64,000 bases of DNA from Rhodothermales bacterium (GTDB lineage: Bacteria; Bacteroidota; Rhodothermia; Rhodothermales; UBA10348). Below are positions 1-64,000 of this stretch, piece by piece. A program made the position numbers and the translations under genes. Under the pieces are notes generated by a model that ran no database searches, had not been told where the DNA came from, and saw nothing but the letters and a program-made list of their open reading frames with translations. Location of the stretch: NCBI GenBank assembly GCA_028284865.1, contig JANQQV010000015.1, positions 1 to 64,000 of the forward strand. Reading direction: 5' to 3'. Position 1 is the first letter of the stretch, and every line of letters starts with the position of its first letter.

Positions 1-57
1 GGGCCTCTAAGAATTCAGGATCACTCAGCGGTGATTCGGAAGAGACGTTCGTCGGGT

Positions 58-309
58 CTATCGATCCGTGAACAGCAGCTCGCCATTCCGCTTCAGATGA
101 GCCCAGCCTGTCAGGCCATGCCAGCGCATGCCCAGCTTTACTTCATACTGGACGTTCTGGCCGTCTTCTTCCACTTCAAACTCGTGGCGAGCACCAAGAA
201 TGGAGTGCTTCGACGAGACGATTTCGCCGTTGTAGCGCACGTCTTCTCGACCCGTGACGTTCATGCCCGGAATTTCGATGGTGTGTCCGTTGTGGATGAC
301 CGTTCTCAT
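58..309 (-). CDS. Small hypothetical protein, 83 aa
   Basis: A small, highly charged soluble protein with no signal peptide and no membrane segment. I do not recognise a family. The composition looks protein-like: alternating hydrophobic and charged residues that would suit a small beta-rich fold, with a central EFEVEEDGQ stretch and a C-terminal GWAHLKRNGELLF stretch. It is transcribed divergently from the ABC-F gene that starts at 458, with about 150 bp between the two starts. Reading the other strand over the same span gives a less plausible basic peptide, so I prefer this one. Start ATG at 309; no rival start nearby. Confidence 0.6.
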   Translation of the reverse strand: MRTVIHNGHTIEIPGMNVTGREDVRYNGEIVSSKHSILGARHEFEVEEDGQNVQYEVKLGMRWHGLTGWAHLKRNGELLFTDR

Positions 310-457
310 GATTGGTTGCGCTTTGGGTGAAAGATGTGTTGCCAGGCGCCGGTGAATTGGTCGGACCCCTTGAAATGGGTATCGTCGGTGATGCGAAGCT
401 CATTAAGGCATCCTATCACTCCACACTTGTTTTCGGCCTCACGATCCTCCACGGGCA

Positions 458-2368
458 ATGAACATTCTGACCATTGAAGAGCTGAGCAAGTCCTACGGAA
501 CGAAGCCACTGCTTCAATCCGTGACATTTGGTCTGGAGGACAACGAGAAGATGGGTCTGATTGGAGCCAATGGTTCCGGCAAGACCACTTTGATGCGGAT
601 CATTGCCGGAATGGAAAAGGCCGATGGCGGACGATTGATGCTGCAGGGCAATGCCCGTGTGGCCTTTCTACCTCAGAATCCTGTATTCGACGACACGCAC
701 ACGATACTCGACGCCGTTTTTGACCAAGGCGATCCGCTGCTGCGGCTCTTGCACGACTATGAGGAGGTGTCTTTCAAGCTATCCAAGTCAGATTCGGCGG
801 TCGATGAGAAGCTGTTGGCGCGTATGTCCGACCTGAGCCATCAACTCGATGTAACAGGAGGGTGGGATCGGGAAGCAAGTGCCAAAGCCGTTCTGGATCG
901 GCTGGGCCTGCGAGATATGGATGCTATTGTGGGGACGCTCTCGGGCGGTCAACGAAAACGGGTCGCTCTGGCCCGCGCCTTGGTTCTCCAGCCTGATCTC
1001 CTGCTGCTGGATGAACCGACCAACCATCTCGACACGGAAACGATTGCATGGCTGGAGTCCTATCTGGCCGGTTATCCAGGTGCGTTACTCCTGGTCACCC
1101 ATGACCGATACTTCCTGGACCGTGTTACCAATCGCATGCTGGAAGTGACGCCCGAGGGCGTCATGAAGTATGAGGGCAACTATTCCCGCTATCTGGAGCT
1201 CAAGGAAGAGCAAGATCGCCTCAAGGAAGCCACAGAGCGCACGCGGCAAAACTTGGCTCGTCGGGAGTTGGCGTGGTTGCGCAGAGGGCCAAAGGCCAGG
1301 ACATCCAAGGCCAAATACCGCGTTGAGCGCGCGCAGGCGTTGCAAGAAAGCACCGATTCCGGCCCGGATGCTCGGCTTCATCTCGCCGCAGCATCAACCC
1401 GGCTCGGCAAGAAGGTGCTCGAGCTGACCAACCTGACCAAGGCCTACGACGAAAAGGTGCTCATCCAGAAGTACTCCCGCCTGATTGCCCGCACCGATCG
1501 GCTCGGCATCATCGGTGATAATGGGACGGGCAAAACAACGCTCATGGACATGATTGCGGGCAAGGTCCAGCCCGATGAGGGGCATATCGAAGCAGGGCCG
1601 ACCGTTGTGGTGGGCTACTTTGACCAGGAAGGTCGCCCGCTTAACGACGAGTTACGGGTCATCGACACGGTCACGGAAGTCGCCGAGAATGTTCGCACGG
1701 CTGATGGCGCGGTAATCTCGGCCAGCCAAATGCTGGAACGCTTCCTGTTTCCCCCGGCTGTTCAGTACACGCCCGTTGCCAAGCTCTCCGGGGGCGAACG
1801 ACGCAGATTGCATTTGCTGCTGGTACTCATGGAGGCGCCCAACATTCTGCTCCTGGATGAGCCAACCAACGATCTGGACATCGCCACACTGGCCGCCCTC
1901 GAGGAGTACCTGGATACGTTTGACGGGGTTCTGATTGTAGTCTCGCACGACCGTTGGTTTCTGGACCGTACGATTGATCACCTGCTGCATTTCGAAGGTG
2001 ATGGCACCATTCGAGAGTACCCGGGCGATTATTCGGCCTGGCTCGAAGTCCGCAAGCGGGAGAAGGCTATCGAAGATGCTGTCGCGAAGAAAAAGAAAGC
2101 GACCCTTGAAGCAGCCTCACCCAAATCGGCAGCTTCCGACAAGGCTTCTGGACCCGCCAAGCTGTCCTACAAAGAGAAGAAAGAGCTCCAGGAGACGGAA
2201 CGGCGGATCGAGGCTGCTGAAGAGCGGAAGGCAGCCATAGAATCTGAACTCGGCTCGGGGATCACCGACATCGATGCCATCACGGCGCTGTCTGAGGAAT
2301 TGGGCGCACTGATGAAAGCCCTGGAAACGGACATGGATCGCTGGGCAGAATTGGCCGAGCGGGCGTGA
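458..2368 (+). CDS. ABC-F family ATPase (Uup-like), 636 aa
   Basis: Soluble twin-nucleotide-binding-domain ABC protein without membrane domains, the ABC-F class that acts on ribosomes or, for Uup, on branched DNA/ribosome biogenesis. The first Walker A (GANGSGKTT) is at about residues 36-44, with LSGGQRKRV and DEPTNHLD following. The second cassette has GDNGTGKTT near residue 352, LSGGERRRL and DEPTNDLD. Between the cassettes is the charged linker typical of ABC-F, and the C-terminal roughly 90 residues are Lys/Glu-rich with an apparent coiled coil (EKKELQETERRIEAAEERK), as in the DNA-binding tail of Uup. Length suits Uup. It is followed by a strong hairpin and then a convergent gene. Whether it acts as Uup or as another ABC-F subtype cannot be told from sequence. 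Confidence 0.9.
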   Translation: MNILTIEELSKSYGTKPLLQSVTFGLEDNEKMGLIGANGSGKTTLMRIIAGMEKADGGRLMLQGNARVAFLPQNPVFDDTHTILDAVFDQGDPLLRLLHDYEEVSFKLSKSDSAVDEKLLARMSDLSHQLDVTGGWDREASAKAVLDRLGLRDMDAIVGTLSGGQRKRVALARALVLQPDLLLLDEPTNHLDTETIAWLESYLAGYPGALLLVTHDRYFLDRVTNRMLEVTPEGVMKYEGNYSRYLELKEEQDRLKEATERTRQNLARRELAWLRRGPKARTSKAKYRVERAQALQESTDSGPDARLHLAAASTRLGKKVLELTNLTKAYDEKVLIQKYSRLIARTDRLGIIGDNGTGKTTLMDMIAGKVQPDEGHIEAGPTVVVGYFDQEGRPLNDELRVIDTVTEVAENVRTADGAVISASQMLERFLFPPAVQYTPVAKLSGGERRRLHLLLVLMEAPNILLLDEPTNDLDIATLAALEEYLDTFDGVLIVVSHDRWFLDRTIDHLLHFEGDGTIREYPGDYSAWLEVRKREKAIEDAVAKKKKATLEAASPKSAASDKASGPAKLSYKEKKELQETERRIEAAEERKAAIESELGSGITDIDAITALSEELGALMKALETDMDRWAELAERA

Positions 2369-2387
2369 AGTCCTTCCAAAACGACGC

Positions 2388-2415
2388 GGCCCGGCCAGCT
2401 TCCGCTGGCCGGGCC
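2388..2415. terminator. Hairpin terminator between convergent genes
   Basis: A perfect 12-bp inverted repeat (2388-2399 pairing with 2404-2415) with a TTCC tetraloop lies 20 bp after the ABC-F stop and 25 bp from the stop of the convergent metalloprotease gene. The plus strand has no T-run after it; on the minus strand a TTTT follows within about 10 nt. It probably serves both genes. Confidence 0.7.
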
Positions 2416-2440
2416 GGTAGTCCAAGAACTCAGAACCGTC

Positions 2441-4906
2441 TCAGTCCATATCCATCATCTCGTTGATGCGCTCAACGACGTCGCGTAGGTGGAGCCGAGT
2501 GGATTCATCGCCGGCCAAGCGAATATTGCGCTCAGCGTTGGTCCGGATCTCCTCTAGTTGGGCACGAGCGGCCGGTCGGATGTCTGACTGATTGATGTTC
2601 AAACCCGTCCCGTAGAAAAAGGCCAGGTTGGATGGCAAAGACGTATCCGAGGTCATCAGATTGCCCAGTTGATCGAGATGCCCGCGTTGCAGGTTGCGAC
2701 GGAACGTATCAATCACTGGGCGTGAAGCATCAAATTCCGCCCAAATCGCATCCGTGACATCACCCATGTATTCGAGCATGGGATAGACATCGTCGCCATC
2801 CAGCGTTTCGGCTTCGACCATACGTTGTAGGCGGGCAGGATGAAGGGCATTAGACAGCACACTCACTTGCCGTCCTCGAAGCCGGTCTACCGCTCCGGCT
2901 GGCTCCACGCGACGCAGGATGCTGGGGTCGAGCAACCATTCCGGCGTCGTGAAGACGTGCTCGTTGAGGAAGTTCAGGGCAGCCCGCTGTTTGTCTGCAT
3001 CGACTACCTCATAGACCGGGCCTTCCTGATCGGAAGCTTTCGGTGTGACGTATACGCCGCCGATCATCGTCACGACGTGGCCCATGTAGCGACTCCACAT
3101 TCCCTGGAGTTCGCCGTAGATCTCGTTCAAGTCGGCATATCCCTTGCCATCCGTCGATGTCCAGTCGACCAGGTTGGGCACCACTCGCTTGAGGTTGGCC
3201 ACGGCATACTCGCCTGCTTTGACCGGATCGTCGCCCATATCCTCAGTCTGTGCATCAGGGTTGAAGTGCGTGCTGCTTGCAAAGCGAAACATCTTGTCAT
3301 CGGCGTGCTCTTCAATCAGCGCGTCGAGGTAGGGCTTTTCATCCTCTGGCGTCTCAGCGTCCGGATACCAGCGATACCCCCATTCAATCGAGTACCGATC
3401 GTATGGACCGACCATGCGAACGAATCGTGTGACCCCATCGCCCGGTTGCGCGATGTAGTTCTGGCGCGTGTAGTCCATGATGGTTGGCGCCACGCCGTAC
3501 TTGGACGTGAACGTCTGCGAGCGCAAGGAGTCGACTGGGAATGCCGAGGAGGCAATCATGTTATGTGGAAGGCCGAGTGCGTGCCCGATCTCGTGCGCGA
3601 TCACCTGGCGCATGGTTTCCCCAATCAGCTCATCGTCGATGGTCAATGAGCGGGCCTGAGGGTTGGCCGCACCCGTTTCGATCATTAGCCGGTTACGGTA
3701 GGAGCGGATGTGATTGTGATACCAGATGATATCCGACTCGATGATCTCACCCGATCGGGGGTCGGAAACACTCGGGCCGGTTGCATTGCGGGTCGTATTG
3801 GCTACGTAACGCATCGTGGAATACCGGGCATCTTCGGGATGCCAGTCCGGATCCTCTTCAGGGGAGGGGGCTTCGCGGGCAATGATGGCATTCTTGAAGC
3901 CCGCGGCCTCAAAAACCCACTGCCAGTCTTCAATTCCCTGAAGGAAGTAGGGTCGCCAGCGTTCAGGAGTGGCTGGGTCGAGATAATACACGATCGGCTT
4001 GACCGGCTCGACCAATTCGCCGCGGGCATAAGCCTCCGGGTCGGATGGCTCGAGGCGCCAGCGCCGGATATAGCTTTTCTGGTCGGCTTTCTGTTCATCC
4101 GAACCAAAGTCGATCTGCGAGACGGTGAAGTAGCCCACTCGATCATCGGCCAGACGCGGCATCATCGGTTCTTCTGACAGCAGGATCATCGACTGAAACA
4201 TTTGCATGCTGATCGTGCCGGTCCATGAGTTCGACGGAGGCTCGGTGGCATCGTAGGTCAGCGTATGCTTCACGTTGACGTTGATCGGGAAGCTCTTCAC
4301 ATCGTCAATAAAGGAGCGAGACGTGTCCAGACGACGCACCCGGAACCGAGTCCGAAGGGAGGGGGACATGCCCGTCATGGCAGGAATATCCGAGGAAAAC
4401 AGGCTGGTCACCTCAATCAAGACTCCGCTGCTGTCGGGGTTCGTCGCCTCGATATCGAAAGCGCCAATGATGGGCTGAAAGTTGTTGTTCTGTACGGAGA
4501 GAGCCACAGGTAGCGAGTCGGCTGCCACATTGGTGAAAGACTGTGAACGCAGCAAGACCTTGTCGTCACGACGCTCCCAGCGGATCACGTTTTCTCCCGT
4601 CTTGGATCCAGCATTCATGAATCCGCTGATATTGGCAGGGATCTTCGAAATACGCGAGATCAGCAGTAAATCCCTTCCGAACAGGGAATCAGGGATTTCG
4701 AAATAGATCTTGTCCTCGTTTCGGTGGGTCGTGAACAGGCCCTCATCCGTCTCAGTGTCGTCCGAAACGATCGACTTATACTCTGACTTCTTGGACGTGT
4801 CCGGCGCGGTGTCCGGTGAACTGACGGAAGTATCGACTACGGACTGGGTGGACTGGCATCCGATGGTGACAACGGCCAGTAAAAACAGGATCAGAAAGCG
4901 ATTCAT
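2441..4906 (-). CDS. Zinc-dependent metalloprotease lipoprotein (DUF5117/DUF4953 type), 821 aa
   Basis: Large exported metalloprotease of the Bacteroidota family with DUF5117 and DUF4953 regions. I chose the ATG at 4906 because it opens directly into a lipoprotein signal peptide (MNRFLILFLLAVVTIGC) with Cys as the predicted lipidation site; the reading frame stays open upstream to 5038 but that part is not signal-like. The zinc-binding motif HEIGHALGLPHN begins at about residue 438 and is extended (HExxHxxGLxHN), as in metzincin-like enzymes. The mature N-terminus is Ser/Thr/Asp-rich. A clear paralogue lies at 58064-60532 with the same architecture and the shared stretch RRWRLEPSDPEAYARGELVEP (with one substitution). 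Substrate unknown. The DUF4105 gene upstream is in the same direction, 68 bp away. Confidence 0.9.
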   Translation of the reverse strand: MNRFLILFLLAVVTIGCQSTQSVVDTSVSSPDTAPDTSKKSEYKSIVSDDTETDEGLFTTHRNEDKIYFEIPDSLFGRDLLLISRISKIPANISGFMNAGSKTGENVIRWERRDDKVLLRSQSFTNVAADSLPVALSVQNNNFQPIIGAFDIEATNPDSSGVLIEVTSLFSSDIPAMTGMSPSLRTRFRVRRLDTSRSFIDDVKSFPINVNVKHTLTYDATEPPSNSWTGTISMQMFQSMILLSEEPMMPRLADDRVGYFTVSQIDFGSDEQKADQKSYIRRWRLEPSDPEAYARGELVEPVKPIVYYLDPATPERWRPYFLQGIEDWQWVFEAAGFKNAIIAREAPSPEEDPDWHPEDARYSTMRYVANTTRNATGPSVSDPRSGEIIESDIIWYHNHIRSYRNRLMIETGAANPQARSLTIDDELIGETMRQVIAHEIGHALGLPHNMIASSAFPVDSLRSQTFTSKYGVAPTIMDYTRQNYIAQPGDGVTRFVRMVGPYDRYSIEWGYRWYPDAETPEDEKPYLDALIEEHADDKMFRFASSTHFNPDAQTEDMGDDPVKAGEYAVANLKRVVPNLVDWTSTDGKGYADLNEIYGELQGMWSRYMGHVVTMIGGVYVTPKASDQEGPVYEVVDADKQRAALNFLNEHVFTTPEWLLDPSILRRVEPAGAVDRLRGRQVSVLSNALHPARLQRMVEAETLDGDDVYPMLEYMGDVTDAIWAEFDASRPVIDTFRRNLQRGHLDQLGNLMTSDTSLPSNLAFFYGTGLNINQSDIRPAARAQLEEIRTNAERNIRLAGDESTRLHLRDVVERINEMMDMD

Positions 4907-4974
4907 GTTGGACGGTAAGGATGTGTTGGTCGAGGAAAAGATGAGTGAAGGGACTGGCAGCCTACAAACAATGG

Positions 4975-6234
4975 TCAGGCTGACGGAGAGGCGACAGGTC
5001 GCGGCGAAGCGCTGCGTCCTACAACCCAGAAACGCCAAGACGTGACCGCAATGAGCGGAATGAACGCCGCAGGCACGGGCTGAAGCACGGACAGCTGAAG
5101 CAACAGAACCAGGCTCATCACCATGGCGCTAACCTGCAGGTACATCGAGAGCCACGAGGCCCGCTTCCACCAAATGGCGGCAACTGCATGGGTTGGAAGC
5201 GCCCAGAGAATGTCCAGATTCCAGCCAGTTACCCAGTGCAGGGTGCCGAGCCACATCACCAGTAGAAAAGCGCCTATGAACCCGAAAAAGCCCAGCAAGA
5301 CGCGATCGAGCGCTTGGGGGCCTTTCAAGGTGCCCGATCGCATGGAGCGGGCCGTGAAGACCAGAATGACGATGGAAAGCACCCAAAACAGCCACTGAAC
5401 GCGATCGAAGGATCGTTCCGCCGGCTGCCAGGGGATATCAAGCAAGGATCGCGTACTTGCCACGAGCGACTCGCCTTCGGGGGTGTCCGCACGATCCAGC
5501 ACTATCATCAAGTGCAGTGGCAAAAAGGCCTCTTCGCCTTCAGGAATGATCCGGTCCATGGGAGAACCGAACGCCAGATCGATTCCCAGATCCAACCATG
5601 CTTCCTGGTGAATGTATTGGTCGATCAGCTGCCGATAGGTCATCGTTTGTGATACGGGCGGCACTTGCGTGACGGGTATTTGCAGCGCAGGGCGCTCGGC
5701 GCCGTCAAACACGATCCCTTCCACATCGACCAGCAAATCCAGGATGCGTGTCGAGCAATTGTCCCGCACGAAATCATATTGATAGGATCGATTCTCAGGA
5801 TCCATGTTGACCCGAATCAACTCCCATATGCGCTGTTTCCGATCAGCATCGAGCCGCAGGATCTGCTCGATGATCCCGCGTTCCTCGGCGCCATACGCTT
5901 GCATGAAGCCTGCCATGGGACCGACGCTGAGGTCGTATAGCATATCGCCGTAAGCAAATCGGGGGACAAACCAGGGGCGGGCAGGGTCGAACGTGCCCCA
6001 ATTGAAGACGGCGTCGAAGCCGTGGACCGGATCCACGATGCGCAGCGCCGAATGGCCCCAGTAGGAATGAATGGCGGTCCCGGGATTTGCCGTCAGCACG
6101 GATATCCGAGCGTCCGTCGACAATGAATCCGGCATCTGGGCGAAAACGGGCGATCCAATCAGGAAGAAGAGAACGGCAAGACAGCCGCTCCGTAGAAGCC
6201 CGCTCCGCTGCCGATCATTCATGTGCAAGCCCAT
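4975..6234 (-). CDS. DUF4105 domain membrane protein, 419 aa
   Basis: N-terminal signal peptide (hydrophobic residues about 16-32 ending in VFAQ), then the DUF4105 domain, a papain-like/Lnb N-terminal periplasmic domain recognisable by TANPGTAIHSYWGHSALRI and DNCSTRILDLL, where His and Cys are candidate catalytic residues. The C-terminal third has about four to five hydrophobic membrane segments, starting near residue 280. The function is not established; members often sit near envelope genes. Two starts are possible, ATG at 6234 or ATG at 6222; neither has a strong ribosome binding site. Its 5' end lies only 8-20 bp from the proposed start of nth, so the two divergent genes must have promoters inside each other's coding region or start from leaderless transcripts. 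Confidence 0.85.
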   Translation of the reverse strand: MGLHMNDRQRSGLLRSGCLAVLFFLIGSPVFAQMPDSLSTDARISVLTANPGTAIHSYWGHSALRIVDPVHGFDAVFNWGTFDPARPWFVPRFAYGDMLYDLSVGPMAGFMQAYGAEERGIIEQILRLDADRKQRIWELIRVNMDPENRSYQYDFVRDNCSTRILDLLVDVEGIVFDGAERPALQIPVTQVPPVSQTMTYRQLIDQYIHQEAWLDLGIDLAFGSPMDRIIPEGEEAFLPLHLMIVLDRADTPEGESLVASTRSLLDIPWQPAERSFDRVQWLFWVLSIVILVFTARSMRSGTLKGPQALDRVLLGFFGFIGAFLLVMWLGTLHWVTGWNLDILWALPTHAVAAIWWKRASWLSMYLQVSAMVMSLVLLLQLSVLQPVPAAFIPLIAVTSWRFWVVGRSASPRPVASPSA

Positions 6235-6242
6235 TCAACCTG

Positions 6243-7085
6243 GTGAGTAGACGACGTCGTGCCGAGTGTGCATTTGATGCGCTGAGGGAAGTCATCCCGG
6301 CGCCCGAAACCGAACTGGAATACCAGGATCACTGGCAGTTGCTGGTCGCCGTCATCCTGTCTGCGCAATGTACCGATGCGCGGGTGAATCAGGTAACCCC
6401 ATCCTTGTTCGAGCGGTTTCCAACGGTGCACGACATGGCGAAGGTCAGCCCGGAAGATGTCTTCCCGTTGATCCAGTCCATTTCGTACCCGAACAACAAA
6501 TCGAAACACCTCGTCGGATCGGCCAATCTTCTGGTCGATGAGTACGAAGGTGAAGTCCCGCAGACTGTGGACGAACTGGTGCGTCTCCCAGGTGTCGGAC
6601 GTAAAACAGCCCAAGTCGTCGCATCTGTGGCCTTCAATGTGCCTGCTTTCGCGGTAGACACGCATGTCTTTCGAGTAGCCAATCGTCTGGGTCTGGTAAC
6701 TGAGAAAGCCAATACACCCGACAAAGTCGAACGCCAGATCAAACGATTGCTGCCGCCAGAAGAGTGGGGAGAAGCACATCACCTCCTGATTCTGCACGGT
6801 CGATACACGTGCACAGCGCGTTCGCCAGAATGCGGGATATGTGTTGCCTCTGCCTGCTGCGTGTACAAAGAAGCGCTCGATCGATTGCCAGCGCCCATGC
6901 CCGGTCTGCTTCCATCGAAAGGGAAGTATTATTGTGCTACGCGCAAGCACTATTTCGATGAGCCGGATCGGGTTACGGACCGACGTGGCGTCGACCAGAT
7001 CTCTTGCCCGAAATGCGGCTCCATGAATGTGTTTCTGTCGAAAACAGGAGAAACCACGAAGCAGGTCAAGGACTTCCGGGTTTGA
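6243..7085 (+). CDS. nth: Endonuclease III with C-terminal zinc-ribbon-like extension, 280 aa
   Basis: Base-excision repair DNA glycosylase/AP lyase. Numbered from the GTG at 6243, the helix-hairpin-helix LPGVGRKTA carries the catalytic Lys121, the catalytic Asp139 is in VDTHVFRV, and the [4Fe-4S] ligands C190-x6-C197-x2-C200-x5-C206 fit the Nth pattern exactly. Normal Nth proteins end soon after the last Cys (about 210-220 aa). Here the frame continues for about 70 residues (210-280) with KYYCATRKHYF and CPKCGSMNVF, giving three further cysteines and looking like a partial zinc ribbon. The GTG start fits family length better than the upstream in-frame ATG at 6087, which would place about 50 non-homologous residues antisense to the DUF4105 gene. 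gpmI follows 31 bp downstream. Confidence 0.9.
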   Translation: MSRRRRAECAFDALREVIPAPETELEYQDHWQLLVAVILSAQCTDARVNQVTPSLFERFPTVHDMAKVSPEDVFPLIQSISYPNNKSKHLVGSANLLVDEYEGEVPQTVDELVRLPGVGRKTAQVVASVAFNVPAFAVDTHVFRVANRLGLVTEKANTPDKVERQIKRLLPPEEWGEAHHLLILHGRYTCTARSPECGICVASACCVYKEALDRLPAPMPGLLPSKGKYYCATRKHYFDEPDRVTDRRGVDQISCPKCGSMNVFLSKTGETTKQVKDFRV

Positions 7086-7116
7086 CATCCCAGACACATC
7101 CACATCCCATACGTCC

Positions 7117-8640
7117 ATGAACAAGCATCTTCTCATGATCCTGGATGGCTACGGCATTGCCGAAGATCCGTCCGTCAGCGCCATCGATGCGGCGCGCAAA
7201 CCCTTCCTGGATCATCTGTTCGCCACGTATCCGCATGGAACGCTGGACGCCTCGGGGTTGGCCGTTGGCCTTCCAGAAGGGCAAATGGGCAATTCGGAAG
7301 TGGGTCATATGAATCTGGGCGCCGGTCGGGTAGTCTACCAGGACATCACCCGCATCGACAAAGCAATTGGCGATGGCACGTTTGCGGAAAACGCGTTGCT
7401 GCTCTCCGCGATTGATCAAACGAAGTCCACAGGGCAAACGCTACACCTGATCGGTCTGCTTTCTGACGGCGGCGTGCATTCGCACCAGGAGCACCTGCAT
7501 GCACTCATTCGCCTTGCGGCCCAGAAAGGTCTTTCCGGGAATCAAGTCGTCGTGCATGCCTTCATGGATGGACGCGATACGTCGCCACACGGTGGACGTG
7601 ATTACCTGGCTGCGCTTGAGCAAGTCATGACAGATTCAGGCTGTGGCGTCATCGGATCGGTAGTGGGTCGATACTGGGCCATGGATCGGGACAATCGGTG
7701 GCCGCGCATTGAGAAAGCCTACAATCTCCTGGTCAGCGGCAAGGGCGATGAACATGCGAGCGCCTCAGACGCCATCGAAGCGAGCTATGCCGCAAACGTG
7801 ACGGACGAGTTCGTCGAGCCAGCCTGCATCGGCGATCCTGGGGCAAACCGGATTTCGGACGATGATGTCGTGCTGTTCTTCAATTTCAGGGCAGATCGCG
7901 CTCGGCAGATTTCGCGGGCGATCATGGATGAGGATTTCGAAGGTTTCGAACGCGAGCCGCTTGAAGGCCTCCGATACATCACGTTCACTCCGTACGACGA
8001 GTCCTTCGACTTCGAGATCGTGTTTCCCAAAGTCAATCTGACCTGGACGCTGGGTGAAGCCGTGTCAGCCGCGGGCGGCAAGCAGTTGCGCGCGGCGGAG
8101 ACAGAGAAGTATCCGCACGTGACCTACTTCTTTTCGGGAGGTCGCGAGGAGCCTTTCGAGCAGGAAGATCGCATCCTGGTGGCCTCTCCGAAGGTCCCGA
8201 CGTACGACCTGCAGCCTGAGATGAGTGCACCCCAGCTGGCCGAAGAGGTCGCCGCTGCCGTCCAGGAAAACGACTATGCGCTGGTCGTCATCAATTTCGC
8301 CAATCCCGATATGGTTGGTCACACCGGGGTCTTCGAGGCCGCTGTCAAAGCGGTGGAAGCCGTGGATGCAGCCGCGAAAGTCGTTATCGAGGCGGCTTTA
8401 GCAAGTGGATACAGCGTCAACGTGATCGCCGATCATGGCAACGCAGACCGCATGCGGAATCCGGACGGATCCACCCACACGGCTCACACAACGGTGCCTG
8501 TCCCGCATATCGTCATCCGGGACGGATTCGAAGGACCGGTTCGCCACGGAAAGCTCGGCGATATCGCACCTACCATCCTCAGATTGATCGGTATCCAACA
8601 GCCGGGCGAGATGACCGGTGAATCACTGATTGACTTGTAG
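7117..8640 (+). CDS. gpmI: 2,3-bisphosphoglycerate-independent phosphoglycerate mutase, 507 aa
   Basis: Cytosolic glycolytic enzyme interconverting 3- and 2-phosphoglycerate, alkaline-phosphatase superfamily, dimanganese. The metal-binding LDGYG (Asp10) and the phosphoserine loop GNSEVGHMNLGAGR (Ser60) are intact, as are FMDGRDTSP, GRYWAMDRD, NFRADR and the C-terminal ADHGNADRM and HTAHTTVPVP metal motifs. Length about 507 aa is normal. ATG at 7117 is chosen because MNKHLLMILDG is where the family begins; the frame is open further upstream only by chance. It sits 31 bp after nth in the same direction and converges with sppA, whose stop is 18 bp away, with no obvious terminator between them. 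Confidence 0.95.
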   Translation: MNKHLLMILDGYGIAEDPSVSAIDAARKPFLDHLFATYPHGTLDASGLAVGLPEGQMGNSEVGHMNLGAGRVVYQDITRIDKAIGDGTFAENALLLSAIDQTKSTGQTLHLIGLLSDGGVHSHQEHLHALIRLAAQKGLSGNQVVVHAFMDGRDTSPHGGRDYLAALEQVMTDSGCGVIGSVVGRYWAMDRDNRWPRIEKAYNLLVSGKGDEHASASDAIEASYAANVTDEFVEPACIGDPGANRISDDDVVLFFNFRADRARQISRAIMDEDFEGFEREPLEGLRYITFTPYDESFDFEIVFPKVNLTWTLGEAVSAAGGKQLRAAETEKYPHVTYFFSGGREEPFEQEDRILVASPKVPTYDLQPEMSAPQLAEEVAAAVQENDYALVVINFANPDMVGHTGVFEAAVKAVEAVDAAAKVVIEAALASGYSVNVIADHGNADRMRNPDGSTHTAHTTVPVPHIVIRDGFEGPVRHGKLGDIAPTILRLIGIQQPGEMTGESLIDL

Positions 8641-8658
8641 GCTGTTCAGGCCGACAGG

Positions 8659-10440
8659 TCAGTGGACCGAGATCGTCCAAGACATACGTGCCTGGACCTG
8701 GCCGTGATTGCGCAGCTCCTGCCGCAGCATTTCAAGCTGGGCATCGGGCTGGTTCGCCCATCCCATCCACGTTGAGATCGTGCGGGCCGCAACCGTCGAC
8801 GTCGTGCCAAGCTGTTCGAAGAAGGTCGGCGTTGTCGGGTAGCTGACCAACATGAGGTCATCCATGGAGAGGCCCGCCGCTTCGGCAGCACGCTCGACGG
8901 CGACGTCCATGCCTCCAAGCTCATCGACCAGGCCGACATCCAGGGCATCCGTTCCCGTCCATACGCGTCCTCGAGCAATCTCGTGAACCTGTTCTTTCGT
9001 CAGGCCGCGAGCGTCAGCAACCTTCTGCAGGAAAGCATCATAGGTCAGATCTGTGAACCGCTCGAGCGAGGCCCGTTCGGCCCGGGTCCAGGTCCGATAC
9101 CCGGAGAACATGTCCGCAGAAGGACCACTTTCTACTGTATCGAAGGACAACCCGAGACGGTCTTCAAGCGGTGCGCTGATGTCGAAGAACATCGAGAACA
9201 CGCCGATCGAGCCGGTGAGTGTCGTGGATTCAGCAACGATGTGTTCGCCACCGGTGGCAATCCAGTACCCGCCGCTGGCAGCAAGATCTCCCATGGAGAT
9301 GATGACCGGCATGGACTCCGAGGTGATCTCGATCTCGCGCAGCATGGCATCCGCGGCCGGGGCGAGTCCGCCTGGAGAATCCACGCGCACAACCATGGCC
9401 TGTACGCCGCGGCGCTCACGAGCGGTGCGGATGGCCTTGATGATGCTGTCCGATCCAGACATGGATCCGGTCGGGACCAAACCACCGGAATCGGAGGAGC
9501 CTGCCATGATCGTTCCGCTGATGTGAACCACGGCGATCCGGTTGTTTGAAGTGGCCGATCGAACCTGGGACGAATAGGCTGACAAGGTGACGGTGGTCAA
9601 GTCGTCCTCGGCGTCGTTTCCGATGGCAACGGAAATCCGCTCCCGGACCTCATCATTGAACAAAAGAGCATCGATCAAGCCGTTCTCATGAGCATCTACC
9701 GCTGAAAACAGGACATCGTTATCCATCATGCGCTCAACTTCGTTCGCCTCCATGCCCCGGGCATCACCCACGGCATTCACGAACAGACTCTCGACATCGT
9801 CGATGTACGCCTGCAATTGCTCACGATTCTCATCGCTGAGGGATTCGCGCGTATACGGCTCTACCGCTCCCTTGTAGTCCCCGGCGCGAATGATGATGGG
9901 TTCGACGCCAAGCTTGTCGAACGCACCTTTGTAGAACATGGAGGTCATCGCGAAGCCATTGAATTCAAAGATGGCTTCCGGGTCCAAGAAAATGCTGTCT
10001 GCAGCGGAAGCGAGGAAATACTCCGACTCGCCCATGTAGAAATTTCGACCGGACGCAATGACCGGTTTGCCGCTGGCTTTGAAGTCCTCGATGGATCGCT
10101 TGATGGCTTCCAGGGTCGCCCAGGATTCGGTCAGACCAAACGGACGGACCCAAAGCGCTTCGATACGGTCATCCTCGGCCGCTTCAGCAAGCGCGCGGCG
10201 AATGTCGTGCACATCCACGGCGGATTCGCCCATCAGTACCTGGGTAAGCGGGTCTCCTGACACCTGCTCGGGAATGGCTCCCGAGAGGTCCATGACCAGA
10301 ACAGATCCGGATCGGACAGGAGGCTGGGAGTCTCCAGCTGCCGCCAGCGCGATCAGGAAGAGGAAACCGAAAAACATCAGGACGCCGAATGCCAGCAGGG
10401 CTCCAAGCGTGGATGCAGTAAGGACTTTGAGGAACTTCAT
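8659..10440 (-). CDS. sppA: Signal peptide peptidase SppA, 67K type, 593 aa
   Basis: Inner-membrane serine protease that degrades cleaved signal peptides. A single N-terminal membrane anchor covers residues about 8-35. The two tandem S49 domains of the 67K form are both present. The catalytic Lys190 lies in the N-terminal domain (AGDYKGAVEPYTR) and the nucleophile Ser389 in the C-terminal domain (MGDLAASGGYW), matching the Lys/Ser dyad split of the long SppA. Length is typical for the E. coli-type double-domain enzyme. Start ATG at 10440; the signal anchor begins immediately. The next gene upstream runs divergently, with about 145 bp between them. Confidence 0.93.
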   Translation of the reverse strand: MKFLKVLTASTLGALLAFGVLMFFGFLFLIALAAAGDSQPPVRSGSVLVMDLSGAIPEQVSGDPLTQVLMGESAVDVHDIRRALAEAAEDDRIEALWVRPFGLTESWATLEAIKRSIEDFKASGKPVIASGRNFYMGESEYFLASAADSIFLDPEAIFEFNGFAMTSMFYKGAFDKLGVEPIIIRAGDYKGAVEPYTRESLSDENREQLQAYIDDVESLFVNAVGDARGMEANEVERMMDNDVLFSAVDAHENGLIDALLFNDEVRERISVAIGNDAEDDLTTVTLSAYSSQVRSATSNNRIAVVHISGTIMAGSSDSGGLVPTGSMSGSDSIIKAIRTARERRGVQAMVVRVDSPGGLAPAADAMLREIEITSESMPVIISMGDLAASGGYWIATGGEHIVAESTTLTGSIGVFSMFFDISAPLEDRLGLSFDTVESGPSADMFSGYRTWTRAERASLERFTDLTYDAFLQKVADARGLTKEQVHEIARGRVWTGTDALDVGLVDELGGMDVAVERAAEAAGLSMDDLMLVSYPTTPTFFEQLGTTSTVAARTISTWMGWANQPDAQLEMLRQELRNHGQVQARMSWTISVH

Positions 10441-10587
10441 TCTATCCAGGGGCGATTCAGGGAGGGAGGCATAACGCCGAGTCGTGTCGGACGTTCTCGG
10501 GATGACCGGGTTGCGATCCTTAGAGTCGCGGCCGTGCCAATCATTTCTTTTTCACTCGGACTACGCTCAGAGACGGCAGAATCACTC

Positions 10588-11052
10588 ATGTTTGATCAAC
10601 TGGCCGAGTATACCATTCCCGTTCTGCACCCGGTTTTGGTCCACTTCCCGATCGCACTTTCGATTGTGGCCGTGGTGACCGCGTTGTTTTGGGTGATCCG
10701 TGCCAAGACATCCTGGTGGAAGGCGACCCTGTTCCTGGAGATTATGGCGTTGGTCGGCGCCATCGTGGCGGTGCGAACAGGTGACGTGATGCGCGATCAG
10801 AGCGAAGGGGTCATGATAGTCGATCAGTTCGTGGATCTGCATGAGACGATGGGAGATTGCTCCATTTGGCTTCTGGTTGTTGCGATCGTCTTGCTGGTCG
10901 CCATGCGTTGGATCGGTGTCCGGGAGACAAAGCATGCAGGTGTCCGGCTGCGCTGGCGACTGATCGCCTTCATCGCCGTTTTGAGCGCAGCTGTCCTGAC
11001 TGGAATCACGGGTCACATTGGTGGCCTCATGACCTGGGGCGTGCCTGTTTGA
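10588..11052 (+). CDS. DUF2231 membrane protein, 154 aa
   Basis: Small integral membrane protein with about four transmembrane helices and the DUF2231 signature HPVLVHFPIAL near its N-terminus, followed by a conserved-type His in DLHETMG and a final GHIGGLMTWG. Function of the family is not known; related proteins resemble quinol/haem-binding membrane modules. I chose ATG at 10588 because it puts HPVLVHFP at about residue 13, as in the family; an in-frame ATG at 10534 would add 18 residues. Divergent from sppA. A long inverted repeat follows the gene at 11114-11159. Confidence 0.82.
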   Translation: MFDQLAEYTIPVLHPVLVHFPIALSIVAVVTALFWVIRAKTSWWKATLFLEIMALVGAIVAVRTGDVMRDQSEGVMIVDQFVDLHETMGDCSIWLLVVAIVLLVAMRWIGVRETKHAGVRLRWRLIAFIAVLSAAVLTGITGHIGGLMTWGVPV

Positions 11053-11113
11053 TGTGGCTGCGTCCTGGCATGGAGCGGGCGATTTGATCGCCTCTGTTTG
11101 GCCCGTAGTGCCA

Positions 11114-11159
11114 CGTGCAGGCTGATCACTATTGTGGACGCTTTCCCGCGGCCTGCACG
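11114..11159. repeat. Intergenic inverted repeat, possible structured RNA element
   Basis: A perfect 9-bp arm, CGTGCAGGC at 11114-11122, pairs with GCCTGCACG at 11151-11159 around a 28-nt loop. Part of the loop can itself pair (CGC TTTCCC GCG, 11140-11151 region). It lies about 60 bp after the DUF2231 stop and 130 bp before the next start. There is no T-run after it, so it is not a classic intrinsic terminator. It could be an RNA stability element or an operator. Confidence 0.4.
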
Positions 11160-11288
11160 GCGTAGAAGGCACTTTCAAGGAGTGAATCGCCCCGAATCAT
11201 CGTCGTGAGGGGCTGGCACGTTTTTGTCTAGGGTTTGAGCAGGGTCCGTTTCTCAGCAATCCATGAGGAACACGGAAAGGTGACGCCA

Positions 11289-12848
11289 ATGCTCAAACAC
11301 ATTACCAATCGATTAGAATCTCTCTTCAGGCGACGCGGCGAATACGTACCCGTTCGCGTACGCAATCTGTTTACCATCGCCGTTCTCGGAATGGCCTTGG
11401 CCGTGGTGTCACCAACGGATGTCCTCGCGCAACGCGGAAGCACAAGCAAAGGGAAGACCGAGCGTTCGGAGCGCTCGTCCAGCCGTTCGGTCAAGAAATC
11501 GAATGATCGTTCGTCGAAGGCTCGTTCCAGTCGTGCGACGCGGACTGAGAGTCGGGTGAACACCGCTAAATCAGTGGGCCGCGCGATTCAGTCGGCTCGC
11601 AACAGCGTCAAGCGCGGCAATAGTCGCAGCAGCGATACGAGACGAACGAACTCGGGCGCAGTCAGGAATCAGGATGCTCGCACGTCGGGAAATCGGAGTT
11701 CCGGCACTCGAAGTTCGGATAGCCGGGGTTCGGATAATCGAGGCACCCGCAGTTCAGGCACCAGAAGTTCGGACAGCCGGAATTCAGACAGCCGCTCCGT
11801 GCGCGATCAGGACAACCGTCGAGTTGGCAACGACAGCAATCGCAATCGCTCCAGCGCGACACGGGCGAACAGGCCGGTGACGTCCGGTCGTACGGGCGCA
11901 CGCGTTCTTGATCGCTCTGACAATGGTCGCGTGGCCGCTGCCCGGGGCGCTTCCAGAACGTCTCGCGATCGCAACATCGTGATCGACGGCCGTCGCGCAC
12001 GGCTGACCCTTCCAGGTGTTCGGGCGAACTGGCGCTCGTACGGAGACCGGCATGTCCGATTCCGGACCCGGATCCATGTGACGCCGAAGCGCTACTACCG
12101 GCCGCACAATCGTATCTCGGTCCACATCGCGTGGCCTTGGAAAGTGCGCTACCACCGTCACTGGTCTCCGCGATATCGCTACCGTCAGGTCGTGATCGTG
12201 CGCTCGGACTGGGATCGCTCCCATCGGGCCAGTCGCATCGAAATGGAGACCACGTATCGTCACAAGGTGCGCTTCGCTACGGACCAGTATGCAGTCCTGG
12301 ATATCGACATCGAGCAGGTCGCGCTCTATGACAACGGTCGCTACTTCGGCATGGTCGATCGGATTCCTGCCCATCTGTCCAGCGTCGAAGCAACCGTTTT
12401 CCGCAACGGCGACATCGCTTTCGATCGGGACATCTTCCTCGTTGGTGATCGACGCTCAGGCTTCGAGATCATCTCGACGCCGTTCTACGACGGATATGCG
12501 GGACAGGGCTATCGCTATGGCGACGACATGCGGGTGGGTCAGGTTGACTTGCGGCGCAATCGGGTCCGGACGAAAGGCTACAGCCGTCTGTTCGATCCAC
12601 GGCGCTGGCAGGGTTTCACGCCCATCAGCTTGCTTCCGGAAGATGATGGCTGGTTGTGGGATTTCGGTGCTGACGCGATCAGTGCTGCCTACGACGACTA
12701 CGATGCCTACTACGGCTTCGGCGCTGGATTGAGTGGCCGCTATCAGTCGCGCGATGCCTACGAGGCCCAGAGCAACTACGCCTATGAAACGGCATTCGGT
12801 GCCCAGTTCAATGTCGAACGCACCGCATCCATTCGGCGGGTCGAATAG
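11289..12848 (+). CDS. Exported Arg/Ser/Asn/Asp-repeat protein, 519 aa, unknown function
   Basis: No family recognised. The ATG at 11289 follows a good ribosome binding site (GGAAAGGTG, about 11274-11282) and leads into an unusually long charged N-region and a hydrophobic segment (residues about 25-43) ending near VLAQ, consistent with export. Residues about 49-230 are low complexity: degenerate short units such as SSGTRSSDSRGSDNRG, very rich in Arg, Ser, Asn, Asp, Thr and Gly. The second half is different, rich in Arg, Tyr, Trp and His (RYYRPHN, WPWKVRYHRHW), then a better-ordered region with GRYFGMVDRIP and VEATVFRNGD. The protein is strongly basic. A strong terminator follows. It could be an envelope or matrix protein binding an acidic polymer; that is inference. 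Confidence 0.75.
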   Translation: MLKHITNRLESLFRRRGEYVPVRVRNLFTIAVLGMALAVVSPTDVLAQRGSTSKGKTERSERSSSRSVKKSNDRSSKARSSRATRTESRVNTAKSVGRAIQSARNSVKRGNSRSSDTRRTNSGAVRNQDARTSGNRSSGTRSSDSRGSDNRGTRSSGTRSSDSRNSDSRSVRDQDNRRVGNDSNRNRSSATRANRPVTSGRTGARVLDRSDNGRVAAARGASRTSRDRNIVIDGRRARLTLPGVRANWRSYGDRHVRFRTRIHVTPKRYYRPHNRISVHIAWPWKVRYHRHWSPRYRYRQVVIVRSDWDRSHRASRIEMETTYRHKVRFATDQYAVLDIDIEQVALYDNGRYFGMVDRIPAHLSSVEATVFRNGDIAFDRDIFLVGDRRSGFEIISTPFYDGYAGQGYRYGDDMRVGQVDLRRNRVRTKGYSRLFDPRRWQGFTPISLLPEDDGWLWDFGADAISAAYDDYDAYYGFGAGLSGRYQSRDAYEAQSNYAYETAFGAQFNVERTASIRRVE

Positions 12849-12880
12849 CGGACCCTGAGTATTCGATTCGTCGGACGAAA

Positions 12881-12911
12881 GGGCCGCCTCCTTCGGGAGG
12901 CGGCCCTCTTT
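12881..12911 (+). terminator. Intrinsic terminator
   Basis: A perfect 10-bp GC-rich stem (GGGCCGCCTC at 12881-12890 with GAGGCGGCCC at 12897-12906) with a CTTCGG loop, followed by TCTTTCG. It lies 32 bp after the repeat-protein stop and isolates it from hrcA. Confidence 0.85.
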
Positions 12912-13028
12912 CGTTGGGTCCGTCGGGAGCGGTTGATGCTGCGCTTTGAAAACTGGGTAAAGGGAAACCCTTGAGCCCCGTTTCCGGTTTGACGACGGTC
13001 CAGAAAAGCATCTTCACCCCGGACTCGC

Positions 13029-14123
13029 GTGACTCTGTCCACCTCATCCAACCTCTCCGGTTTGACCCGCGGCTTGACTCCTCGCCAGCGCAATGTGTTG
13101 CGTATGGTGGTGAAGCTGTTTGTTGAAACGGCCGGGCCTGTAGGATCCAGGGCACTCAAGGAGCGATTCGATCTGGGATGGAGCACGGCAACTATCCGGA
13201 ACACGATGAGTGAACTGGAAGGGCGGGGTTTCCTGATGCACACGCATACATCGTCAGGACGCGTCCCGACAGACCTGGGATATCGCGCATTCGTCGCTGA
13301 ACTCATGGATGCGGCTGTGTTGGAGGAGCGTGAGCGAGTGTACCTACAGGCTGAGTTGTCCGCACTCCAGGAGGACACGGAAGCGCTCATCAAGGAGAGC
13401 TCCCGATTGTTGGCGCAGCTCGCCCAGCTCCTGGGAGTTGTGTTGAGCCCCCGACTAAATAACGGTATCCTCCAGCGGCTGGATATCGTGCCGGTCAGCT
13501 CAGGTCGGCTGTTGTTTGTAGTCAGTGTTGAGGGCGGCTATATCCGCACCATCGTTCTCCAGGTTGGCTCGGAATTGAAGCCGGATCAGTTGGGACGTCT
13601 GGTATCGCTGCTCAACGAACGCTTGGCTGGTCTGACGTTGGATGAAATCCGCCGCACGTGCATTCCCCGCATTCGGGACCTTGCTTCGGATGACATGGGT
13701 ATCGTTCAGTTGATCCTCAATCGAAGCGCAGATCTGTTTTCGGACGAACCCGATCGACGTACCGTCCAGTTTGACGGGACGCCGTTCATGCTCAGCCAAC
13801 CGGAGTTTTCCGGAGCTGGAAACGCGCGGAATTTGATCAGCCTGCTCGATGACCGATCGCATGTGATCCGCCTGATGGAAGACGAGGTCGAGCCCCTGTC
13901 TGGAAAGGCACACGTAAAGATTGGGTACCGACCGGAAGATCGGGCGGGTGACGAAGAGAGCACGGCCATCTCGATTGTGGCCGCGCCGTATCTGGTCAGC
14001 AATCTCAGAGGAACGATCGGGGTTATTGGCCCAACACGCATGAATTATGCCCGCGCCGTTGCGCTGGTTGAAGGGATGGCCACCTTGATGAGCCTGTCCC
14101 ATTCGCGTTCCCACCTTGCCTAG
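13029..14123 (+). CDS. hrcA: Heat-inducible transcription repressor HrcA, 364 aa
   Basis: Repressor of class I heat-shock genes through the CIRCE operator. The N-terminal winged helix is recognisable (LTPRQRNVLRMVV, VGSRALKERFDLGWSTATIRNTMSELE in family terms), followed by HTHTSSGRVPTDLGYR and the GAF-like regulatory domain with an inserted segment; the C-terminal VIGPTRMNYARAVALV is the family signature. Start is GTG at 13029, giving the usual N-terminus. It is the first gene of hrcA-grpE-dnaJ. I looked for a CIRCE sequence (TTAGCACTC-N9-GAGTGCTAA) upstream and did not see one, so this operon may not be autoregulated through a standard CIRCE. Confidence 0.93.
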   Translation: MTLSTSSNLSGLTRGLTPRQRNVLRMVVKLFVETAGPVGSRALKERFDLGWSTATIRNTMSELEGRGFLMHTHTSSGRVPTDLGYRAFVAELMDAAVLEERERVYLQAELSALQEDTEALIKESSRLLAQLAQLLGVVLSPRLNNGILQRLDIVPVSSGRLLFVVSVEGGYIRTIVLQVGSELKPDQLGRLVSLLNERLAGLTLDEIRRTCIPRIRDLASDDMGIVQLILNRSADLFSDEPDRRTVQFDGTPFMLSQPEFSGAGNARNLISLLDDRSHVIRLMEDEVEPLSGKAHVKIGYRPEDRAGDEESTAISIVAAPYLVSNLRGTIGVIGPTRMNYARAVALVEGMATLMSLSHSRSHLA

Positions 14124-14176
14124 GGAGCGAATCATCATTCAGAATCGGCAGGAAGCTGCCACCAACGACTGTAGAC

Positions 14177-14788
14177 ATGAGCGAAAAGGAAATGGAACCG
14201 GTTGAAGCAGGTGCCGCGTCTGACGAGGGTGCCGCGGAAGGCCGTGGATCCGAGGAGAATGGGGACCGGGATGCGGTCATTGAAGCCATTGACGAGCTGG
14301 CCGATCGTGCTGTTGAGATCGAACGACTCAATAATGAGTTGGGCCAGGCGACCGATCAGTTAAAACGTCAGGCGGCGGAGTTCCAGAATTATCGTCGTCG
14401 CACCGAGCAGGAGAAAGCGCAGTCGGTCACCTTGGGCAAAAGCCTGGTCATCACCAGTCTGCTGGAGATCATCGATGATTTCGAGCGGTCCCTCGAGGCA
14501 ACGAACAAGGCGGAACAGGACGTGGAAGGCGAATTGTCTCCTACGTATCAATCCCTGAAAAACGGCGTAGACCTGGTTTATCAGAAGTTGAAAGGAGAAT
14601 TGACCCGGTTGGGTGTCGAGCCCATTGAGGCGATTGGATTGCCTTTCAACGAGGACCTGCACGAGGCCATGATGCAGCAGCCTGCTGCGGAAGGGGAGGA
14701 AGCAGGAATCGTTCTCACCGAAATCCAGCGGGGATACCGCATGGGAGATCGTGTACTCCGGCACGCCCGGGTCATCGTCTCCAGTTGA
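14177..14788 (+). CDS. grpE: Nucleotide exchange factor GrpE, 203 aa
   Basis: Co-chaperone that releases ADP from DnaK. The acidic, Gly/Glu-rich N-terminal tail (about residues 1-45) precedes a long coiled coil, then the signature [14 protein letters not shown] and [14 protein letters not shown], and the C-terminal beta domain with [14 protein letters not shown] and [17 protein letters not shown]. All family landmarks are in place. It lies 53 bp after hrcA and its stop is separated from the dnaJ ATG by a single base, so the two are translationally linked. Confidence 0.95.
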
Positions 14789-14789
14789 T

Positions 14790-15953
14790 ATGAGAGATTA
14801 CTACGACATTCTGGGCGTTGATCGCGGTGCTGACGCCGATCAGATCAAAAAGGCCTACCGCAAACTGGCTCTCAAGTACCATCCGGATCGCAATCCTGAT
14901 GACAAGGAGGCAGAAGAGAAGTTCAAGGAAGCGGCCGAGGCCTACGAGGTGCTTTCCGATCCATCCAAGCGCCAGCGGTATAATCAGTTCGGACACGCGG
15001 GCGTTCGTGGTGCAGCTGGAGGTGGTGGTCAAGGCTTCCAGGACATCAACGACATTTTCAGCGCGTTCAGTGACATATTCGGAAGCGGCGGCAGCATCTT
15101 CGATGAGATGTTCGGAGGAGCACGTGGAGGAGGCCGGACGCGCCGACAGGGTCGTCCCGGGAATGATCTGCGAATCAAACTCCCGCTGTCGCTGGAAGAA
15201 ATTGCCGAAGGGACCGAGAAGAAGATCAAGGTCCGCAAGTTCATCGAGTGCGAGACGTGCACCGGGAAAGGCGTAGAGAACGAGGCAACCGACTTCGAAA
15301 CGTGCGGTACGTGCCAGGGGGCGGGAGAAGTACGTCAGGTATCACGATCGGTGTTCGGGCAATTCGTCAATGTGGCTCCCTGCCCGACGTGCCGTGGTGA
15401 AGGCCGCATCATCAAGAACCCGTGTTCGGAGTGCGGTGGCGAAGGCCGCATGAAAGGAGAGGAGACCATCAATATCACGGTCCCTGCTGGCGTCCTCGAA
15501 GGCCACTACCTGACGCTGCGGGGTGCTGGCAATGCCGGTCAGCGCGGAGGAGCCCCTGGAGATCTGCGCGTGGAGATCGAGGAGAAGAAGCACGAAGACT
15601 TTACCCGAGATGGCCTCGACATCTATCACGAGCTGCACATCTCGATTCCCGAAGCCACACTGGGCACGGAAGTCGACGTTCCGACGCTCAAAGGACGAGC
15701 TCGCTTGCAGATCGATCCGGGAATCCAGTCCGGAAAGATCCTGCGCATGCGCGAACGTGGAATTCCCGATATCGAGTCCTCCCGCCGGGGTGACCAGATG
15801 GTTCGCGTACACGTCTGGATACCGACCCGTCTCACCGATGAAGAGCGCTCGACCATGGAGAATCTCAAGGATGCGGAAAACTTTCAGCCGGACCCTTCCT
15901 CATTGGCTGATCGCAAAGGATTTTTCTCCCGCGTGAAGGATGTGTTCTCATGA
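14790..15953 (+). CDS. dnaJ: Molecular chaperone DnaJ, 387 aa
   Basis: Hsp40 co-chaperone of DnaK. J domain with HPD at residues 31-33, a Gly/Phe-rich linker at about 75-120 containing DIFGSGG, then a zinc-finger domain with four CxxCxGxG repeats ([32 protein letters not shown]), and the C-terminal substrate-binding domains. Class I (full) DnaJ. ATG at 14790 is the family start. dnaK is not in the window, so the chaperone partner must be encoded elsewhere. The stop overlaps the start of the flavin reductase gene by 4 nt (ATGA). Confidence 0.97.
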
Positions 15954-16480
15954 GCGAAACCGAACGCACTCCAGTTGATGCTGAGACCTTCCGTCGAGGC
16001 ATGCGACACGTCCCAACTGTTGTCACCATCGTGACCTTCGATGCCGACCAGGCACCGTGTGGTGTGACCATTGGATCATTCGTGAGCCTGTCCTTGGAGC
16101 CGCCCCTCATCTGCTTCAACATCAAGAAGGATTCCAGCATCCACGATGAAATCGTAGCGACTGATCGCTACCTGATTCACGTGCTTCGGGATGACCAGGC
16201 GGAAGTGTCAGATCGGTTCGCTGATCCAGATCGGTCCACCCGCGATCAGTTGGATGGCTCTCAGACCGAACCGGGCCCAGACGGCATCCCCACGCTGCGG
16301 GATTACCTGGTCCGATTCGACTGTAGTCGCACGCAGATCCATGATGGTGGAGATCATTCGATCATACTGGCGTGTGTCGAGGGCATCGACGAAGGCGGTC
16401 CAGCGCGTCCAATCGTCTACCATCAGCGCGCTTATCACGCAGTAGGCACTCAGGTCGCCGACCGGAATCTTCCAGGCTGA
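15950..16480 (+). CDS. Flavin reductase family (FMN-binding split barrel) protein, 176 aa
   Basis: NAD(P)H:flavin oxidoreductase-like protein. The FMN-binding signature is seen in [31 protein letters not shown] and the following SSIHDEI; family members reduce FMN/FAD to supply monooxygenases or act as small reductases. Length matches. It is the last gene of the hrcA-grpE-dnaJ transcript, overlapping dnaJ by 4 nt, so it would be co-expressed with heat-shock genes; no functional link is established. It converges with the TIGR02757 gene, 19 bp away. Confidence 0.88.
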
Positions 16481-16499
16481 CAGGCTGATGCTCGGACAA

Positions 16500-17318
16500 T
16501 CAGGTTGATCGGGACGTGGACGCCTCCAGCGGCTCCAGAGTCTCCCCGGCAGAGCCTGTCCCAAAGAACGCGAAGTCGTATTTGCATGGATCGTCTGGAT
16601 CCAGTTTTCGACAAGCTTCGGTCAACTCCTGTGCAGCTCGCCAGTCGTTCGATTTACGGGTGAGCATACCTGCGGCCCGGGCCTGTGTCCCGGAATGCAC
16701 GTCCAACGGCAAGATCAGGTCGCGCGGCTCGATGCACGTCCATTGCCCGAAATCCACGGGCCCGGGCCGCACCATCCACCGCAAGTACATATTGATGCGT
16801 TTGCAGGCACTACCTGTTGAAGGGCGTGCCACGTGTTTTCGCATGCGTGTTGGTCGACCGGGAACGGCATCCAGAATGGTGTTCGAAAAAGACTCGATGC
16901 CGCTCCGTACAGGATCATCAGACGACAGACCGCGAGCGAAAAGGGATTCGAGGGATTCCGATCGCAGTAGATCCTTCAGCGCCAGGACCAGGCCAACAAG
17001 GTCCTGCTCATTGAATGTGCGGTGCTTGAACCCTGACAGTTTCGGACCATCCCGACTGGTATCGAAGTCCCGTACGAACTGATACGGTCGGAATCCGAAC
17101 CGGTCACACAACTCTGCCAGCTTTCGAAGCATGATGTCGCGTCGTCCCCAGGCGAGGATGGCCGCGAACAATCCGATCAGCTCCCGATCAGACGGATCAT
17201 CAAACGCATGAGGAATGGATATGGGGTCATCCTCAATGAACTCGATGCGCTCGTACCGCTTCACCAGCGGATCCAGATAAGCGTTGAGGGACTTCGTTTC
17301 CAGAGGGCTTTGCTCCAT
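16500..17318 (-). CDS. TIGR02757 (DUF2400) family protein, 272 aa
   Basis: Conserved protein of unknown function found mainly in Bacteroidota and related phyla. Family landmarks seen: an N-terminal YLDPLVKRY, DDPISIPHAF, the GLFAAILAWGRRD segment, GFKHRTFN, and KRINMYLRWMVR with GPVDFG near the C-terminus. The last part resembles a helix-hairpin-helix DNA-glycosylase-like fold (PLDVHSGTQAR), which is inference from motif resemblance. Start ATG at 17318; 52 bp separate it from the stop of the threonine dehydratase gene in the same direction. Confidence 0.88.
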   Translation of the reverse strand: MEQSPLETKSLNAYLDPLVKRYERIEFIEDDPISIPHAFDDPSDRELIGLFAAILAWGRRDIMLRKLAELCDRFGFRPYQFVRDFDTSRDGPKLSGFKHRTFNEQDLVGLVLALKDLLRSESLESLFARGLSSDDPVRSGIESFSNTILDAVPGRPTRMRKHVARPSTGSACKRINMYLRWMVRPGPVDFGQWTCIEPRDLILPLDVHSGTQARAAGMLTRKSNDWRAAQELTEACRKLDPDDPCKYDFAFFGTGSAGETLEPLEASTSRST

Positions 17319-17370
17319 GGCGTTTCAGTGCTGGCCGACCCCAAAACGGATGCTGATGAATGCAGCCCGC

Positions 17371-18327
17371 CTACGCGTGGGCAAACAATCCCAGAGCCGC
17401 TTCCAGGTCCACGTTTCCGCCGCTGATTACCACGCCGACGCGCGCTCCTTTGACATCGTACCTGCCTGAAAGGAGGCCGGCGGTCGCCAGAGCGCCTGTC
17501 GGTTCGACCACAAGCTTGGTACGCTCCCAAAGGAATCGCATGGCTTCGACGAGCGCATTGTCAGAAACGGTCATCATGTCGTCCACATACTCCATTACCA
17601 GAGGAAAGGTGATCGTACCCAGGTAAGGAGTTCGTGCGCCGTCAGCAATCGTTTCCGGATTATGTACGGTCTGAAGCGTTCCACTGCGGAAGGAACGGGT
17701 CGCATCGTCACCGGCTTCGGGCTCGACACCGACCACCTTGCACGTTGGTTGCAGGTGTTTGGTGGCGATGGCGCACCCGGACAGCAAACCACCTCCGCCA
17801 CAACACACATATATATAGTCCAGTTCGTGCGCCGCTTGAAGCAGCTCCAGGCCGACGGTACCCTGACCAGCCACCACATGCGGATGGTCGTACGGAGGAA
17901 TGATCGTGAATCCGTGTTCCTCGGCCATTTCAGTAGCAAGTGATTCACGGGTGATCTGATGTTTGTCGTAGGTCACGACCTTCGCGCCATACCCTTCCGT
18001 GGCAGTCTTCTTGATGACGGGAGCGTCCTCTGGCATGATGATCGTCGTGGGTACACCGAGCAGCCGTCCAGCCAGGGCGATTGCCTGAGCATGATTGCCT
18101 GACGAGTAGGTCAGCACCCCTTTCTCCTTGTCGCTTTCCCTCAGGCGACTCATCGCATTGTAGGCGCCCCTGAATTTGAAGGCTCCCGTCCGCTGGAAAT
18201 TCTCGCACTTGATGAACACGGTCGCCCCCGTCATGGCGTCCAGCGTCCGACTCGTTACCACGGGAGTCTTGTTGGCCTTACCTGAAAGGAGGTCAGAAGC
18301 AGAGAGGATATCGTTGAAGGTCACCAT
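17371..18327 (-). CDS. Threonine/serine ammonia-lyase-type PLP enzyme, 318 aa
   Basis: Fold-type II PLP enzyme converting threonine to 2-oxobutyrate (and/or serine to pyruvate). PLP-binding Lys51 is in AFKFRGAYN, the phosphate-binding CGGGGLLSG loop is at about 176-184, and SSGNHAQA is the substrate loop. At 318 aa it lacks the C-terminal ACT/regulatory domain of biosynthetic IlvA, so it resembles catabolic TdcB or serine racemase-type enzymes. ATG at 18327 gives the family N-terminus (VTFNDILSA); the frame stays open to 18405 but without family similarity. No isoleucine genes adjoin it. Confidence 0.88.
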   Translation of the reverse strand: MVTFNDILSASDLLSGKANKTPVVTSRTLDAMTGATVFIKCENFQRTGAFKFRGAYNAMSRLRESDKEKGVLTYSSGNHAQAIALAGRLLGVPTTIIMPEDAPVIKKTATEGYGAKVVTYDKHQITRESLATEMAEEHGFTIIPPYDHPHVVAGQGTVGLELLQAAHELDYIYVCCGGGGLLSGCAIATKHLQPTCKVVGVEPEAGDDATRSFRSGTLQTVHNPETIADGARTPYLGTITFPLVMEYVDDMMTVSDNALVEAMRFLWERTKLVVEPTGALATAGLLSGRYDVKGARVGVVISGGNVDLEAALGLFAHA

Positions 18328-18447
18328 CGAGGCATGGAATTGAATAAACGAGATCGGGGAGACGGACCGTCGCCCATCTCCCCGATAGAGGTAATCGGTC
18401 TGCAAACTCAGCAGACTCGGCTGAAAGCGGGACCCATGAAGATAGGA

Positions 18448-18765
18448 TCACTCTTTCTCGGATTCGACTTCCTCGACTTCTACATCTTTCACTTCTTCAG
18501 CCACGCGCTCGACGATCACGTCGACGTCTGTGACCAGTGCGGCCAGTGCACCCACCGCCGCAAGAGTTGGCATAAGGAATACGGCCGCCGTTGCGCCACC
18601 TACACCAACTGAAAGCGGAAACTCGAGCATGGTGCGTCCATCCTTACGAATCGTGACGCGACGGGCATTTCCCTCTTCGATGATCTCTTTGACCTTGCCG
18701 ACGAGCTGGTTGCCCTTGACCTTCATTTCGTCCATCTGAGTGCGGACAGTCTCCTTGTCAATCAT
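18448..18765 (-). CDS. DUF4342 domain protein, 105 aa
   Basis: Small protein with the DUF4342 pattern: an N-terminal helical segment (MIDKETVRTQMDEMKVKG), then GNARRVTIRKDGRTMLEFPLSVGV, a hydrophobic stretch rich in Ala/Leu/Val (about residues 58-83) and a very acidic C-terminal tail. The hydrophobic stretch could sit in the membrane. Function unknown. It stands alone with about 120 bp to the threonine dehydratase start, and is divergent from the pilin-like gene at 19034. Confidence 0.8.
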   Translation of the reverse strand: MIDKETVRTQMDEMKVKGNQLVGKVKEIIEEGNARRVTIRKDGRTMLEFPLSVGVGGATAAVFLMPTLAAVGALAALVTDVDVIVERVAEEVKDVEVEEVESEKE

Positions 18766-19033
18766 CGATAAGCCCCCTGAAAAGAAAATTATTGGGTTGG
18801 AATACGAAAGGGCTTACGTCTCGAAATCGCCCTTGTTGCGTCCTCAGGGCCAATAATGCTGTGATTGCTAGATGGGAGGGCTCCGGAATATGATCCTTCA
18901 CATTATCTTCACATAAGAAAGTTTTAAGCCCGGGAAGCCTCCGACGATACAGGACCCAGAACGAATTTTCCGAATGAAGTGCGTTCTACAACACAATACC
19001 TGATTTCCCACAATAGAACTTGGAGGTTCACCA

Positions 19034-19477
19034 ATGGGTCAGCAGCAACTTCTCCTTCTCGTACTCGGTATCGTTATCGTCGGCCTGGCCGTCGTAGTTG
19101 GTATCCAGGCATTCTCTGAAAACCAGAAGCAGGCTAACGCCGATCAGATGGTTAACGACGCTATCCGCATCGCATCTGACGCACAGGCTTGGAAACTGAA
19201 GCCAGGCGCCTTTGGCGGTGGTGCTTCAGCAACCAACTGGACGGGTCTTGACTTCGGTCAGATCGGTTACACGGTTGGCGATCAGGGTCTGCATCCTGGT
19301 ACGGACGCAGCAGCCGATCAGTACGAAAACCTCAACGCTGTCTATGATATCGCTCTGGACGATGAGGAACTGACGATTACCGGTACCAGCTTCGACGCCG
19401 CTGGCGACGCCCTTAACACGGTCGTTGTTGTAGTCGACGGTACGACTCCTGCAGACATCGCCACGACGATCAACTAA
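19034..19477 (+). CDS. Pilin-like protein 1 (MGQQQ family), 147 aa
   Basis: Short N-terminal hydrophobic helix protein. The N-terminus is MGQQQLLLLVLGIVIVGLAV, i.e. a two-residue Met-Gly leader before a glutamine run and one continuous hydrophobic helix to about residue 27, then a polar coil (FSENQKQANADQM) and a globular domain with many Asp, Thr and Gly. This resembles a class III or type IV pilin helix, but it lacks the usual basic leader and the Glu at +5. A strong Shine-Dalgarno (TTGGAGG at about 19019-19026) precedes the ATG. A strong terminator follows, and a second copy with the same N-terminus is downstream. Presumed to be the major subunit because it has its own strong RBS and terminator; that is inference. 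Confidence 0.8.
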   Translation: MGQQQLLLLVLGIVIVGLAVVVGIQAFSENQKQANADQMVNDAIRIASDAQAWKLKPGAFGGGASATNWTGLDFGQIGYTVGDQGLHPGTDAAADQYENLNAVYDIALDDEELTITGTSFDAAGDALNTVVVVVDGTTPADIATTIN

Positions 19478-19534
19478 TCGTCTGATGTCCTAAGGAACTG
19501 ACGTGACTTCGGTCACAATCAGTCAGTGATCTTG

Positions 19535-19569
19535 GCGCGGGGCCTGCGAAAGCAGGCCCCGCGCTTTTT
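19535..19569 (+). terminator. Strong intrinsic terminator after pilin-like gene 1
   Basis: A perfect 13-bp stem (19535-19547 with 19552-19564) with a GAAA tetraloop, followed by TTTTTG. This is a textbook terminator. It separates the first pilin-like gene from pilin-like gene 2 and the assembly genes, so the first gene can be expressed at a much higher level. Confidence 0.95.
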
Positions 19570-19732
19570 GTATACACCCGTTTCCGGGGGTGGAGCTTTG
19601 GCGGGAATCGAGAGGAAGGACGAGACGGACGATGGATGATCGACCCCATCATTAAGAAGTACCCCACGCCGCCGATACTCAGGACATCCGGGATTCCCTT
19701 GTCCTGGCACCATTCATCAACCATCGGACGCG

Positions 19733-20143
19733 ATGGGACAGCAACAACTTCTTCTACTTGTCATCGGAGTGATCATCGCCGGTCTGGCGGTCGTTTCCGG
19801 AATCACCGCATTCCAGGAAAAGATGCGCCAGATGGAGATGGACCACATCGTGAACAGGAATCTGAAGATTGCCTCGGCCGCCGCTCTCTGGAAGACCAAG
19901 CGGGATCCGTATGACGGAGGCAATGCCTCGTATTCCGGGTTGTCGGAAAACGGACTGGCGAGATTGAATCTGGAGGTGGACACCGGCAGGGCCGTATTCG
20001 AGCTGACAGAGGCCGACGGCCAGTCTCTCATCATTACCGGTGTAAGCACGGAGTATCCCGAAATCGGGGCCAGAACTTATGTCGACAGCTACGATGTGGA
20101 CTCCACGATCGTCAGCTTTGACAGCGACTACACGATTGAATAG
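19733..20143 (+). CDS. Pilin-like protein 2 (MGQQQ family), 136 aa
   Basis: Paralogue of the upstream pilin-like gene: the N-terminal MGQQQLLLLVIGVIIAGLAVVSGI has the same two-residue leader, Gln run and hydrophobic helix, and both continue with a charged coil and an Ala-rich segment ending near KIASAAALWK (first copy: RIASDAQAWK). The C-terminal globular parts differ. It starts 255 bp after the first gene and is 23 bp from the GspF-class gene, so it is probably co-transcribed with the assembly machinery and may be a minor pilin. No RBS as strong as that of the first copy is seen. Confidence 0.78.
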   Translation: MGQQQLLLLVIGVIIAGLAVVSGITAFQEKMRQMEMDHIVNRNLKIASAAALWKTKRDPYDGGNASYSGLSENGLARLNLEVDTGRAVFELTEADGQSLIITGVSTEYPEIGARTYVDSYDVDSTIVSFDSDYTIE

Positions 20144-20166
20144 CGCACCTATCTGAAAAAAGCACG

Positions 20167-21516
20167 ATGGCAATCAAGGAATTCAGATTCAACGGTATCA
20201 GTCAGGTCGGGCAACCGGTCCAGGGTACCGTGTTCGCGCCCAATCATAAGGCTGCTCGCAAACGTGTTGAAGCGCTTGCCGAGCGTCACTCATTCCGCAC
20301 GCAAAGTATTGACCAGCGCCTGACCTATCTCTACAAGGTTCGCCATTTGAATGGCAAGGTCATCGAAGGGGAGCAGAAGGCCTTTTCCGAAGAAGAATTG
20401 CGGACCGCCCTGACCAAAATGGGGCTCGACGTCATCAAGGTGCAGAAGAAGCTCTTTGACGTACAGCGCAAACCCCCTTCAACGGATCTCATCATGTTCG
20501 TCCGCCTGTCGGCGAACCTGCTGAAAGAAAAACTTCCATTCGACGAGGTACTCAACCTCCTGGTGAACGACGTCTCTTCCCGCAGCCTCAAACAGGTTAT
20601 CCGTGACCTGAACGCTGATCTGAAAGGGGGAATGGAGGCGCAGCAGGCCTTCATGAAACAGGGCCACATGCTGGGCAAGTTCACTGCATACATGCTCGGT
20701 ATCGCTTCGCAGACGGGTAACATGTCCGAGATCTACGAAGCCACCGCGCGCTTCATGGAACGTCAGAACGAATTCCGAAAGAGCGTTCGAAGCGCCATGG
20801 TCACGCCCGCCATTACGCTGGTCATCCTGATGGCCACGCTGGTCTTTTACGTCTGGTACATCTTCCCGCAGACGGCCGGGCTGTTCGAGAACTTCGATAT
20901 CGACCTCCCGCCCATGACCCAGGGAACGCTTGATTTCTCCAAATGGATGGATGAAAACTGGTATTGGGTATTCCTGATAGCGGGAGGGGGCATCGGTGGA
21001 ATCGTCGCCTTCTTCAAGTCAGACAAGGGAGAATTCCTGGCTCATCGGTTCATGATCAAGATTCCGATCATCGGAACGCTCCTGCTCAAGTTGAACATCG
21101 AAATTTTCTGTCGCGTCTTTGCCGTTCTCTACTCAGGCTCAGGTGAGAACATTTCTGTTATCAGAATTGCCGCGGAGGCTTCGGGCAACCGCTTTATCGA
21201 GCATCGGGTCAAGACCATCACGATTCCAATGATGGTGGCTCAAGGTGCTGACCTGGTTAAGTCCATGGAGGCCTCGGGCGTGTTTACCTCGATGGCCTTG
21301 GCCCGATTCCGTTCGGGTGCCGAGACAGGAAACGTCCGGGCGAGCGCCCGGCAGATGGCCGACTACTACGAGAACGAGACTTCGCTCAAATTGAAAGCGG
21401 TCGTCGAGATGATCCAGACCATCGTCGCGCTGATCATCACCGTGGCCATCATGGCCCTGACCATTCTTTCTTCGGAACTGGCTTTGGTTCAGCCATCTGC
21501 AGCCGATTTCATGTAG
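20167..21516 (+). CDS. Type II/IV secretion inner-membrane platform protein (GspF/PilC class), 449 aa
   Basis: Polytopic inner-membrane protein that anchors the assembly ATPase in pilus and type II secretion systems. The two T2SSF helical domains are visible: the first with LSANLLKEKLPFDEVLNLL, the second with FCRVFAVLYSGSGENISVIRIA and FRSGAETGNVRASA, each followed by membrane segments (TPAITLVILMATLVFYVWYIF; QTIVALIITVAIMALTILSS). The N-terminus holds two copies of the short motif normally found once in these proteins (residues about 5-47 and 55-98, each with G-x-V-x-G-x and an A-x-S/F helix). Located 23 bp after pilin-like gene 2 and directly before the ATPase gene. Confidence 0.9.
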   Translation: MAIKEFRFNGISQVGQPVQGTVFAPNHKAARKRVEALAERHSFRTQSIDQRLTYLYKVRHLNGKVIEGEQKAFSEEELRTALTKMGLDVIKVQKKLFDVQRKPPSTDLIMFVRLSANLLKEKLPFDEVLNLLVNDVSSRSLKQVIRDLNADLKGGMEAQQAFMKQGHMLGKFTAYMLGIASQTGNMSEIYEATARFMERQNEFRKSVRSAMVTPAITLVILMATLVFYVWYIFPQTAGLFENFDIDLPPMTQGTLDFSKWMDENWYWVFLIAGGGIGGIVAFFKSDKGEFLAHRFMIKIPIIGTLLLKLNIEIFCRVFAVLYSGSGENISVIRIAAEASGNRFIEHRVKTITIPMMVAQGADLVKSMEASGVFTSMALARFRSGAETGNVRASARQMADYYENETSLKLKAVVEMIQTIVALIITVAIMALTILSSELALVQPSAADFM

Positions 21517-21570
21517 GAAGACCCCGGTTAATTCCCGCTGGTGGGAGCCAGCAGCCTTTTCATCCCATTC

Positions 21571-24504
21571 ATGGGCAAACGCAAATTCGACATATCGCTG
21601 TTCTCGGGACGCTCGCGATCCGGTGATCGCAAGCCGAAGCCGTCACCTGCGGCTCAGCGTGACAAGAAGCTGGTCAAGGAAATGATCAGTGAGTTGAGTG
21701 AGATGTCGCTGGAGGACATGATGGACGCACTCAGCGCCCTCGATCCACCAGCAGGCAGCGTTCCACCCCCTACAAGTCCGGCTCCTGAGCTGCCCAAGGT
21801 CAGCCTTGACGACGTTTATCGCGCCAGCGAAGAGGCATGGGAGGAAGGTCAGTTTTCCGACGATCCGGTTGAAGCAGATGATATTGCAGGAGCTGTTGAT
21901 TCGTTTCTGGAATTCCACCCAGAGAGTGAACCGGAGGCTGATGACGCATTCGCATCCTTCGACGACGATCAGGAGACTCCGCAGCCCGAACCGGATCTCC
22001 CGATGGGCAACGAGGAAATGCCGTACGACTCACCCGTTTCGGGCGTTGTCCGGGATGAGATCGTTTTGGCGCTCTTGCAGTCCGAAATGGTCACGATGTC
22101 TCAGGTATTCGATGCTATTCGCGACCGCAATGGCGACCAGGAGCTCTGGCGTATACTGGAACAGCATCCGGAGTTGAATGCTCTCGAGATTCGGTCAGCG
22201 GTTGTAGCACAGCGAGGATATGCTTTCCAGCCCTACCTCGAGGCGGCACCCACCCAGTCATTCATCCAGAGCATCATGGAGGTTGTTCCTCCTGCTGATC
22301 TGGCCCGCTTCATTGGAGCCGGCCTGCTCCCCATTCAGATGGACCTGGATGTCGATCATGTGGAGTACTCCATGGTCGTCCTGTCGAGTGATCCGTTGGA
22401 TCGACGCGTTCAGTCTGTTTTGCTTTCGTCACCTGTGCCTGTCATATGTCGATTTGCCCAGGACGCAGTGATCCGGGAATCACTGGATTCCGTTCGGGAA
22501 TGGCTTGAGCAGGATGGCTATGAGGTCGACTCCTTCGAAGCCACGTCGTTCGAGGCCAGCGTGGAGCCCGTCATGTTGGCCGATGCGCCTAATATCGACG
22601 AAACGCCGACGTTGGAGCCCGTCGATGAACTTCCCACCGAAACGCCTGAAGAGGCGCCGGCCAAAGAAGGGCCGGAGGCCAGACGCACGTCGCGACGCAA
22701 GGATCGGAAGAGTCGTTCCCGATTCGATCGCGTGGTCAAACACTTGATTGCTGATGGAACCATCACGGACAAGCATGTTGCCGAGGCCTCCCAGATTGCG
22801 GAAAGCCAGGGAAGTGAACTTGCACTCTGGCGAATCGTCGCCGACCTGCCAGGCGTAGACCGGGAAAAAGTCTACGAAGCCGCGGCTCAGGTCTACGCAT
22901 TCAAGAAGGAGACCATCGGTCCAGGCCGTCCGGATCACGACTTTGTCCGGTTGACCATGGAGACCCTGGCCGAGGAGCATCACGAAGAGCTGCTCGAAAA
23001 ACTGCTCGTCCCGTTCGAGCATACCATCGACTTTGATACAGGGAGCGGTCGCGTTGTTTTCGTGACACCGGACCCGACATCGCCCGAGATCAACAAGCTC
23101 GTTCACGAACTGGATCTGGGACGATTCGAACTCCGCTACGCTTCTGAACAGGAAGTCCTTCGTCTCTACGACGAACTCTTTCCGCGCAAAAACGAGTATC
23201 TCGAGCGCATCACGGAAGAGACCGATGCCTTCGATCTGGGCATGTCGTACGACGACGAAGACGCGATGCTTGACGAGGATGCCCTCGAAGCAGAGATCAG
23301 TCGTTCCAAGCTCATCAATCTGTTTGAAGCGGCCCTTGTTGAAGCCACTCGCCAGGGCGTATCGGATGTCCACATCTATCCCAATCCCAATCGTCAGGTC
23401 GAAATCCACTTCCGCGTGGATGGTCGTCTGAAGAAGTGGCATACGGAAGAGAAGGTGCACCCTGAGGCCTTCCTCGCTGTCGTGAAGGACAATTCGACCA
23501 ACGTTGACCGTTTCGAGCGCGATGCCGCACAGGATGGATTCATCCAGCGCGATATCGATGGCGCTCTGATTCGATTCCGTGTTTCCATTCTGCCGATTGC
23601 CACGGCAAACCAGGAAATCCGCGCTGAGAGCATCGTCATCCGTATTCTGGATGACCGAAAGGTGCTCACGGACATTACCAAACTGGGGATGTTGGACGTT
23701 GCCCTGGAGAACTTCAACAAGGCCATCCGCCAGCCACACGGGATGGTCATCCTCACCGGTCCTACGGGTTCAGGTAAGTCGACTACGCTGGTGGCAGCGT
23801 TGTACCAGGTGGTGACTCCAGAAGTGAACGTTCTCACGGTTGAGGATCCGGTTGAGTATATCATCAAGGGCGTGCGCCAGATCAAACTCAGCCACAAACT
23901 GGACCTCGAGGGTGCGCTGCGCGCCATCCTGCGTCATGACCCGGATATCGTGATGGTCGGGGAGATGCGCGACCGCCAGACAGCCGAATTGGCCATCAAG
24001 CTGGCCAACACGGGTCACCTCACTTTCTCGACGCTTCACACGAACGACGCCCCGGCTGCCGTTTCCCGTCTGTACAAGATGGGTGTCGAGCCCTTCCTGA
24101 TTGCGTATGCCATCAACCTCGTTGTTGCGCAGCGCCTGATCCGGGTCGTATGTCCGGATTGCAAGGAAGTCGATGAGGATCCGGATCGTACGCTGCTCAG
24201 AGGTCTCGGTTGGAGCGATGAAGAGATCGATGAGAACACGATCTACAAGGCCAATCGCGGCAGTGGATGTCCAACGTGCAACGGCAATGGCTATAAGGGC
24301 CGTCGCGCCGTCTGTGAGACCCTGTATTTCACTTCCGAAATCCGGACTATGGTGGCAGAGTCAGCCGAAGCAATCGACGAAGACGCCATTCGGGATCAGG
24401 CCGTCAAGGATGGTATGCTCACCCTGGCTGATTCCGCTCGCGTGCTCGTCAACATGGGCGAGACCACGGTCGAGGAAATGGTCCGCATGACGGCTAGCGA
24501 ATAA
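21571..24504 (+). CDS. GspE/PilB-class assembly ATPase with long duplicated N-terminus, 977 aa
   Basis: Hexameric ATPase that powers pilin assembly or type II secretion. Walker A GPTGSGKST is at about residues 730-738, the Asp box HDPDIVMVGEMRDRQTAE follows, and there is a tetracysteine zinc site (CPDC at 861-864, CPTC at 900-903), all typical of GspE/PilB. The first about 600 residues are longer than usual: a disordered acidic/proline segment, then two regions that resemble N-terminal GspE/MshEN domains in tandem (about 150-310 and 385-560), with a charged RRTSRRKDRKSR linker between them. Common GspE is 500-600 aa. Start: ATG 21571 or GTG 21541 are both possible, with no clear ribosome binding site. 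Convergent with the aminotransferase downstream. Confidence 0.9.
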   Translation: MGKRKFDISLFSGRSRSGDRKPKPSPAAQRDKKLVKEMISELSEMSLEDMMDALSALDPPAGSVPPPTSPAPELPKVSLDDVYRASEEAWEEGQFSDDPVEADDIAGAVDSFLEFHPESEPEADDAFASFDDDQETPQPEPDLPMGNEEMPYDSPVSGVVRDEIVLALLQSEMVTMSQVFDAIRDRNGDQELWRILEQHPELNALEIRSAVVAQRGYAFQPYLEAAPTQSFIQSIMEVVPPADLARFIGAGLLPIQMDLDVDHVEYSMVVLSSDPLDRRVQSVLLSSPVPVICRFAQDAVIRESLDSVREWLEQDGYEVDSFEATSFEASVEPVMLADAPNIDETPTLEPVDELPTETPEEAPAKEGPEARRTSRRKDRKSRSRFDRVVKHLIADGTITDKHVAEASQIAESQGSELALWRIVADLPGVDREKVYEAAAQVYAFKKETIGPGRPDHDFVRLTMETLAEEHHEELLEKLLVPFEHTIDFDTGSGRVVFVTPDPTSPEINKLVHELDLGRFELRYASEQEVLRLYDELFPRKNEYLERITEETDAFDLGMSYDDEDAMLDEDALEAEISRSKLINLFEAALVEATRQGVSDVHIYPNPNRQVEIHFRVDGRLKKWHTEEKVHPEAFLAVVKDNSTNVDRFERDAAQDGFIQRDIDGALIRFRVSILPIATANQEIRAESIVIRILDDRKVLTDITKLGMLDVALENFNKAIRQPHGMVILTGPTGSGKSTTLVAALYQVVTPEVNVLTVEDPVEYIIKGVRQIKLSHKLDLEGALRAILRHDPDIVMVGEMRDRQTAELAIKLANTGHLTFSTLHTNDAPAAVSRLYKMGVEPFLIAYAINLVVAQRLIRVVCPDCKEVDEDPDRTLLRGLGWSDEEIDENTIYKANRGSGCPTCNGNGYKGRRAVCETLYFTSEIRTMVAESAEAIDEDAIRDQAVKDGMLTLADSARVLVNMGETTVEEMVRMTASE

Positions 24505-24548
24505 ACGCTTGGTCAGGTCGGCGTTGTCGATACCACGCCCTTCTCTCT

Positions 24549-25676
24549 TCAGACTCCGAAAAAGCCTTTGATGGCGCTGGCGACCTGTTCTTGTTGGTCC
24601 GCCGTCAGCTCCGTATGCATTGGCAGGGAAAGCACTTCGTTGGCTGCTTGCAGCGTGTGCGTCATGTCCCCAAATCGACACGAATCGGGGTTGTCCTTGT
24701 AGATCGGCAGCAAGTGCAGCGGAATCGGGTAGTACACGTAACAAGGTATTCCAGCCGCATTGAGGTGTGCCATCAATGCGTCGCGTCGGTCCGCATCGTT
24801 TCCTCGGACCCGGATGGTGTACTGGTGGAACACATGGGTTCCGTAGTCGGCCCTATGGGGCGTCTCAATGGCGTCGACATCAGCCAGCAAGGCATCATAG
24901 CGATCGGCAGCATGCTGGCGGTCAGCAGTGAAGGCATCCAGATGCGGAAGCTTGGCCCGCAGAATGGCAGCCTGAATGGCGTCAAGCCTTGAATTCACAC
25001 CTATCACTTCGTTGTGATACTTCTTCTTTGAGCCGTGATTGGAGATCAGTCGCGCCTGATCCAACCATTCGGGAATGCTGCTCAGAACGGCACCGCCGTC
25101 CCCGTAGCATCCAAGGTTCTTGGAAGGGAAGAAAGAGAGGGTACCGAAACCACCCATGGTGCCTGCAGCCCGACCTTTATACCGTGCTCCAACGGCCTGC
25201 GCCGTGTCTTCCACGACAGCCAGATTGTGATTGCACCCCAGTTCCAGGATGGGGTCGAGATCCGCACACTGACCGAACAGATGAACTGGCACGATGGCCT
25301 TGGTGCGTTCAGTGATCAACGACTCGATAGCCGAAGGGTCGATATTGAACGTCTTTGGATCAATATCAGCGAAGACCGGAGTCGCGCCCAGAAGTCCAAT
25401 CGCTTCCGCGGTCGCTACGAAGGTGAATGATGGGGTAATGACTTCGTCACCGGGTCCGATGCCGAGCGCCATGAACGCGATCTGCAGTGCGTCCGTACCG
25501 TTGGCCACGCCCAACGTCCCGACGTCGTCAAGTTGGGCGGAAAGCTCAGCTTCAAAAGCGGTGAGTTCGGAACCGCGAATGAAGTTGGTAGACTCAAGGA
25601 TGCGGGCGATTCCGGCGTCGACTTCATCTTTGATGCGGAGGTACTGACCCCGCAAATCGACCATCTGGATGGACAT
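24549..25676 (-). CDS. DegT/DnrJ/EryC1/StrS aminotransferase, WbpE-like, 375 aa
   Basis: PLP-dependent sugar aminotransferase. PLP-binding Lys186 lies in SFFPSKNLGCYGDGG, and VANGTDALQIA and VEDTAQAVGARYKG are the other family signatures. The N-terminus MVDLRGQYLRIKDEVD resembles WbpE, which aminates UDP-3-keto-GlcNAcA in surface-polysaccharide synthesis, more than the related QdtB/FdtB. The exact sugar cannot be told from the sequence. It is directly downstream (12 bp) of the acyltransferase gene, as expected for a 3-amino sugar pathway where amination is followed by N-acylation. The reading frame is complete, ending at 24549. Confidence 0.9.
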   Translation of the reverse strand: MSIQMVDLRGQYLRIKDEVDAGIARILESTNFIRGSELTAFEAELSAQLDDVGTLGVANGTDALQIAFMALGIGPGDEVITPSFTFVATAEAIGLLGATPVFADIDPKTFNIDPSAIESLITERTKAIVPVHLFGQCADLDPILELGCNHNLAVVEDTAQAVGARYKGRAAGTMGGFGTLSFFPSKNLGCYGDGGAVLSSIPEWLDQARLISNHGSKKKYHNEVIGVNSRLDAIQAAILRAKLPHLDAFTADRQHAADRYDALLADVDAIETPHRADYGTHVFHQYTIRVRGNDADRRDALMAHLNAAGIPCYVYYPIPLHLLPIYKDNPDSCRFGDMTHTLQAANEVLSLPMHTELTADQQEQVASAIKGFFGV

Positions 25677-25688
25677 GTAGTTCTGGAT

Positions 25689-26444
25689 TCAGGATTGATT
25701 TTCAAGAAGTTGTTCGGGAGGAACTGGTCCGATCGGACGGGCAGGAACGCCCACGTAAACCGTACGCGCTTCTGCGTCACGGGTCAACACGGCTCCAGCA
25801 GCGATGACCGCATCCCTGCCGATGGTCTTGCCAGGCAGAATTGTGCAGCCTACGCCCAAACGGGCACCATCTTCAGCAATTACTCCTCTGAAATGGTCAA
25901 AACGCTCCTGCGTGCGACCGATGAAGTTGTCATTACTGGTGCGTGCACCCGGCGCTACAAACACACGATCCCCCAGCGTCGAATATGCGGTGATATAAGA
26001 ATTCGTTTCGAGCTTGCAGAAGGCACCGATCGAACACTGGTTCTCGATGGCCACACCGCGACCAACGATGGTTTTACGTCCCACAGTGACATCTTCTCGA
26101 ACAGTGGCCAGGTCGGCTACAAACGCATCTTCTGCGATCGTGCATCCGGCGTATATGATACTGGAAGAACCGATGCGGACACGGTCACCAATAGATGGCC
26201 CCATGTGCTGCTTGTCGGATGTAACGGCCGAATTGGCCGCACGCATGGGTTGTTGGCCGAGGATGCTATGGTCGCCAATCTGGACTTGATTTCCCAGTCG
26301 CGTACCGGATCTAAGCACGGAGTGGTGACCGATTCGGCACCCATCTCCAATGACGACATTTGCCTCGACGACCACATGGTGACCAAATACGACATCGTTG
26401 CCGATTGAGGCATCTGAGTGAATGGAAGATTCTACGTTCGGCAT
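25689..26444 (-). CDS. Left-handed beta-helix acyltransferase, 251 aa
   Basis: Hexapeptide-repeat (left-handed beta-helix) acyltransferase. Repeats of the form [LIV]-G-x-x-x-x run from about residue 8 to the C-terminus (IGNDVVFG, IGDGCRIG, IGDRVRIG, IGRDAVIA) and the C-terminal VPARPIGPV segment is typical of sugar N-acyl/acetyltransferases. With the adjacent aminotransferase it probably N-acylates a 3-amino sugar (WbpD/QdtC-like role). ATG at 26444 is chosen since MPNVESSIHSDASIG is a normal start for this fold; upstream codons to 26540 do not look homologous. The acyl donor is not predictable. Confidence 0.85.
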   Translation of the reverse strand: MPNVESSIHSDASIGNDVVFGHHVVVEANVVIGDGCRIGHHSVLRSGTRLGNQVQIGDHSILGQQPMRAANSAVTSDKQHMGPSIGDRVRIGSSSIIYAGCTIAEDAFVADLATVREDVTVGRKTIVGRGVAIENQCSIGAFCKLETNSYITAYSTLGDRVFVAPGARTSNDNFIGRTQERFDHFRGVIAEDGARLGVGCTILPGKTIGRDAVIAAGAVLTRDAEARTVYVGVPARPIGPVPPEQLLENQS

Positions 26445-26521
26445 GGTGAGGTGGGGGTGGGAAATGGGAACTGCTGGGTATGGCAGTTGAAGAAGCCGAA
26501 AGATATACCGAAACGAAATAA

Positions 26522-26558
26522 GAAAGGCCCGCGGACGCAAAGCGGCCGCGGGCCTTTC
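26522..26558 (-). terminator. Intrinsic terminator for the TPR gene
   Basis: A perfect 13-bp stem (26522-26534 with 26546-26558) around an 11-nt loop. Read on the minus strand it lies about 45 nt after the TPR gene stop and is followed by TTATTTCG. It separates the TPR gene from the sugar genes. Confidence 0.85.
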
Positions 26559-26602
26559 GTTCGGATCAGGAATGCCGATCCGAATAGTCGTGTCCTGCTG
26601 GA

Positions 26603-27457
26603 CTACTCGGTGCCGAGCGTTTCGATGTAGTGCTCAGCGGAGGCGCGATAGTTGCCATAGGCCGCGTTGCGGAAGGCTTCCTTGGCGCCTTCAATGTCGC
26701 CGGAGTTCATCAGGGACTCGCCTTTGACAAAGTAGATCTTGGCCTTGTCGGTGCGGCTGCCGCGATGGATGGCCAGGGCCTGATCAGCGCTTGCAATCGC
26801 ATCCGCAAACTGCCCTTTCACCTTCTGGCTTTCAGCCGTGTAGTAGTAGGTGTCCGCGTCTGCCTCCACGTACTGCAGCAGCTCTTCGATGTAACCCATG
26901 GCTTCATCTGCATCAGCCGTACCGGTGCGGGCACCATTACGCGAGAGGGCGCTGGAAGCCAGGAAAACGAAATGACCGCGGATGGCCTCTTCAGCCTGAC
27001 GAGCCGTTTTCGTATCACTTGCGGCCGTAGCCACTTCCATGGTCTGAGCGAATGCCGCGATGGCCTCATCCATGCGATCCAAGCGACGGAGAGCGCTGGC
27101 TCGCGCGAGATAGTTCTGTGCGTTGGAGGGGTAGTGCTCAATTCCCTGCTCGAAGTAGCCAAGTGCTGCTTCGAAATTCTCGGCCTGGAGCTGGGCACGT
27201 CCAAGGATGTAGGTAAGCTGACCCACGACGCGCAGGGCATTACGTTCTACCTCATCGTCTCCTTCTGCTGCAGCACCAGTCGCAGCTTCAATGTACTTGT
27301 CAAGAGCCGTCTGGTAATCTTTGGCTACGGCTGCTTCCCGGGCCGCGTTGTACGTCTCTTTGTACTCTTGAGCGTTGGCCGTCGAGCTGAATCCAATCAA
27401 TCCTGCGAAAACAAGCGCAGCGATGAAGGGAATCCGCGTTTTACTGAGGACAGTCAT
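26603..27457 (-). CDS. Exported tetratricopeptide repeat protein, 284 aa
   Basis: Sec signal peptide (hydrophobic residues about 11-28, cleavage after STANAQ), followed by helical repeats of TPR type covering most of the mature chain (units around residues 35-65, 80-115, 115-150 and the C-terminal half, e.g. AQNYLARASALRRLDRMDEAIAAF-type pattern). Likely a periplasmic or outer-membrane-associated scaffold protein. Nothing nearby identifies a partner. A GC hairpin (27491-27509) lies about 35 nt upstream of its start. It has its own terminator. Confidence 0.82.
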   Translation of the reverse strand: MTVLSKTRIPFIAALVFAGLIGFSSTANAQEYKETYNAAREAAVAKDYQTALDKYIEAATGAAAEGDDEVERNALRVVGQLTYILGRAQLQAENFEAALGYFEQGIEHYPSNAQNYLARASALRRLDRMDEAIAAFAQTMEVATAASDTKTARQAEEAIRGHFVFLASSALSRNGARTGTADADEAMGYIEELLQYVEADADTYYYTAESQKVKGQFADAIASADQALAIHRGSRTDKAKIYFVKGESLMNSGDIEGAKEAFRNAAYGNYRASAEHYIETLGTE

Positions 27458-27687
27458 CGATTCGTAAAGTGTTCTGGTTGGGGATTTGAAGGGCCGGGAA
27501 GAGCGGCCCGCGCGATCTGTGTGAACTGCCTGAAAAGGCTCCTGCAGACGCTAAAAAGAGTCGCCGAGACGCAGGAAGTTGCACCAACGCGGTATGAAAA
27601 CGCGAAGTTTCCGCCTATCACGGATTCTGCGCAACGTGAAATCTACCGGCCACTTTGCTTCGTTTTGCAAAGGTGAGTCGAAGACAA

Positions 27688-28401
27688 CTAGAAGTTTGGT
27701 TGCATGCGATGCTTCTCGTAGAAAGACGAGATCAGGGAAGCGGCTTCCTCGGGATCATCGGTAACCCGGAACAGGTCCAGATTCTCAGGCGAAATATTTC
27801 CGGCCTTGAGCATGGTGTCCTTCAACCAGTCTAGCAACCCCGACCAGAACTCAGAGCCCATCAGGACCACCGGAAACTGCGTCGACTTGTCCGTCTGGAT
27901 CAAGGTCAGGGCTTCAAACAGCTCATCCATGGTTCCGAATCCACCCGGCAGCACGACGAACCCCTGAGCGTACTTTACGAACATCACCTTGCGAACGAAG
28001 AAGAAATCAAAGTTGATCAGGTGCTCCTTGTCGATGTAGGGATTCGAGTGCTGTTCGTGGGGAAGGTCAATGTTGAGGCCTACGGAAATGCCTCCCGCTT
28101 CCTTGGCTCCTTTGTTGGCAGCCTCCATGATTCCCGGGCCGCCTCCGCTGATGATGCCAAATCCACGCTCAACGAGCCGTTTGGCCACATCCACACCCAA
28201 CTCATAGTACGGGTCTCCAGGCTTCGTTCTAGCCGACCCGAAAATGGACACGCACGGGCCCACCTGGGACATGGTTTCGAACCCTTCGACGAATTCTCCC
28301 ATGACACGGAAAACGCGCCACAAGTCCTTGATACGGGCATCCTGCCATATATCGTGTCCGTTGCCGGAATGGGGTGAAGGGAGAGGAGGGAATGAATTCA
28401 T
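27688..28401 (-). CDS. LOG family protein (TIGR00730), 237 aa
   Basis: Rossmann-fold protein of the LOG/lysine decarboxylase-like family. The two hallmarks are present: GGGPGIMEAANKGA and PGGFGTMDE. Characterised members are cytokinin riboside 5'-monophosphate phosphoribohydrolases or pyrimidine/purine nucleotide 5'-monophosphate nucleosidases (YgdH/PpnN class). The N-terminal extension before SIFGSAR (about residues 1-50) makes it the long LOG type. Stands alone, with about 230 bp to the TPR gene downstream and 207 bp to the divergent nucleotidyltransferase. Confidence 0.9.
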   Translation of the reverse strand: MNSFPPLPSPHSGNGHDIWQDARIKDLWRVFRVMGEFVEGFETMSQVGPCVSIFGSARTKPGDPYYELGVDVAKRLVERGFGIISGGGPGIMEAANKGAKEAGGISVGLNIDLPHEQHSNPYIDKEHLINFDFFFVRKVMFVKYAQGFVVLPGGFGTMDELFEALTLIQTDKSTQFPVVLMGSEFWSGLLDWLKDTMLKAGNISPENLDLFRVTDDPEEAASLISSFYEKHRMQPNF

Positions 28402-28608
28402 CGGCTGGTCAAGGTCAAGGTTTGATTCAGGGTTAGGGACCTCACAATTCCCGCCCTGAAAATGGGCCAGATCTGATCGTGAGTTCCATCCGAAAGAACG
28501 GCGAGAGCTTCTCGCTATTCAAGCAGATTTATCTATTCGATGATCGCGGAGGCCTGAAAGCATCCTATCTTGGCTTTTCTCGAGATCTTTCGCACGAAAA
28601 ACGACATC

Positions 28609-29610
28609 ATGAAGCTCATCATTCCCATGGCCGGTCGCGGGACCCGGGTCCGCCCCCATTCCCACGTCACTCCCAAACCGCTGCTACCCGTCTGTGGCAA
28701 AAGCATGGTTGAGCATATCGTGGACACTTTCTCGGCGGTGCTTCCCCGGCCGATCACGGAAGGCGTCTTCATTCTGGGTCCAGACTTCGGTCAGGAAACC
28801 AAGGATGCCCTTTCCGACATCTGCGAGCGTCATGATGCAACGGCCCAGTTCGCGGTTCAGTATCCCGCCAAAGGGACAGCGCATGCTGTCGCCTGTGCTG
28901 AGGACCACCTGGAGGGCGAAGGAATCGTCGTATTTGCGGATACTCTTTTCTTCATGGATCCGGGAGTCGACCTGGCCGATTCCGACGTGGTTGCCTGGGT
29001 GAAGCATGTCGATGATCCATCCCGCTTTGGCGTTGCCGTGCGCGACGGCGATCGCATTGTCGAGTTGGTTGAGAAACCCAAGGAGCTGATTTCCACGGAA
29101 GCCTTGATCGGGATCTACTACGTCAAGGACCTCGCCCGTCTGCGCAAGGAGATCCAGTACTTGATGGACAACAAGATCACCGGTCACGGTGAAGAATATC
29201 AGTTGACCGATGCCTTTGATCGCTTGCTCAAGGATGGTTGCATCTTCCGTACAGCGGGAGTCACTGAATGGCTCGACTGCGGCACGATCCCGGCACTGCT
29301 GGACACCACACGATTCCTGATCCGTCATCAGAATCCTCCCGTTCCGGAAGGCACGGTTGTCAATGCCATCATTCACGAACCGGTCTACATCGGTCCCGGA
29401 GCCCGGGTCGAGGGAGGCGAGATCGGCCCGGAGACTTCTATCGAAGCAGGCGCCCAGGTCATCAACTCGACCGTGAAGCACGGTATTGTATTCGCCGATG
29501 CGGAAGTTCGCGATTCGAATCTGACCGATTCGCTGATTGGGCGCGACGCGCGTGTCGACGGGTTCTCCGGTCAGTGTAACATCGGAGATCACAGCGAAAT
29601 TCAGGGTTGA
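28609..29610 (+). CDS. Sugar-phosphate nucleotidyltransferase, 333 aa
   Basis: NDP-sugar pyrophosphorylase. The N-terminal Rossmann-like domain begins MKLIIPMAGRGTRVRPHSHV and KPLLPVCGKSM, the nucleotide-binding and sugar-binding loops of the family; FADTLF and VEKPKEL fit the catalytic site. The C-terminal quarter has hexapeptide-like repeats (GPGARVEGGEIGPETSIEAG), resembling the left-handed beta-helix tails of GlmU or RmlA-long types, but without an obvious acetyltransferase core. The sugar is unknown, so a gene symbol would be a guess. ATG at 28609 is the family start. mutS2 follows 24 bp after. Confidence 0.87.
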   Translation: MKLIIPMAGRGTRVRPHSHVTPKPLLPVCGKSMVEHIVDTFSAVLPRPITEGVFILGPDFGQETKDALSDICERHDATAQFAVQYPAKGTAHAVACAEDHLEGEGIVVFADTLFFMDPGVDLADSDVVAWVKHVDDPSRFGVAVRDGDRIVELVEKPKELISTEALIGIYYVKDLARLRKEIQYLMDNKITGHGEEYQLTDAFDRLLKDGCIFRTAGVTEWLDCGTIPALLDTTRFLIRHQNPPVPEGTVVNAIIHEPVYIGPGARVEGGEIGPETSIEAGAQVINSTVKHGIVFADAEVRDSNLTDSLIGRDARVDGFSGQCNIGDHSEIQG

Positions 29611-29634
29611 TTCAGTAGTCGATCCAGAAGCACC

Positions 29635-32058
29635 GTGATTTCCGTATCTCCAGAAGCCTCCCGCAAACTCGGGCTTGATGTCATCATCAGCCGACTCCGG
29701 GAGCACCTTGTCGGAGAACGGAGCGGTGAGCAGCTGCGAACCTGGTCGACCTTCGAGAATGTTGAAGCTGTCCGTTCTGAACTTGGTCGGGTCGGTGAAA
29801 TGCAGGAGTGCCTGCAGTTCGACGATCCATTCCAGCTGGGGGACATCCCGGACCTGGACAGCATTCTGGCTCAGCTGGGTCCTTCAGGCCTGGCCCTGGA
29901 AGGTGGGGAGCTTCTCATTTTGGGGCGCATCGCCCGGGCTGCCGAAGAAGCAGGTCGCTATTTCCGGCAACGGGATTCGTCATATCCTGGATTGGCGGAG
30001 GTAGTGGCGACAATGCCCGAGGAATCACTTCCTTGGAAAGAGATCGAGCGCGCCATCGACGAGAAAGGGGACATCAAGGATGGTGCTTCTCAAGCGTTGT
30101 CCCGTATCCGGAAGCAGCTGGCATCTGCCCGGTCGTCGGCTCGGGAAGCAGCGTTCACGGCTCTGAAGAAAGCCTCTTCGGCTGGGTATGCGGCGGATGA
30201 ACAACCCACGGTGCGTGGGGGGCGGATGGTCATTCCGGTCCGAGCAGAGGCCAAGCGTAAGGTGGAAGGATTCGTCCACGACGTATCGGCATCCGGCCAG
30301 ACCGTCTACATCGAACCCGCCGCAAGTCTGGAAGGCAACAACCGGGTCCGCGAACTGGAGCTGGAGGATATTCGGGAGTGTCACGCCATTCGCGTGCGAC
30401 TGAGCGAGCCATTCCGAACCAGCCGAGGGGACCTTGAAGCGGCCCGGGGCTGCTTGACCCGGCTGGATATCCTGCGGGCGAAAGCCCGCTTGGCGCTGGA
30501 GTTGGAAGCGACGGTACCCGAAGTGGGTCAAGAGGGAGTCATTGCGATCCGTGAGGCTCGAAATCCGGAGTTGCTCTTGGTATTCCAGCAAGAACACCCG
30601 GACAGGGTCGTTGTCCCGTTCGATCTCTCGCTGGGCGCCGGCCAATCCATGATTGTCATATCGGGGCCAAACGCGGGCGGCAAATCCGTCACAATGAAGG
30701 CGGTCGGCCTCATGGCGATGATGCTCTCCATGGGATTGCCGATTCCGGTCGCCGAAGAGGGGCGCTTCGACCTTTTCGAAGGTGTATTCCTCGACATCGG
30801 GGACGAACAGTCCATGTCCGACGACCTCTCGACGTACACGTCCCATTTGAAGAACATGTCGGCCATCCTCAAGGATGCCACGGCAAACAGTTTGGTGTTG
30901 ATCGACGAGGCGGGAACGGGAACGGATCCAGAGGCAGGAGGGGCCACCGCTCAGGCCATTCTGGAGGAGCTACACCGCAGACGCGTCCGGACGTTGGTCA
31001 CCACCCATTACGGACCCCTTAAGCTGTTTGCTCATGACACTCCGGGAGTCCTGAACGCATCCATGACGTTTGATCAGGACCGACTGGCACCCACGTACGG
31101 GTTTGCGGCAGGCATCCCTGGCTCGTCCTATGCGACCGAAATTGCCTCCCGGTCGGGGATTCCCAAGGCCATCATCCGTCGCGCCAATGAGTTGGTTGAC
31201 TCCGGGCAGGCCAGCGCCGAAGCCCTGATCCAGGACCTGATGCACCGGAATTCTGATCTGGAGGAGGCACTCCAGGAGGCGGAGGAAACCCGTTCGCGAT
31301 TGCAACAACGGGAAGAAGCGCTCCAGGAACGACTCGATACGATTCAGGAAGAGCGGGACCGCATTCGTGGCGAGGCGCTGGCATCTGCCGACCAGATCCT
31401 GAAAGGGGCCAATCGCGCTGTAGAGCGCACCATCCGCGAAATCAAGGAGTCCGGGGCCGATCCGGTCAAGACCAAGACGGCCAGAAAAAAGCTGGAAACC
31501 TCCAAACAGCGGGTGGAGAAGGCGGTCGAAAAGACCGAGAAGAAGCGCCGGACGCGGCGCAAGAAAAAGCCGTCGCGTTCAACCCAAACGGTAGACGCCG
31601 GTCCTATCCAGGTCGGCGATCAGGTACGTGTGGGAGATGGCCATACCATTGGCGAAGTCGTGGAGCTGTCCGGGAAGAAAGCCGTCGTGGCATTCGATTC
31701 CATGCAGATGAAGACCGAGTTGGACCGGCTGACCAAAGTGGGAAAGAAGCGACGTCAGGAAGTGCGCGTCCGGCAATCCACCTCTGGCGGCAGCGCGCTG
31801 AATGTGCAGGCCGTTTCCACGCGTCTGGATATCCGCGGCCGCCGTGCTGATGAAGCGCTATCCGAGATCGTCCCGTTCGTAGACCGGGCAATGGCGGCCG
31901 GCGTCGCTCGCATAGAAGTGGTTCACGGCAAAGGGACTGGAGCCCTGCGAGCCATCCTGCATGAGTATCTGGCGACGCTCGATGGCGTCAAGGATTACAG
32001 GGAGGCTCCCATCACGGAGGGAGGAGCAGGAGCAACCCACGTCCATTTCCTGGACTAG
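29635..32058 (+). CDS. mutS2: Endonuclease MutS2, 807 aa
   Basis: MutS-family ATPase with a C-terminal Smr nuclease domain; thought to suppress homologous recombination or act on stalled/collided ribosomes. Walker A GPNAGGKSVTM is at about residues 344-354, with DEAGTGTDPEAGG, STYTSHLKNM and TTHYGPLK following. The MutS mismatch-recognition domain I is absent, as normal for MutS2. A Lys/Arg-rich charged helix (residues about 530-650) precedes the Smr domain, whose LDIRGRRADEALSE and HGKGTGALRAIL motifs are intact. Start is GTG at 29635, matching family length. The next gene begins after 13 bp in one reading, but the preferred start is further downstream. Confidence 0.93.
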   Translation: MISVSPEASRKLGLDVIISRLREHLVGERSGEQLRTWSTFENVEAVRSELGRVGEMQECLQFDDPFQLGDIPDLDSILAQLGPSGLALEGGELLILGRIARAAEEAGRYFRQRDSSYPGLAEVVATMPEESLPWKEIERAIDEKGDIKDGASQALSRIRKQLASARSSAREAAFTALKKASSAGYAADEQPTVRGGRMVIPVRAEAKRKVEGFVHDVSASGQTVYIEPAASLEGNNRVRELELEDIRECHAIRVRLSEPFRTSRGDLEAARGCLTRLDILRAKARLALELEATVPEVGQEGVIAIREARNPELLLVFQQEHPDRVVVPFDLSLGAGQSMIVISGPNAGGKSVTMKAVGLMAMMLSMGLPIPVAEEGRFDLFEGVFLDIGDEQSMSDDLSTYTSHLKNMSAILKDATANSLVLIDEAGTGTDPEAGGATAQAILEELHRRRVRTLVTTHYGPLKLFAHDTPGVLNASMTFDQDRLAPTYGFAAGIPGSSYATEIASRSGIPKAIIRRANELVDSGQASAEALIQDLMHRNSDLEEALQEAEETRSRLQQREEALQERLDTIQEERDRIRGEALASADQILKGANRAVERTIREIKESGADPVKTKTARKKLETSKQRVEKAVEKTEKKRRTRRKKKPSRSTQTVDAGPIQVGDQVRVGDGHTIGEVVELSGKKAVVAFDSMQMKTELDRLTKVGKKRRQEVRVRQSTSGGSALNVQAVSTRLDIRGRRADEALSEIVPFVDRAMAAGVARIEVVHGKGTGALRAILHEYLATLDGVKDYREAPITEGGAGATHVHFLD

Positions 32059-32331
32059 ACGAGGCCGGTATTGTCCTCAGTGAGGGACAAGGAGACCGGA
32101 GTGCGTCGATTTTCTGGACATTCGGTCTTTCGGAGTTGGCCCTCGATTCAGCTTGAGATTCAGCTGGATGCAACGCGAACGTGGTTTGCACCAGCTTCTG
32201 CCCCACAACAAGCGATGAATGACCACTCAGGCAACAAAGGCCGGGGAGTTGGTGCGTTTCTTGCTACTTTTGCCCCCATGTTCGCTCATCGCAATCAGCT
32301 CACAGGACGCCACACTGGATTCTGCCCCTCG

Positions 32332-32778
32332 ATGCTTGGTCATCGGGTGGCCGTGAGTGCCCTGTGGATTGCTCTGATTATCCTCTCCGGTTGGGTCACG
32401 CCGAGCGATGTTCACGCTCAACGACTGGCATCCCGATCCGTCGAAGAATTGAGCCGGGAACTGCAGGCTTCCGTCATGGCTGCTGATGCCCAGGCTCTCA
32501 TGAGCCAAGCCGCCGAATCCATTGAAATCGAGTTGTTTGGCGAGCGGCGTTTTTACTCTCGCGGCCAGGCCACATTGCTGCTGAACGACCTGTTCGAAGA
32601 CAGTCCCACAGGCACCAGTCGTGTCATTCGCTCTCATCGGACACCCAGCGCCGCATTCATCGAGTTGGAAATTGCCAGCTCCCAGAATGCCTCGGCGGCC
32701 ACATGGCTGGTGCGATACGCTTTGCGTCGCGGCGAATGGCGGATCCGGGAATTGACGGTCGAGGTGGCTGATGAGTGA
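32332..32778 (+). CDS. Exported DUF4783-like protein, 148 aa
   Basis: Sec signal peptide (MLGHRVAVSALWIALIILSG, cleavage near SDVHAQ) followed by a small NTF2-like domain: SVEELSRELQASVMAADAQALM, FYSRGQATLLLNDLF and the C-terminal RRGEWRIRELTVEV strand. Bacteroidota DUF4783 proteins look the same. I prefer ATG 32332 because it opens the signal peptide; the frame is open to 32071, but the extra 87 residues are not signal-like and would run almost to the mutS2 stop. It overlaps the following kinase gene by 8 bp, so the two are translationally coupled. Confidence 0.72.
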   Translation: MLGHRVAVSALWIALIILSGWVTPSDVHAQRLASRSVEELSRELQASVMAADAQALMSQAAESIEIELFGERRFYSRGQATLLLNDLFEDSPTGTSRVIRSHRTPSAAFIELEIASSQNASAATWLVRYALRRGEWRIRELTVEVADE

Positions 32779-35700
32779 TTCTCCAGCCCCATACCTCCAT
32801 TCAGAGGACCGCTCCATCGGGATTGGGGAAGTGGCCTCTCGCTGGACAGCTTCGAAGATGAAGTGGTTCGTGGTGGTCCTACTCGTTCTCCTTGCGGGCA
32901 CCTGGACGGTGGGTAGTTTCCACACGAACAGGGCGGCGGACTCTTTGGACGAACAGCGAGAAGTACTTCGCCAGGAATCGTTCACCTCCATCCAGGCCGC
33001 CATCGACGCCGAATACGCAAGCATGGCCTCGTTGGGGCGCGACCTGGCGCGAAGTCCATCGGTTGTGGAAGGTCTGCGCCAGTTACAGGCTGGAAGAGGT
33101 GAAGCAAAACGGGTGCTGGTTTCCTGGGCGGCAGAGTTACCGGCCGTTGAGCGCCAGTTCATCGAGGTCTACGATCCGACGCCCTCGCTTCAGGCCTGGT
33201 CCGGGGCCGCGTTCACCATGGACGATGCGGTACGTAGTGACCGATTCTTGTTGCAGGAGCTCGAAGGCATCGCCGTCGATGCAGACAAGCGAACAGCGTT
33301 GACAGTCTGGATTCCTGTAGTCGATGGAACCGATATCGTGGGTGCGGTGCGTGTGGGACGAATGGTGGAGCAGCGAATGCCCATTCGCAATGACTATCTG
33401 AGGGACTACACCTGGGATGAGGAGTGGAGTCGATCACTGGATCAGACTGTGATTTTTGACTTCGGAGGGGATACCCAGCGGACTCGAGAAGATCGCTTCG
33501 TCCTGCGCTCACCCTCGGATGTCCTGTTGGGCACGGTGCAGATCGGCGTACCGGATGAGGACCGCCTGATTCGAGCCATTGAGGAGCAGTATCAGGACAT
33601 CATGTTGTTCTGGGCATTTCTTGGGCTGATTCTGATGGTTGTTTCCTCGTCCCGTTGGATGTGGCAGTCCGTCCGGGAAGCACCTCTCTCCGGGTCGGTC
33701 ATCGGTCTGTTCGGGGCGTTTTTACTCGTGACGCGCTGGATCCTGTTGGAATTCGACATGCCTGCTCGATGGCAGACCGGTAAGGCGCCGCTGAGTCCGC
33801 TGTTCGACCCACAGCATCTGGCTTCTGTTGTCGGATTCGGAGCGATGCGGACGATCGGGGATTTATTCATTACCGCCCTCTTCGTGTCCCTGTTCGTCGT
33901 TGTTTTCCTGCGAGTTACCAACGCCCTGAGGTTGCGTGTCCGAGCAGGATTGCGATTCAAGAATGGCCAGTTTTCCACGCGACTCTGGATTTTTCTTGGT
34001 GTGCAGCAAGTGCTCATCTGGTTGGGAGCCATATTTCTTTATGAAGTGTCCCACCATGCCGTGCTGGACTCGACGTTGGACTACTTCGAGCGGAGCGGCT
34101 TGCTTCCGGGTCGATTGGTTCTGGTTGTCTTTGCAGCCCTGCTCTTGGGCACCTTTTCGACGGTCTTGCTCCTGGCCCGCCTTTGCTGGGTGCTCTCGGA
34201 CCGGCTGAACCTGGCGGCTGATGACCTGCCAAGTCCTGTACCGATGGCAGCCGCCGTCATGGGTGTGGCATTGCCGGTGCTCATCATTGACGGGCTTCTG
34301 TTTCCCAGCTCTGGCGTTCCCGTTACCGTCTTTGCGATCGTAACGCTGGTCACATGGCTGACGGCTTTGATCGGTCCTGCTCAGCCGGCTGGACAGTCTC
34401 CCATTGTGGCACTTCGGCGCATTGTGCCTTTGGTCATCATGACCTCCATGGTGCTGTTTCCGTCCATGGAATACAGCGTGGAAGACAAGGCACGCATCCG
34501 CATGGTTGAAGCTGCCGAGTCGTTCCTGGAAGACCGGGACGCCCGAGCCATGTTCGCCATTTCGGAGGTTCTGGACGCGGTGGATGAACCCCGATTCGAT
34601 CGAGGGATGAGCGAGATCTCATCCGAGAACCCGTCCATCGAGCGCGCCATGGTGGATTCACTGACGGAATCCCTGACGTCCGGATTCATGCTGAGCGCGC
34701 TGGCCAGCTATGATGTAACGGTGACCCTGTTTGCAGAGAATGGGACAGTTCGAGGACGGTACAGCAATGTCGCTCGGCGACTCCCGCGGCCCCTTCGTGA
34801 TGCCGAGGACGAAACGGAGTTCACGCTTTTCAACGCGATGTATTCGGATTTCGGGCGCTCCGGCAACATGATCGAAAAGCTGACCGGCTCGACCGATCAG
34901 AACCGATTCCGATATGCCGGCTTCCGATCTACGGAAGACGGCGGATTCCTGTTGGTCCGAGCGGAGCAGCGCGCACTGACCGAAGCGGCCGGTACCCCAT
35001 TTCCGAAGGTCCTCGCTCCAGCCGGCTACTACGGTGATCGCTACGCGGATCTTTCCATCGCTGAATTCACCGACGGTATCCTGTCCCAGACGGAAGGCCA
35101 GCACTACGGTCGTAGCGTTCTGGATGTGGAAGTGATGGAGGCTTTGAAAAGCCAGCCTGAGCTTTGGAAACGGGAGACGATTCGTGATCGGCACTATCTG
35201 ACTTACTACCGCATTCGCGACGGTGTGGCGCTGGATGCACTTCAGCAGGTGACGGCCGTTCGCCGAAGCGTTGCCAACGTGTTCGATCAGCTCTACCATC
35301 TGCTCCGCATCATCGTAGCAGGATTGCTGCTCTGCCTTCCGATTTACATGGCGGGAATTCTTCTTCGGCTTCGCCGTCGCGAGCCAGATCCGTCGGCGCG
35401 TCGATTCCGGGACCGCGTGCTGAATGCCTTCTTCTCGGTCGGTATCGTGACCGTGGTAGCCATGGGCGTGGTTGGCTTGCGCGTGGTCACAGGCGAAAAC
35501 GAACGGGCCATCGAATCCTGGCTTCGTCAGCACCTGGATCGGGTCGAGGAGACCCTCGAACTCGAGGTGCGCGGTGAGGAATTGCCCTATCGCGTGCTGG
35601 ATCGGGTCAGCGTGGACTCGCTGGCCGCCCGCGTCGGAGTGGATCTGGTCGTCTACAACAATCTGGAAGTGGAGCAGGCCTCGAGGCCCGAATTGATCCG

Positions 35701-36898
35701 TGATCGACTGATCGAAAGACGTCTACCGATTCAGGCCTATGAAGCCCTGTATTTTGATGGCTTCCGATTCGTGACCGTCGACGAGCGGCTTGGGACATTT
35801 GAGTACACGGCTGGATATCGGGCCCTGACTGATGAACAAGGCGTTCCACGGTACGTCGTCTCGATTCCCACTTTACCGGAGCAGGAACGCATCGAGGAAG
35901 AGCGTGCCCGCACGGTTGCCTATCTGTTTGGCGCCCTGCTGTTGCTCGTGCTGGTGGTCATGGTTACCGCCTCGCTATTGGCCAATGCACTGACGCGCCC
36001 CATCGCGCGGCTGCGCGCCGGTCTCCAGGCGGTTGCAGCCGGGCATTTCGAACGCATTTCCCCGATTGAATCGGGAGACGAGATTGCCGACCTCGTCGAT
36101 TCGTTCAACACGATGCAGGACCAGTTGGAAGACAGCCGCTCCTTGCTTGCCCAGCAGGAACGCCAATTGGCATGGCGAGAGATGGCCCGCCAGGTGGCGC
36201 ATGAGATCAAGAATCCGCTGACGCCGATGAAGCTCTCGATCCAGCACCTGCGATCGGCGTTCTTGCGCAGGGCCGAAGATGGTTCGGATGAAGAGCGATT
36301 CGCAGGAAAGTTCAAGCAGACGACCACGACGCTAATCGAGCAGATTGATACGCTCGCGCGCATTGCCAACGAATTCTCCTCGTTTGGTCGCATGCCGACG
36401 CACATCCGCGAAGAGATGGACCTGAACAAGGTGATATCCGAAGCGGTCGGCCTGATGAGCGCTGAGGAAAACGTGGCGATCACCATGGAGCTCTGCGAAG
36501 GTCCATTGCTGGTTCACGGTGATCGGGAAGCTCTCCGTCGCGTCTATGTCAACTTCCTGAAGAATGGCATCCAGGCCGTACCCGAAGGCCGCCCCATCGA
36601 ATTGACGGTCGAAACGGAAGTCATTTCAGACGAATCAGGGCGGAAGTGGGCCTCAGGCCGGGTGAAAGACAACGGAAGTGGCATTCCGCGGGCTCTCTGG
36701 GACAAGATTTTCGTGCCCAGCTTCTCGACGAAAACCAGTGGAACCGGGCTGGGACTGGCCATCGCCCGAAAAACGATCGAGAACATGGATGGCGAAATCG
36801 GATTCGATACGGCCTTCGATGAAGGCACAACGTTCTGGATCAAAGTGCCGCTTCACCAGAATGATGATGTGAAGTCGGCTTCGGCCGACGGCGATTGA
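32771..36898 (+). CDS. Large NtrY-like sensor histidine kinase, 1375 aa
   Basis: Membrane sensor kinase. One transmembrane helix near residues 31-50, an outer domain to about 275, a block of several membrane helices (about 276-575), a second outer region (about 575-840), further helices near 845-865 and 884-905, a third outer region, and a last helix at about 1048-1073 leading into a HAMP domain. The phosphoacceptor His1144 lies in AHEIKNPLTPMKLS, the NtrY-type H-box, followed by a HATPase with NFLKNGIQA, DNGSGIP and GTGLGLAI. It is far longer than common kinases (500-700 aa). No response regulator gene is adjacent, so the partner is unknown. It overlaps the upstream DUF4783 gene by 8 nt. Confidence 0.9.
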   Translation: MSDSPAPYLHSEDRSIGIGEVASRWTASKMKWFVVVLLVLLAGTWTVGSFHTNRAADSLDEQREVLRQESFTSIQAAIDAEYASMASLGRDLARSPSVVEGLRQLQAGRGEAKRVLVSWAAELPAVERQFIEVYDPTPSLQAWSGAAFTMDDAVRSDRFLLQELEGIAVDADKRTALTVWIPVVDGTDIVGAVRVGRMVEQRMPIRNDYLRDYTWDEEWSRSLDQTVIFDFGGDTQRTREDRFVLRSPSDVLLGTVQIGVPDEDRLIRAIEEQYQDIMLFWAFLGLILMVVSSSRWMWQSVREAPLSGSVIGLFGAFLLVTRWILLEFDMPARWQTGKAPLSPLFDPQHLASVVGFGAMRTIGDLFITALFVSLFVVVFLRVTNALRLRVRAGLRFKNGQFSTRLWIFLGVQQVLIWLGAIFLYEVSHHAVLDSTLDYFERSGLLPGRLVLVVFAALLLGTFSTVLLLARLCWVLSDRLNLAADDLPSPVPMAAAVMGVALPVLIIDGLLFPSSGVPVTVFAIVTLVTWLTALIGPAQPAGQSPIVALRRIVPLVIMTSMVLFPSMEYSVEDKARIRMVEAAESFLEDRDARAMFAISEVLDAVDEPRFDRGMSEISSENPSIERAMVDSLTESLTSGFMLSALASYDVTVTLFAENGTVRGRYSNVARRLPRPLRDAEDETEFTLFNAMYSDFGRSGNMIEKLTGSTDQNRFRYAGFRSTEDGGFLLVRAEQRALTEAAGTPFPKVLAPAGYYGDRYADLSIAEFTDGILSQTEGQHYGRSVLDVEVMEALKSQPELWKRETIRDRHYLTYYRIRDGVALDALQQVTAVRRSVANVFDQLYHLLRIIVAGLLLCLPIYMAGILLRLRRREPDPSARRFRDRVLNAFFSVGIVTVVAMGVVGLRVVTGENERAIESWLRQHLDRVEETLELEVRGEELPYRVLDRVSVDSLAARVGVDLVVYNNLEVEQASRPELIRDRLIERRLPIQAYEALYFDGFRFVTVDERLGTFEYTAGYRALTDEQGVPRYVVSIPTLPEQERIEEERARTVAYLFGALLLLVLVVMVTASLLANALTRPIARLRAGLQAVAAGHFERISPIESGDEIADLVDSFNTMQDQLEDSRSLLAQQERQLAWREMARQVAHEIKNPLTPMKLSIQHLRSAFLRRAEDGSDEERFAGKFKQTTTTLIEQIDTLARIANEFSSFGRMPTHIREEMDLNKVISEAVGLMSAEENVAITMELCEGPLLVHGDREALRRVYVNFLKNGIQAVPEGRPIELTVETEVISDESGRKWASGRVKDNGSGIPRALWDKIFVPSFSTKTSGTGLGLAIARKTIENMDGEIGFDTAFDEGTTFWIKVPLHQNDDVKSASADGD

Positions 36899-37035
36899 TC
36901 GGCCTGAACACGCGGGGTATCTTTTGCCCCGATCGCGTCATTTGCGCGGATACCGCCGGTGCACAGATATCCTGGTGCTCGAATACCCTTGGGATTCCGA
37001 AACGTGATCACCACCCACAGCAAGCGCCCAAATCA

Positions 37036-37779
37036 GTGACAGAATCAGAGCCTCTGACGAATTCAGCAACAGGCAGCAATGAAACGGAATCGATCGAGTT
37101 GATCGTTCCCTCATTCGCCCAACGCTGTCGGGAAGCATGTCATGAGGAATGGGAAGCTGCCGTCTCACATCCCTTTGTTCGGGCGCTTATCGAGGGATCC
37201 CTGGATTCCGACCGATTCCGGTTTTACCAGATGCAGGACGCCCGATATCTGGAAGCGTACGCGGACACCTGCAGCATACTCTCGACTCGTTTTTCGGCAC
37301 CTGCCGACAAGCTGTGGTTCATTGACGGTGCCCGATTGGCCATCGTGGTCGAGCAAGAGCTGCATGCCGGATACGGCGAGAAACTCGGATACACGCCGCA
37401 AGACGTTGCCTATCTCGTCTGCTCGCCGAACAACACCGGGTACCAGAATCACATGTTGCAGGCCGCGAGTCGCGCTTCCCTGATTGAGGGGCTTGCCGCT
37501 CTGACCCCGTGTCCCTGGCTGTATACGGACATCGGGATCCGGATGATGGACGAACTCGGCTCCATACCCGAAGATCATCCCTACGCGGCCTGGCTGGCGA
37601 CGTATGCGGATCCGGCTTTTGTGTCCTATACGAACGATTTGATGGCGATCACCGAACGTGTAGCCGGCCATCACGATGGCCGGCCGCTGGATCGAGCCGT
37701 TGAGGCGTTCCGACAAAGTGTTCGGTACGAATGGATGTTCTGGGAACAGGCCTGGAACCGACAATCCTGGCCTGTCTGA
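37036..37779 (+). CDS. tenA: TenA family protein (thiaminase II), 247 aa
   Basis: Helical protein hydrolysing aminopyrimidine degradation products of thiamine in salvage. Family landmarks: HPFVRALIEGSL, FYQMQDARYLEAYAD, and LAALTPCPWLY, whose Cys is the equivalent of the catalytic Cys in TenA; a Glu in the C-terminal EWMFWEQAW region is also conserved. The start is uncertain. GTG 37036 gives a slightly extended N-terminus; TTG 37099 would fit family length better; the frame is open back to 36895. No thiamine operon or TPP riboswitch pattern was seen nearby. Confidence 0.85.
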   Translation: MTESEPLTNSATGSNETESIELIVPSFAQRCREACHEEWEAAVSHPFVRALIEGSLDSDRFRFYQMQDARYLEAYADTCSILSTRFSAPADKLWFIDGARLAIVVEQELHAGYGEKLGYTPQDVAYLVCSPNNTGYQNHMLQAASRASLIEGLAALTPCPWLYTDIGIRMMDELGSIPEDHPYAAWLATYADPAFVSYTNDLMAITERVAGHHDGRPLDRAVEAFRQSVRYEWMFWEQAWNRQSWPV

Positions 37780-37847
37780 CAACACTCAACTCCTGAGGCA
37801 CCCGCCAACGACATGACAGATTCCAGCACATTGAGGGCATTCACCCG

Positions 37848-39197
37848 ATGAGAGCGATTGTAATTGGCGCGGGAATTGTCGGATACGACGTGGCCAAACT
37901 GCTGTCGCAAGCCGAACACGATGTGGTCGTGGTCGATCTGGACAACGAGGCATTGGCGCAAATCAGCGACAAACTCGACGTCATGACTGTCCAGGGTAAT
38001 GGAACGTCGACCAAAGTGCTGGAGGATGCCGGAATCAGGGACGCCCGTATCCTGGTGGCTGTCACGGCCATCGATGAGGTGAACATCATTTCCTGCATGC
38101 TCGGCGACCGCTTGGGTGTGGAAACGACGATCGCCCGTGTCCGCTCCGATGAGCTGACCAGCACCGAAACCGTCCTGGATTCCAGGGATTTCGGGATCGA
38201 CCTCATCATTCACCCGGAGGAGAGTGCGGCAGCGGAAGTCGTTCGCCTCATTCGGCGTGCATCAGCCACCGATGTCCTGATGCTGGCCGACGAACGCCTG
38301 CATCTGGTTGGCCTGCGACTGGACCCTGACAGTCCCGTCCTCGGTCGCTCGCTCCAGGAATTGGTCATGGAGCGGCCCGACCTTCGATTCCGGGTGATGG
38401 CCATCGCCCGCGGAATCCGGACCATTCTTCCCAACGGTCAGGAGCGCCTGCGAAAGAATGACCAGGTCTTCATCCTGGCACGCCCCAAGACCATTCCGCC
38501 CGTCCTTGCCATGCTCGGCAAATCTGATGTGCGTCTGCAGAACATCATGATTCTGGGCGGGAGTGACATTGGGGCCAAGGTGGCACTTCAGCTCAGTCAA
38601 GAAAAGACAAAACGCGTCAAGCTGGTCGAATCAAACCGGGAACGCGCCGAGAAACTGGCAGAGAACCTCGGAAGCTGTCTGGTCATCCACGGAGAAGGCA
38701 CAGACATCGATCTGCTGGTCAAGGAAGGGCTGTCGGATATGGACGCCTTTGTGGCGGTGACAGACGACGAGGAATCGAATCTGGTGACGTGCCTCCTGGC
38801 CAAGCATCTGCAGGTCCGCAAGACCGTGGCGCTGCTCTCAAATGGCGCCTATATCCCGATCAGCCAGTCGATTGGTCTCGATGCGGCAGTGAACACCAAG
38901 CTGGCCGTGTCACGCGAAGTGATGCGATTCCTTCGGGGCAAACACGTGAAGAGCGTAGCCACCGTTCACGGTCTTGATGCTGAAATCCTAGAGATTGAGG
39001 CCCGACCCATGTCGGCCATCACCAAGGACACTCTCATGAATCTCAAATTGCCCAAGGGACTGCTGATTGCGGCGGTGATGAAAGGGAAGGACATCGAAAT
39101 TGCCACGGGTCTGACCAAGATCGAGCCCGGCGACCGGGCCCACATCTTCGTCATGCCCAACATGATATCGCAGGCTGAAAACCTGTTCGACCATTGA
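37848..39197 (+). CDS. trkA: Trk potassium transporter regulatory protein TrkA, 449 aa
   Basis: Cytosolic RCK-domain protein that binds NAD(H)/ATP and gates the TrkH channel. Two full RCK_N/RCK_C units are present: the first begins MRAIVIGAGIVGYDVAKLL (GxGxxG with an acidic residue at the strand end, VVVDLD), the second begins NIMILGGSDIGAKVALQL. The arrangement and length (about 450 aa) match TrkA. trkH follows 34 bp downstream, as expected for a transporter operon. Confidence 0.95.
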   Translation: MRAIVIGAGIVGYDVAKLLSQAEHDVVVVDLDNEALAQISDKLDVMTVQGNGTSTKVLEDAGIRDARILVAVTAIDEVNIISCMLGDRLGVETTIARVRSDELTSTETVLDSRDFGIDLIIHPEESAAAEVVRLIRRASATDVLMLADERLHLVGLRLDPDSPVLGRSLQELVMERPDLRFRVMAIARGIRTILPNGQERLRKNDQVFILARPKTIPPVLAMLGKSDVRLQNIMILGGSDIGAKVALQLSQEKTKRVKLVESNRERAEKLAENLGSCLVIHGEGTDIDLLVKEGLSDMDAFVAVTDDEESNLVTCLLAKHLQVRKTVALLSNGAYIPISQSIGLDAAVNTKLAVSREVMRFLRGKHVKSVATVHGLDAEILEIEARPMSAITKDTLMNLKLPKGLLIAAVMKGKDIEIATGLTKIEPGDRAHIFVMPNMISQAENLFDH

Positions 39198-39231
39198 GGT
39201 TGCCACGATTGTTCTCAACACGGTACGCAAC

Positions 39232-40740
39232 ATGGTACTGAATATCAGAGCGGTAGCCTACACGCTGGGTATCCTGGTTTTCTTCCTGGGAGTTGCCCTG
39301 CTGATTCCGATGGCAGTGGCGCTGTACTACGGTGAGGCTTCCTGGTGGGCCTTCGCGGTCACATCCGTCGGCGCAACGGTGCTGGGCGGGTTGTCCTGGG
39401 TATTGCGGGACAAAGAAGAAGCTGAGCTGCAAATCCGGGAAGGATTCGCCATTGTGGCCCTGTCATGGGTCATCCTGTCGGCCGTTGGTGCGCTACCATT
39501 CTACCTCGCTGACGTCGTGGTCTCTTACACCGACGCCTTTTTCGAGACCATGAGCGCCTTCTCCACCACGGGCGCAACCATCCTTGGCGGGGGCGGGAAT
39601 CCCGACATCGAAGATATTCCCAAAGCCTTCCTCTTCTGGCGATCGCTGGCGCACTGGATGGGGGGGATGGGCATCATCGTGCTCACACTGGCCATTCTGC
39701 CTCTCTTGGGCGTCGGTGGAATGCAGCTCTACAAAGCCGAGGTCCCTGGTCCTTCTGCTGACAAGCTGACGCCACGCGTTCAGGAAACGGCCAAGCGACT
39801 CTGGTTGATTTACGTGGGCATCACGGTGATCCAGATCGGGTTGCTGCTGCCCGCCATGAGCGGCTTCGACGCCATCAATCATGCGTTTGCCACCATGGCC
39901 ACTGGCGGGTTCTCGACCAAGAATGGTTCCATCGGTCAGTTCAATTCGGCCTATATCGATTGGGTGATTACGGCGTTCATGTTCCTGGCTGGCGTGAACT
40001 TCGCCCTGCACTTCCGACTGCTCAGGGGGCAGGCTATCACGGTGTTCAAGGACACCGAATTCCGGGTCTATTGCGGCATCATGATCGTCGCGACTCTGCT
40101 GATCACACTCGGGACCTGGCAGCCTGCCATGTCGATCCTACCGAGTCGCTTGGAAGAAACCGCGTTCACGGGGTACACCACGATCACCGAAGCATTGCGA
40201 TACGGAGCTTTCCAGGCCGCGGCCATCATTACAACAACCGGGTTCGGCACGGCTGACTACGAGGTATGGCCGCCGCTGGCCATCGGAGTCATTTTCCTGT
40301 GCTTCTATATCGGCGGGATGGCAGGTTCGACAGGAGGGGGTGTCAAAGTCATCCGTCACGTCCTGATGTTCAAGAACTCGTTCAAGGAGATCAAACAGCT
40401 CATCCATCCGCAGGCCATCATGCCTATTCGTCTCGGCGACCGAGTAGTGCCTGCTGACGTGATGAAGAACGTTCTCTCTTTTATCGTGCTCTATTTGGGC
40501 CTGATCGGTATCGGTACGATGGCCATGGCCTTCTTCGGGCTGGATTTGCTCTCGGCCTTCGGCGCGACGCTATCGAGTGTAGGGAACGTGGGTCCGGCAT
40601 TCGGTACGCTCGGGCCGACCGAGAATTATGCCCACCTGCCGGACATGGCCAAGTGGATCCTTTCTTTTCTGATGATGGCCGGCCGTCTTGAAATCTTTAC
40701 AGCCATCATCATCTTTGTCCCCGCATTCTGGCGGCGATAG
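39232..40740 (+). CDS. trkH: Trk potassium transporter membrane subunit TrkH, 502 aa
   Basis: Potassium-translocating membrane subunit with about ten hydrophobic helices. Four pore-loop filter regions are recognisable: STTGATIL, ATGGFSTKNG, TTTGFGTADY and SSVGNVGPAFG, each with the filter glycine. Length and pairing with TrkA support TrkH/TrkG. ATG at 39232. It is followed by a possible terminator at 40879-40907. Confidence 0.95.
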   Translation: MVLNIRAVAYTLGILVFFLGVALLIPMAVALYYGEASWWAFAVTSVGATVLGGLSWVLRDKEEAELQIREGFAIVALSWVILSAVGALPFYLADVVVSYTDAFFETMSAFSTTGATILGGGGNPDIEDIPKAFLFWRSLAHWMGGMGIIVLTLAILPLLGVGGMQLYKAEVPGPSADKLTPRVQETAKRLWLIYVGITVIQIGLLLPAMSGFDAINHAFATMATGGFSTKNGSIGQFNSAYIDWVITAFMFLAGVNFALHFRLLRGQAITVFKDTEFRVYCGIMIVATLLITLGTWQPAMSILPSRLEETAFTGYTTITEALRYGAFQAAAIITTTGFGTADYEVWPPLAIGVIFLCFYIGGMAGSTGGGVKVIRHVLMFKNSFKEIKQLIHPQAIMPIRLGDRVVPADVMKNVLSFIVLYLGLIGIGTMAMAFFGLDLLSAFGATLSSVGNVGPAFGTLGPTENYAHLPDMAKWILSFLMMAGRLEIFTAIIIFVPAFWRR

Positions 40741-40878
40741 CCTGATTCGCGCCAACATTCACGACACGCAGCGCGGTCAGGCGACCACGAATTACGACAC
40801 AGGCTCCATTCTGGACGGTTCGGCTGGATTCAAGCCTCGTGCCGCGTATCAGGCACGGCCCTTGATACTCCCATAGGT

Positions 40879-40907
40879 AGCAGATTCCGGGATTCTGCTC
40901 TTTTGTT
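40879..40907 (+). terminator. Possible intrinsic terminator after trkH
   Basis: AGCAGA (40879-40884) pairs with TCTGCT (40894-40899), with an inner TCC/GGA pairing, followed by CTTTTGTT. The stem is short, so this is only a candidate. It is 138 bp after the trkH stop. Confidence 0.4.
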
Positions 40908-40989
40908 CTCGCAATCGCCGACGATACTCTCGTCAGCACCAACAGATGCCGGCAGCCCATTGGGGATGCGGGCATCGGAGATCAGACCG

Positions 40990-41250
40990 ATGGGAGCACA
41001 CGAATACCTCGAAAAATACATCCGAACCGTCCCTGGCGGCGCCATCGCCTGGGAGCGATCCATCTTTTCGCACACCGGACAGTGGAGCGCCAACGAACTG
41101 ATTGACGCCGCCGTCGATTTGGCTTGGGATCTCTTTGGTCCGATCGGGGGACGGGAGCGTCCGGCACTCGACATTCATCGCGCCGGCAACTACTTCGTGA
41201 TACAGCCAATCGAAATGGACGATACACTCTCGTTTCCACTGGCCGCCTGA
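40990..41250 (+). CDS. Small hypothetical protein, 86 aa
   Basis: No family recognised. ATG 40990 is preceded by GGAG at about 40976-40979, nine bases upstream, which supports it as a start. The peptide is plausible, with an amphipathic N-terminal half (YLEKYIRTVPGG, NELIDAAVDLAWDLFG) and a C-terminal strand-like NYFVIQPIEMDD. It has no signal peptide. On the opposite strand there is also an open frame over the same span, so this call is moderate. The surrounding region (40741-41349) otherwise contains only short hairpins. Confidence 0.5.
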   Translation: MGAHEYLEKYIRTVPGGAIAWERSIFSHTGQWSANELIDAAVDLAWDLFGPIGGRERPALDIHRAGNYFVIQPIEMDDTLSFPLAA

Positions 41251-41349
41251 TAGCTGGCATCATCGCTGGCCTGATCGCAGGCCCCATGCGTCCGGACGCA
41301 TTCTGCGGCAGCCATCAACCGGCATTTCAGCCGGTGGCGCCTGCCCGAC

Positions 41350-41871
41350 TCAGCCTTCCTCGTCGCTGAAGTCGCGGTGGCCGAAGTAGTGAAGCACATA
41401 CTTCATCTTCTTGGCTTTCATCTTCCCGAATCCTGGCAGCTTCACCAGCCGCTTTTCTATGGCTGAGAACGGAGCGCCATCATTCCACATGTTGGCTGCG
41501 TTGCCTTCGTACTCGTCAACCAGGATGCGGGCAATCTGGTGGGTCCGTTCGGCCATCACGTTCGTGAATCGGTGAACTGCTGGCTTCTCCGCGAAGTGCT
41601 CGCGCAGGGTGTCCAGATCCATGTCGGCAATCGTTCCGATATCCAGATGGCCAAGACGGTCACGAAGCCGGATGGGTCCGGTGAAGGCGTATTCAGCAAG
41701 CACGCGCTGATCGTACAGCATGCCGAGCAATGCCGCATTGGGATCATCCATCAGGTACTGATCTGCTTCGGGATCCTTGGTCAGGTTACCCTCCTCCTTG
41801 AAGCGCTCCATCATGCGGACCAGGCCGCCACTCAATTCACCGTAGTCCAGCAGGGAAGTCGGATAGGCCAT
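41350..41871 (-). CDS. HhH-GPD family protein, TIGR03252-like, 173 aa
   Basis: Small protein resembling DNA base-excision glycosylases. A helix-hairpin-helix is visible at LVKLPGFGKMKAKKM near the C-terminus, preceded by a family-like LLGMLYDQRVLAEYAF and TGPIRLRDRLGHLDI. The length is close to that of the uncharacterised TIGR03252 family and shorter than true Nth/MutY; a catalytic Asp is not obvious, so activity is uncertain. It is 7 bp after cysS and is probably co-transcribed. Start ATG 41871. Confidence 0.75.
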   Translation of the reverse strand: MAYPTSLLDYGELSGGLVRMMERFKEEGNLTKDPEADQYLMDDPNAALLGMLYDQRVLAEYAFTGPIRLRDRLGHLDIGTIADMDLDTLREHFAEKPAVHRFTNVMAERTHQIARILVDEYEGNAANMWNDGAPFSAIEKRLVKLPGFGKMKAKKMKYVLHYFGHRDFSDEEG

Positions 41872-41878
41872 TCGTCAC

Positions 41879-43378
41879 TCAGATCTGTTGTTTGCGTTTC
41901 CAGGTCGTCCCGTCTTTCGAGTCCTTGATCTCGACGCCTAGCGCGGTCAGTTCATCCCGGATCTCATCGGCGCGGCCCCAATCGCCGGCGGCGCGCGCGG
42001 CAGCGCGTGCTTCCAGCAGTGGCTCTACTTGGGCAGCCAGGGGATCTTCCTCTTCAGTCTCCTGGGGCTGATCGTCGTAGTACACGACGCCTAGCAACCC
42101 GTTCATGTCCGCCAACCATCGACGCGCAGCCGCCCGCGCGGTCTCATCCAGTCCGGCGCCGCGACCGAGGATCATCTTGGTGCCACCAAAGAGCTGCGCG
42201 AGGGCGGCGGGGGTGTTCAAGTCGTCCAGCATCGCGTCGAATGCCCGTTCATACATCCCCGACAGAATCGCGCCAACGTCACCCTCGTACTCGCCTACAC
42301 CTTCTGATGGATGACCGACAAGGTCGATGACCTCCTGTAGCCGTTCCCGGTGCTTGACGTTACCTTTCAGGGTCTTTATCGTGAAGTTGAATGGCTTGCG
42401 ATAGTGCCCTGAAAGCAGGGTCATCCGAACAGCCAATGGATCGATTCCTTTGCCCCCTTCGGCCTCTGGTGCTGACAGGTCTCGCACCGTGAAGAAGTTG
42501 CCCAGTCGTTTGGACATCTTCTCGCCTTCCACCTGAAGGAAGCGAGTGTGGGCCCACACGGTGGCAAAGGGCTGCCCCGTCAAGCATTCGGATTGCGCGA
42601 TCTCGCATTCGTGATGGGGGAAGATGAGGTCTTCGCCACCAGCGTGGATATCAATGCGATCCCCCAGGTAGCTCATGGCCATCACCGAGCACTCGATGTG
42701 CCACCCCGGAAATCCCCAGCCCCAAGGGCTGTGCCACTGCATCAAGTGCTTATCGTCTTTCTTCCAGAGGGCGAAATCACGTGGATCCCGCTTGTCGTCG
42801 TCCACCACCACGTCACGGACCGTCTGCTCGAGGTCCATCTCGAGCGTGTTTCCTGACAGTTTGCCGTACTCCGGAAAGGACGTCACAGAGAAGTAGACTC
42901 CTTTCTCCGTTTCGTAGGCGTGTCCTTTTTCGATCAACTGCTCAACGGCTGCGATCTGCTCGCGCATGTGCTCCGTCGCCCGGGGGCGAACCGTGGGCTC
43001 GCGCAGGTTCAGTCGGTGCCAGTCTTCTACCAGCGTTTCGGTGTAGTGACGGGCCAGATCCCAGATGTTGACGAATTGCTCGCCTTCTTTCGACTTGAGA
43101 GCCTTGACCATCCGGTCCTCACCAGACGGGTCAGTCAAGTCGTCTTCGGTCAGATGACCGACATCCGTCACGTTCGTCGCGTACGTCACATCCCAGCCCA
43201 GTGCAGTTGCCGTGCGCAGGATCAAGTCAGCCGTGATGAACGAACGGAAGTTGCCGATGTGCGCGTATGAGTACACCGTGGGACCGCACGAATAGAAGGT
43301 CAAGTGATCCTTCTGAAGCGGAACGATCGCCTCTGCCTGATTGGAGAGGGTATTGTAGATCCTGAATTCCTTCGGCAC
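41879..43378 (-). CDS. cysS: Cysteine-tRNA ligase, 499 aa
   Basis: Class I aminoacyl-tRNA synthetase charging tRNA-Cys. The zinc-binding Cys is in FYSCGPTVY, the HIGH-type motif is HIGN in SYAHIGNF, the other zinc ligands fall at HIECSVMA and HHECEIAQSE, and the KMSKS-type loop is KMSKRLGN. Length is normal. Start ATG 43378. It is divergent from the Spy-like gene at 43507. Confidence 0.96.
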   Translation of the reverse strand: MPKEFRIYNTLSNQAEAIVPLQKDHLTFYSCGPTVYSYAHIGNFRSFITADLILRTATALGWDVTYATNVTDVGHLTEDDLTDPSGEDRMVKALKSKEGEQFVNIWDLARHYTETLVEDWHRLNLREPTVRPRATEHMREQIAAVEQLIEKGHAYETEKGVYFSVTSFPEYGKLSGNTLEMDLEQTVRDVVVDDDKRDPRDFALWKKDDKHLMQWHSPWGWGFPGWHIECSVMAMSYLGDRIDIHAGGEDLIFPHHECEIAQSECLTGQPFATVWAHTRFLQVEGEKMSKRLGNFFTVRDLSAPEAEGGKGIDPLAVRMTLLSGHYRKPFNFTIKTLKGNVKHRERLQEVIDLVGHPSEGVGEYEGDVGAILSGMYERAFDAMLDDLNTPAALAQLFGGTKMILGRGAGLDETARAAARRWLADMNGLLGVVYYDDQPQETEEEDPLAAQVEPLLEARAAARAAGDWGRADEIRDELTALGVEIKDSKDGTTWKRKQQI

Positions 43379-43415
43379 GGGGAAGTCTTTCGGGCAATGG
43401 ATGGGATTCGAAGCA

Positions 43416-43443
43416 GGGAATGTAACCGATTTGGGGTCGTCTA
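43416..43443 (+). promoter_or_regulatory. Candidate ECF-sigma promoter (GGGAAT-N16-CGTCTA)
   Basis: GGGAAT at 43416-43421 and CGTCTA at 43438-43443 are separated by exactly 16 bases, the spacing and sequence class used by many ECF sigma factors (GGAAC-N16/17-CGTC). It lies 63 bp upstream of the Spy-like gene and in the same direction as the sigma-factor gene that follows, so it could be an autoregulatory promoter. Inference from pattern only. Confidence 0.5.
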
Positions 43444-43506
43444 AAGGGCACTACAAGGAATTTTAACCGCGAATCAGAACCGATTCGTTCATTCGAGATC
43501 ACCGTG

Positions 43507-43938
43507 ATGAATAACCTCTCATTTCGATCGATTATCGGGACCTTTCTGGTCCTGATGATGTCGCTTGTGGTCCTCCCGGCCGCCGGCCAAGGCATTCGTA
43601 TGTCTGAAGAGGAGCGCAAGGAAGCGTTCGAGGCCAATTTCGAGGAGCTGAAAGCTGCCTTGGCGCTGGACGAAGCCACTGCCCCGAAGGTGAAAGACCT
43701 GATGTGGGCGCAGCAGGAAAAGCAGATGGAATTGTTCGCCAGCATGCGAGGCAGCGGTGGCGGATCCCTTGCACGTTCCGGTATGCGCCAGAAAATGACG
43801 GAGCTCCGCGAGGAAATGGATAAGGAAATGTCTGCCATCCTGAGCGAAGAGCAGATGGAAGCCTATCAGGCGTTCCAAGCTGAGCGTCGCCGCGGACCCC
43901 GTCAGGGTCAGGGAGCTGGACGCACGCTGCCGCAATAA
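43507..43938 (+). CDS. Small exported Spy/CpxP-like protein, 143 aa
   Basis: Short protein with a signal peptide (hydrophobic residues about 10-25, cleavage near AAGQ) and an all-helical, Met/Glu/Lys-rich mature part (MSEEERKEAFEANFEELKAAL, AQQEKQMELFASMRG, MRQKMTELREEMDKEMSAIL), ending in a basic tail. This is like the small periplasmic LTXXQ/heavy-metal-resistance (Spy, CpxP, ZraP) helical proteins, though no strict LTxxQ motif is obvious. ATG 43507 is used; the GTG at 43504 just before it is a less likely alternative. A good ECF-like promoter precedes it, and the ECF sigma gene follows after 144 bp. Confidence 0.65.
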   Translation: MNNLSFRSIIGTFLVLMMSLVVLPAAGQGIRMSEEERKEAFEANFEELKAALALDEATAPKVKDLMWAQQEKQMELFASMRGSGGGSLARSGMRQKMTELREEMDKEMSAILSEEQMEAYQAFQAERRRGPRQGQGAGRTLPQ

Positions 43939-44067
43939 CCCTGACACGATGGCTTGTCCGTAACAACCTCGTTTCAGCCGTCGGCAAGACTTCGAATTCG
44001 CACGATAACCGTGTCCGTCGCCACGACCATAGCCTACCCGTTGACGTATCCTTTGTCTTTCGCAGAC

Positions 44068-44075
44068 AGGGAGGT
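44068..44075 (+). promoter_or_regulatory. Strong Shine-Dalgarno that fixes the sigma-factor start
   Basis: AGGGAGGT lies 7 bases upstream of GTG 44083. No comparable site precedes the TTG at 43954, so the sigma factor most likely starts at 44083. Confidence 0.75.
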
Positions 44076-44082
44076 CCGAACT

Positions 44083-44673
44083 GTGTCCCGAGTGGATGCT
44101 ACATCGACGGAAGAACAGCTGATCATTGCCACGCTCGATGGCAATGAGGACGCATTCCGCAGGATCGTTGAGCGATATATCGACGAGGTCTCCAGAACAG
44201 TTACCGGGATGCTCGGCGCTGGTCCAGAGATTGATGACGTTGTCCAGGAAGTGTTCATCAAGCTGCATCGCTCGCTGCACACGTTCCGGGGGGAAGCTTC
44301 CTTGAAGACGTTCGTGGTCCGCATGGCTATCAACAAAAGCCTGGATGCACTGCGCAAACGAAAGCGGATGCGCTGGTTGCAGCCCTGGTCCAACGAGGAT
44401 CCCTGGGAGCCACCCGCTGACGATCGGTCCGACAGAGGACTGACGTCAAAAGAGGAGATGGCCGCGCTGCGCCATGCAGTTGACAAGCTGCCTGAATCCC
44501 AGCGGGCGGTCGTCGTCCTGCGACTCATTGAAGATTACAGCACCGAAGAGACGGCCCGAATACTGGGCGTGCCCTACGGAACCGTGCTGTCCCGCCTCAA
44601 ACGAGGCGTCGAGAAACTGAAGAAAGACATCGGTAACACACCGGATGCCCACCTGTCCGGAGGTGACTCATGA
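44083..44673 (+). CDS. ECF-type RNA polymerase sigma factor, 196 aa
   Basis: Sigma-70 family, group 4. Region 2 is visible as AFRRIVERYIDEVSRTVTGML with DDVVQEVFIKLHRSLHTFRGEASLKTFVVRMAINKSLD, and region 4 as LPESQRAVVVLRLIEDYSTEETARILGVPYGTVLSRLKRGVEKLKK in family terms, with a helix-turn-helix (ETARILGVPYGTVLSRLKRG). There is no region 3. The GTG at 44083 is chosen for its strong ribosome binding site. The following gene overlaps it by 4 nt, and the organisation Spy-like, sigma, single-TM protein, second anchored protein resembles metal- or envelope-stress sigma modules, where the next membrane protein is the anti-sigma factor. Confidence 0.88.
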   Translation: MSRVDATSTEEQLIIATLDGNEDAFRRIVERYIDEVSRTVTGMLGAGPEIDDVVQEVFIKLHRSLHTFRGEASLKTFVVRMAINKSLDALRKRKRMRWLQPWSNEDPWEPPADDRSDRGLTSKEEMAALRHAVDKLPESQRAVVVLRLIEDYSTEETARILGVPYGTVLSRLKRGVEKLKKDIGNTPDAHLSGGDS

Positions 44674-45050
44674 AAAAACACAAACACACATATTCATCCC
44701 AGCCTTCCGAAGAGCACGGATTGTCAGCAGACGTCGTGCAGTCCCTTCGCAAGATGGTCGATGCCGAACGGCAGTCGTCGATGATGTCCATGCCTGAGGA
44801 ACGGGTCATGCGAGCGGTTCGAGCCGCTTCCAGGCGCCATGTCGATGGTACGGAAGTCATCGAGCGCGAGTTGATCAGCTGGTTCCGCCCCGTTGTGGTG
44901 GCTGGGCTTGTGGTCATCATGGCGCTGGCTTTCTACAACTTCGATCTGGCCAGAAACAATGACCATCATCAGACGGCTACTGAGATGGTTCTTGGTCTCC
45001 ATCCCGTAACGGTTGCTTCCGCTTACGATCTCAACTTCGACAGTCACTAG
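44670..45050 (+). CDS. Single-pass membrane protein, possible anti-sigma factor, 126 aa
   Basis: Overlaps the ECF sigma gene by 4 nt. The first about 70 residues are polar (LSADVVQSLRKMVDAERQ and ERVMRAVRAASRRH helices), then one membrane segment (residues about 74-90, VVVAGLVVIMALAFYNF) and a short outer tail. The N-in, C-out topology with a cytosolic N-terminal helical domain is what a short anti-sigma factor would have, but there is no zinc-binding HxxxCxxC motif. Function is inferred from position only. Confidence 0.55.
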   Translation: MKKHKHTYSSQPSEEHGLSADVVQSLRKMVDAERQSSMMSMPEERVMRAVRAASRRHVDGTEVIERELISWFRPVVVAGLVVIMALAFYNFDLARNNDHHQTATEMVLGLHPVTVASAYDLNFDSH

Positions 45051-45059
45051 GTACGTGAC

Positions 45060-45524
45060 ATGAAATTGCACTCCAAAACAATCGCCATTCTGGTTGGCAC
45101 GCTGATCATTGGCATCGCCATCGGAGCGCTAGGGTGGAGCAGTATCCACAACAAGCGCCAGGAACGCCTATCAGAGATGCGACGACAGGGTGGTCTGTAT
45201 GGATCGATCGATCGCTTTATCGATCCGGTCGACTCCCTGCAAGAGGCTCGTCTGAGAGACCTCACATCCGCGTACCAGGACACCCTTTCACGATTCTGGA
45301 GATACTACAACTACTACCGGACCGAGCTGATGAAAGAGTTCGAGCAGGATCTGCTCCCTGAATTGGATTCAGTTCAGGCAGCCGCCATTCAGCCGTATCT
45401 CGATCGAATCACAACCATGCCTCGTTCGGCGCGTCGTGATTCTTCAGAAACCGATCAGTCAGATTCGTCCGCCGATTCCACAGCGCAATCGAGTACTCCA
45501 GCAGATTCCCTGCAAGGCTCGTAA
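45060..45524 (+). CDS. Membrane-anchored Spy/CnrX-like helical protein, 154 aa
   Basis: An N-terminal hydrophobic anchor (residues about 8-26, AILVGTLIIGIAIGALGW) is followed by a helical periplasmic part (ERLSEMRRQGG, RLRDLTSAYQDTLSRFWRYYNYY, LMKEFEQDLLPELDSVQAAAI), ending in a Ser/Asp/Thr-rich tail. The pattern of a signal anchor plus four-helix bundle resembles CnrX/Spy sensors that sit next to ECF sigma and anti-sigma genes in metal-resistance clusters, but I see no clear metal ligands. The start ATG 45060 is 9 bp after the preceding stop. Confidence 0.55.
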   Translation: MKLHSKTIAILVGTLIIGIAIGALGWSSIHNKRQERLSEMRRQGGLYGSIDRFIDPVDSLQEARLRDLTSAYQDTLSRFWRYYNYYRTELMKEFEQDLLPELDSVQAAAIQPYLDRITTMPRSARRDSSETDQSDSSADSTAQSSTPADSLQGS

Positions 45525-45625
45525 CCCCCGCGTCTTTGCAACCGCGAAGACCACCCCGCAACGTTTGGTGAGTGTCCATCGGCCAGCTCACCCGTCTAAT
45601 TCTGCCGTTTTCGGCTAGCACCTAC

Positions 45626-46939
45626 ATGAAAAAGACCATATCCATCATTGTTGTCCTGTTTGCCGTCGTGGCAATCGTCTGGTACACGAACAGCGCGGAA
45701 GCAGAAGCCCGCATGGAGTACCGGTTCGTGGAAGTTGACCGAGGCAATCTCGAATCGGTTGTGGCGTCGACCGGTAATCTGAGCGCCGTTACTCAGGTTC
45801 AGGTGGGCACGCAGGTATCCGGAATCGTCAACGACATCTACGTCGACTTCAATGATGTAGTCCGACGCGGCCAGATCATCGCCCGCATCGACACCACACT
45901 CCTGGTCAGTTCTGTCCAGGACGCCCGGGCGACCATGAGTCGCAACAAGGCTCAGCTTGATTTCTCTCGCACGGAATACGAGCGCGTCAAGAATCTGTAC
46001 GAGAAGAGCTTTGCGACCGAGGTGGAGTACAATCAGGCGAAGTACAACCTGGATCTGGCCGAGGCGACGATCGTCTCCTCACAGATCAACCTCGAGCGTG
46101 CTCAGCGAAATCTGGACTACGCCACGATCGTCTCTCCCATCAATGGCGTCGTGGTTGAGCGCAACGTTGATGAAGGCCAGACTGTGGCTGCGTCGCTCAA
46201 TGCGCCTCAGCTCTTCTTGATCGCCAACGACCTGTCCGACATGGAAATCCTGGTCAGTGTCGACGAAAGCGACATCGGGCTCATCAAGGACGGCCAGACG
46301 GTTCGCTTTACGGTACAGGCCTACGACGAAGACGTATTCTACGGCGAAGTCAAGCAGGTTCGCCTGCAGTCGGCCATTCAGGAAAACGTGGTCACGTATA
46401 CCGCAGTTGTCGGCGTGGACAACACGGACGGCCGCCTACTGCCAGGCATGACGGCAACCGTGGAGTTCTTGATCGAAACCGTGGACGATGTGATGAAGGT
46501 GCCGAATGCAGCACTGCGATTCCGTCCCAACGAGCAGATGATGACGGCGCTGCGTGATCGGATGATGGCTCAGCGCGAAGCGTCAGGTGATTCCACCGCA
46601 CGTCAGGGTGGGGGACAGCCCTCGGCCAGCCCGGCAGCTTCTGGCGGATGGGCATCGAGCGGTGGTGGATGGGCGTCCGCCGGCGGCTCTCGCGGGGGAT
46701 CTTCGGACAGCGCCATGCTCTGGTATCTCGATGAAAATGGAGACATTTCTGTGATCCGCGCTCGTACGGGTATCACCGATGGCTCTCAGACAGAGATCAG
46801 CGGCAGAGGCATTGAACAAGGAATGCAGATCATTGCCGGCGTGACAGTGATCGAAGAAGAGGGAGGACTGCAAAACCCGTTCAGCAACAATCAGGGAGGT
46901 GACATGCGTAGTCGTTTTTCTCGCGGCGGTGGATTCTAA
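45626..46939 (+). CDS. MacA-like periplasmic adaptor of an ABC efflux pump, 437 aa
   Basis: Membrane fusion protein joining an inner-membrane ABC transporter to an outer-membrane channel. N-terminal anchor (KTISIIVVLFAVVAIVWY), then the lipoyl domain (GNLSAVTQVQVGTQVSGIV and SPINGVVVERNVDEGQTV), an alpha-hairpin (LDFSRTEYERVKNLYEKS, NLDLAEATIVSSQINLERAQ), beta-barrel and membrane-proximal domains. A low-complexity Gly/Ser/Trp/Ala insert (about residues 328-370, GGWASSGGGWASAGG) is unusual for MacA. The start is ATG 45626; an in-frame GTG at 45572 is less likely. Followed by the ATPase and permease genes. Confidence 0.87.
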   Translation: MKKTISIIVVLFAVVAIVWYTNSAEAEARMEYRFVEVDRGNLESVVASTGNLSAVTQVQVGTQVSGIVNDIYVDFNDVVRRGQIIARIDTTLLVSSVQDARATMSRNKAQLDFSRTEYERVKNLYEKSFATEVEYNQAKYNLDLAEATIVSSQINLERAQRNLDYATIVSPINGVVVERNVDEGQTVAASLNAPQLFLIANDLSDMEILVSVDESDIGLIKDGQTVRFTVQAYDEDVFYGEVKQVRLQSAIQENVVTYTAVVGVDNTDGRLLPGMTATVEFLIETVDDVMKVPNAALRFRPNEQMMTALRDRMMAQREASGDSTARQGGGQPSASPAASGGWASSGGGWASAGGSRGGSSDSAMLWYLDENGDISVIRARTGITDGSQTEISGRGIEQGMQIIAGVTVIEEEGGLQNPFSNNQGGDMRSRFSRGGGF

Positions 46940-46970
46940 TCCGGTCGACTCACTCAAATCCAGTATTACA

Positions 46971-47768
46971 ATGAGCGAATCGAACGCCGTCATTCAGGTC
47001 CGCCAGGTCACCAAGACCTATACGATGGGCTCGAACAAGGTCCATGCCCTTCAGGGAGTGGACATGGAAGTCCAGCCGGGAGAACTACTTGCTATCATGG
47101 GAGCATCCGGCTCCGGGAAATCGACGCTGATGAATATCATCGGCGGATTGGATTACCCGACATCGGGTTCGTATCACCTCGACGGCATCGAGGTGAACAA
47201 ACTGTCCAAGAACGAGCTGGCCGACATCCGTAATCACAAGATTGGCTTCGTTTTCCAGGGGTTCAATTTGCTGGCTCGAACGTCGGCCATCGAGAATACG
47301 GAGCTTCCGCTTCTCTATGACCGACAGAATCGTCACAAGAATCATCGCGAAGCTGCTCGCAAGTCCCTCGAACGAGTCGGTCTCGGGGAACGCGTTGACC
47401 ACCACCCGAACGAGCTTTCTGGTGGACAGCAGCAACGCGTCGCCATCGCACGTGCCCTGGTCACGAATCCCAGCATCGTCTTGGCTGATGAGCCGACAGG
47501 CAACCTGGATTCGCAGACCACGGTCGAGGTGATGCAGCTTTTTCAGGAGCTGAATGACGAAGGCGTCACCATCATCCTGGTTACGCATGAAGACGAAGTG
47601 GCCCGCTATGCCAAACGCATCGTCGAACTGCGCGATGGCAACATCATCAAGGACATCACACAGGAGCCTGATTCCGCAGCAGACGATCTGAAGGCGCTGA
47701 TTGCGCGCAAAGCGGCTGCAGAAGCAGCTACGACCCCATCTGAAACCGAAACGGTAGACGCCGGCTGA
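46971..47768 (+). CDS. MacB-like ABC transporter ATP-binding protein, 265 aa
   Basis: Type VII (MacB/LolD) ABC ATPase. Walker [10 protein letters not shown] at about residues 45-53, Q-loop [11 protein letters not shown], signature [15 protein letters not shown], and [12 protein letters not shown] are intact. In MacB the ATPase and permease are usually fused; here they are two separate genes, the ATPase first and the permease 15 bp downstream. The C-terminal tail is Ala/Glu-rich. It probably powers extrusion of a small molecule or peptide through MacA. Confidence 0.92.
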
Positions 47769-47783
47769 GCCGGATAAACATCC

Positions 47784-49001
47784 ATGCGTGCATTTCGACT
47801 GATCAAAGTGGCCGGCAAGAGCATCATCAAGAACAAGATGCGCACGCTGCTGACCATGCTTGGTATCATCATTGGCGTTGGAGCCGTGATCATCATGGTG
47901 GCCATCGGTGAGGGAGCACAGTCGCAGATCGAGGAACAGATCCAGAATCTGGGGACCAACATGCTGGTCATCACACCCGGAGCCGCCAATGCGGGAGGTG
48001 TGAGCCAGGGTAGCGGGTCATTCAACCGACTGCGGGGTGAGGATGCGGACAAGATCCGCAATGAGTCCATTTATGCAGCCGGGGTCTCTGAGGTCATTTT
48101 CACCCGAACGCAGATCGTGGGAGGCGCGGGGAACTGGCGCTCTACCATTCATGGAGTGACGACAGACTACCCGATCATTCGGGATTGGGATCTGTCCTCA
48201 GGTCGTTTTTTCGATGCTTCGGAAGAGCGGACGGGTAAGAAGGTCTTGATACTCGGCGCGACCATCGCGGAGAACCTCTTTCCTGACCGCGACCCGGTCG
48301 GAGAGCGCGTGCTCGTTCGAAATGTCCCGATGGACGTGATCGGTGTTCTGGAGCCGAAGGGCCAAACAGCCGATGGGAATGATCAAGACGATGTCGCGCT
48401 AGCGCCAGTTTTGACCGTGCAGCGCAGGCTGTCGAACTGGTCGTTCATCAGGCAGATTCTGGTGAACACCTATTCTCCGGATGATATCCCCGAAGCTCAG
48501 GAAGAGATCAAAGCGATCATGAGGGAGTCACACGGATTGGCAGCTTGGGAGCCAGATGATTTCGAGATTCGCAATCAGGAGCAGCTCAGCGAAGCGGCTC
48601 AGGGTACCACTGAGGTGATGACCGCCCTTTTGGCCGCCATCGCTTCCATCTCTCTGCTGGTCGGTGGAATTGGCATCATGAACATCATGCTCGTCTCTGT
48701 GACCGAGCGAACCCGCGAAATCGGGATTCGCATGGCCATCGGAGCTCGCGGCGGTGACGTCCTCACGCAGTTCCTGATCGAGTCGATCGTGATGAGCATC
48801 CTGGGTGGTGCGCTCGGCATTGCCCTCGGAATGGGCGGCTCCGCTTTGCTTGGGAGTACCATGGGATGGGCGACTGCCGTCAATACACAGACCGTAGTCA
48901 TCGCGATCGTCTTCTCGGCCGCAGTGGGCATTTTCTTCGGCTTCTACCCAGCCCGAAAAGCTGCCAAACTCAACCCGATCGACGCGCTGCGTTTCGAGTA
49001 A
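47784..49001 (+). CDS. MacB-like ABC transporter permease, 405 aa
   Basis: FtsX/MacB-type permease. The first membrane helix is preceded by KSIIKNKMRTLLTMLGIIIGVGAVI, followed by a large periplasmic domain (about residues 45-275) and three C-terminal helices (SISLLVGGIGIMNIMLVSVTERTREIGIRMAIGAR is the family signature; also FSAAVGIFFGFYPARKAAKLNPIDALR). Single-gene permease working with the upstream ATPase and MacA-like adaptor. Converges with moaB, 16 bp away. Confidence 0.92.
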   Translation: MRAFRLIKVAGKSIIKNKMRTLLTMLGIIIGVGAVIIMVAIGEGAQSQIEEQIQNLGTNMLVITPGAANAGGVSQGSGSFNRLRGEDADKIRNESIYAAGVSEVIFTRTQIVGGAGNWRSTIHGVTTDYPIIRDWDLSSGRFFDASEERTGKKVLILGATIAENLFPDRDPVGERVLVRNVPMDVIGVLEPKGQTADGNDQDDVALAPVLTVQRRLSNWSFIRQILVNTYSPDDIPEAQEEIKAIMRESHGLAAWEPDDFEIRNQEQLSEAAQGTTEVMTALLAAIASISLLVGGIGIMNIMLVSVTERTREIGIRMAIGARGGDVLTQFLIESIVMSILGGALGIALGMGGSALLGSTMGWATAVNTQTVVIAIVFSAAVGIFFGFYPARKAAKLNPIDALRFE

Positions 49002-49017
49002 GGCCCGCGCCCCCGAT

Positions 49018-49521
49018 CTACTTGCTCCGTTCGACCAGAAAATGGCCGACCTGCGGCAGGATGAGTCGCGTCATGGCCAGCTCGACCGCATTCCGGGATC
49101 CCGGAAGGGCGAAGAGAACGGCTCCGTCGATCAGCCCGGCCGTTGCTCGTGACATCATGGCCGCCGCACCGATTTCCTCCCAGGAAAGCATGCGGAAAAG
49201 CTCCCCGAAGCCAGGAATTTCCGTCAGGATCAGTCGCTGAATGGCCTCGAATGTCGTATCCCTTCGTGAAATGCCGGTGCCGCCCGTCGTAATGACGATC
49301 TGGGCCCCGCCTTCAAGCGCGTCGGCAATGGCCTTCCGGATGGGATTGGCATCATCTGTAACCCAAGCTCGATGAACCACCTCATGTCCGTTCTCTTCGA
49401 GCAATGAAGCGATCAGGTTTCCGGACACATCCGTCTCAGGCGTTCGCGTGTCTGAGCATGTGACGACGGCACAGCGTGCGACGCGATCGCGACCCGCTGA
49501 TTCATGTTCGGAGTGGCTCAT
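49018..49521 (-). CDS. moaB: Molybdenum cofactor biosynthesis protein MoaB, 167 aa
   Basis: MoaB/Mog-family protein that adenylylates molybdopterin or binds it. Family features: AVVTCSDTRTPETDVSG, the TTGGTGISRRDTT loop and SRATAGLIDGAVLFALPGSRNAVELAM. No other molybdopterin gene adjoins it. It overlaps yidD by 4 nt upstream, so the two share a transcript with the M23 lipoprotein and possibly dnaE. Start ATG 49521. Confidence 0.93.
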   Translation of the reverse strand: MSHSEHESAGRDRVARCAVVTCSDTRTPETDVSGNLIASLLEENGHEVVHRAWVTDDANPIRKAIADALEGGAQIVITTGGTGISRRDTTFEAIQRLILTEIPGFGELFRMLSWEEIGAAAMMSRATAGLIDGAVLFALPGSRNAVELAMTRLILPQVGHFLVERSK

Positions 49522-49823
49522 GGGGAAGGTGTTTTCTGATCAGAATCGGACGATGAGCGGTCGACAGGAGGCTCGCCATACCATCGAGGCGAATCATATC
49601 CATGGCCGCCCCAGGGATTGCACCGAAGTATGCGGTGTGTGGCGAGGACGAATCCCTTCAATGCCCCATACTGCTTCAGCGCTTCAATGGCATACATGGA
49701 ACAGGTCGGAGTAAACCGACATGCCGAGCCCAAATGAGGGGATAGCAGAAGCTGGTACAGCTTGACGCCCCCGATCAGGAGGTTGCGCGGGATATGCCAG
49801 ATGAACTCCAGCATCCAGCTCAA
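49518..49823 (-). CDS. yidD: Membrane protein insertion efficiency factor YidD, 101 aa
   Basis: Small membrane-associated factor that helps YidC insert inner-membrane proteins. The signature GSACRFTPTCSMYAIEAL with RILRCNPWGGHGYDS is complete, including the conserved cysteines. In many genomes it lies next to rpmH-rnpA-yidC; here it is between an M23 lipoprotein gene and moaB with 4-nt overlaps on both sides. Confidence 0.95.
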   Translation of the reverse strand: MSWMLEFIWHIPRNLLIGGVKLYQLLLSPHLGSACRFTPTCSMYAIEALKQYGALKGFVLATHRILRCNPWGGHGYDSPRWYGEPPVDRSSSDSDQKTPSP

Positions 49824-51010
49824 CCGCCCACAACCGCGTTTGTCGTCGGCATGGAAGTGCCCGGCCGGGAAGAGGCCATTGTATCCCTGAATTCAGCGGA
49901 AGGAAGGTACCCGGAGCGGCCGTCCTCAAGACGGACGTGATACCACGAGGCTGACCCTCCGATCACGTGCAAACGGGTGGGGGTGTTCAACTCGACGGCG
50001 ACGTCGCTTCTGCGCGATGGCGCGTCACGAAGCCCGAGACCCAAGGTTGATGTCATGCGCCAGGATCCGAAGTATTGCTCATCCACGATCACGCGCGAGG
50101 GCCGCAAATTGGGCTCGAATACATACGGCCAGGGGTCCTGCGGGCCGCTCGAGTAGATTCCGAAGTGGAGATGCGGAGGCGTGGTACGCGCATTGCCCGT
50201 GTTTCCGACGGTACCCAATGTGTCTCCGGCCTGGACAAACTGACCTTCCCGTACCATCTGGGAATCGAGGTGGGCATAGTAGAAGTTGTGTCCCATGGAA
50301 TCGCGCAGCCATACCTGCTTCCCACCCAATCCGCCGGTACGTGTGCTTCGAACGGTACCCTCCCGCACGGCTACCACAGGCGTTCCTCGTCGCGCGAACA
50401 CGTCAATGCCGTGATGCACGCGTCGGCCGCCGTCACGCGGCGCTCCGAACAACGACCACACATCGGTCGTGTTGTGACCGGCAACCGGGAAGACCAGCGA
50501 AGCCGTGGTCCGAATGGACAGGCGGAAGTTGCCTTCAGACAGGATCTCGGGCTGAATGCGCAGCAGATAGGTATTGGTTCGCCGAACATCCCAGGTCAGC
50601 CTACCCGTTGAATCGGCGCTGGAGACCCTGCGGTCCGGCAATCCCTGGTCGCCCATGGGCTCATACAGATCGGCGAATACCTGAAATCCGTCACTTGACA
50701 TAGCCTCCACGATGATCTGCTGGCCGCGCGTGAGGTCCACCCGATAGCCAAGTGCCATGATATCGGTGGCCACAAGACGACCCTCTTCGACATAGGGCAG
50801 TGTAGGAGCAATCGGGACCTGAAGAACGGCGTCACCCTCGGCGAGCCACTGTTGCCCCATCAGACTCTGGTCGATGCCGGACTGCTCCATCCCATACACG
50901 TAAGCATCCCGCAATGAAACCGGCTTGTACTGCTCGCGCAGTTCCTCCAGTCGCTCGGAGCAACCGGTCCCGAGGAATAGCACGGCAATCAAGAGAAAGC
51001 GAAATCGCAT
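49820..51010 (-). CDS. M23 family peptidoglycan peptidase, lipoprotein, 396 aa
   Basis: ATG 51010 gives a lipoprotein signal peptide (MRFRFLLIAVLFLGTGCSE). The M23 LytM-like domain is at about residues 195-310: HHGIDVFARRGTPVVAV (HxxxD) and HLHFGIYSSG carry the zinc-binding His/Asp/His set. The N-terminal part (about 70-190) is a beta-rich domain. The last about 70 residues look like a SH3-like domain (VAVELNTPTRLHVIGGSASWYHVR). Likely a DD-endopeptidase or a regulator of amidase at the outer membrane. It overlaps yidD by 4 nt and follows dnaE after 108 bp. Confidence 0.9.
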   Translation of the reverse strand: MRFRFLLIAVLFLGTGCSERLEELREQYKPVSLRDAYVYGMEQSGIDQSLMGQQWLAEGDAVLQVPIAPTLPYVEEGRLVATDIMALGYRVDLTRGQQIIVEAMSSDGFQVFADLYEPMGDQGLPDRRVSSADSTGRLTWDVRRTNTYLLRIQPEILSEGNFRLSIRTTASLVFPVAGHNTTDVWSLFGAPRDGGRRVHHGIDVFARRGTPVVAVREGTVRSTRTGGLGGKQVWLRDSMGHNFYYAHLDSQMVREGQFVQAGDTLGTVGNTGNARTTPPHLHFGIYSSGPQDPWPYVFEPNLRPSRVIVDEQYFGSWRMTSTLGLGLRDAPSRRSDVAVELNTPTRLHVIGGSASWYHVRLEDGRSGYLPSAEFRDTMASSRPGTSMPTTNAVVGG

Positions 51011-51118
51011 GGCACAAGGGGAATTCCAGAGTCGGCTACGAGGTGGACTAGGCTGGGTTGCGGGAGTTGCCCTGTCGTTTCCCCTTCGCACAAATCCACG
51101 GGACGTGACCACGACTCC

Positions 51119-54100
51119 CTATTCGCCTTCGACGACGATCGCGCGGCGGCCGAACAGTTTACCGAGACCCTGCATGACCTCGCTGTTTGGGTCCACAACG
51201 AACGTGCGACTGAGCAGGCGAGTTGGCTGCGGCGAATCCTCTGAAATCAAGTCGAGATACAGTTTGCAGCCTCCACGATGAGCACCCAGCAATTCTTCCA
51301 GCGCGTCCACTTGCTCCAATTGGAGTTCGGCCGCCGGAATCCGGATGGAAAGGGATTTGACCATCTGCTCGCGCACCTTCCACATTGGAATCACGTCGTT
51401 GCAGATCACCTTCCCTGACCCTCCACGCAGCTCTACCTGTCCTTTGATGAGCACGATCTCATCGACTTGGAGGTAGCGTTGGACCCGGTCGTACGTATTC
51501 GAGAAGCAGACCAGCTCTGCTTGGCCCGAGAAGTCCTCGAACTGCGCGAAGGCATACGGCTTGCCACTCTTGTTCGTGCGATGCTGCACCTCGGTGATGA
51601 TGCCGCAGAACGTATGATTCGGTCGATTCTGACGCGCCTGCCAGGAGTCTTCGATCGGACCCTCACGTTCTACAATCGTCGGGGCGTCTGCAATCTGAGC
51701 CGATGCAAAAGCACGTGTCTCAGCCAGATAGGCCTCCAGCGGATGCCCGCTGACGTAGAATCCCACCGACTCGCGCTCTTCCTTGAGCAGCTTCGAACGG
51801 GGCCACGGTTCAGCCATCGGCAGCGAGGGCTCGAGACCTGCCGCACCATCTCCGCCGGGTTCGCCAAACAGCGAAATCATCCCTGCAGCGGCATTTGCCT
51901 GCGCTTTCTGACCATACTGGATAGCAATCTCGACCGCCTCGGCAATCTGGGCGCGGTGTCCTTCAAGGCAATCCATCGCGCCAACCTTGGCCAGGCTTTC
52001 GACCGCCTTCTTGTTGACCGCACGCAGATCGACACGCCGTGAGAAGTCGAATATGTTCGTGAAGGGCCCGCTCTCGTCACGCTCACGTTCGATGGCCTCG
52101 ATCGCGCCCATACCGACGCCTTTGATAGCCCCGAGACCGAAGCGGATCTTGCCCTTCTCTACGCTGAACCGAGCGGTGCTTTTGTTGATGTCGGGCGGAA
52201 GCAATTCCAAACCAAGGTGCCGCGCCTCTTCGAGCACGACGGACAGCTTCTTGGTGTCGCCCATCTCGTTTGTCATCGCAGCCGCCATGAACTCAGCCGG
52301 ATAGTGCGCTTTCAGCCAACCTGTCTGGTAGGCGACGATCGAGTAGGCCGCAGCGTGGGACTTGTTGAAGCCGTAGCCCGCAAACTTGGCCATGAGGTCG
52401 AAGACATCGGTCGCCGTCTTTTCGTCCACTTCGCGCTCGGCCGCCCCCTGGATGAAGATGGCCTTCTGCTTCTCCATCTCCTCGTGCTTCTTCTTACCCA
52501 TCGCGCGGCGTAGGATGTCGGCACCACCCAGCGTGTAGCCGCCCATGACCTGAGCCATCTGCATCACCTGCTCCTGGTAGACCGGAATGCCATACGTGGG
52601 CTCCAGGATGGGTTTGAGCATCTCGTGCGGATAGGAGACGTCTTCGCGACCGTGCTTTCGCGCGATGTAGGTCGGAATGTTATCCATCGGCCCCGGACGA
52701 TACAGGGCGTTCATGGCGATCAGATCGTCGATGGTCGTGGGCTTGAGTTTCCGCAGCCACTCCCGCATCCCTGAGGATTCAAACTGGAAAATGGAAACGG
52801 TATCGCCTTTCTGGAAAAGCTCGTAGGTCCGCTCATCGTCAAGCGGAATGTCGTCGACGACGATCTCGTCTCCGTGGGTCTCCTGAATCAGATCGACCGT
52901 GTCGTTGATAACGGTCAGCGTCTTCAGACCCAGGAAGTCCATTTTCAGCAGGCCGAATGACTCGACCCACTTGCCGTCATACTGTGTTGTGACGACGTCC
53001 TCGGCACCGCTCTTTCCTTTCGCGATCGAAACCGGGACGTAGTCACTGACCGTTCCCGGAGCGATGATCACCCCGGCCGCATGAACACCTGTATGGCGAG
53101 CTGATCCCTCAAGCACCTTGGCGTAGTGCATCAGGTTGCGAATCTGCTCATTTGGGTCGTTCTGGAGCTTTCGGAATTCAGGGACCTCATCGAGGGCTTT
53201 GTCTAGATTCACACCAACGCCTTCGGGAATGAGCTTGGCAATCCGGTCGGCTTCCATGAGCGGAATCTGAAGGACGCGGGACACGTCTCGAATTACAGAA
53301 CGAGCACCCATCGTTCCGAACGTGATGATCTGACAGACATTCTCGCGACCGTACTTCTCGACCACGTAGTCGATGACCTTGCCACGCCCACGATCATCGA
53401 AATCGATGTCGATATCCGGCATGGACACGCGTTCCGGGTTCAGGAAGCGCTCAAAAAGCAGGTCGTACTCCAGCGGGTCGACGTTCGTGATCCCCAGCAC
53501 GTAGGCCACAAGGCTTCCGGCGGCCGATCCACGGCCAGGCCCCACCGAGACGTTGAGCTCTCGAGCAACAGTCGTGAAGTCCTGAACGATGAGGAAGTAG
53601 CCGGCATAGCCCATCTGGGAAATGATGCCGAGCTCGAGGTTGAGGCGCTCTTCCTGAACAAGGGAGAGCTGTCCTCCGAATTTTTCCAGAGCGCGCTCAA
53701 ACGAAAGATGCCTCAGGTAGGCATCCATGTCATTGCCGAATTCTGGCGGCAACGGGAAGTGCGGCATCAGCAGTTCGCCCATGGGCAACTCGAACGAGCA
53801 CTTGTCAGCCACCTTGACCGTATTGCTGAGCGCCTTCTTGACGGTCTGCTCATCGGCGTGCCGCAGGGCCAACTCCATTTCTGAGGCGCTTTTCAGATAG
53901 AACTGGTCGTTCTCGAAGCGCATCCGGTTCGGATCGTTGTACTCCTTGCCGGTTTGCAGACAAAGCAGCACGTCCTGGGCTGCCGAGTCTTCCTGTTCGA
54001 CATAATGGACGTCATTGGTGGCCACAACCTCCACGTCGTACTCCTTTGCCCAGCGCAAGAGCACTTCGTTGCACTTGTGTTGATCCGGAATGTTGTGGTC

Positions 54101-54613
54101 CTGGATCTCGATGTAGTAATCATCCCCGAAGATGTCGAGGTAGCTCTCGAACACCCTGCGCCCTTCCTCTTCGCCTTTCTTCAGAATCGTCTGAAGGACT
54201 TCACCTTGCAGACAACACGTGGTCGCAATCAGTCCTTCCGAGTGGGCCTTGAGCGTTTCCTGGTCAATGCGGGGCTTGTAGTAGTACCCGTCTGTGTAGG
54301 AGAGGGAAGAGAGCTTGATCAGATTGCGGTATCCGATCTCATTCTTGGCCAGGAGGACCTGGTGATACCGGACCCGATCCGACTTGTCGCTCATCCCTGA
54401 AGCGGTCACATAGAACTCGCACCCGATGATGGGTTTGATGCCCGCTTTCTTTGCCGTGGTGTAGAATTCCGGGACGCCGAAGAGATTCCCGTGATCGGTG
54501 ATGGCTACCGCAGGCATCTCCAGCTCTTCTGCCTTGGCCATCAACCGTTTGATCCTCGCGGCACCGTCAAGCAGGGAATACTGGGTGTGACAGTGCAGAT
54601 GAGCGAAATCCAT
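51119..54613 (-). CDS. dnaE: DNA polymerase III alpha subunit, 1164 aa
   Basis: Replicative polymerase. PHP domain begins MDFAHLHCHTQYSLLDG; catalytic acidic residues are in MPDIDIDFDDRGR and the downstream Asp region; GPGRGSAAGSLVAY, FAGYGFNKSHAAAYS and the OB-fold near ITEVQHRTNKSGKPYAFA are also present, as is the tau-binding C-terminus (short). Length and layout match DnaE1. ATG 54613 is chosen because it starts the PHP domain; the frame continues upstream to 54664. It is the first gene of a likely dnaE-M23-yidD-moaB run. The upstream 620 bp to the histone gene contains no other convincing gene. Confidence 0.96.
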   Translation of the reverse strand: MDFAHLHCHTQYSLLDGAARIKRLMAKAEELEMPAVAITDHGNLFGVPEFYTTAKKAGIKPIIGCEFYVTASGMSDKSDRVRYHQVLLAKNEIGYRNLIKLSSLSYTDGYYYKPRIDQETLKAHSEGLIATTCCLQGEVLQTILKKGEEEGRRVFESYLDIFGDDYYIEIQDHNIPDQHKCNEVLLRWAKEYDVEVVATNDVHYVEQEDSAAQDVLLCLQTGKEYNDPNRMRFENDQFYLKSASEMELALRHADEQTVKKALSNTVKVADKCSFELPMGELLMPHFPLPPEFGNDMDAYLRHLSFERALEKFGGQLSLVQEERLNLELGIISQMGYAGYFLIVQDFTTVARELNVSVGPGRGSAAGSLVAYVLGITNVDPLEYDLLFERFLNPERVSMPDIDIDFDDRGRGKVIDYVVEKYGRENVCQIITFGTMGARSVIRDVSRVLQIPLMEADRIAKLIPEGVGVNLDKALDEVPEFRKLQNDPNEQIRNLMHYAKVLEGSARHTGVHAAGVIIAPGTVSDYVPVSIAKGKSGAEDVVTTQYDGKWVESFGLLKMDFLGLKTLTVINDTVDLIQETHGDEIVVDDIPLDDERTYELFQKGDTVSIFQFESSGMREWLRKLKPTTIDDLIAMNALYRPGPMDNIPTYIARKHGREDVSYPHEMLKPILEPTYGIPVYQEQVMQMAQVMGGYTLGGADILRRAMGKKKHEEMEKQKAIFIQGAAEREVDEKTATDVFDLMAKFAGYGFNKSHAAAYSIVAYQTGWLKAHYPAEFMAAAMTNEMGDTKKLSVVLEEARHLGLELLPPDINKSTARFSVEKGKIRFGLGAIKGVGMGAIEAIERERDESGPFTNIFDFSRRVDLRAVNKKAVESLAKVGAMDCLEGHRAQIAEAVEIAIQYGQKAQANAAAGMISLFGEPGGDGAAGLEPSLPMAEPWPRSKLLKEERESVGFYVSGHPLEAYLAETRAFASAQIADAPTIVEREGPIEDSWQARQNRPNHTFCGIITEVQHRTNKSGKPYAFAQFEDFSGQAELVCFSNTYDRVQRYLQVDEIVLIKGQVELRGGSGKVICNDVIPMWKVREQMVKSLSIRIPAAELQLEQVDALEELLGAHRGGCKLYLDLISEDSPQPTRLLSRTFVVDPNSEVMQGLGKLFGRRAIVVEGE

Positions 54614-55136
54614 GCCGGAGGACGATCTGGGAAGCGGTGAAAAAGAGGCGATTGGGAAGCGCAATGCGCGTTACGCGCATCGGTCAATTGAGGGTCCGGG
54701 AGGTGAGACAATCGACCCCGCAAGAACGCCCCGAAGGGGATCAGAATCAACGATTGTTGGCAAGTTGATCGCAACGGGAAAGCGTGCACGGCCGGGCCGG
54801 CCGAGAGGCGTCAAGCGTTCCCTCAGCGCTGGCCAACACGCGGCCTCGTCGAGGAAGCAGACCAGGACCGAAATCGATCGGAAATCCGACCGAAATGACC
54901 CTAGAATGAGTGCTTTAGTGCGCTTTTTTTCCAGCCAGGATCACGGCTTCCCGGCATGCCTTCATTTGGCGTGAATCGGCTGAAGGTCCTGCGGTCAAAG
55001 TGCGTTGATTTGAAAGGAGTTACGGGTTGTGACCTTCGTGCTAAGGGAATGATGCTGCGGCTCTCGCTTGGGGCACTCAGGAGTACCCTTGATTGCAACA
55101 AAATGCCTCATACGGCGCAGATTTGAGGATTTCATC

Positions 55137-55166
55137 TTGACAGCAGTTGACATTGCCCTTACTTTG
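55137..55166 (+). promoter_or_regulatory. Candidate promoter of the H1-like gene
   Basis: TTGACA at 55137-55142 is followed after 16 bases by TTACTTTG at 55159-55166, which fits the Bacteroidota -7 consensus TAnnTTTG at five of six positions. It lies about 68 bp upstream of the start at 55235. A second TTGACA (55147-55152) is too close to the -7 to be its partner. Confidence 0.55.
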
Positions 55167-55220
55167 GCCGGAGTTAAGCAAGGGCGTCCCTGACGGCCCC
55201 GCTACCAGAACTCACTTAGA

Positions 55221-55230
55221 TTGGAGGAAT
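55221..55230 (+). promoter_or_regulatory. Ribosome binding site of the H1-like gene
   Basis: TTGGAGGAAT with a GGAGG core at 55223-55227, seven bases before ATG 55235. It is one of the strongest such sites in the window, consistent with high expression of a small abundant DNA-binding protein. Confidence 0.75.
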
Positions 55231-55234
55231 ACCA

Positions 55235-55408
55235 ATGAGCAGATTCGCCGACCTTAAAAGCTTTGTTGACGGTCTCGAAGATGACTTCACCAAGTTCTAC
55301 GACAAAGGCAACAAGGCTGCAGGTACGCGTGTACGCAAAGCCATGCAGGAGCTGAAAGGAATGGCTCAGGACATTCGTGTCGAAGTACAGAACAAGAAAA
55401 ACGGCTGA
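55235..55408 (+). CDS. Histone H1-like DNA-binding protein, 57 aa
   Basis: A 57-residue ORF, too short for common cut-offs. The translation begins MSRFADLKSFVDGLEDDF and continues KFYDKGNKAAGTRVRKAM, ending in Lys-rich QNKKNG. This closely resembles the small histone H1-like (Hc1-type) proteins of Bacteroidota, which bind DNA and condense the nucleoid. It has a strong RBS and is followed by an intrinsic terminator, forming a monocistronic unit. Confidence is high on the gene, moderate on the exact role. Confidence 0.9.
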   Translation: MSRFADLKSFVDGLEDDFTKFYDKGNKAAGTRVRKAMQELKGMAQDIRVEVQNKKNG

Positions 55409-55430
55409 TCTAGCTCGTTTTTGTTGAGGG

Positions 55431-55466
55431 AAAAGGCCGTGCTGCTTTAGCACGGCCTTTTTCTTT
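55431..55466 (+). terminator. Intrinsic terminator after the H1-like gene
   Basis: A 13-bp stem (55431-55443 with 55449-55461) around a short loop, with AAAA on the left arm and TTTTTCTTT on the right, so it can work in both directions. It lies 22 bp after the stop of the H1-like gene. Confidence 0.93.
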
Positions 55467-55609
55467 ATCCAAGCTTTTTGGCGCTCGCTTGGTCGGTACG
55501 GTAGCTTTCGTGCCTTATCCAGGCCACTTACGGGAATCTTTTTCGCCCCTGCCGGGTGCTTGCTCCATCCTTCCACACATCCCCATTCAGGGCATTCAAA
55601 GACTTCGTC

Positions 55610-56524
55610 ATGCGGTTGAAATTCGCTTCCACGTTCTGTTTTCGCTTCGCCTTTTTCCTTCTGGCCATCTCTCTGATGCTTGCAGGAGACGTAACGGCCC
55701 AGGAGGCTGAAGAGGCTGCCGAACCGGATCCTACGGCCTGGACCAAAAGCCTGGTTGGCAAACTGGCCGGTTCCCAAGCTGGATTCAGCAATTGGGCGGA
55801 AGGGGGGGTGAACTCCCTAGCTTTCTCTTCAGGCCTCGACGGTCGTGCCGAACAGAATGTTTTCGGCTGGAATCAGCGCTATGAGCTGCGGCTGGCATTC
55901 GGTCTGGTCAAGCAAGCAGAACAGGACTTCCGGAAGGCTGAGGACATCATGCGTCTCCAGGGTACCTACAAGCATGTAGGCGACGGAACCCTGAACTCAT
56001 TCAGTCCAACGGTGGCCTGGTCCGCGCGAACACAGTTCGCCCCCGGTAGGAACTACACGAAGAACCAGTTCGCCGAAGAGCGCCCGCTACCCCAGAAAGT
56101 GTCGGACTTCCTGTCTCCGGGCGTGTTCTCCCAGTCATTGGGTATGACCTATCAGCATGCCCCTTGGCTTTCCCAACGATTCGGTGTTGCCGGAAAGCAG
56201 ACGCTGGTATTGATCGAGCGCCTGCGAGAGCTCTACAGTCTCGATCCCGACCAGCAGTGGCGCGTCGAGGTTGGAGCGGAGGCGTTCACGGACTTCGAAA
56301 AGGAGCTCTTCGAAGGTGTCAACGTAAAGTCAACGCTGGGCCTGTTTGCCGCTTTCAATCGCCCTGAAAGCCCAGACCTGTACTGGGAAAACCTGGTTGC
56401 CATGAAGGTCAATTCGTGGTTGCAGGTCAATCTGGAATGGACGCTGCTTAAAGATGACGACGTAAGCGACCGCCTGCAGTTGAAAGAGATCTTTTCAGTG
56501 GGCATCGCATACAGCTTCATCTAG
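55610..56524 (+). CDS. DUF3078 outer-membrane-type protein, 304 aa
   Basis: ATG 55610 starts a signal peptide (FASTFCFRFAFFLLAISLMLAG, cleavage near VTAQ). The mature chain carries the DUF3078 pattern: GSQAGFSNWAEGGVNSLAFSSG, RYELRLAFGLVKQ, and many beta-strand-like alternating residues, ending in a C-terminal strand with a terminal aromatic/Ile (IAYSFI). It is probably an outer-membrane beta-barrel found in Bacteroidota; function unknown. A long frame upstream of the ATG starts at 55556 but is not signal-like. The T9SS plug protein gene follows after 71 bp in the same direction. Confidence 0.85.
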   Translation: MRLKFASTFCFRFAFFLLAISLMLAGDVTAQEAEEAAEPDPTAWTKSLVGKLAGSQAGFSNWAEGGVNSLAFSSGLDGRAEQNVFGWNQRYELRLAFGLVKQAEQDFRKAEDIMRLQGTYKHVGDGTLNSFSPTVAWSARTQFAPGRNYTKNQFAEERPLPQKVSDFLSPGVFSQSLGMTYQHAPWLSQRFGVAGKQTLVLIERLRELYSLDPDQQWRVEVGAEAFTDFEKELFEGVNVKSTLGLFAAFNRPESPDLYWENLVAMKVNSWLQVNLEWTLLKDDDVSDRLQLKEIFSVGIAYSFI

Positions 56525-56595
56525 CGGCTCCTTCTCGTCCGTCGGCTCCCGCCCCGGCGCTGGATGAGGTGATTCCCATCTGACTGATTGACATC

Positions 56596-57888
56596 ATGCG
56601 CGAAGCGAAAGGGTCTTCTTTGGCCGGGGTGCTGTTGGTTTTCCTGTTGCTGTCCGGATGTGCGGCTTCGGATGAAGCCAGAGAACGTGCGCCACGTCCC
56701 CCGGCAGTAACCGGCTTGCAGCTGGCTCCAGATGACTCGACCGTAACGTCGGTCCAACTGCACGCGGGTACCGGCGAAAACGCATTGCCCATCCTCCAGA
56801 TGGGGAGGGGAGAACCACTGCGTCTGGCTTTTGACGTGCAATCAGCTAACGGTCGTCCGCTTTCGGTTTCGTTCTATCACGCCGACCGCGAATGGAATCG
56901 GGATCTCTTCCCGGCTGAGTACATGGCCCGCTTCCAGCGCGACGATATTCTGGACTATCGGCCGTCCCGCTCGACGTTCGTCGAGTACGTGCATTACGAG
57001 TACACCTTCCCGAATGCCACGATCGATTTCAGCATCAGTGGCAATTATATCATCCGCGTCCACGAACAGGGAAGGGAAGATGATGTCATCCTGGAACGGC
57101 CATTCTTTGTGAGCGAACAGTCCGTTCCCATGGACCTTCGACTCGACAACGTGTTGGTGGCGGGGCGTCAATACAGCTCATTGCAGCCGTTCGTGCGATT
57201 TCGGCCGAATGACCCGGCCACAAATGTCTTCGACTACACAGTCTGCTTTCTGAGGGATGCCCTCTACGAAGAGGTCCGTTGCGCCGAGCGACCATCACTC
57301 GAAATGAGCCCTGACTTGTTGTTTTACCTCGAGCCGAATGAGGCTTTCGCACCGATGCCGGTCCCGTTCTACCTGAACATCGCTGACATCCGTCCGGGAG
57401 GACGCATCGAGCGAACGGATCAGCAATCGATTCCCTGGCGAGTCACACTGGAGCCGGATCTGGCTGAATTGGGAGGATCCACCGTGTCTCCGTTCCTGAA
57501 CGGACAGGCTCGCATCCGTACAGCGGTGGGTTCGCGTGGAGAGCCGGATTACAGCGCAGAATACGTTTCCGTGCGACTGCGATTGGTCCCGCCGGGCAAT
57601 CAACCCGTTCAGGGTCAGGTCGGCGTGGTCGGCACGTTCTCTGGCTGGCGACTGGATCGGGACAACCTGTTGTCCTGGAACGCGCAAGAGGGATGGTACG
57701 AGGGCGATGTGTTGATGAAGCAGGGGCAGCACGAGTATCGCTACGTTTCTTCCAATGCCGGCCTCCAACGCTCCCTTGAAACGGGCATGCCTCAGTTGGA
57801 GAATCTGTTCACGGCGATGGTCTACTACGCCGACATCTCCAGGCAAACAGACCGATTGGTCTCGGTACAGGGATTGATTTCGCGCTGA
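56596..57888 (+). CDS. Type IX secretion plug protein (DUF5103-like) lipoprotein, 430 aa
   Basis: Lipoprotein signal peptide (SLAGVLLVFLLLSGCAAS, lipobox LSGC). The mature protein fits the family formerly called DUF5103 (type 9 secretion system plug protein): beta-rich N-terminal region with PLRLAFDVQSANGRPLSVSFYHADREWNRD, then a second domain and a C-terminal AMPK/CBM48-like fold (VGVVGTFSGWRLDRDN, GQHEYRYVS). In T9SS this protein plugs or lines the SprA channel. Core T9SS genes are not in the window, so this is the only T9SS marker here. Confidence 0.88.
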   Translation: MREAKGSSLAGVLLVFLLLSGCAASDEARERAPRPPAVTGLQLAPDDSTVTSVQLHAGTGENALPILQMGRGEPLRLAFDVQSANGRPLSVSFYHADREWNRDLFPAEYMARFQRDDILDYRPSRSTFVEYVHYEYTFPNATIDFSISGNYIIRVHEQGREDDVILERPFFVSEQSVPMDLRLDNVLVAGRQYSSLQPFVRFRPNDPATNVFDYTVCFLRDALYEEVRCAERPSLEMSPDLLFYLEPNEAFAPMPVPFYLNIADIRPGGRIERTDQQSIPWRVTLEPDLAELGGSTVSPFLNGQARIRTAVGSRGEPDYSAEYVSVRLRLVPPGNQPVQGQVGVVGTFSGWRLDRDNLLSWNAQEGWYEGDVLMKQGQHEYRYVSSNAGLQRSLETGMPQLENLFTAMVYYADISRQTDRLVSVQGLISR

Positions 57889-57953
57889 TGGGCGTTGCTC
57901 ATGTGAATACGCCCTAAAAGGCGGGATTCGGCGGATATTCGTGCGGTTTCGCA

Positions 57954-57982
57954 TTGATGGCGCATCGACTGGCGGTTACATT
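57954..57982 (+). promoter_or_regulatory. Candidate promoter of metalloprotease 2
   Basis: TTGATG (57954-57959) and TACATT (57977-57982) are spaced by 17 bases, upstream of the metalloprotease start at 58064. Moderate resemblance only; no ribosomal site of note follows. Confidence 0.35.
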
Positions 57983-58063
57983 CCTTGAATGTGCGGAATC
58001 GCCTCCCACGGAGGCTGCATACCCCGTTTCTCCCGTTTTGCCACACGAATCGACTTCATCTCC

Positions 58064-60532
58064 ATGATGCGATCCCTACCCATTCTGGCTCTGCTCGTTT
58101 TCGGGCTGTTCGTCAGCGGCTGCGCCTCCAGCAGCGCGACCACTTCACCTGCCACACAGACCACACCTTCCAGCCGGACCTCTTCAGACGACGATGGTCC
58201 AAAGGCATTCTCGGAAGTCATCAAAGACGACTTTGAAAAGGACGAAGGTGTATTCAACGTCTACCGTGACGACAACACCTATTACTACGAGATTCCGGAT
58301 GACATGCTCGGCATGGAATTCCTGCTCGTAACCCGAATCGCCAAGACGGCTGACAACATCGGTTACGGTGGTCAGAAGGCCAATACGCAGGTCGTCCGCT
58401 GGGAACGCAACGGCGACAAGGTTTTCCTGCGTGTCGTAGGATATCAGAACCGCGGTGACGAAGACGATCCGATCTACGAGTCGGTTCGCAACTCCAACCT
58501 CGAGCCGATCATGAAGGCGTTCGACGTTGAAGCACTCAATGCTGACACCACGGGTATCGTGATCGACGCCACGGATCTGTACACGAGTGACGTTCCTGCT
58601 CTCGGCCTTCAGTCCTTCCGTCGTTCGTCCTACTCCGTTCGCCGATTGGACGGCAGCCGCAGCTACATCAGCTCGGTCAAGTCCTTCCCGGAAAACGTCG
58701 AAGTTCGTCACGTATTGACCTACGAAGCCACGTCAGCTCCGTCTAATGCCTCTACCAACTCGATCACCATCGAGATGGCCCAGTCAATGGTCTTGCTGCC
58801 TGCCAACCCGATGAAGCCTCGCCTGTGTGATGAGCGCGTTGGGATGTTCTCCGTGCGTTTCACGGAGTACGATGGTGAACAGCATCGTGCTGAGGAGACC
58901 TGCTATGTGACGCGCTGGCGTCTGGAGCCTTCCGATCCGGAAGCCTACGCTCGCGGCGAACTCGTCGAGCCGGTCGAGCAAATCGTGTACTACATCGACC
59001 AGAACACCCCTGAGAAATGGCGCGAGCCGCTGATCCAGGGCGTGAATGACTGGCAGAAAGCATTCGAAGCCGCAGGTTTCAAGAATGCGATCATCGGTAA
59101 GATGGCCCCGACAGCCGAAGAGGATCCGGACTTCAGTCCAGAAGATGCCCGCTACTCGGTCATCCGCTATTTCGCCTCCGACATCCAAAATGCATCCGGT
59201 CCCCACGTCCATGATCCGCGAACCGGCGAGATCCTGGAGAGCGACATCAACTGGTATCACAACGTGATGCGTCTGCTGCGCAACTGGTACCTGATCCAAA
59301 CGGCTGCCGTCAACCCGGCTGCACAGGACAAGGATTTCGAGGATGATGTGATGGGCGAACTGGTCCGGTTCGTTTCCGCCCACGAGGTTGGACACACGTT
59401 GGGCTTCCCGCACAACATGGGTTCTTCCTACGCCTACACCGTCGATCAGCTTCGTGACCCCGAGTTCACCTCGAATCACGGAACGGCACCATCCATCATG
59501 GACTACGCCCGATTCAACTACGTTGCACAGCCGGAAGATGGCGTGACGCAGTTCGGTCCAATGGTCGGTGAATACGACGATTGGAACACGAAGTGGGCCT
59601 ACTCCTGGATTGCAGGGGATCGCACACCAGACGAAGAGCACCTGGTCCTTAACGAGTGGGTCAAGGAGCGCGCTGATGATCCGGCGATGTGGTTCCTTTC
59701 TGGTTTTGGCGATCCGCGTCAGCAGACCGAGAACATCTCCAATGACGAGATGGAAGCCTCCCGCCTCGGAATCCTGAACTTGGAGCGCATCCTCGATCGC
59801 CTGGTCGAGTGGAGCGAGGAAGAAGGCCAGGATTGGGCGCACCTCGAGGAGCTCTACCAGAATGTTGGTGGTCAGTACAACCGCTACATCGGTCACGTCT
59901 CTTCCAACGTGGGTGGCGTCTACGAGCAGCCCAAGACGGCGGACCAGGAAGGTGTGATCTACTCTCCGGTACCGGAAGAGCGCCAGCGACGGGCCGTTCA
60001 GTGGATGGCCGACCACGTCTTCACGACGCCGACCTGGATGGTGCGCGATGACATCCTGGATCGCATCGAGAGTGGCGGCATCACGGGTCGCATCCGGGGC
60101 TACCAGGTTGGTGGTATCGCACGCCTGCTTGATCCCCAGAAGCTGGCCCGCCTGCTTGACGGCGAAACGCGTTGGGATGGCGATCAGTACACGGTCAGCG
60201 AACTGATGACCGACATGCGTGGTGCCATCTTCAGCGAACTGTCCTCGGGCGCTTCGGTCGACAGCTATCGCCGCAACCTGCAGCGTGGCTATGTCGATCA
60301 GCTCGAGTCCCTGATGACCCTCGACTTCAACGCCAGTGGCGCGTTGGCCAGCTTCGGTTTCCAGAGCATTGATGCTGATGAGTCGGACCTGCGCATGCTC
60401 GTCCGTGGCGAACTGGAAACGCTGCAGAGCATGGTTGATCGCGGCGCCGATCGCACGCGCGACGCCACGACGCGTCTGCACCTTCGCGACCTGTCGGCCA
60501 AGATTAGCGACGTCATGGATACGGACGACTAG
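58064..60532 (+). CDS. Zinc-dependent metalloprotease lipoprotein paralogue, 822 aa
   Basis: Second member of the DUF5117/DUF4953 protease family in this window. Lipoprotein signal (RSLPILALLVFGLFVSGCAS). The zinc motif HEVGHTLGFPHN begins at about residue 440, almost the same position as in the first copy, and the two share long aligned blocks (LEPSDPEAYARGELVEP, ARYSVIRYFAS/ARYSTMRYVAN, NLQRGYVDQL/NLQRGHLDQL). ATG 58064 or 58067 begins the signal. Long antisense frames over this gene are shadows. A strong terminator follows. Confidence 0.92.
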   Translation: MMRSLPILALLVFGLFVSGCASSSATTSPATQTTPSSRTSSDDDGPKAFSEVIKDDFEKDEGVFNVYRDDNTYYYEIPDDMLGMEFLLVTRIAKTADNIGYGGQKANTQVVRWERNGDKVFLRVVGYQNRGDEDDPIYESVRNSNLEPIMKAFDVEALNADTTGIVIDATDLYTSDVPALGLQSFRRSSYSVRRLDGSRSYISSVKSFPENVEVRHVLTYEATSAPSNASTNSITIEMAQSMVLLPANPMKPRLCDERVGMFSVRFTEYDGEQHRAEETCYVTRWRLEPSDPEAYARGELVEPVEQIVYYIDQNTPEKWREPLIQGVNDWQKAFEAAGFKNAIIGKMAPTAEEDPDFSPEDARYSVIRYFASDIQNASGPHVHDPRTGEILESDINWYHNVMRLLRNWYLIQTAAVNPAAQDKDFEDDVMGELVRFVSAHEVGHTLGFPHNMGSSYAYTVDQLRDPEFTSNHGTAPSIMDYARFNYVAQPEDGVTQFGPMVGEYDDWNTKWAYSWIAGDRTPDEEHLVLNEWVKERADDPAMWFLSGFGDPRQQTENISNDEMEASRLGILNLERILDRLVEWSEEEGQDWAHLEELYQNVGGQYNRYIGHVSSNVGGVYEQPKTADQEGVIYSPVPEERQRRAVQWMADHVFTTPTWMVRDDILDRIESGGITGRIRGYQVGGIARLLDPQKLARLLDGETRWDGDQYTVSELMTDMRGAIFSELSSGASVDSYRRNLQRGYVDQLESLMTLDFNASGALASFGFQSIDADESDLRMLVRGELETLQSMVDRGADRTRDATTRLHLRDLSAKISDVMDTDD

Positions 60533-60576
60533 TCGACTGGGTCTTTAGCCGATCCACATTGCGGATTGGAACGGAA

Positions 60577-60611
60577 GGGGGCGCCGCGCAGCGGCGCCCC
60601 CTTCGTCTATT
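60577..60611 (+). terminator. Intrinsic terminator after metalloprotease 2
   Basis: A perfect 11-bp GC stem (GGGGGCGCCGC at 60577-60587 with GCGGCGCCCCC at 60591-60601) with a GCA loop, followed by TTCGTCTATTT. It lies 44 bp after the stop. Confidence 0.85.
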
Positions 60612-60763
60612 TGGGTCAGCACCACAGAACGAGATTGACTTCGGTCTCGTCCGTCGAACTTGAGGGGATGCCCTTACACGGCGGCTCTGTCCGCTGTCGT
60701 AGTCTTCGATCGGCCTCTTCAAGTGCCTCCTTCGCCCATTTCCCATCCCTGACCATCCAATCC

Positions 60764-61228
60764 ATGTCGGAAGCCGGACACACGCCTTACGATGCCCACA
60801 CGAAGCTGAAAGAGCATCGGTACAAGACAGAAATGAAGATTGATCATTTCGACCTGATTGCTGACGAGCCCGAAGACTTGGGCGGAACGGACGAGGGACC
60901 AAGACCAGTCAGCCTGTTGTTGGGGGCGCTCGGAGCATGCACAGGAATCACGCTCCGCATGTACACGGAGCGGAAAGAGTGGCCTCTCGAAGGGGTGGAA
61001 GTTGAATTGCACCACGAGCGGATGCGTGTCGACGAATACGAAGGCGATGATTTGCCTGGAGACGCAAAGGGCATGTTCGACTACATCCGGATGAAGATCA
61101 CGATCGATGGAGAAGAGCTCGACGAAGCACAGCTCAAGCGCATCGGTGTGATCGCAGGCAAATGCCCGGTCCATCGAATCCTGTCCGGGCCTCTGGTCAT
61201 CGATACGAGTATCGAAAAGCGTGACTGA
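60764..61228 (+). CDS. OsmC family peroxide-reducing protein, 154 aa
   Basis: Thiol-dependent peroxidase family. The two catalytic Cys are in GACTGITLRMY and GKCPVHRIL, as in OsmC/YhfA. HFDLIADEPEDLGGTDEGPRPVSLLLGALG fits the YhfA-like branch. ATG 60764 is chosen because the family starts near it; the frame is open back to 60566. The GTG of the MFS transporter is 43 bp downstream. Confidence 0.9.
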   Translation: MSEAGHTPYDAHTKLKEHRYKTEMKIDHFDLIADEPEDLGGTDEGPRPVSLLLGALGACTGITLRMYTERKEWPLEGVEVELHHERMRVDEYEGDDLPGDAKGMFDYIRMKITIDGEELDEAQLKRIGVIAGKCPVHRILSGPLVIDTSIEKRD

Positions 61229-61271
61229 CAGCGACGGCGTACTTTCCGGGCATCTCTGACAACGCCGAACT

Positions 61272-62483
61272 GTGCGCGCAAAATCCGCCAACATCTTTTT
61301 CGTCTCCGTCGCAACGCTACTGGCGCTGTCGCTCTGGTTCTCCGCCTCGGCCGTCATTCCCCAGTTATCTACCGAGTGGGGTCTGAACGGAACGATGCAG
61401 GCGTGGATGACCATGTCTGTGCAGATCGGATTCGTCGTTGGAGCGCTGGGAAGCGCCATCCTGAACATCGCCGACAAGGTTGAAGCCCCCAGGCTGATGG
61501 CCGTCAGCGCCGTCTTCGGAGCCATCGTGAATGCATGTATTCCGTGGTTGGCTTCAGGGCCTGAAGCCGCGCTCGTTTTCCGCTTCCTGACTGGGATCGC
61601 CATGGCCGGTGTTTATCCACCCGCCATGAAAGTCATCGCTTCCTGGACGCTCGAAGACCGCGGCACGTTTATCGGCATTGTGGTTGGTGCGCTGACCATC
61701 GGCTCGGGCATGCCGCATTTGTTGAATGCTCTGGCGGGCGATGCATCGGGGATCCCGGATTGGCGCGTGGTGCTCTACGGTACCTCGATTCAGGCGGCTA
61801 TTGGGGGAATGATCTGCCTGCTCTTCATTCGTTCCGGTCCGCACCTAGGCAAGGCGGCGGGGTTCTCCTGGAAGCATGCGGCTGCCGGACTGAGCAATCG
61901 AGCCACACGGCTGGCCAACTTTGGCTATTTCGGCCACATGTGGGAGCTCTACGCTATGTGGGCGTGGGCGCCGATTGCGTTGCTGGTCAGCTTTGAAGCA
62001 GCGGGCCTCCCTGTTCGGTCGGCCCGCCTGGCCGCTTTTGGCATCTTCGTTGCTGGCGGACTGGGCTCCTGGTTGGCGGGCGTGTATGCGGATCGCTTCG
62101 GGCGAACGCGAGTCACGTCGATCGCTCTGGCCATCTCTGGGCTGTGTTGTGTCCTCGTGGGCTTCGTCTTCCATCAGCCCTGGCTACTGGTTGCCGTCTG
62201 TCTGCTTTGGGGCTTTGCCGTCGTAGCCGACTCCGCGCAGTTTTCAGCCGCCGTGTCGGAACTGGCCGACTCGCACTATGTGGGGACGGCGCTGCAAGTC
62301 CAGACGAGCCTCGGCTTCCTGTTGACGCTCGTCACGTTGCAGCTCACACCCATGTTGATCGAGCGCGTGGGCCACGAATGGGCCTACCTGTTGCTCGTCC
62401 CAGGCCCCATCTTCGGGATCATCAGTATGCTCCGACTGAAAGGGCTGCCGGATGCTGAACAGATGGCTGGTGGTAATCGCTAA
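61272..62483 (+). CDS. MFS transporter, 403 aa
   Basis: Twelve hydrophobic segments and MFS-like loops: SLWFSASAVIPQL, GAIVNACIPWLASGPEAALVFRFLTGIAMAGVYPPAMKVIASW and VYADRFGRTRV (the GxxxDRxGR/K motif at the start of the second half). Substrate unknown. Start GTG 61272 begins directly at the first membrane helix (NIFFVSVATLLALSLW). Convergent with the GDPD gene; a short hairpin at 62515-62538 may terminate both. Confidence 0.87.
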   Translation: MRAKSANIFFVSVATLLALSLWFSASAVIPQLSTEWGLNGTMQAWMTMSVQIGFVVGALGSAILNIADKVEAPRLMAVSAVFGAIVNACIPWLASGPEAALVFRFLTGIAMAGVYPPAMKVIASWTLEDRGTFIGIVVGALTIGSGMPHLLNALAGDASGIPDWRVVLYGTSIQAAIGGMICLLFIRSGPHLGKAAGFSWKHAAAGLSNRATRLANFGYFGHMWELYAMWAWAPIALLVSFEAAGLPVRSARLAAFGIFVAGGLGSWLAGVYADRFGRTRVTSIALAISGLCCVLVGFVFHQPWLLVAVCLLWGFAVVADSAQFSAAVSELADSHYVGTALQVQTSLGFLLTLVTLQLTPMLIERVGHEWAYLLLVPGPIFGIISMLRLKGLPDAEQMAGGNR

Positions 62484-62514
62484 GGTCGGTCCTTCGCTTC
62501 GCTCAAGGTCCACT

Positions 62515-62538
62515 TAGCCTGTCTTTACCAGGCTATTT
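62515..62538. terminator. Possible bidirectional terminator
   Basis: TAGCCTG (62515-62521) pairs with CAGGCTA (62529-62535), followed by TTTCC on the plus strand. It overlaps the GDPD stop codon and lies 31 bp after the MFS stop. Stem is short. Confidence 0.4.
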
Positions 62539-63486
62539 CCCCGCGCAGGCGGCCAGTGCGGCGTCCAAATCTTGAGTAGGCGTTAGCGTGTCGAATGCCA
62601 GCCGATACTTGCCAGCTGCGATGACATCGACGCCCGACTGCGCAACGGCCACATAGGCCTGCGTATCGCCCTTATCGCCTATCTGACGTTCCAGGGCTCC
62701 CTGAGCGCCGGCGGAGCTAGCAATCCCGAACTCTTCCAACGTGGCCCAGAACGCCATCTCAGGTGTGTCGAGTACGCCGGTCCAGGCTACGATCTGATCG
62801 CGCGGCACACCGGCCGCGTCCAGCTCCGTCAGTTCTTCTTCGCTCGTGATCTGGATGGAGAAACTCAGACCGGGCTCAACCCCCAACGCTGTGACAGCAT
62901 CCTCAATCTGGTAGGCGATGATCAGCGCCGAATCAACCGCATCGGCGTCGACGACCGCCTGAGCGACTTTCGCGTAATCGACCCCACGCTTAATGTCCAA
63001 CTGGACGATGGCGCGATCCTTCGACCAGAGCAGCACCTCTTCCAGCGTCGGAATAGAGAACGATGTCACTGCCCCACCTTCGTCTTTCAATCGCACGTCT
63101 GCCAACTCGGCCAGCGAGAAGTCAGCCAGATTGCCCTCACCGGTCGTGGTGCGCTCGAGGGTGTCGTCGTGCAACAGGATCAGGTGACCATCTGCCGTCT
63201 CGCGAACATCCATTTCGAGGAGCATCGGGCCGTATGCCACGGCCTCCTGCATCGATTCGAGGGCGTTCTCGGGGAATCCGGTGTGTTTACCTCCACGATG
63301 CGCACTGATCAACGTTGCGCCCTCATCAGCCAGACATGCGATGTACTCAGCTGGAGAATTTGCCGGGTCCAACGGCGGCGTGACAGCAGCTTCTTCCGCC
63401 GGCGAACAGCCCGCGGCGAAGATGAGTGCGAAGAAAACAGTGCTGGCCGCTGAAGCGACCGACCTGGAAAACCGGAAAGTAGACAT
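62533..63486 (-). CDS. Glycerophosphodiester phosphodiesterase lipoprotein, 317 aa
   Basis: ATG 63486 opens a lipoprotein signal (ASTVFFALIFAAGCSPAEE). The GDPD/TIM-barrel motif is intact: LISAHRGGKHTGFPENALESM, EMDVRETADGHLILLHDDTLERTTTG, and VQLDIKRG. It hydrolyses glycerophosphodiesters to glycerol-3-phosphate and an alcohol at the cell surface. The frame is open upstream to 63606 without signal. A 7-bp hairpin (63494-63522) lies just upstream of the start. Confidence 0.9.
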   Translation of the reverse strand: MSTFRFSRSVASAASTVFFALIFAAGCSPAEEAAVTPPLDPANSPAEYIACLADEGATLISAHRGGKHTGFPENALESMQEAVAYGPMLLEMDVRETADGHLILLHDDTLERTTTGEGNLADFSLAELADVRLKDEGGAVTSFSIPTLEEVLLWSKDRAIVQLDIKRGVDYAKVAQAVVDADAVDSALIIAYQIEDAVTALGVEPGLSFSIQITSEEELTELDAAGVPRDQIVAWTGVLDTPEMAFWATLEEFGIASSAGAQGALERQIGDKGDTQAYVAVAQSGVDVIAAGKYRLAFDTLTPTQDLDAALAACAGK

Positions 63487-63493
63487 GGAATAG

Positions 63494-63522
63494 AGGTGCT
63501 GACTTCGGGAGGGAAAGCACCT
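63494..63522. repeat. Hairpin just upstream of the GDPD start
   Basis: AGGTGCT (63494-63500) pairs with AGCACCT (63516-63522) around a 15-nt loop. On the minus strand it sits seven bases from the GDPD ATG and would cover the ribosome binding region. A possible translational control element or chance. Confidence 0.35.
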
Positions 63523-63695
63523 ACTCAATTCGCATCGTGATGGTTCGCGTTGTCCATCATGGATCGGGAGCAGGAATGTGACAATCACGATCTGTAGCGG
63601 GCCCATTCCTACTGGTAATACTGTTTTCCAAAAGTGAGCGTAGGGAAAGGCCTACAGACTGCAGAATCAACCAGATCCAACAACGAATGGCAATT

Positions 63696-64000
63696 CTATG
63701 CCGCAGAACGCTGCAGCCCGCTTGGGGCGCCAATATGAATGAATCCAGCCCAGTAATATGGATTTGCAATCGGGCCTCCCATCTCAAGCAGATCCAGTTT
63801 GGCTTGGCGAAGCGCCTGGTCTGCAGGGATGCCACTGGTCATGTGGACATAAAACAATCTCATGAGTATTTGAGCTGCAACGTCGTCGCTGGGCCACAGC
63901 GATGCTACAACACTTTTGCTGCCAGCATAGATGAAGCTCTTGGCCAAACCTGCAATTTCCGTTCCCGGTCCCTTTTCAAACGCCGAATCGCAAGAGCTCA
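63696..64000 (-). CDS. CHAT domain protein, C-terminal end (partial)
   Basis: Runs off the right end of the window; the N-terminus is missing. The visible part contains SSCDSAFEKGPGTEIAGLAKSF, which aligns with the LSACxT catalytic Cys motif of CHAT (caspase-like) peptidase domains, followed by IYAGSKSVVASLWPSDD, a standard CHAT C-terminal signature. It usually follows TPR repeats in large proteins. The preceding 208 bp to the GDPD gene have no other gene. Confidence 0.85.
   Translation of the reverse strand, partial: SSCDSAFEKGPGTEIAGLAKSFIYAGSKSVVASLWPSDDVAAQILMRLFYVHMTSGIPADQALRQAKLDLLEMGGPIANPYYWAGFIHIGAPSGLQRSAA

Follow-up and report, generated by a model that had tools for sequence, protein, structure and literature searches.

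Can a type IV filament be built from pilins that carry no leader peptide? To our knowledge, the field regards leader removal by a dedicated membrane aspartyl protease as a universal and defining step in the assembly of type IV pili and of the T2SS, and all the well-studied type IV pili known to us depend on a leader peptide and a prepilin peptidase. In the window (the whole 64,000-nucleotide stretch of Rhodothermales DNA analysed here), two neighbouring genes share the N-terminus MGQQQLLLLV followed by a single hydrophobic helix, and T2SSF and T2SSE genes lie 3' of both on the same strand. The source assembly (3.48 Mb, 28 contigs, 97.7% complete) has its relatives among the Rhodothermia.

The MGQQQ genes and their start codons

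The first-pass annotation of this DNA had described two adjacent MGQQQ genes, a GspF/PilC-class platform gene and a GspE/PilB-class ATPase gene 3' of them, and a strong terminator between the pilins. All of these were located.

19022..19026, plus strand: Shine-Dalgarno sequence GGAGG of pilin 1, 7 nt 5' of the MGQQQ ATG (from the sequence)
19034..19477, plus strand: pilin 1, predicted leaderless type IV pilin of the MGQQQ kind, 147 aa (open reading frame; AlphaFold pilin fold)
19534..19565, plus strand: intrinsic terminator 3' of pilin 1, a 14-bp stem followed by a T run
19733..20143, plus strand: pilin 2, predicted leaderless type IV pilin of the MGQQQ kind, 136 aa, directly 5' of the platform gene
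20167..21516, plus strand: PilC/GspF-class inner-membrane platform protein, 449 aa (PF00482, 2.9e-29, two repeats)
21571..24504, plus strand: PilB/GspE-class assembly ATPase with a long N-terminal region (PF00437, 4.6e-98; alternative GTG start at 21541)

The terminator region folds with z = -5.6, and pilin 1 may plausibly be read from it as the putative abundant (major) subunit.

In both window reading frames, the first start codon to follow the in-frame stop is the ATG of MGQQQ. A genome scan with pilin 2 gave 80 loci, from which 126 MGQQQ genes were gathered. The first five residues served as the selection criterion, so the invariance of MGQQQ is in part a result of the selection; residues 6-8 and 19 were unselected and are nearly invariant too. 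Reading upstream from the ATG, an in-frame stop is reached within 5 codons in 79 of the 126 genes and within 12 codons in 115, and purine-rich sites like the GGAGG of pilin 1 precede the ATG of many homologues. A class III leader ends in Gly, and known leaders have 6-26 residues (PMC4471445). With stops so near, most of the 126 genes have no room for a leader of this length, and in place of a class III signal peptide only two residues precede the Gln run. Judged from these sequences, MGQQQ is the true start of the pilins. One might suppose that the start codons were wrongly assigned and that an ordinary leader precedes them, pointing to the 11 genes without a stop in the first 12 upstream codons and to L064, which has an upstream start, but the upstream stops, the window reading frames and the ribosome-binding sites leave this explanation practically no chance.

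Residues 3-24 contain no charged residue in 125 of the 126 homologues, and therefore the Glu5 of canonical pilins is absent, as had been noticed at first pass for the window genes. Gly2 is present throughout. The only charge N-terminal to the helix is that of the amino group; on the C-terminal side, the mean charge of the flank is -1.2 over the MGQQQ set.

Predicted pilin fold and the rest of the machine

AlphaFold, given a 115-sequence alignment, modelled the pilin as a helix (residues 2-55) and a four-stranded sheet with pLDDT of 95.1 and pTM of 0.83. A Foldseek search of the PDB with this model gave no significant match. When the matches were realigned with VIA-align, type IV pilins and pseudopilins filled the top nine rows, which begin with PilE of Pseudomonas (Z 9.1) and end with PilA of B. 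cenocepacia (Z 4.8). Z scores below 8 may reflect a common arrangement, so the weight rests on the nine best rows being all of one kind. A search of the PDB with the pilin profile at E<=10 gave three matches, all pilins; the best E of 0.33 is weak alone, though specific. ComP_DUS, a type IV minor pilin model, matched three homologues (best 1.8e-4). Pfam and NCBIfam scans of the pilins themselves yielded nothing usable, and weak MacB_PCD matches were taken as chance. Several pilin pairs and the profile alignment agree on a register in which mature residue n corresponds to model residue n+3, placing canonical Phe1 at Gln4 and Glu5 at Leu8; the register was drawn from the C-terminal half of the helix and the head and is inexact. 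On the strength of the modelled fold, the MGQQQ genes are predicted to encode type IV pilins. The pilus-like identity, the odd leader and the co-expression with the machinery proposed at first pass are supported.

The view of the locus as a compact island does not hold, since the remaining machine parts sit on other contigs. The window platform gene is the sole T2SSF gene of the genome. Three T2SSE genes are present: that of the window, a second PilB/GspE-like gene on C17, and a PilT-like gene on C18 (315.8 bits; model cut-off 319.1). After the PilT-like gene on C18 come genes for a 644-aa protein, a 333-aa PilO-like protein and a PilQ-like secretin. By profile, the top PDB match of the 644-aa protein is PilN of the Myxococcus type IV pilus (T4P) machine (8.3e-10), and that of the 333-aa protein is PilO of the same machine (0.014). 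PilM was assigned by position alone within the 644-aa protein, so PilM and PilN are apparently fused. The secretin matches PF00263 (6.8e-26); its best NCBIfam model is TIGR02515 (PilQ; 4.3e-23, below the model's cut-off), followed by MshL. The first-pass statement that secretin, retraction ATPase and prepilin peptidase are missing is therefore right for the window, and the first two have counterparts elsewhere in the genome.

In Ignavibacteria and Kryptoniota loci, the pilin, platform, ATPase and PilT-like genes are contiguous. A separation of the homologues from GspF/E genes, which the first-pass annotation had named as evidence against its reading, is not general: of 75 loci in which this could be tested, 61 have a platform gene downstream of MGQQQ. 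Orphan MGQQQ genes do occur, two of them in the source genome. The pilins of G004, apparently without a platform gene, were rejected as a case of this kind; the platform and ATPase reading frames are fragmented there, probably by assembly errors.

Operons of the relatives contain a recurring triplet of leaderless, minor-pilin-like genes of I/V-like, J/W-like and K/X-like kind, assigned to I, J and K from gene order, helix and size. Their products start with MSQTL, MPQTL or MNTGE (I/V-like), MQILLDH or MHVIFDN (J/W-like) and MGK, MGN or MGR (K/X-like), and all begin within a few residues of a hydrophobic helix. Met-Gly is invariant in the K-like family; in the I- and J-like proteins Met is followed mostly by Ala, Ser, Gln, Trp, Pro, Asn or His, without Gly2. 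Two K-like genes lie on C18 of the source genome; this genome encodes large GspK-like proteins and contains a leaderless GspK-like gene. Minor-pilin profiles matched no pilin in the PDB by sequence, and the AlphaFold model of a J-like protein was poor (pLDDT 52.6) and was not used as evidence.

These parts might instead form a T2SS-like secretion pseudopilus, in which the leaderless pilins make a short periplasmic piston and no surface pilus. The GspE/GspF homologues and the I/J/K-like minor set are shared with the T2SS; minor subunits of this kind occur in both the T2SS and type IVa pili, GspF is the best-scoring model for the platform protein, and the GspK-like proteins are large. The PilT-like ATPase speaks against this interpretation, as do the secretin, PilN and PilO matches, which all point to type IV pili, and unlike the T2SS the MGQQQ machine has neither GspO nor leader-bearing pseudopilins. 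Canonical T2SS-type loci with the peptidase model PF01478 stand apart in some MGQQQ genomes. We therefore hold a secretion pseudopilus to be unlikely, while giving it some weight. The choice between piston and surface pilus bears on function and leaves the loss of the leader unaffected. For a surface pilus, surface adhesion, twitching or DNA uptake would be likely functions.

Distribution of the prepilin peptidase

The genome-wide check for pilD, pilQ and pilT suggested at first pass was thus positive for PilQ-like and PilT-like genes; for the peptidase, PF01478 gave no match in the source genome even at E<=10. No canonical prepilin (PF07963) was found in this genome either. The PF01478 model matched 12 of 14 control genomes, archaea included; the search works by homology and is blind to a non-homologous peptidase.

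We surveyed 146 Rhodothermia genomes, each at least 85% complete. MGQQQ occurred in 104, T2SSF in 104 (two weak matches left out) and PF01478 in 13. A reversed control pattern gave sporadic matches only, and the frequency of MGQQQ is far beyond chance. MGQQQ and T2SSF were found together in 98 genomes (p = 1e-21), and PF01478 was independent of MGQQQ (p = 0.35) and accompanied by a distinct, shorter canonical GspF (11/13 genomes with PF01478 vs. 3/133 without; p = 2.5e-12); these p-values and counts treat the genomes as independent, and the genomes are phylogenetically related. Counted by genus, 41 of the 55 genera had MGQQQ and 11 had PF01478. PF01478 was absent from 93 of the 104 MGQQQ genomes, several of which are single-contig. 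Three Rhodothermia genomes have the canonical GspF yet no PF01478, so the search may miss some peptidases.

PF07963 was found in none of 12 peptidase-negative genomes and in all 6 tested genomes that have the peptidase; among those listed, it lay close to the peptidase. Canonical leader-bearing prepilins occurred only at peptidase or canonical-GspF loci. In the platform tree, the MGQQQ-type proteins and canonical GspF form two groups with branch support of 100/100. Where the peptidase is present, it goes with a second, canonical system whose pilins bear leaders, and not with MGQQQ.

The MGQQQ family ranges over Rhodothermia, Balneolia, Ignavibacteria, Kryptoniota, KSB1 and Neomarinimicrobiota. 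PF01478 is present in 15 and absent in 29 of 44 MGQQQ genomes outside Rhodothermia (Ignavibacteria, KSB1, Kryptoniota, Neomarinimicrobiota and others), a count to which the completeness figures, which cover the Rhodothermia genomes, do not extend. Among the 14 peptidase regions fetched outside the class, a canonical prepilin lies nearby in nine and was not found near PF01478 in five, where the peptidase could in principle serve the MGQQQ pilins. (L144 in the peptidase-region output is a Rhodothermia genome.)

Probable assembly without a leader

We consider it probable that the window holds the pilin-platform-ATPase operon of a complete type IVa pilus-like filament machine whose pilins have lost the leader and for which a prepilin peptidase is unneeded. 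From the sequences compared, a large Bacteroidota-related group seems to make type IV pilus-like filaments whose subunits start right at the assembly helix, and thereby to have given up the leader peptide as well as the prepilin peptidase. On balance, and less confidently than for the window operon, we also favour the wider proposal of a lineage-wide filament class, ancestral in the Rhodothermia-Balneolia-Ignavibacteria-KSB1 part of the FCB group, in which all pilins, major and minor alike, would be made mature, processing and N-methylation would be unneeded and the housekeeping methionine aminopeptidase would replace PilD. For the short leader, the first-pass annotation had left open whether a non-canonical peptidase acts or cleavage is lacking. 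The data speak for the second option: the prepilin peptidase is absent from the whole genome, and across the class its occurrence bears no relation to MGQQQ genes.

Methionine aminopeptidase is known to take off an initial Met that Gly follows. With Gly as residue 2, the pilins would probably lose Met to this enzyme and expose Gly2, and the mature N-terminus would be Gly-Gln-Gln-Gln. The N-terminal helix may insert N-in without a positively charged leader, aided by the net-negative C-terminal flank. PilC and PilB would then extrude the pilins through the PilQ-like secretin, and the PilT-like ATPase perhaps retracts the filament. In canonical pilins, Phe1 N-methylation and Glu5 act in subunit docking, and we speculate that the conserved Gln run takes over this role.

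A dedicated peptidase outside the A24 family might instead cut behind Gly2; MG would then be a leader of two residues, and the mature protein would start at Gln3, perhaps cyclised to pyroglutamate. The conservation of Gly2, which resembles the canonical Gly-1 and is directly followed by the Gln run, would fit such a cut. Two residues, however, are far short of the known range of leaders, the examined operons showed no candidate peptidase, most of the I- and J-like minor pilins lack Gly at position 2, and the structural register sets canonical residue 1 at Gln4 rather than Gln3. We regard this explanation as improbable. Still harder to sustain is processing by a divergent or missed A24 peptidase, or by one borrowed from another system of the same genome as proposed for MSHA. 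MSHA loci likewise lack their own prepilin peptidase, yet their host genomes always held that of another system (PMC6668835), whereas most MGQQQ genomes have none. The three genomes with canonical GspF and no PF01478 would allow for a missed enzyme; the breadth of the control matches, the absence of PF01478 from most MGQQQ genomes and the lack of any leader to cleave make it very improbable.

If assembly without leader cleavage is true, a peptidase-free bacterial machine would test the need for a free Phe1, its N-methyl group and Glu5 in polymerisation. MGQQQ offers a simple sequence tag for finding such pilins, which signal-peptide predictors and type IV filament detection models based on class III leaders would tend to miss. 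We found no earlier description of leaderless pilins, MGQQQ or a missing prepilin peptidase of this kind in the open-access literature, subscription papers and preprints being outside the scope of the search.

From the homology of its motor, platform and secretin, and from the pilin fold predicted for its subunits, we expect the system to operate in the manner of a type IVa pilus. It shares with that pilus a PilB/PilC-class motor and platform, a PilQ-like secretin and V/W/X-like minor pilins, and has candidate counterparts of PilT, PilN and PilO. It differs in having MGQQQ pilins without leader or Glu5, no PilD, an apparent PilM-PilN fusion and genes spread over several loci. Because neither a class III leader nor the peptidase was found, we do not place it as a canonical member. 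The 'T2SS' of Cytophaga hutchinsonii, from the related phylum Bacteroidetes, is likewise a divergent type IV filament machine, but its cluster has a Peptidase_A24 protein, CHU_3197 (PMC5553014). A 2014 survey named Nanoarchaeota as the only phylum in which prepilins occur and no peptidase could be detected; these pilins are archaeal, and no leader loss is reported for them in its available text (PMC4471445).

In Melioribacter roseus, pilT, pilQ, pilB and pilC were present and pilA and pilD were not found; its authors took the pil set as incomplete in 2013, and the pilin was not recognised (PMC3534657). A leaderless system would explain such unnamed or 'missing' pilins in these groups. The pil set of M. 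roseus, known to us from the published report, matches the prediction for a leaderless system, and Melioribacteraceae assemblies carry MGQQQ operons.

Solitary MGQQQ pilin genes

This genome carries further MGQQQ (leaderless type IV pilin) genes on two other contigs, C21 and C27, and another was found on a contig binned as Patescibacteria (L-numbers denote fetched loci).

L022:5222-5710, minus strand, MGQQQ pilin gene, C21
L023:7110-7565, plus strand, MGQQQ pilin gene, C27
L064:6001-6411, plus strand, MGQQQ gene, Patescibacteria-binned contig

The C21 and C27 genes (n = 2) are solitary, distant from every platform or ATPase gene of this genome, and may possibly encode alternative or tip pilins. 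No machine genes occur in the L064 neighbourhood, and its MGQQQ gene may reflect either mis-binning or transfer.

Candidate machine components on contigs C17 and C18

L020:8009-10983, minus strand, second PilB/GspE-like ATPase of this genome, C17
L021:15365-17779, minus strand, large K-like protein starting MGKGVL, C18
L147:2-2473, minus strand, large K-like protein starting MGKGVL, C18

The C17 ATPase gene is adjoined on its upstream side by a gene of unknown family, and no pilin was found in the L020 neighbourhood; the ATPase is possibly a paralogue serving a second mode of the machine. On C18, two large K-like (minor-pilin-like) genes lie in tandem upstream of the PilT-like gene. Both MGKGVL proteins contain SDK-rich repeat tracts and are candidate tip or adhesin subunits.

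Related operons and the neighbour of pilin 1

L134:2831-6704, plus strand, Balneolia-type operon without an MGQQQ gene
Window 18448-18765, minus strand, DUF4342 protein, 105 aa

In the L134 operon, leaderless MGK, MGTGQ and MVAQ pilin-like genes precede the same platform and ATPase as in MGQQQ operons. The single-contig genome G018 has two MGQQQ systems side by side (L149, L026), the second of which is divergent and comprises pilin, platform, ATPase, I/J/K-like, PilT-like and secretin genes. In the window, the DUF4342 gene, which no line of evidence ties to the machine, is transcribed away from pilin 1.
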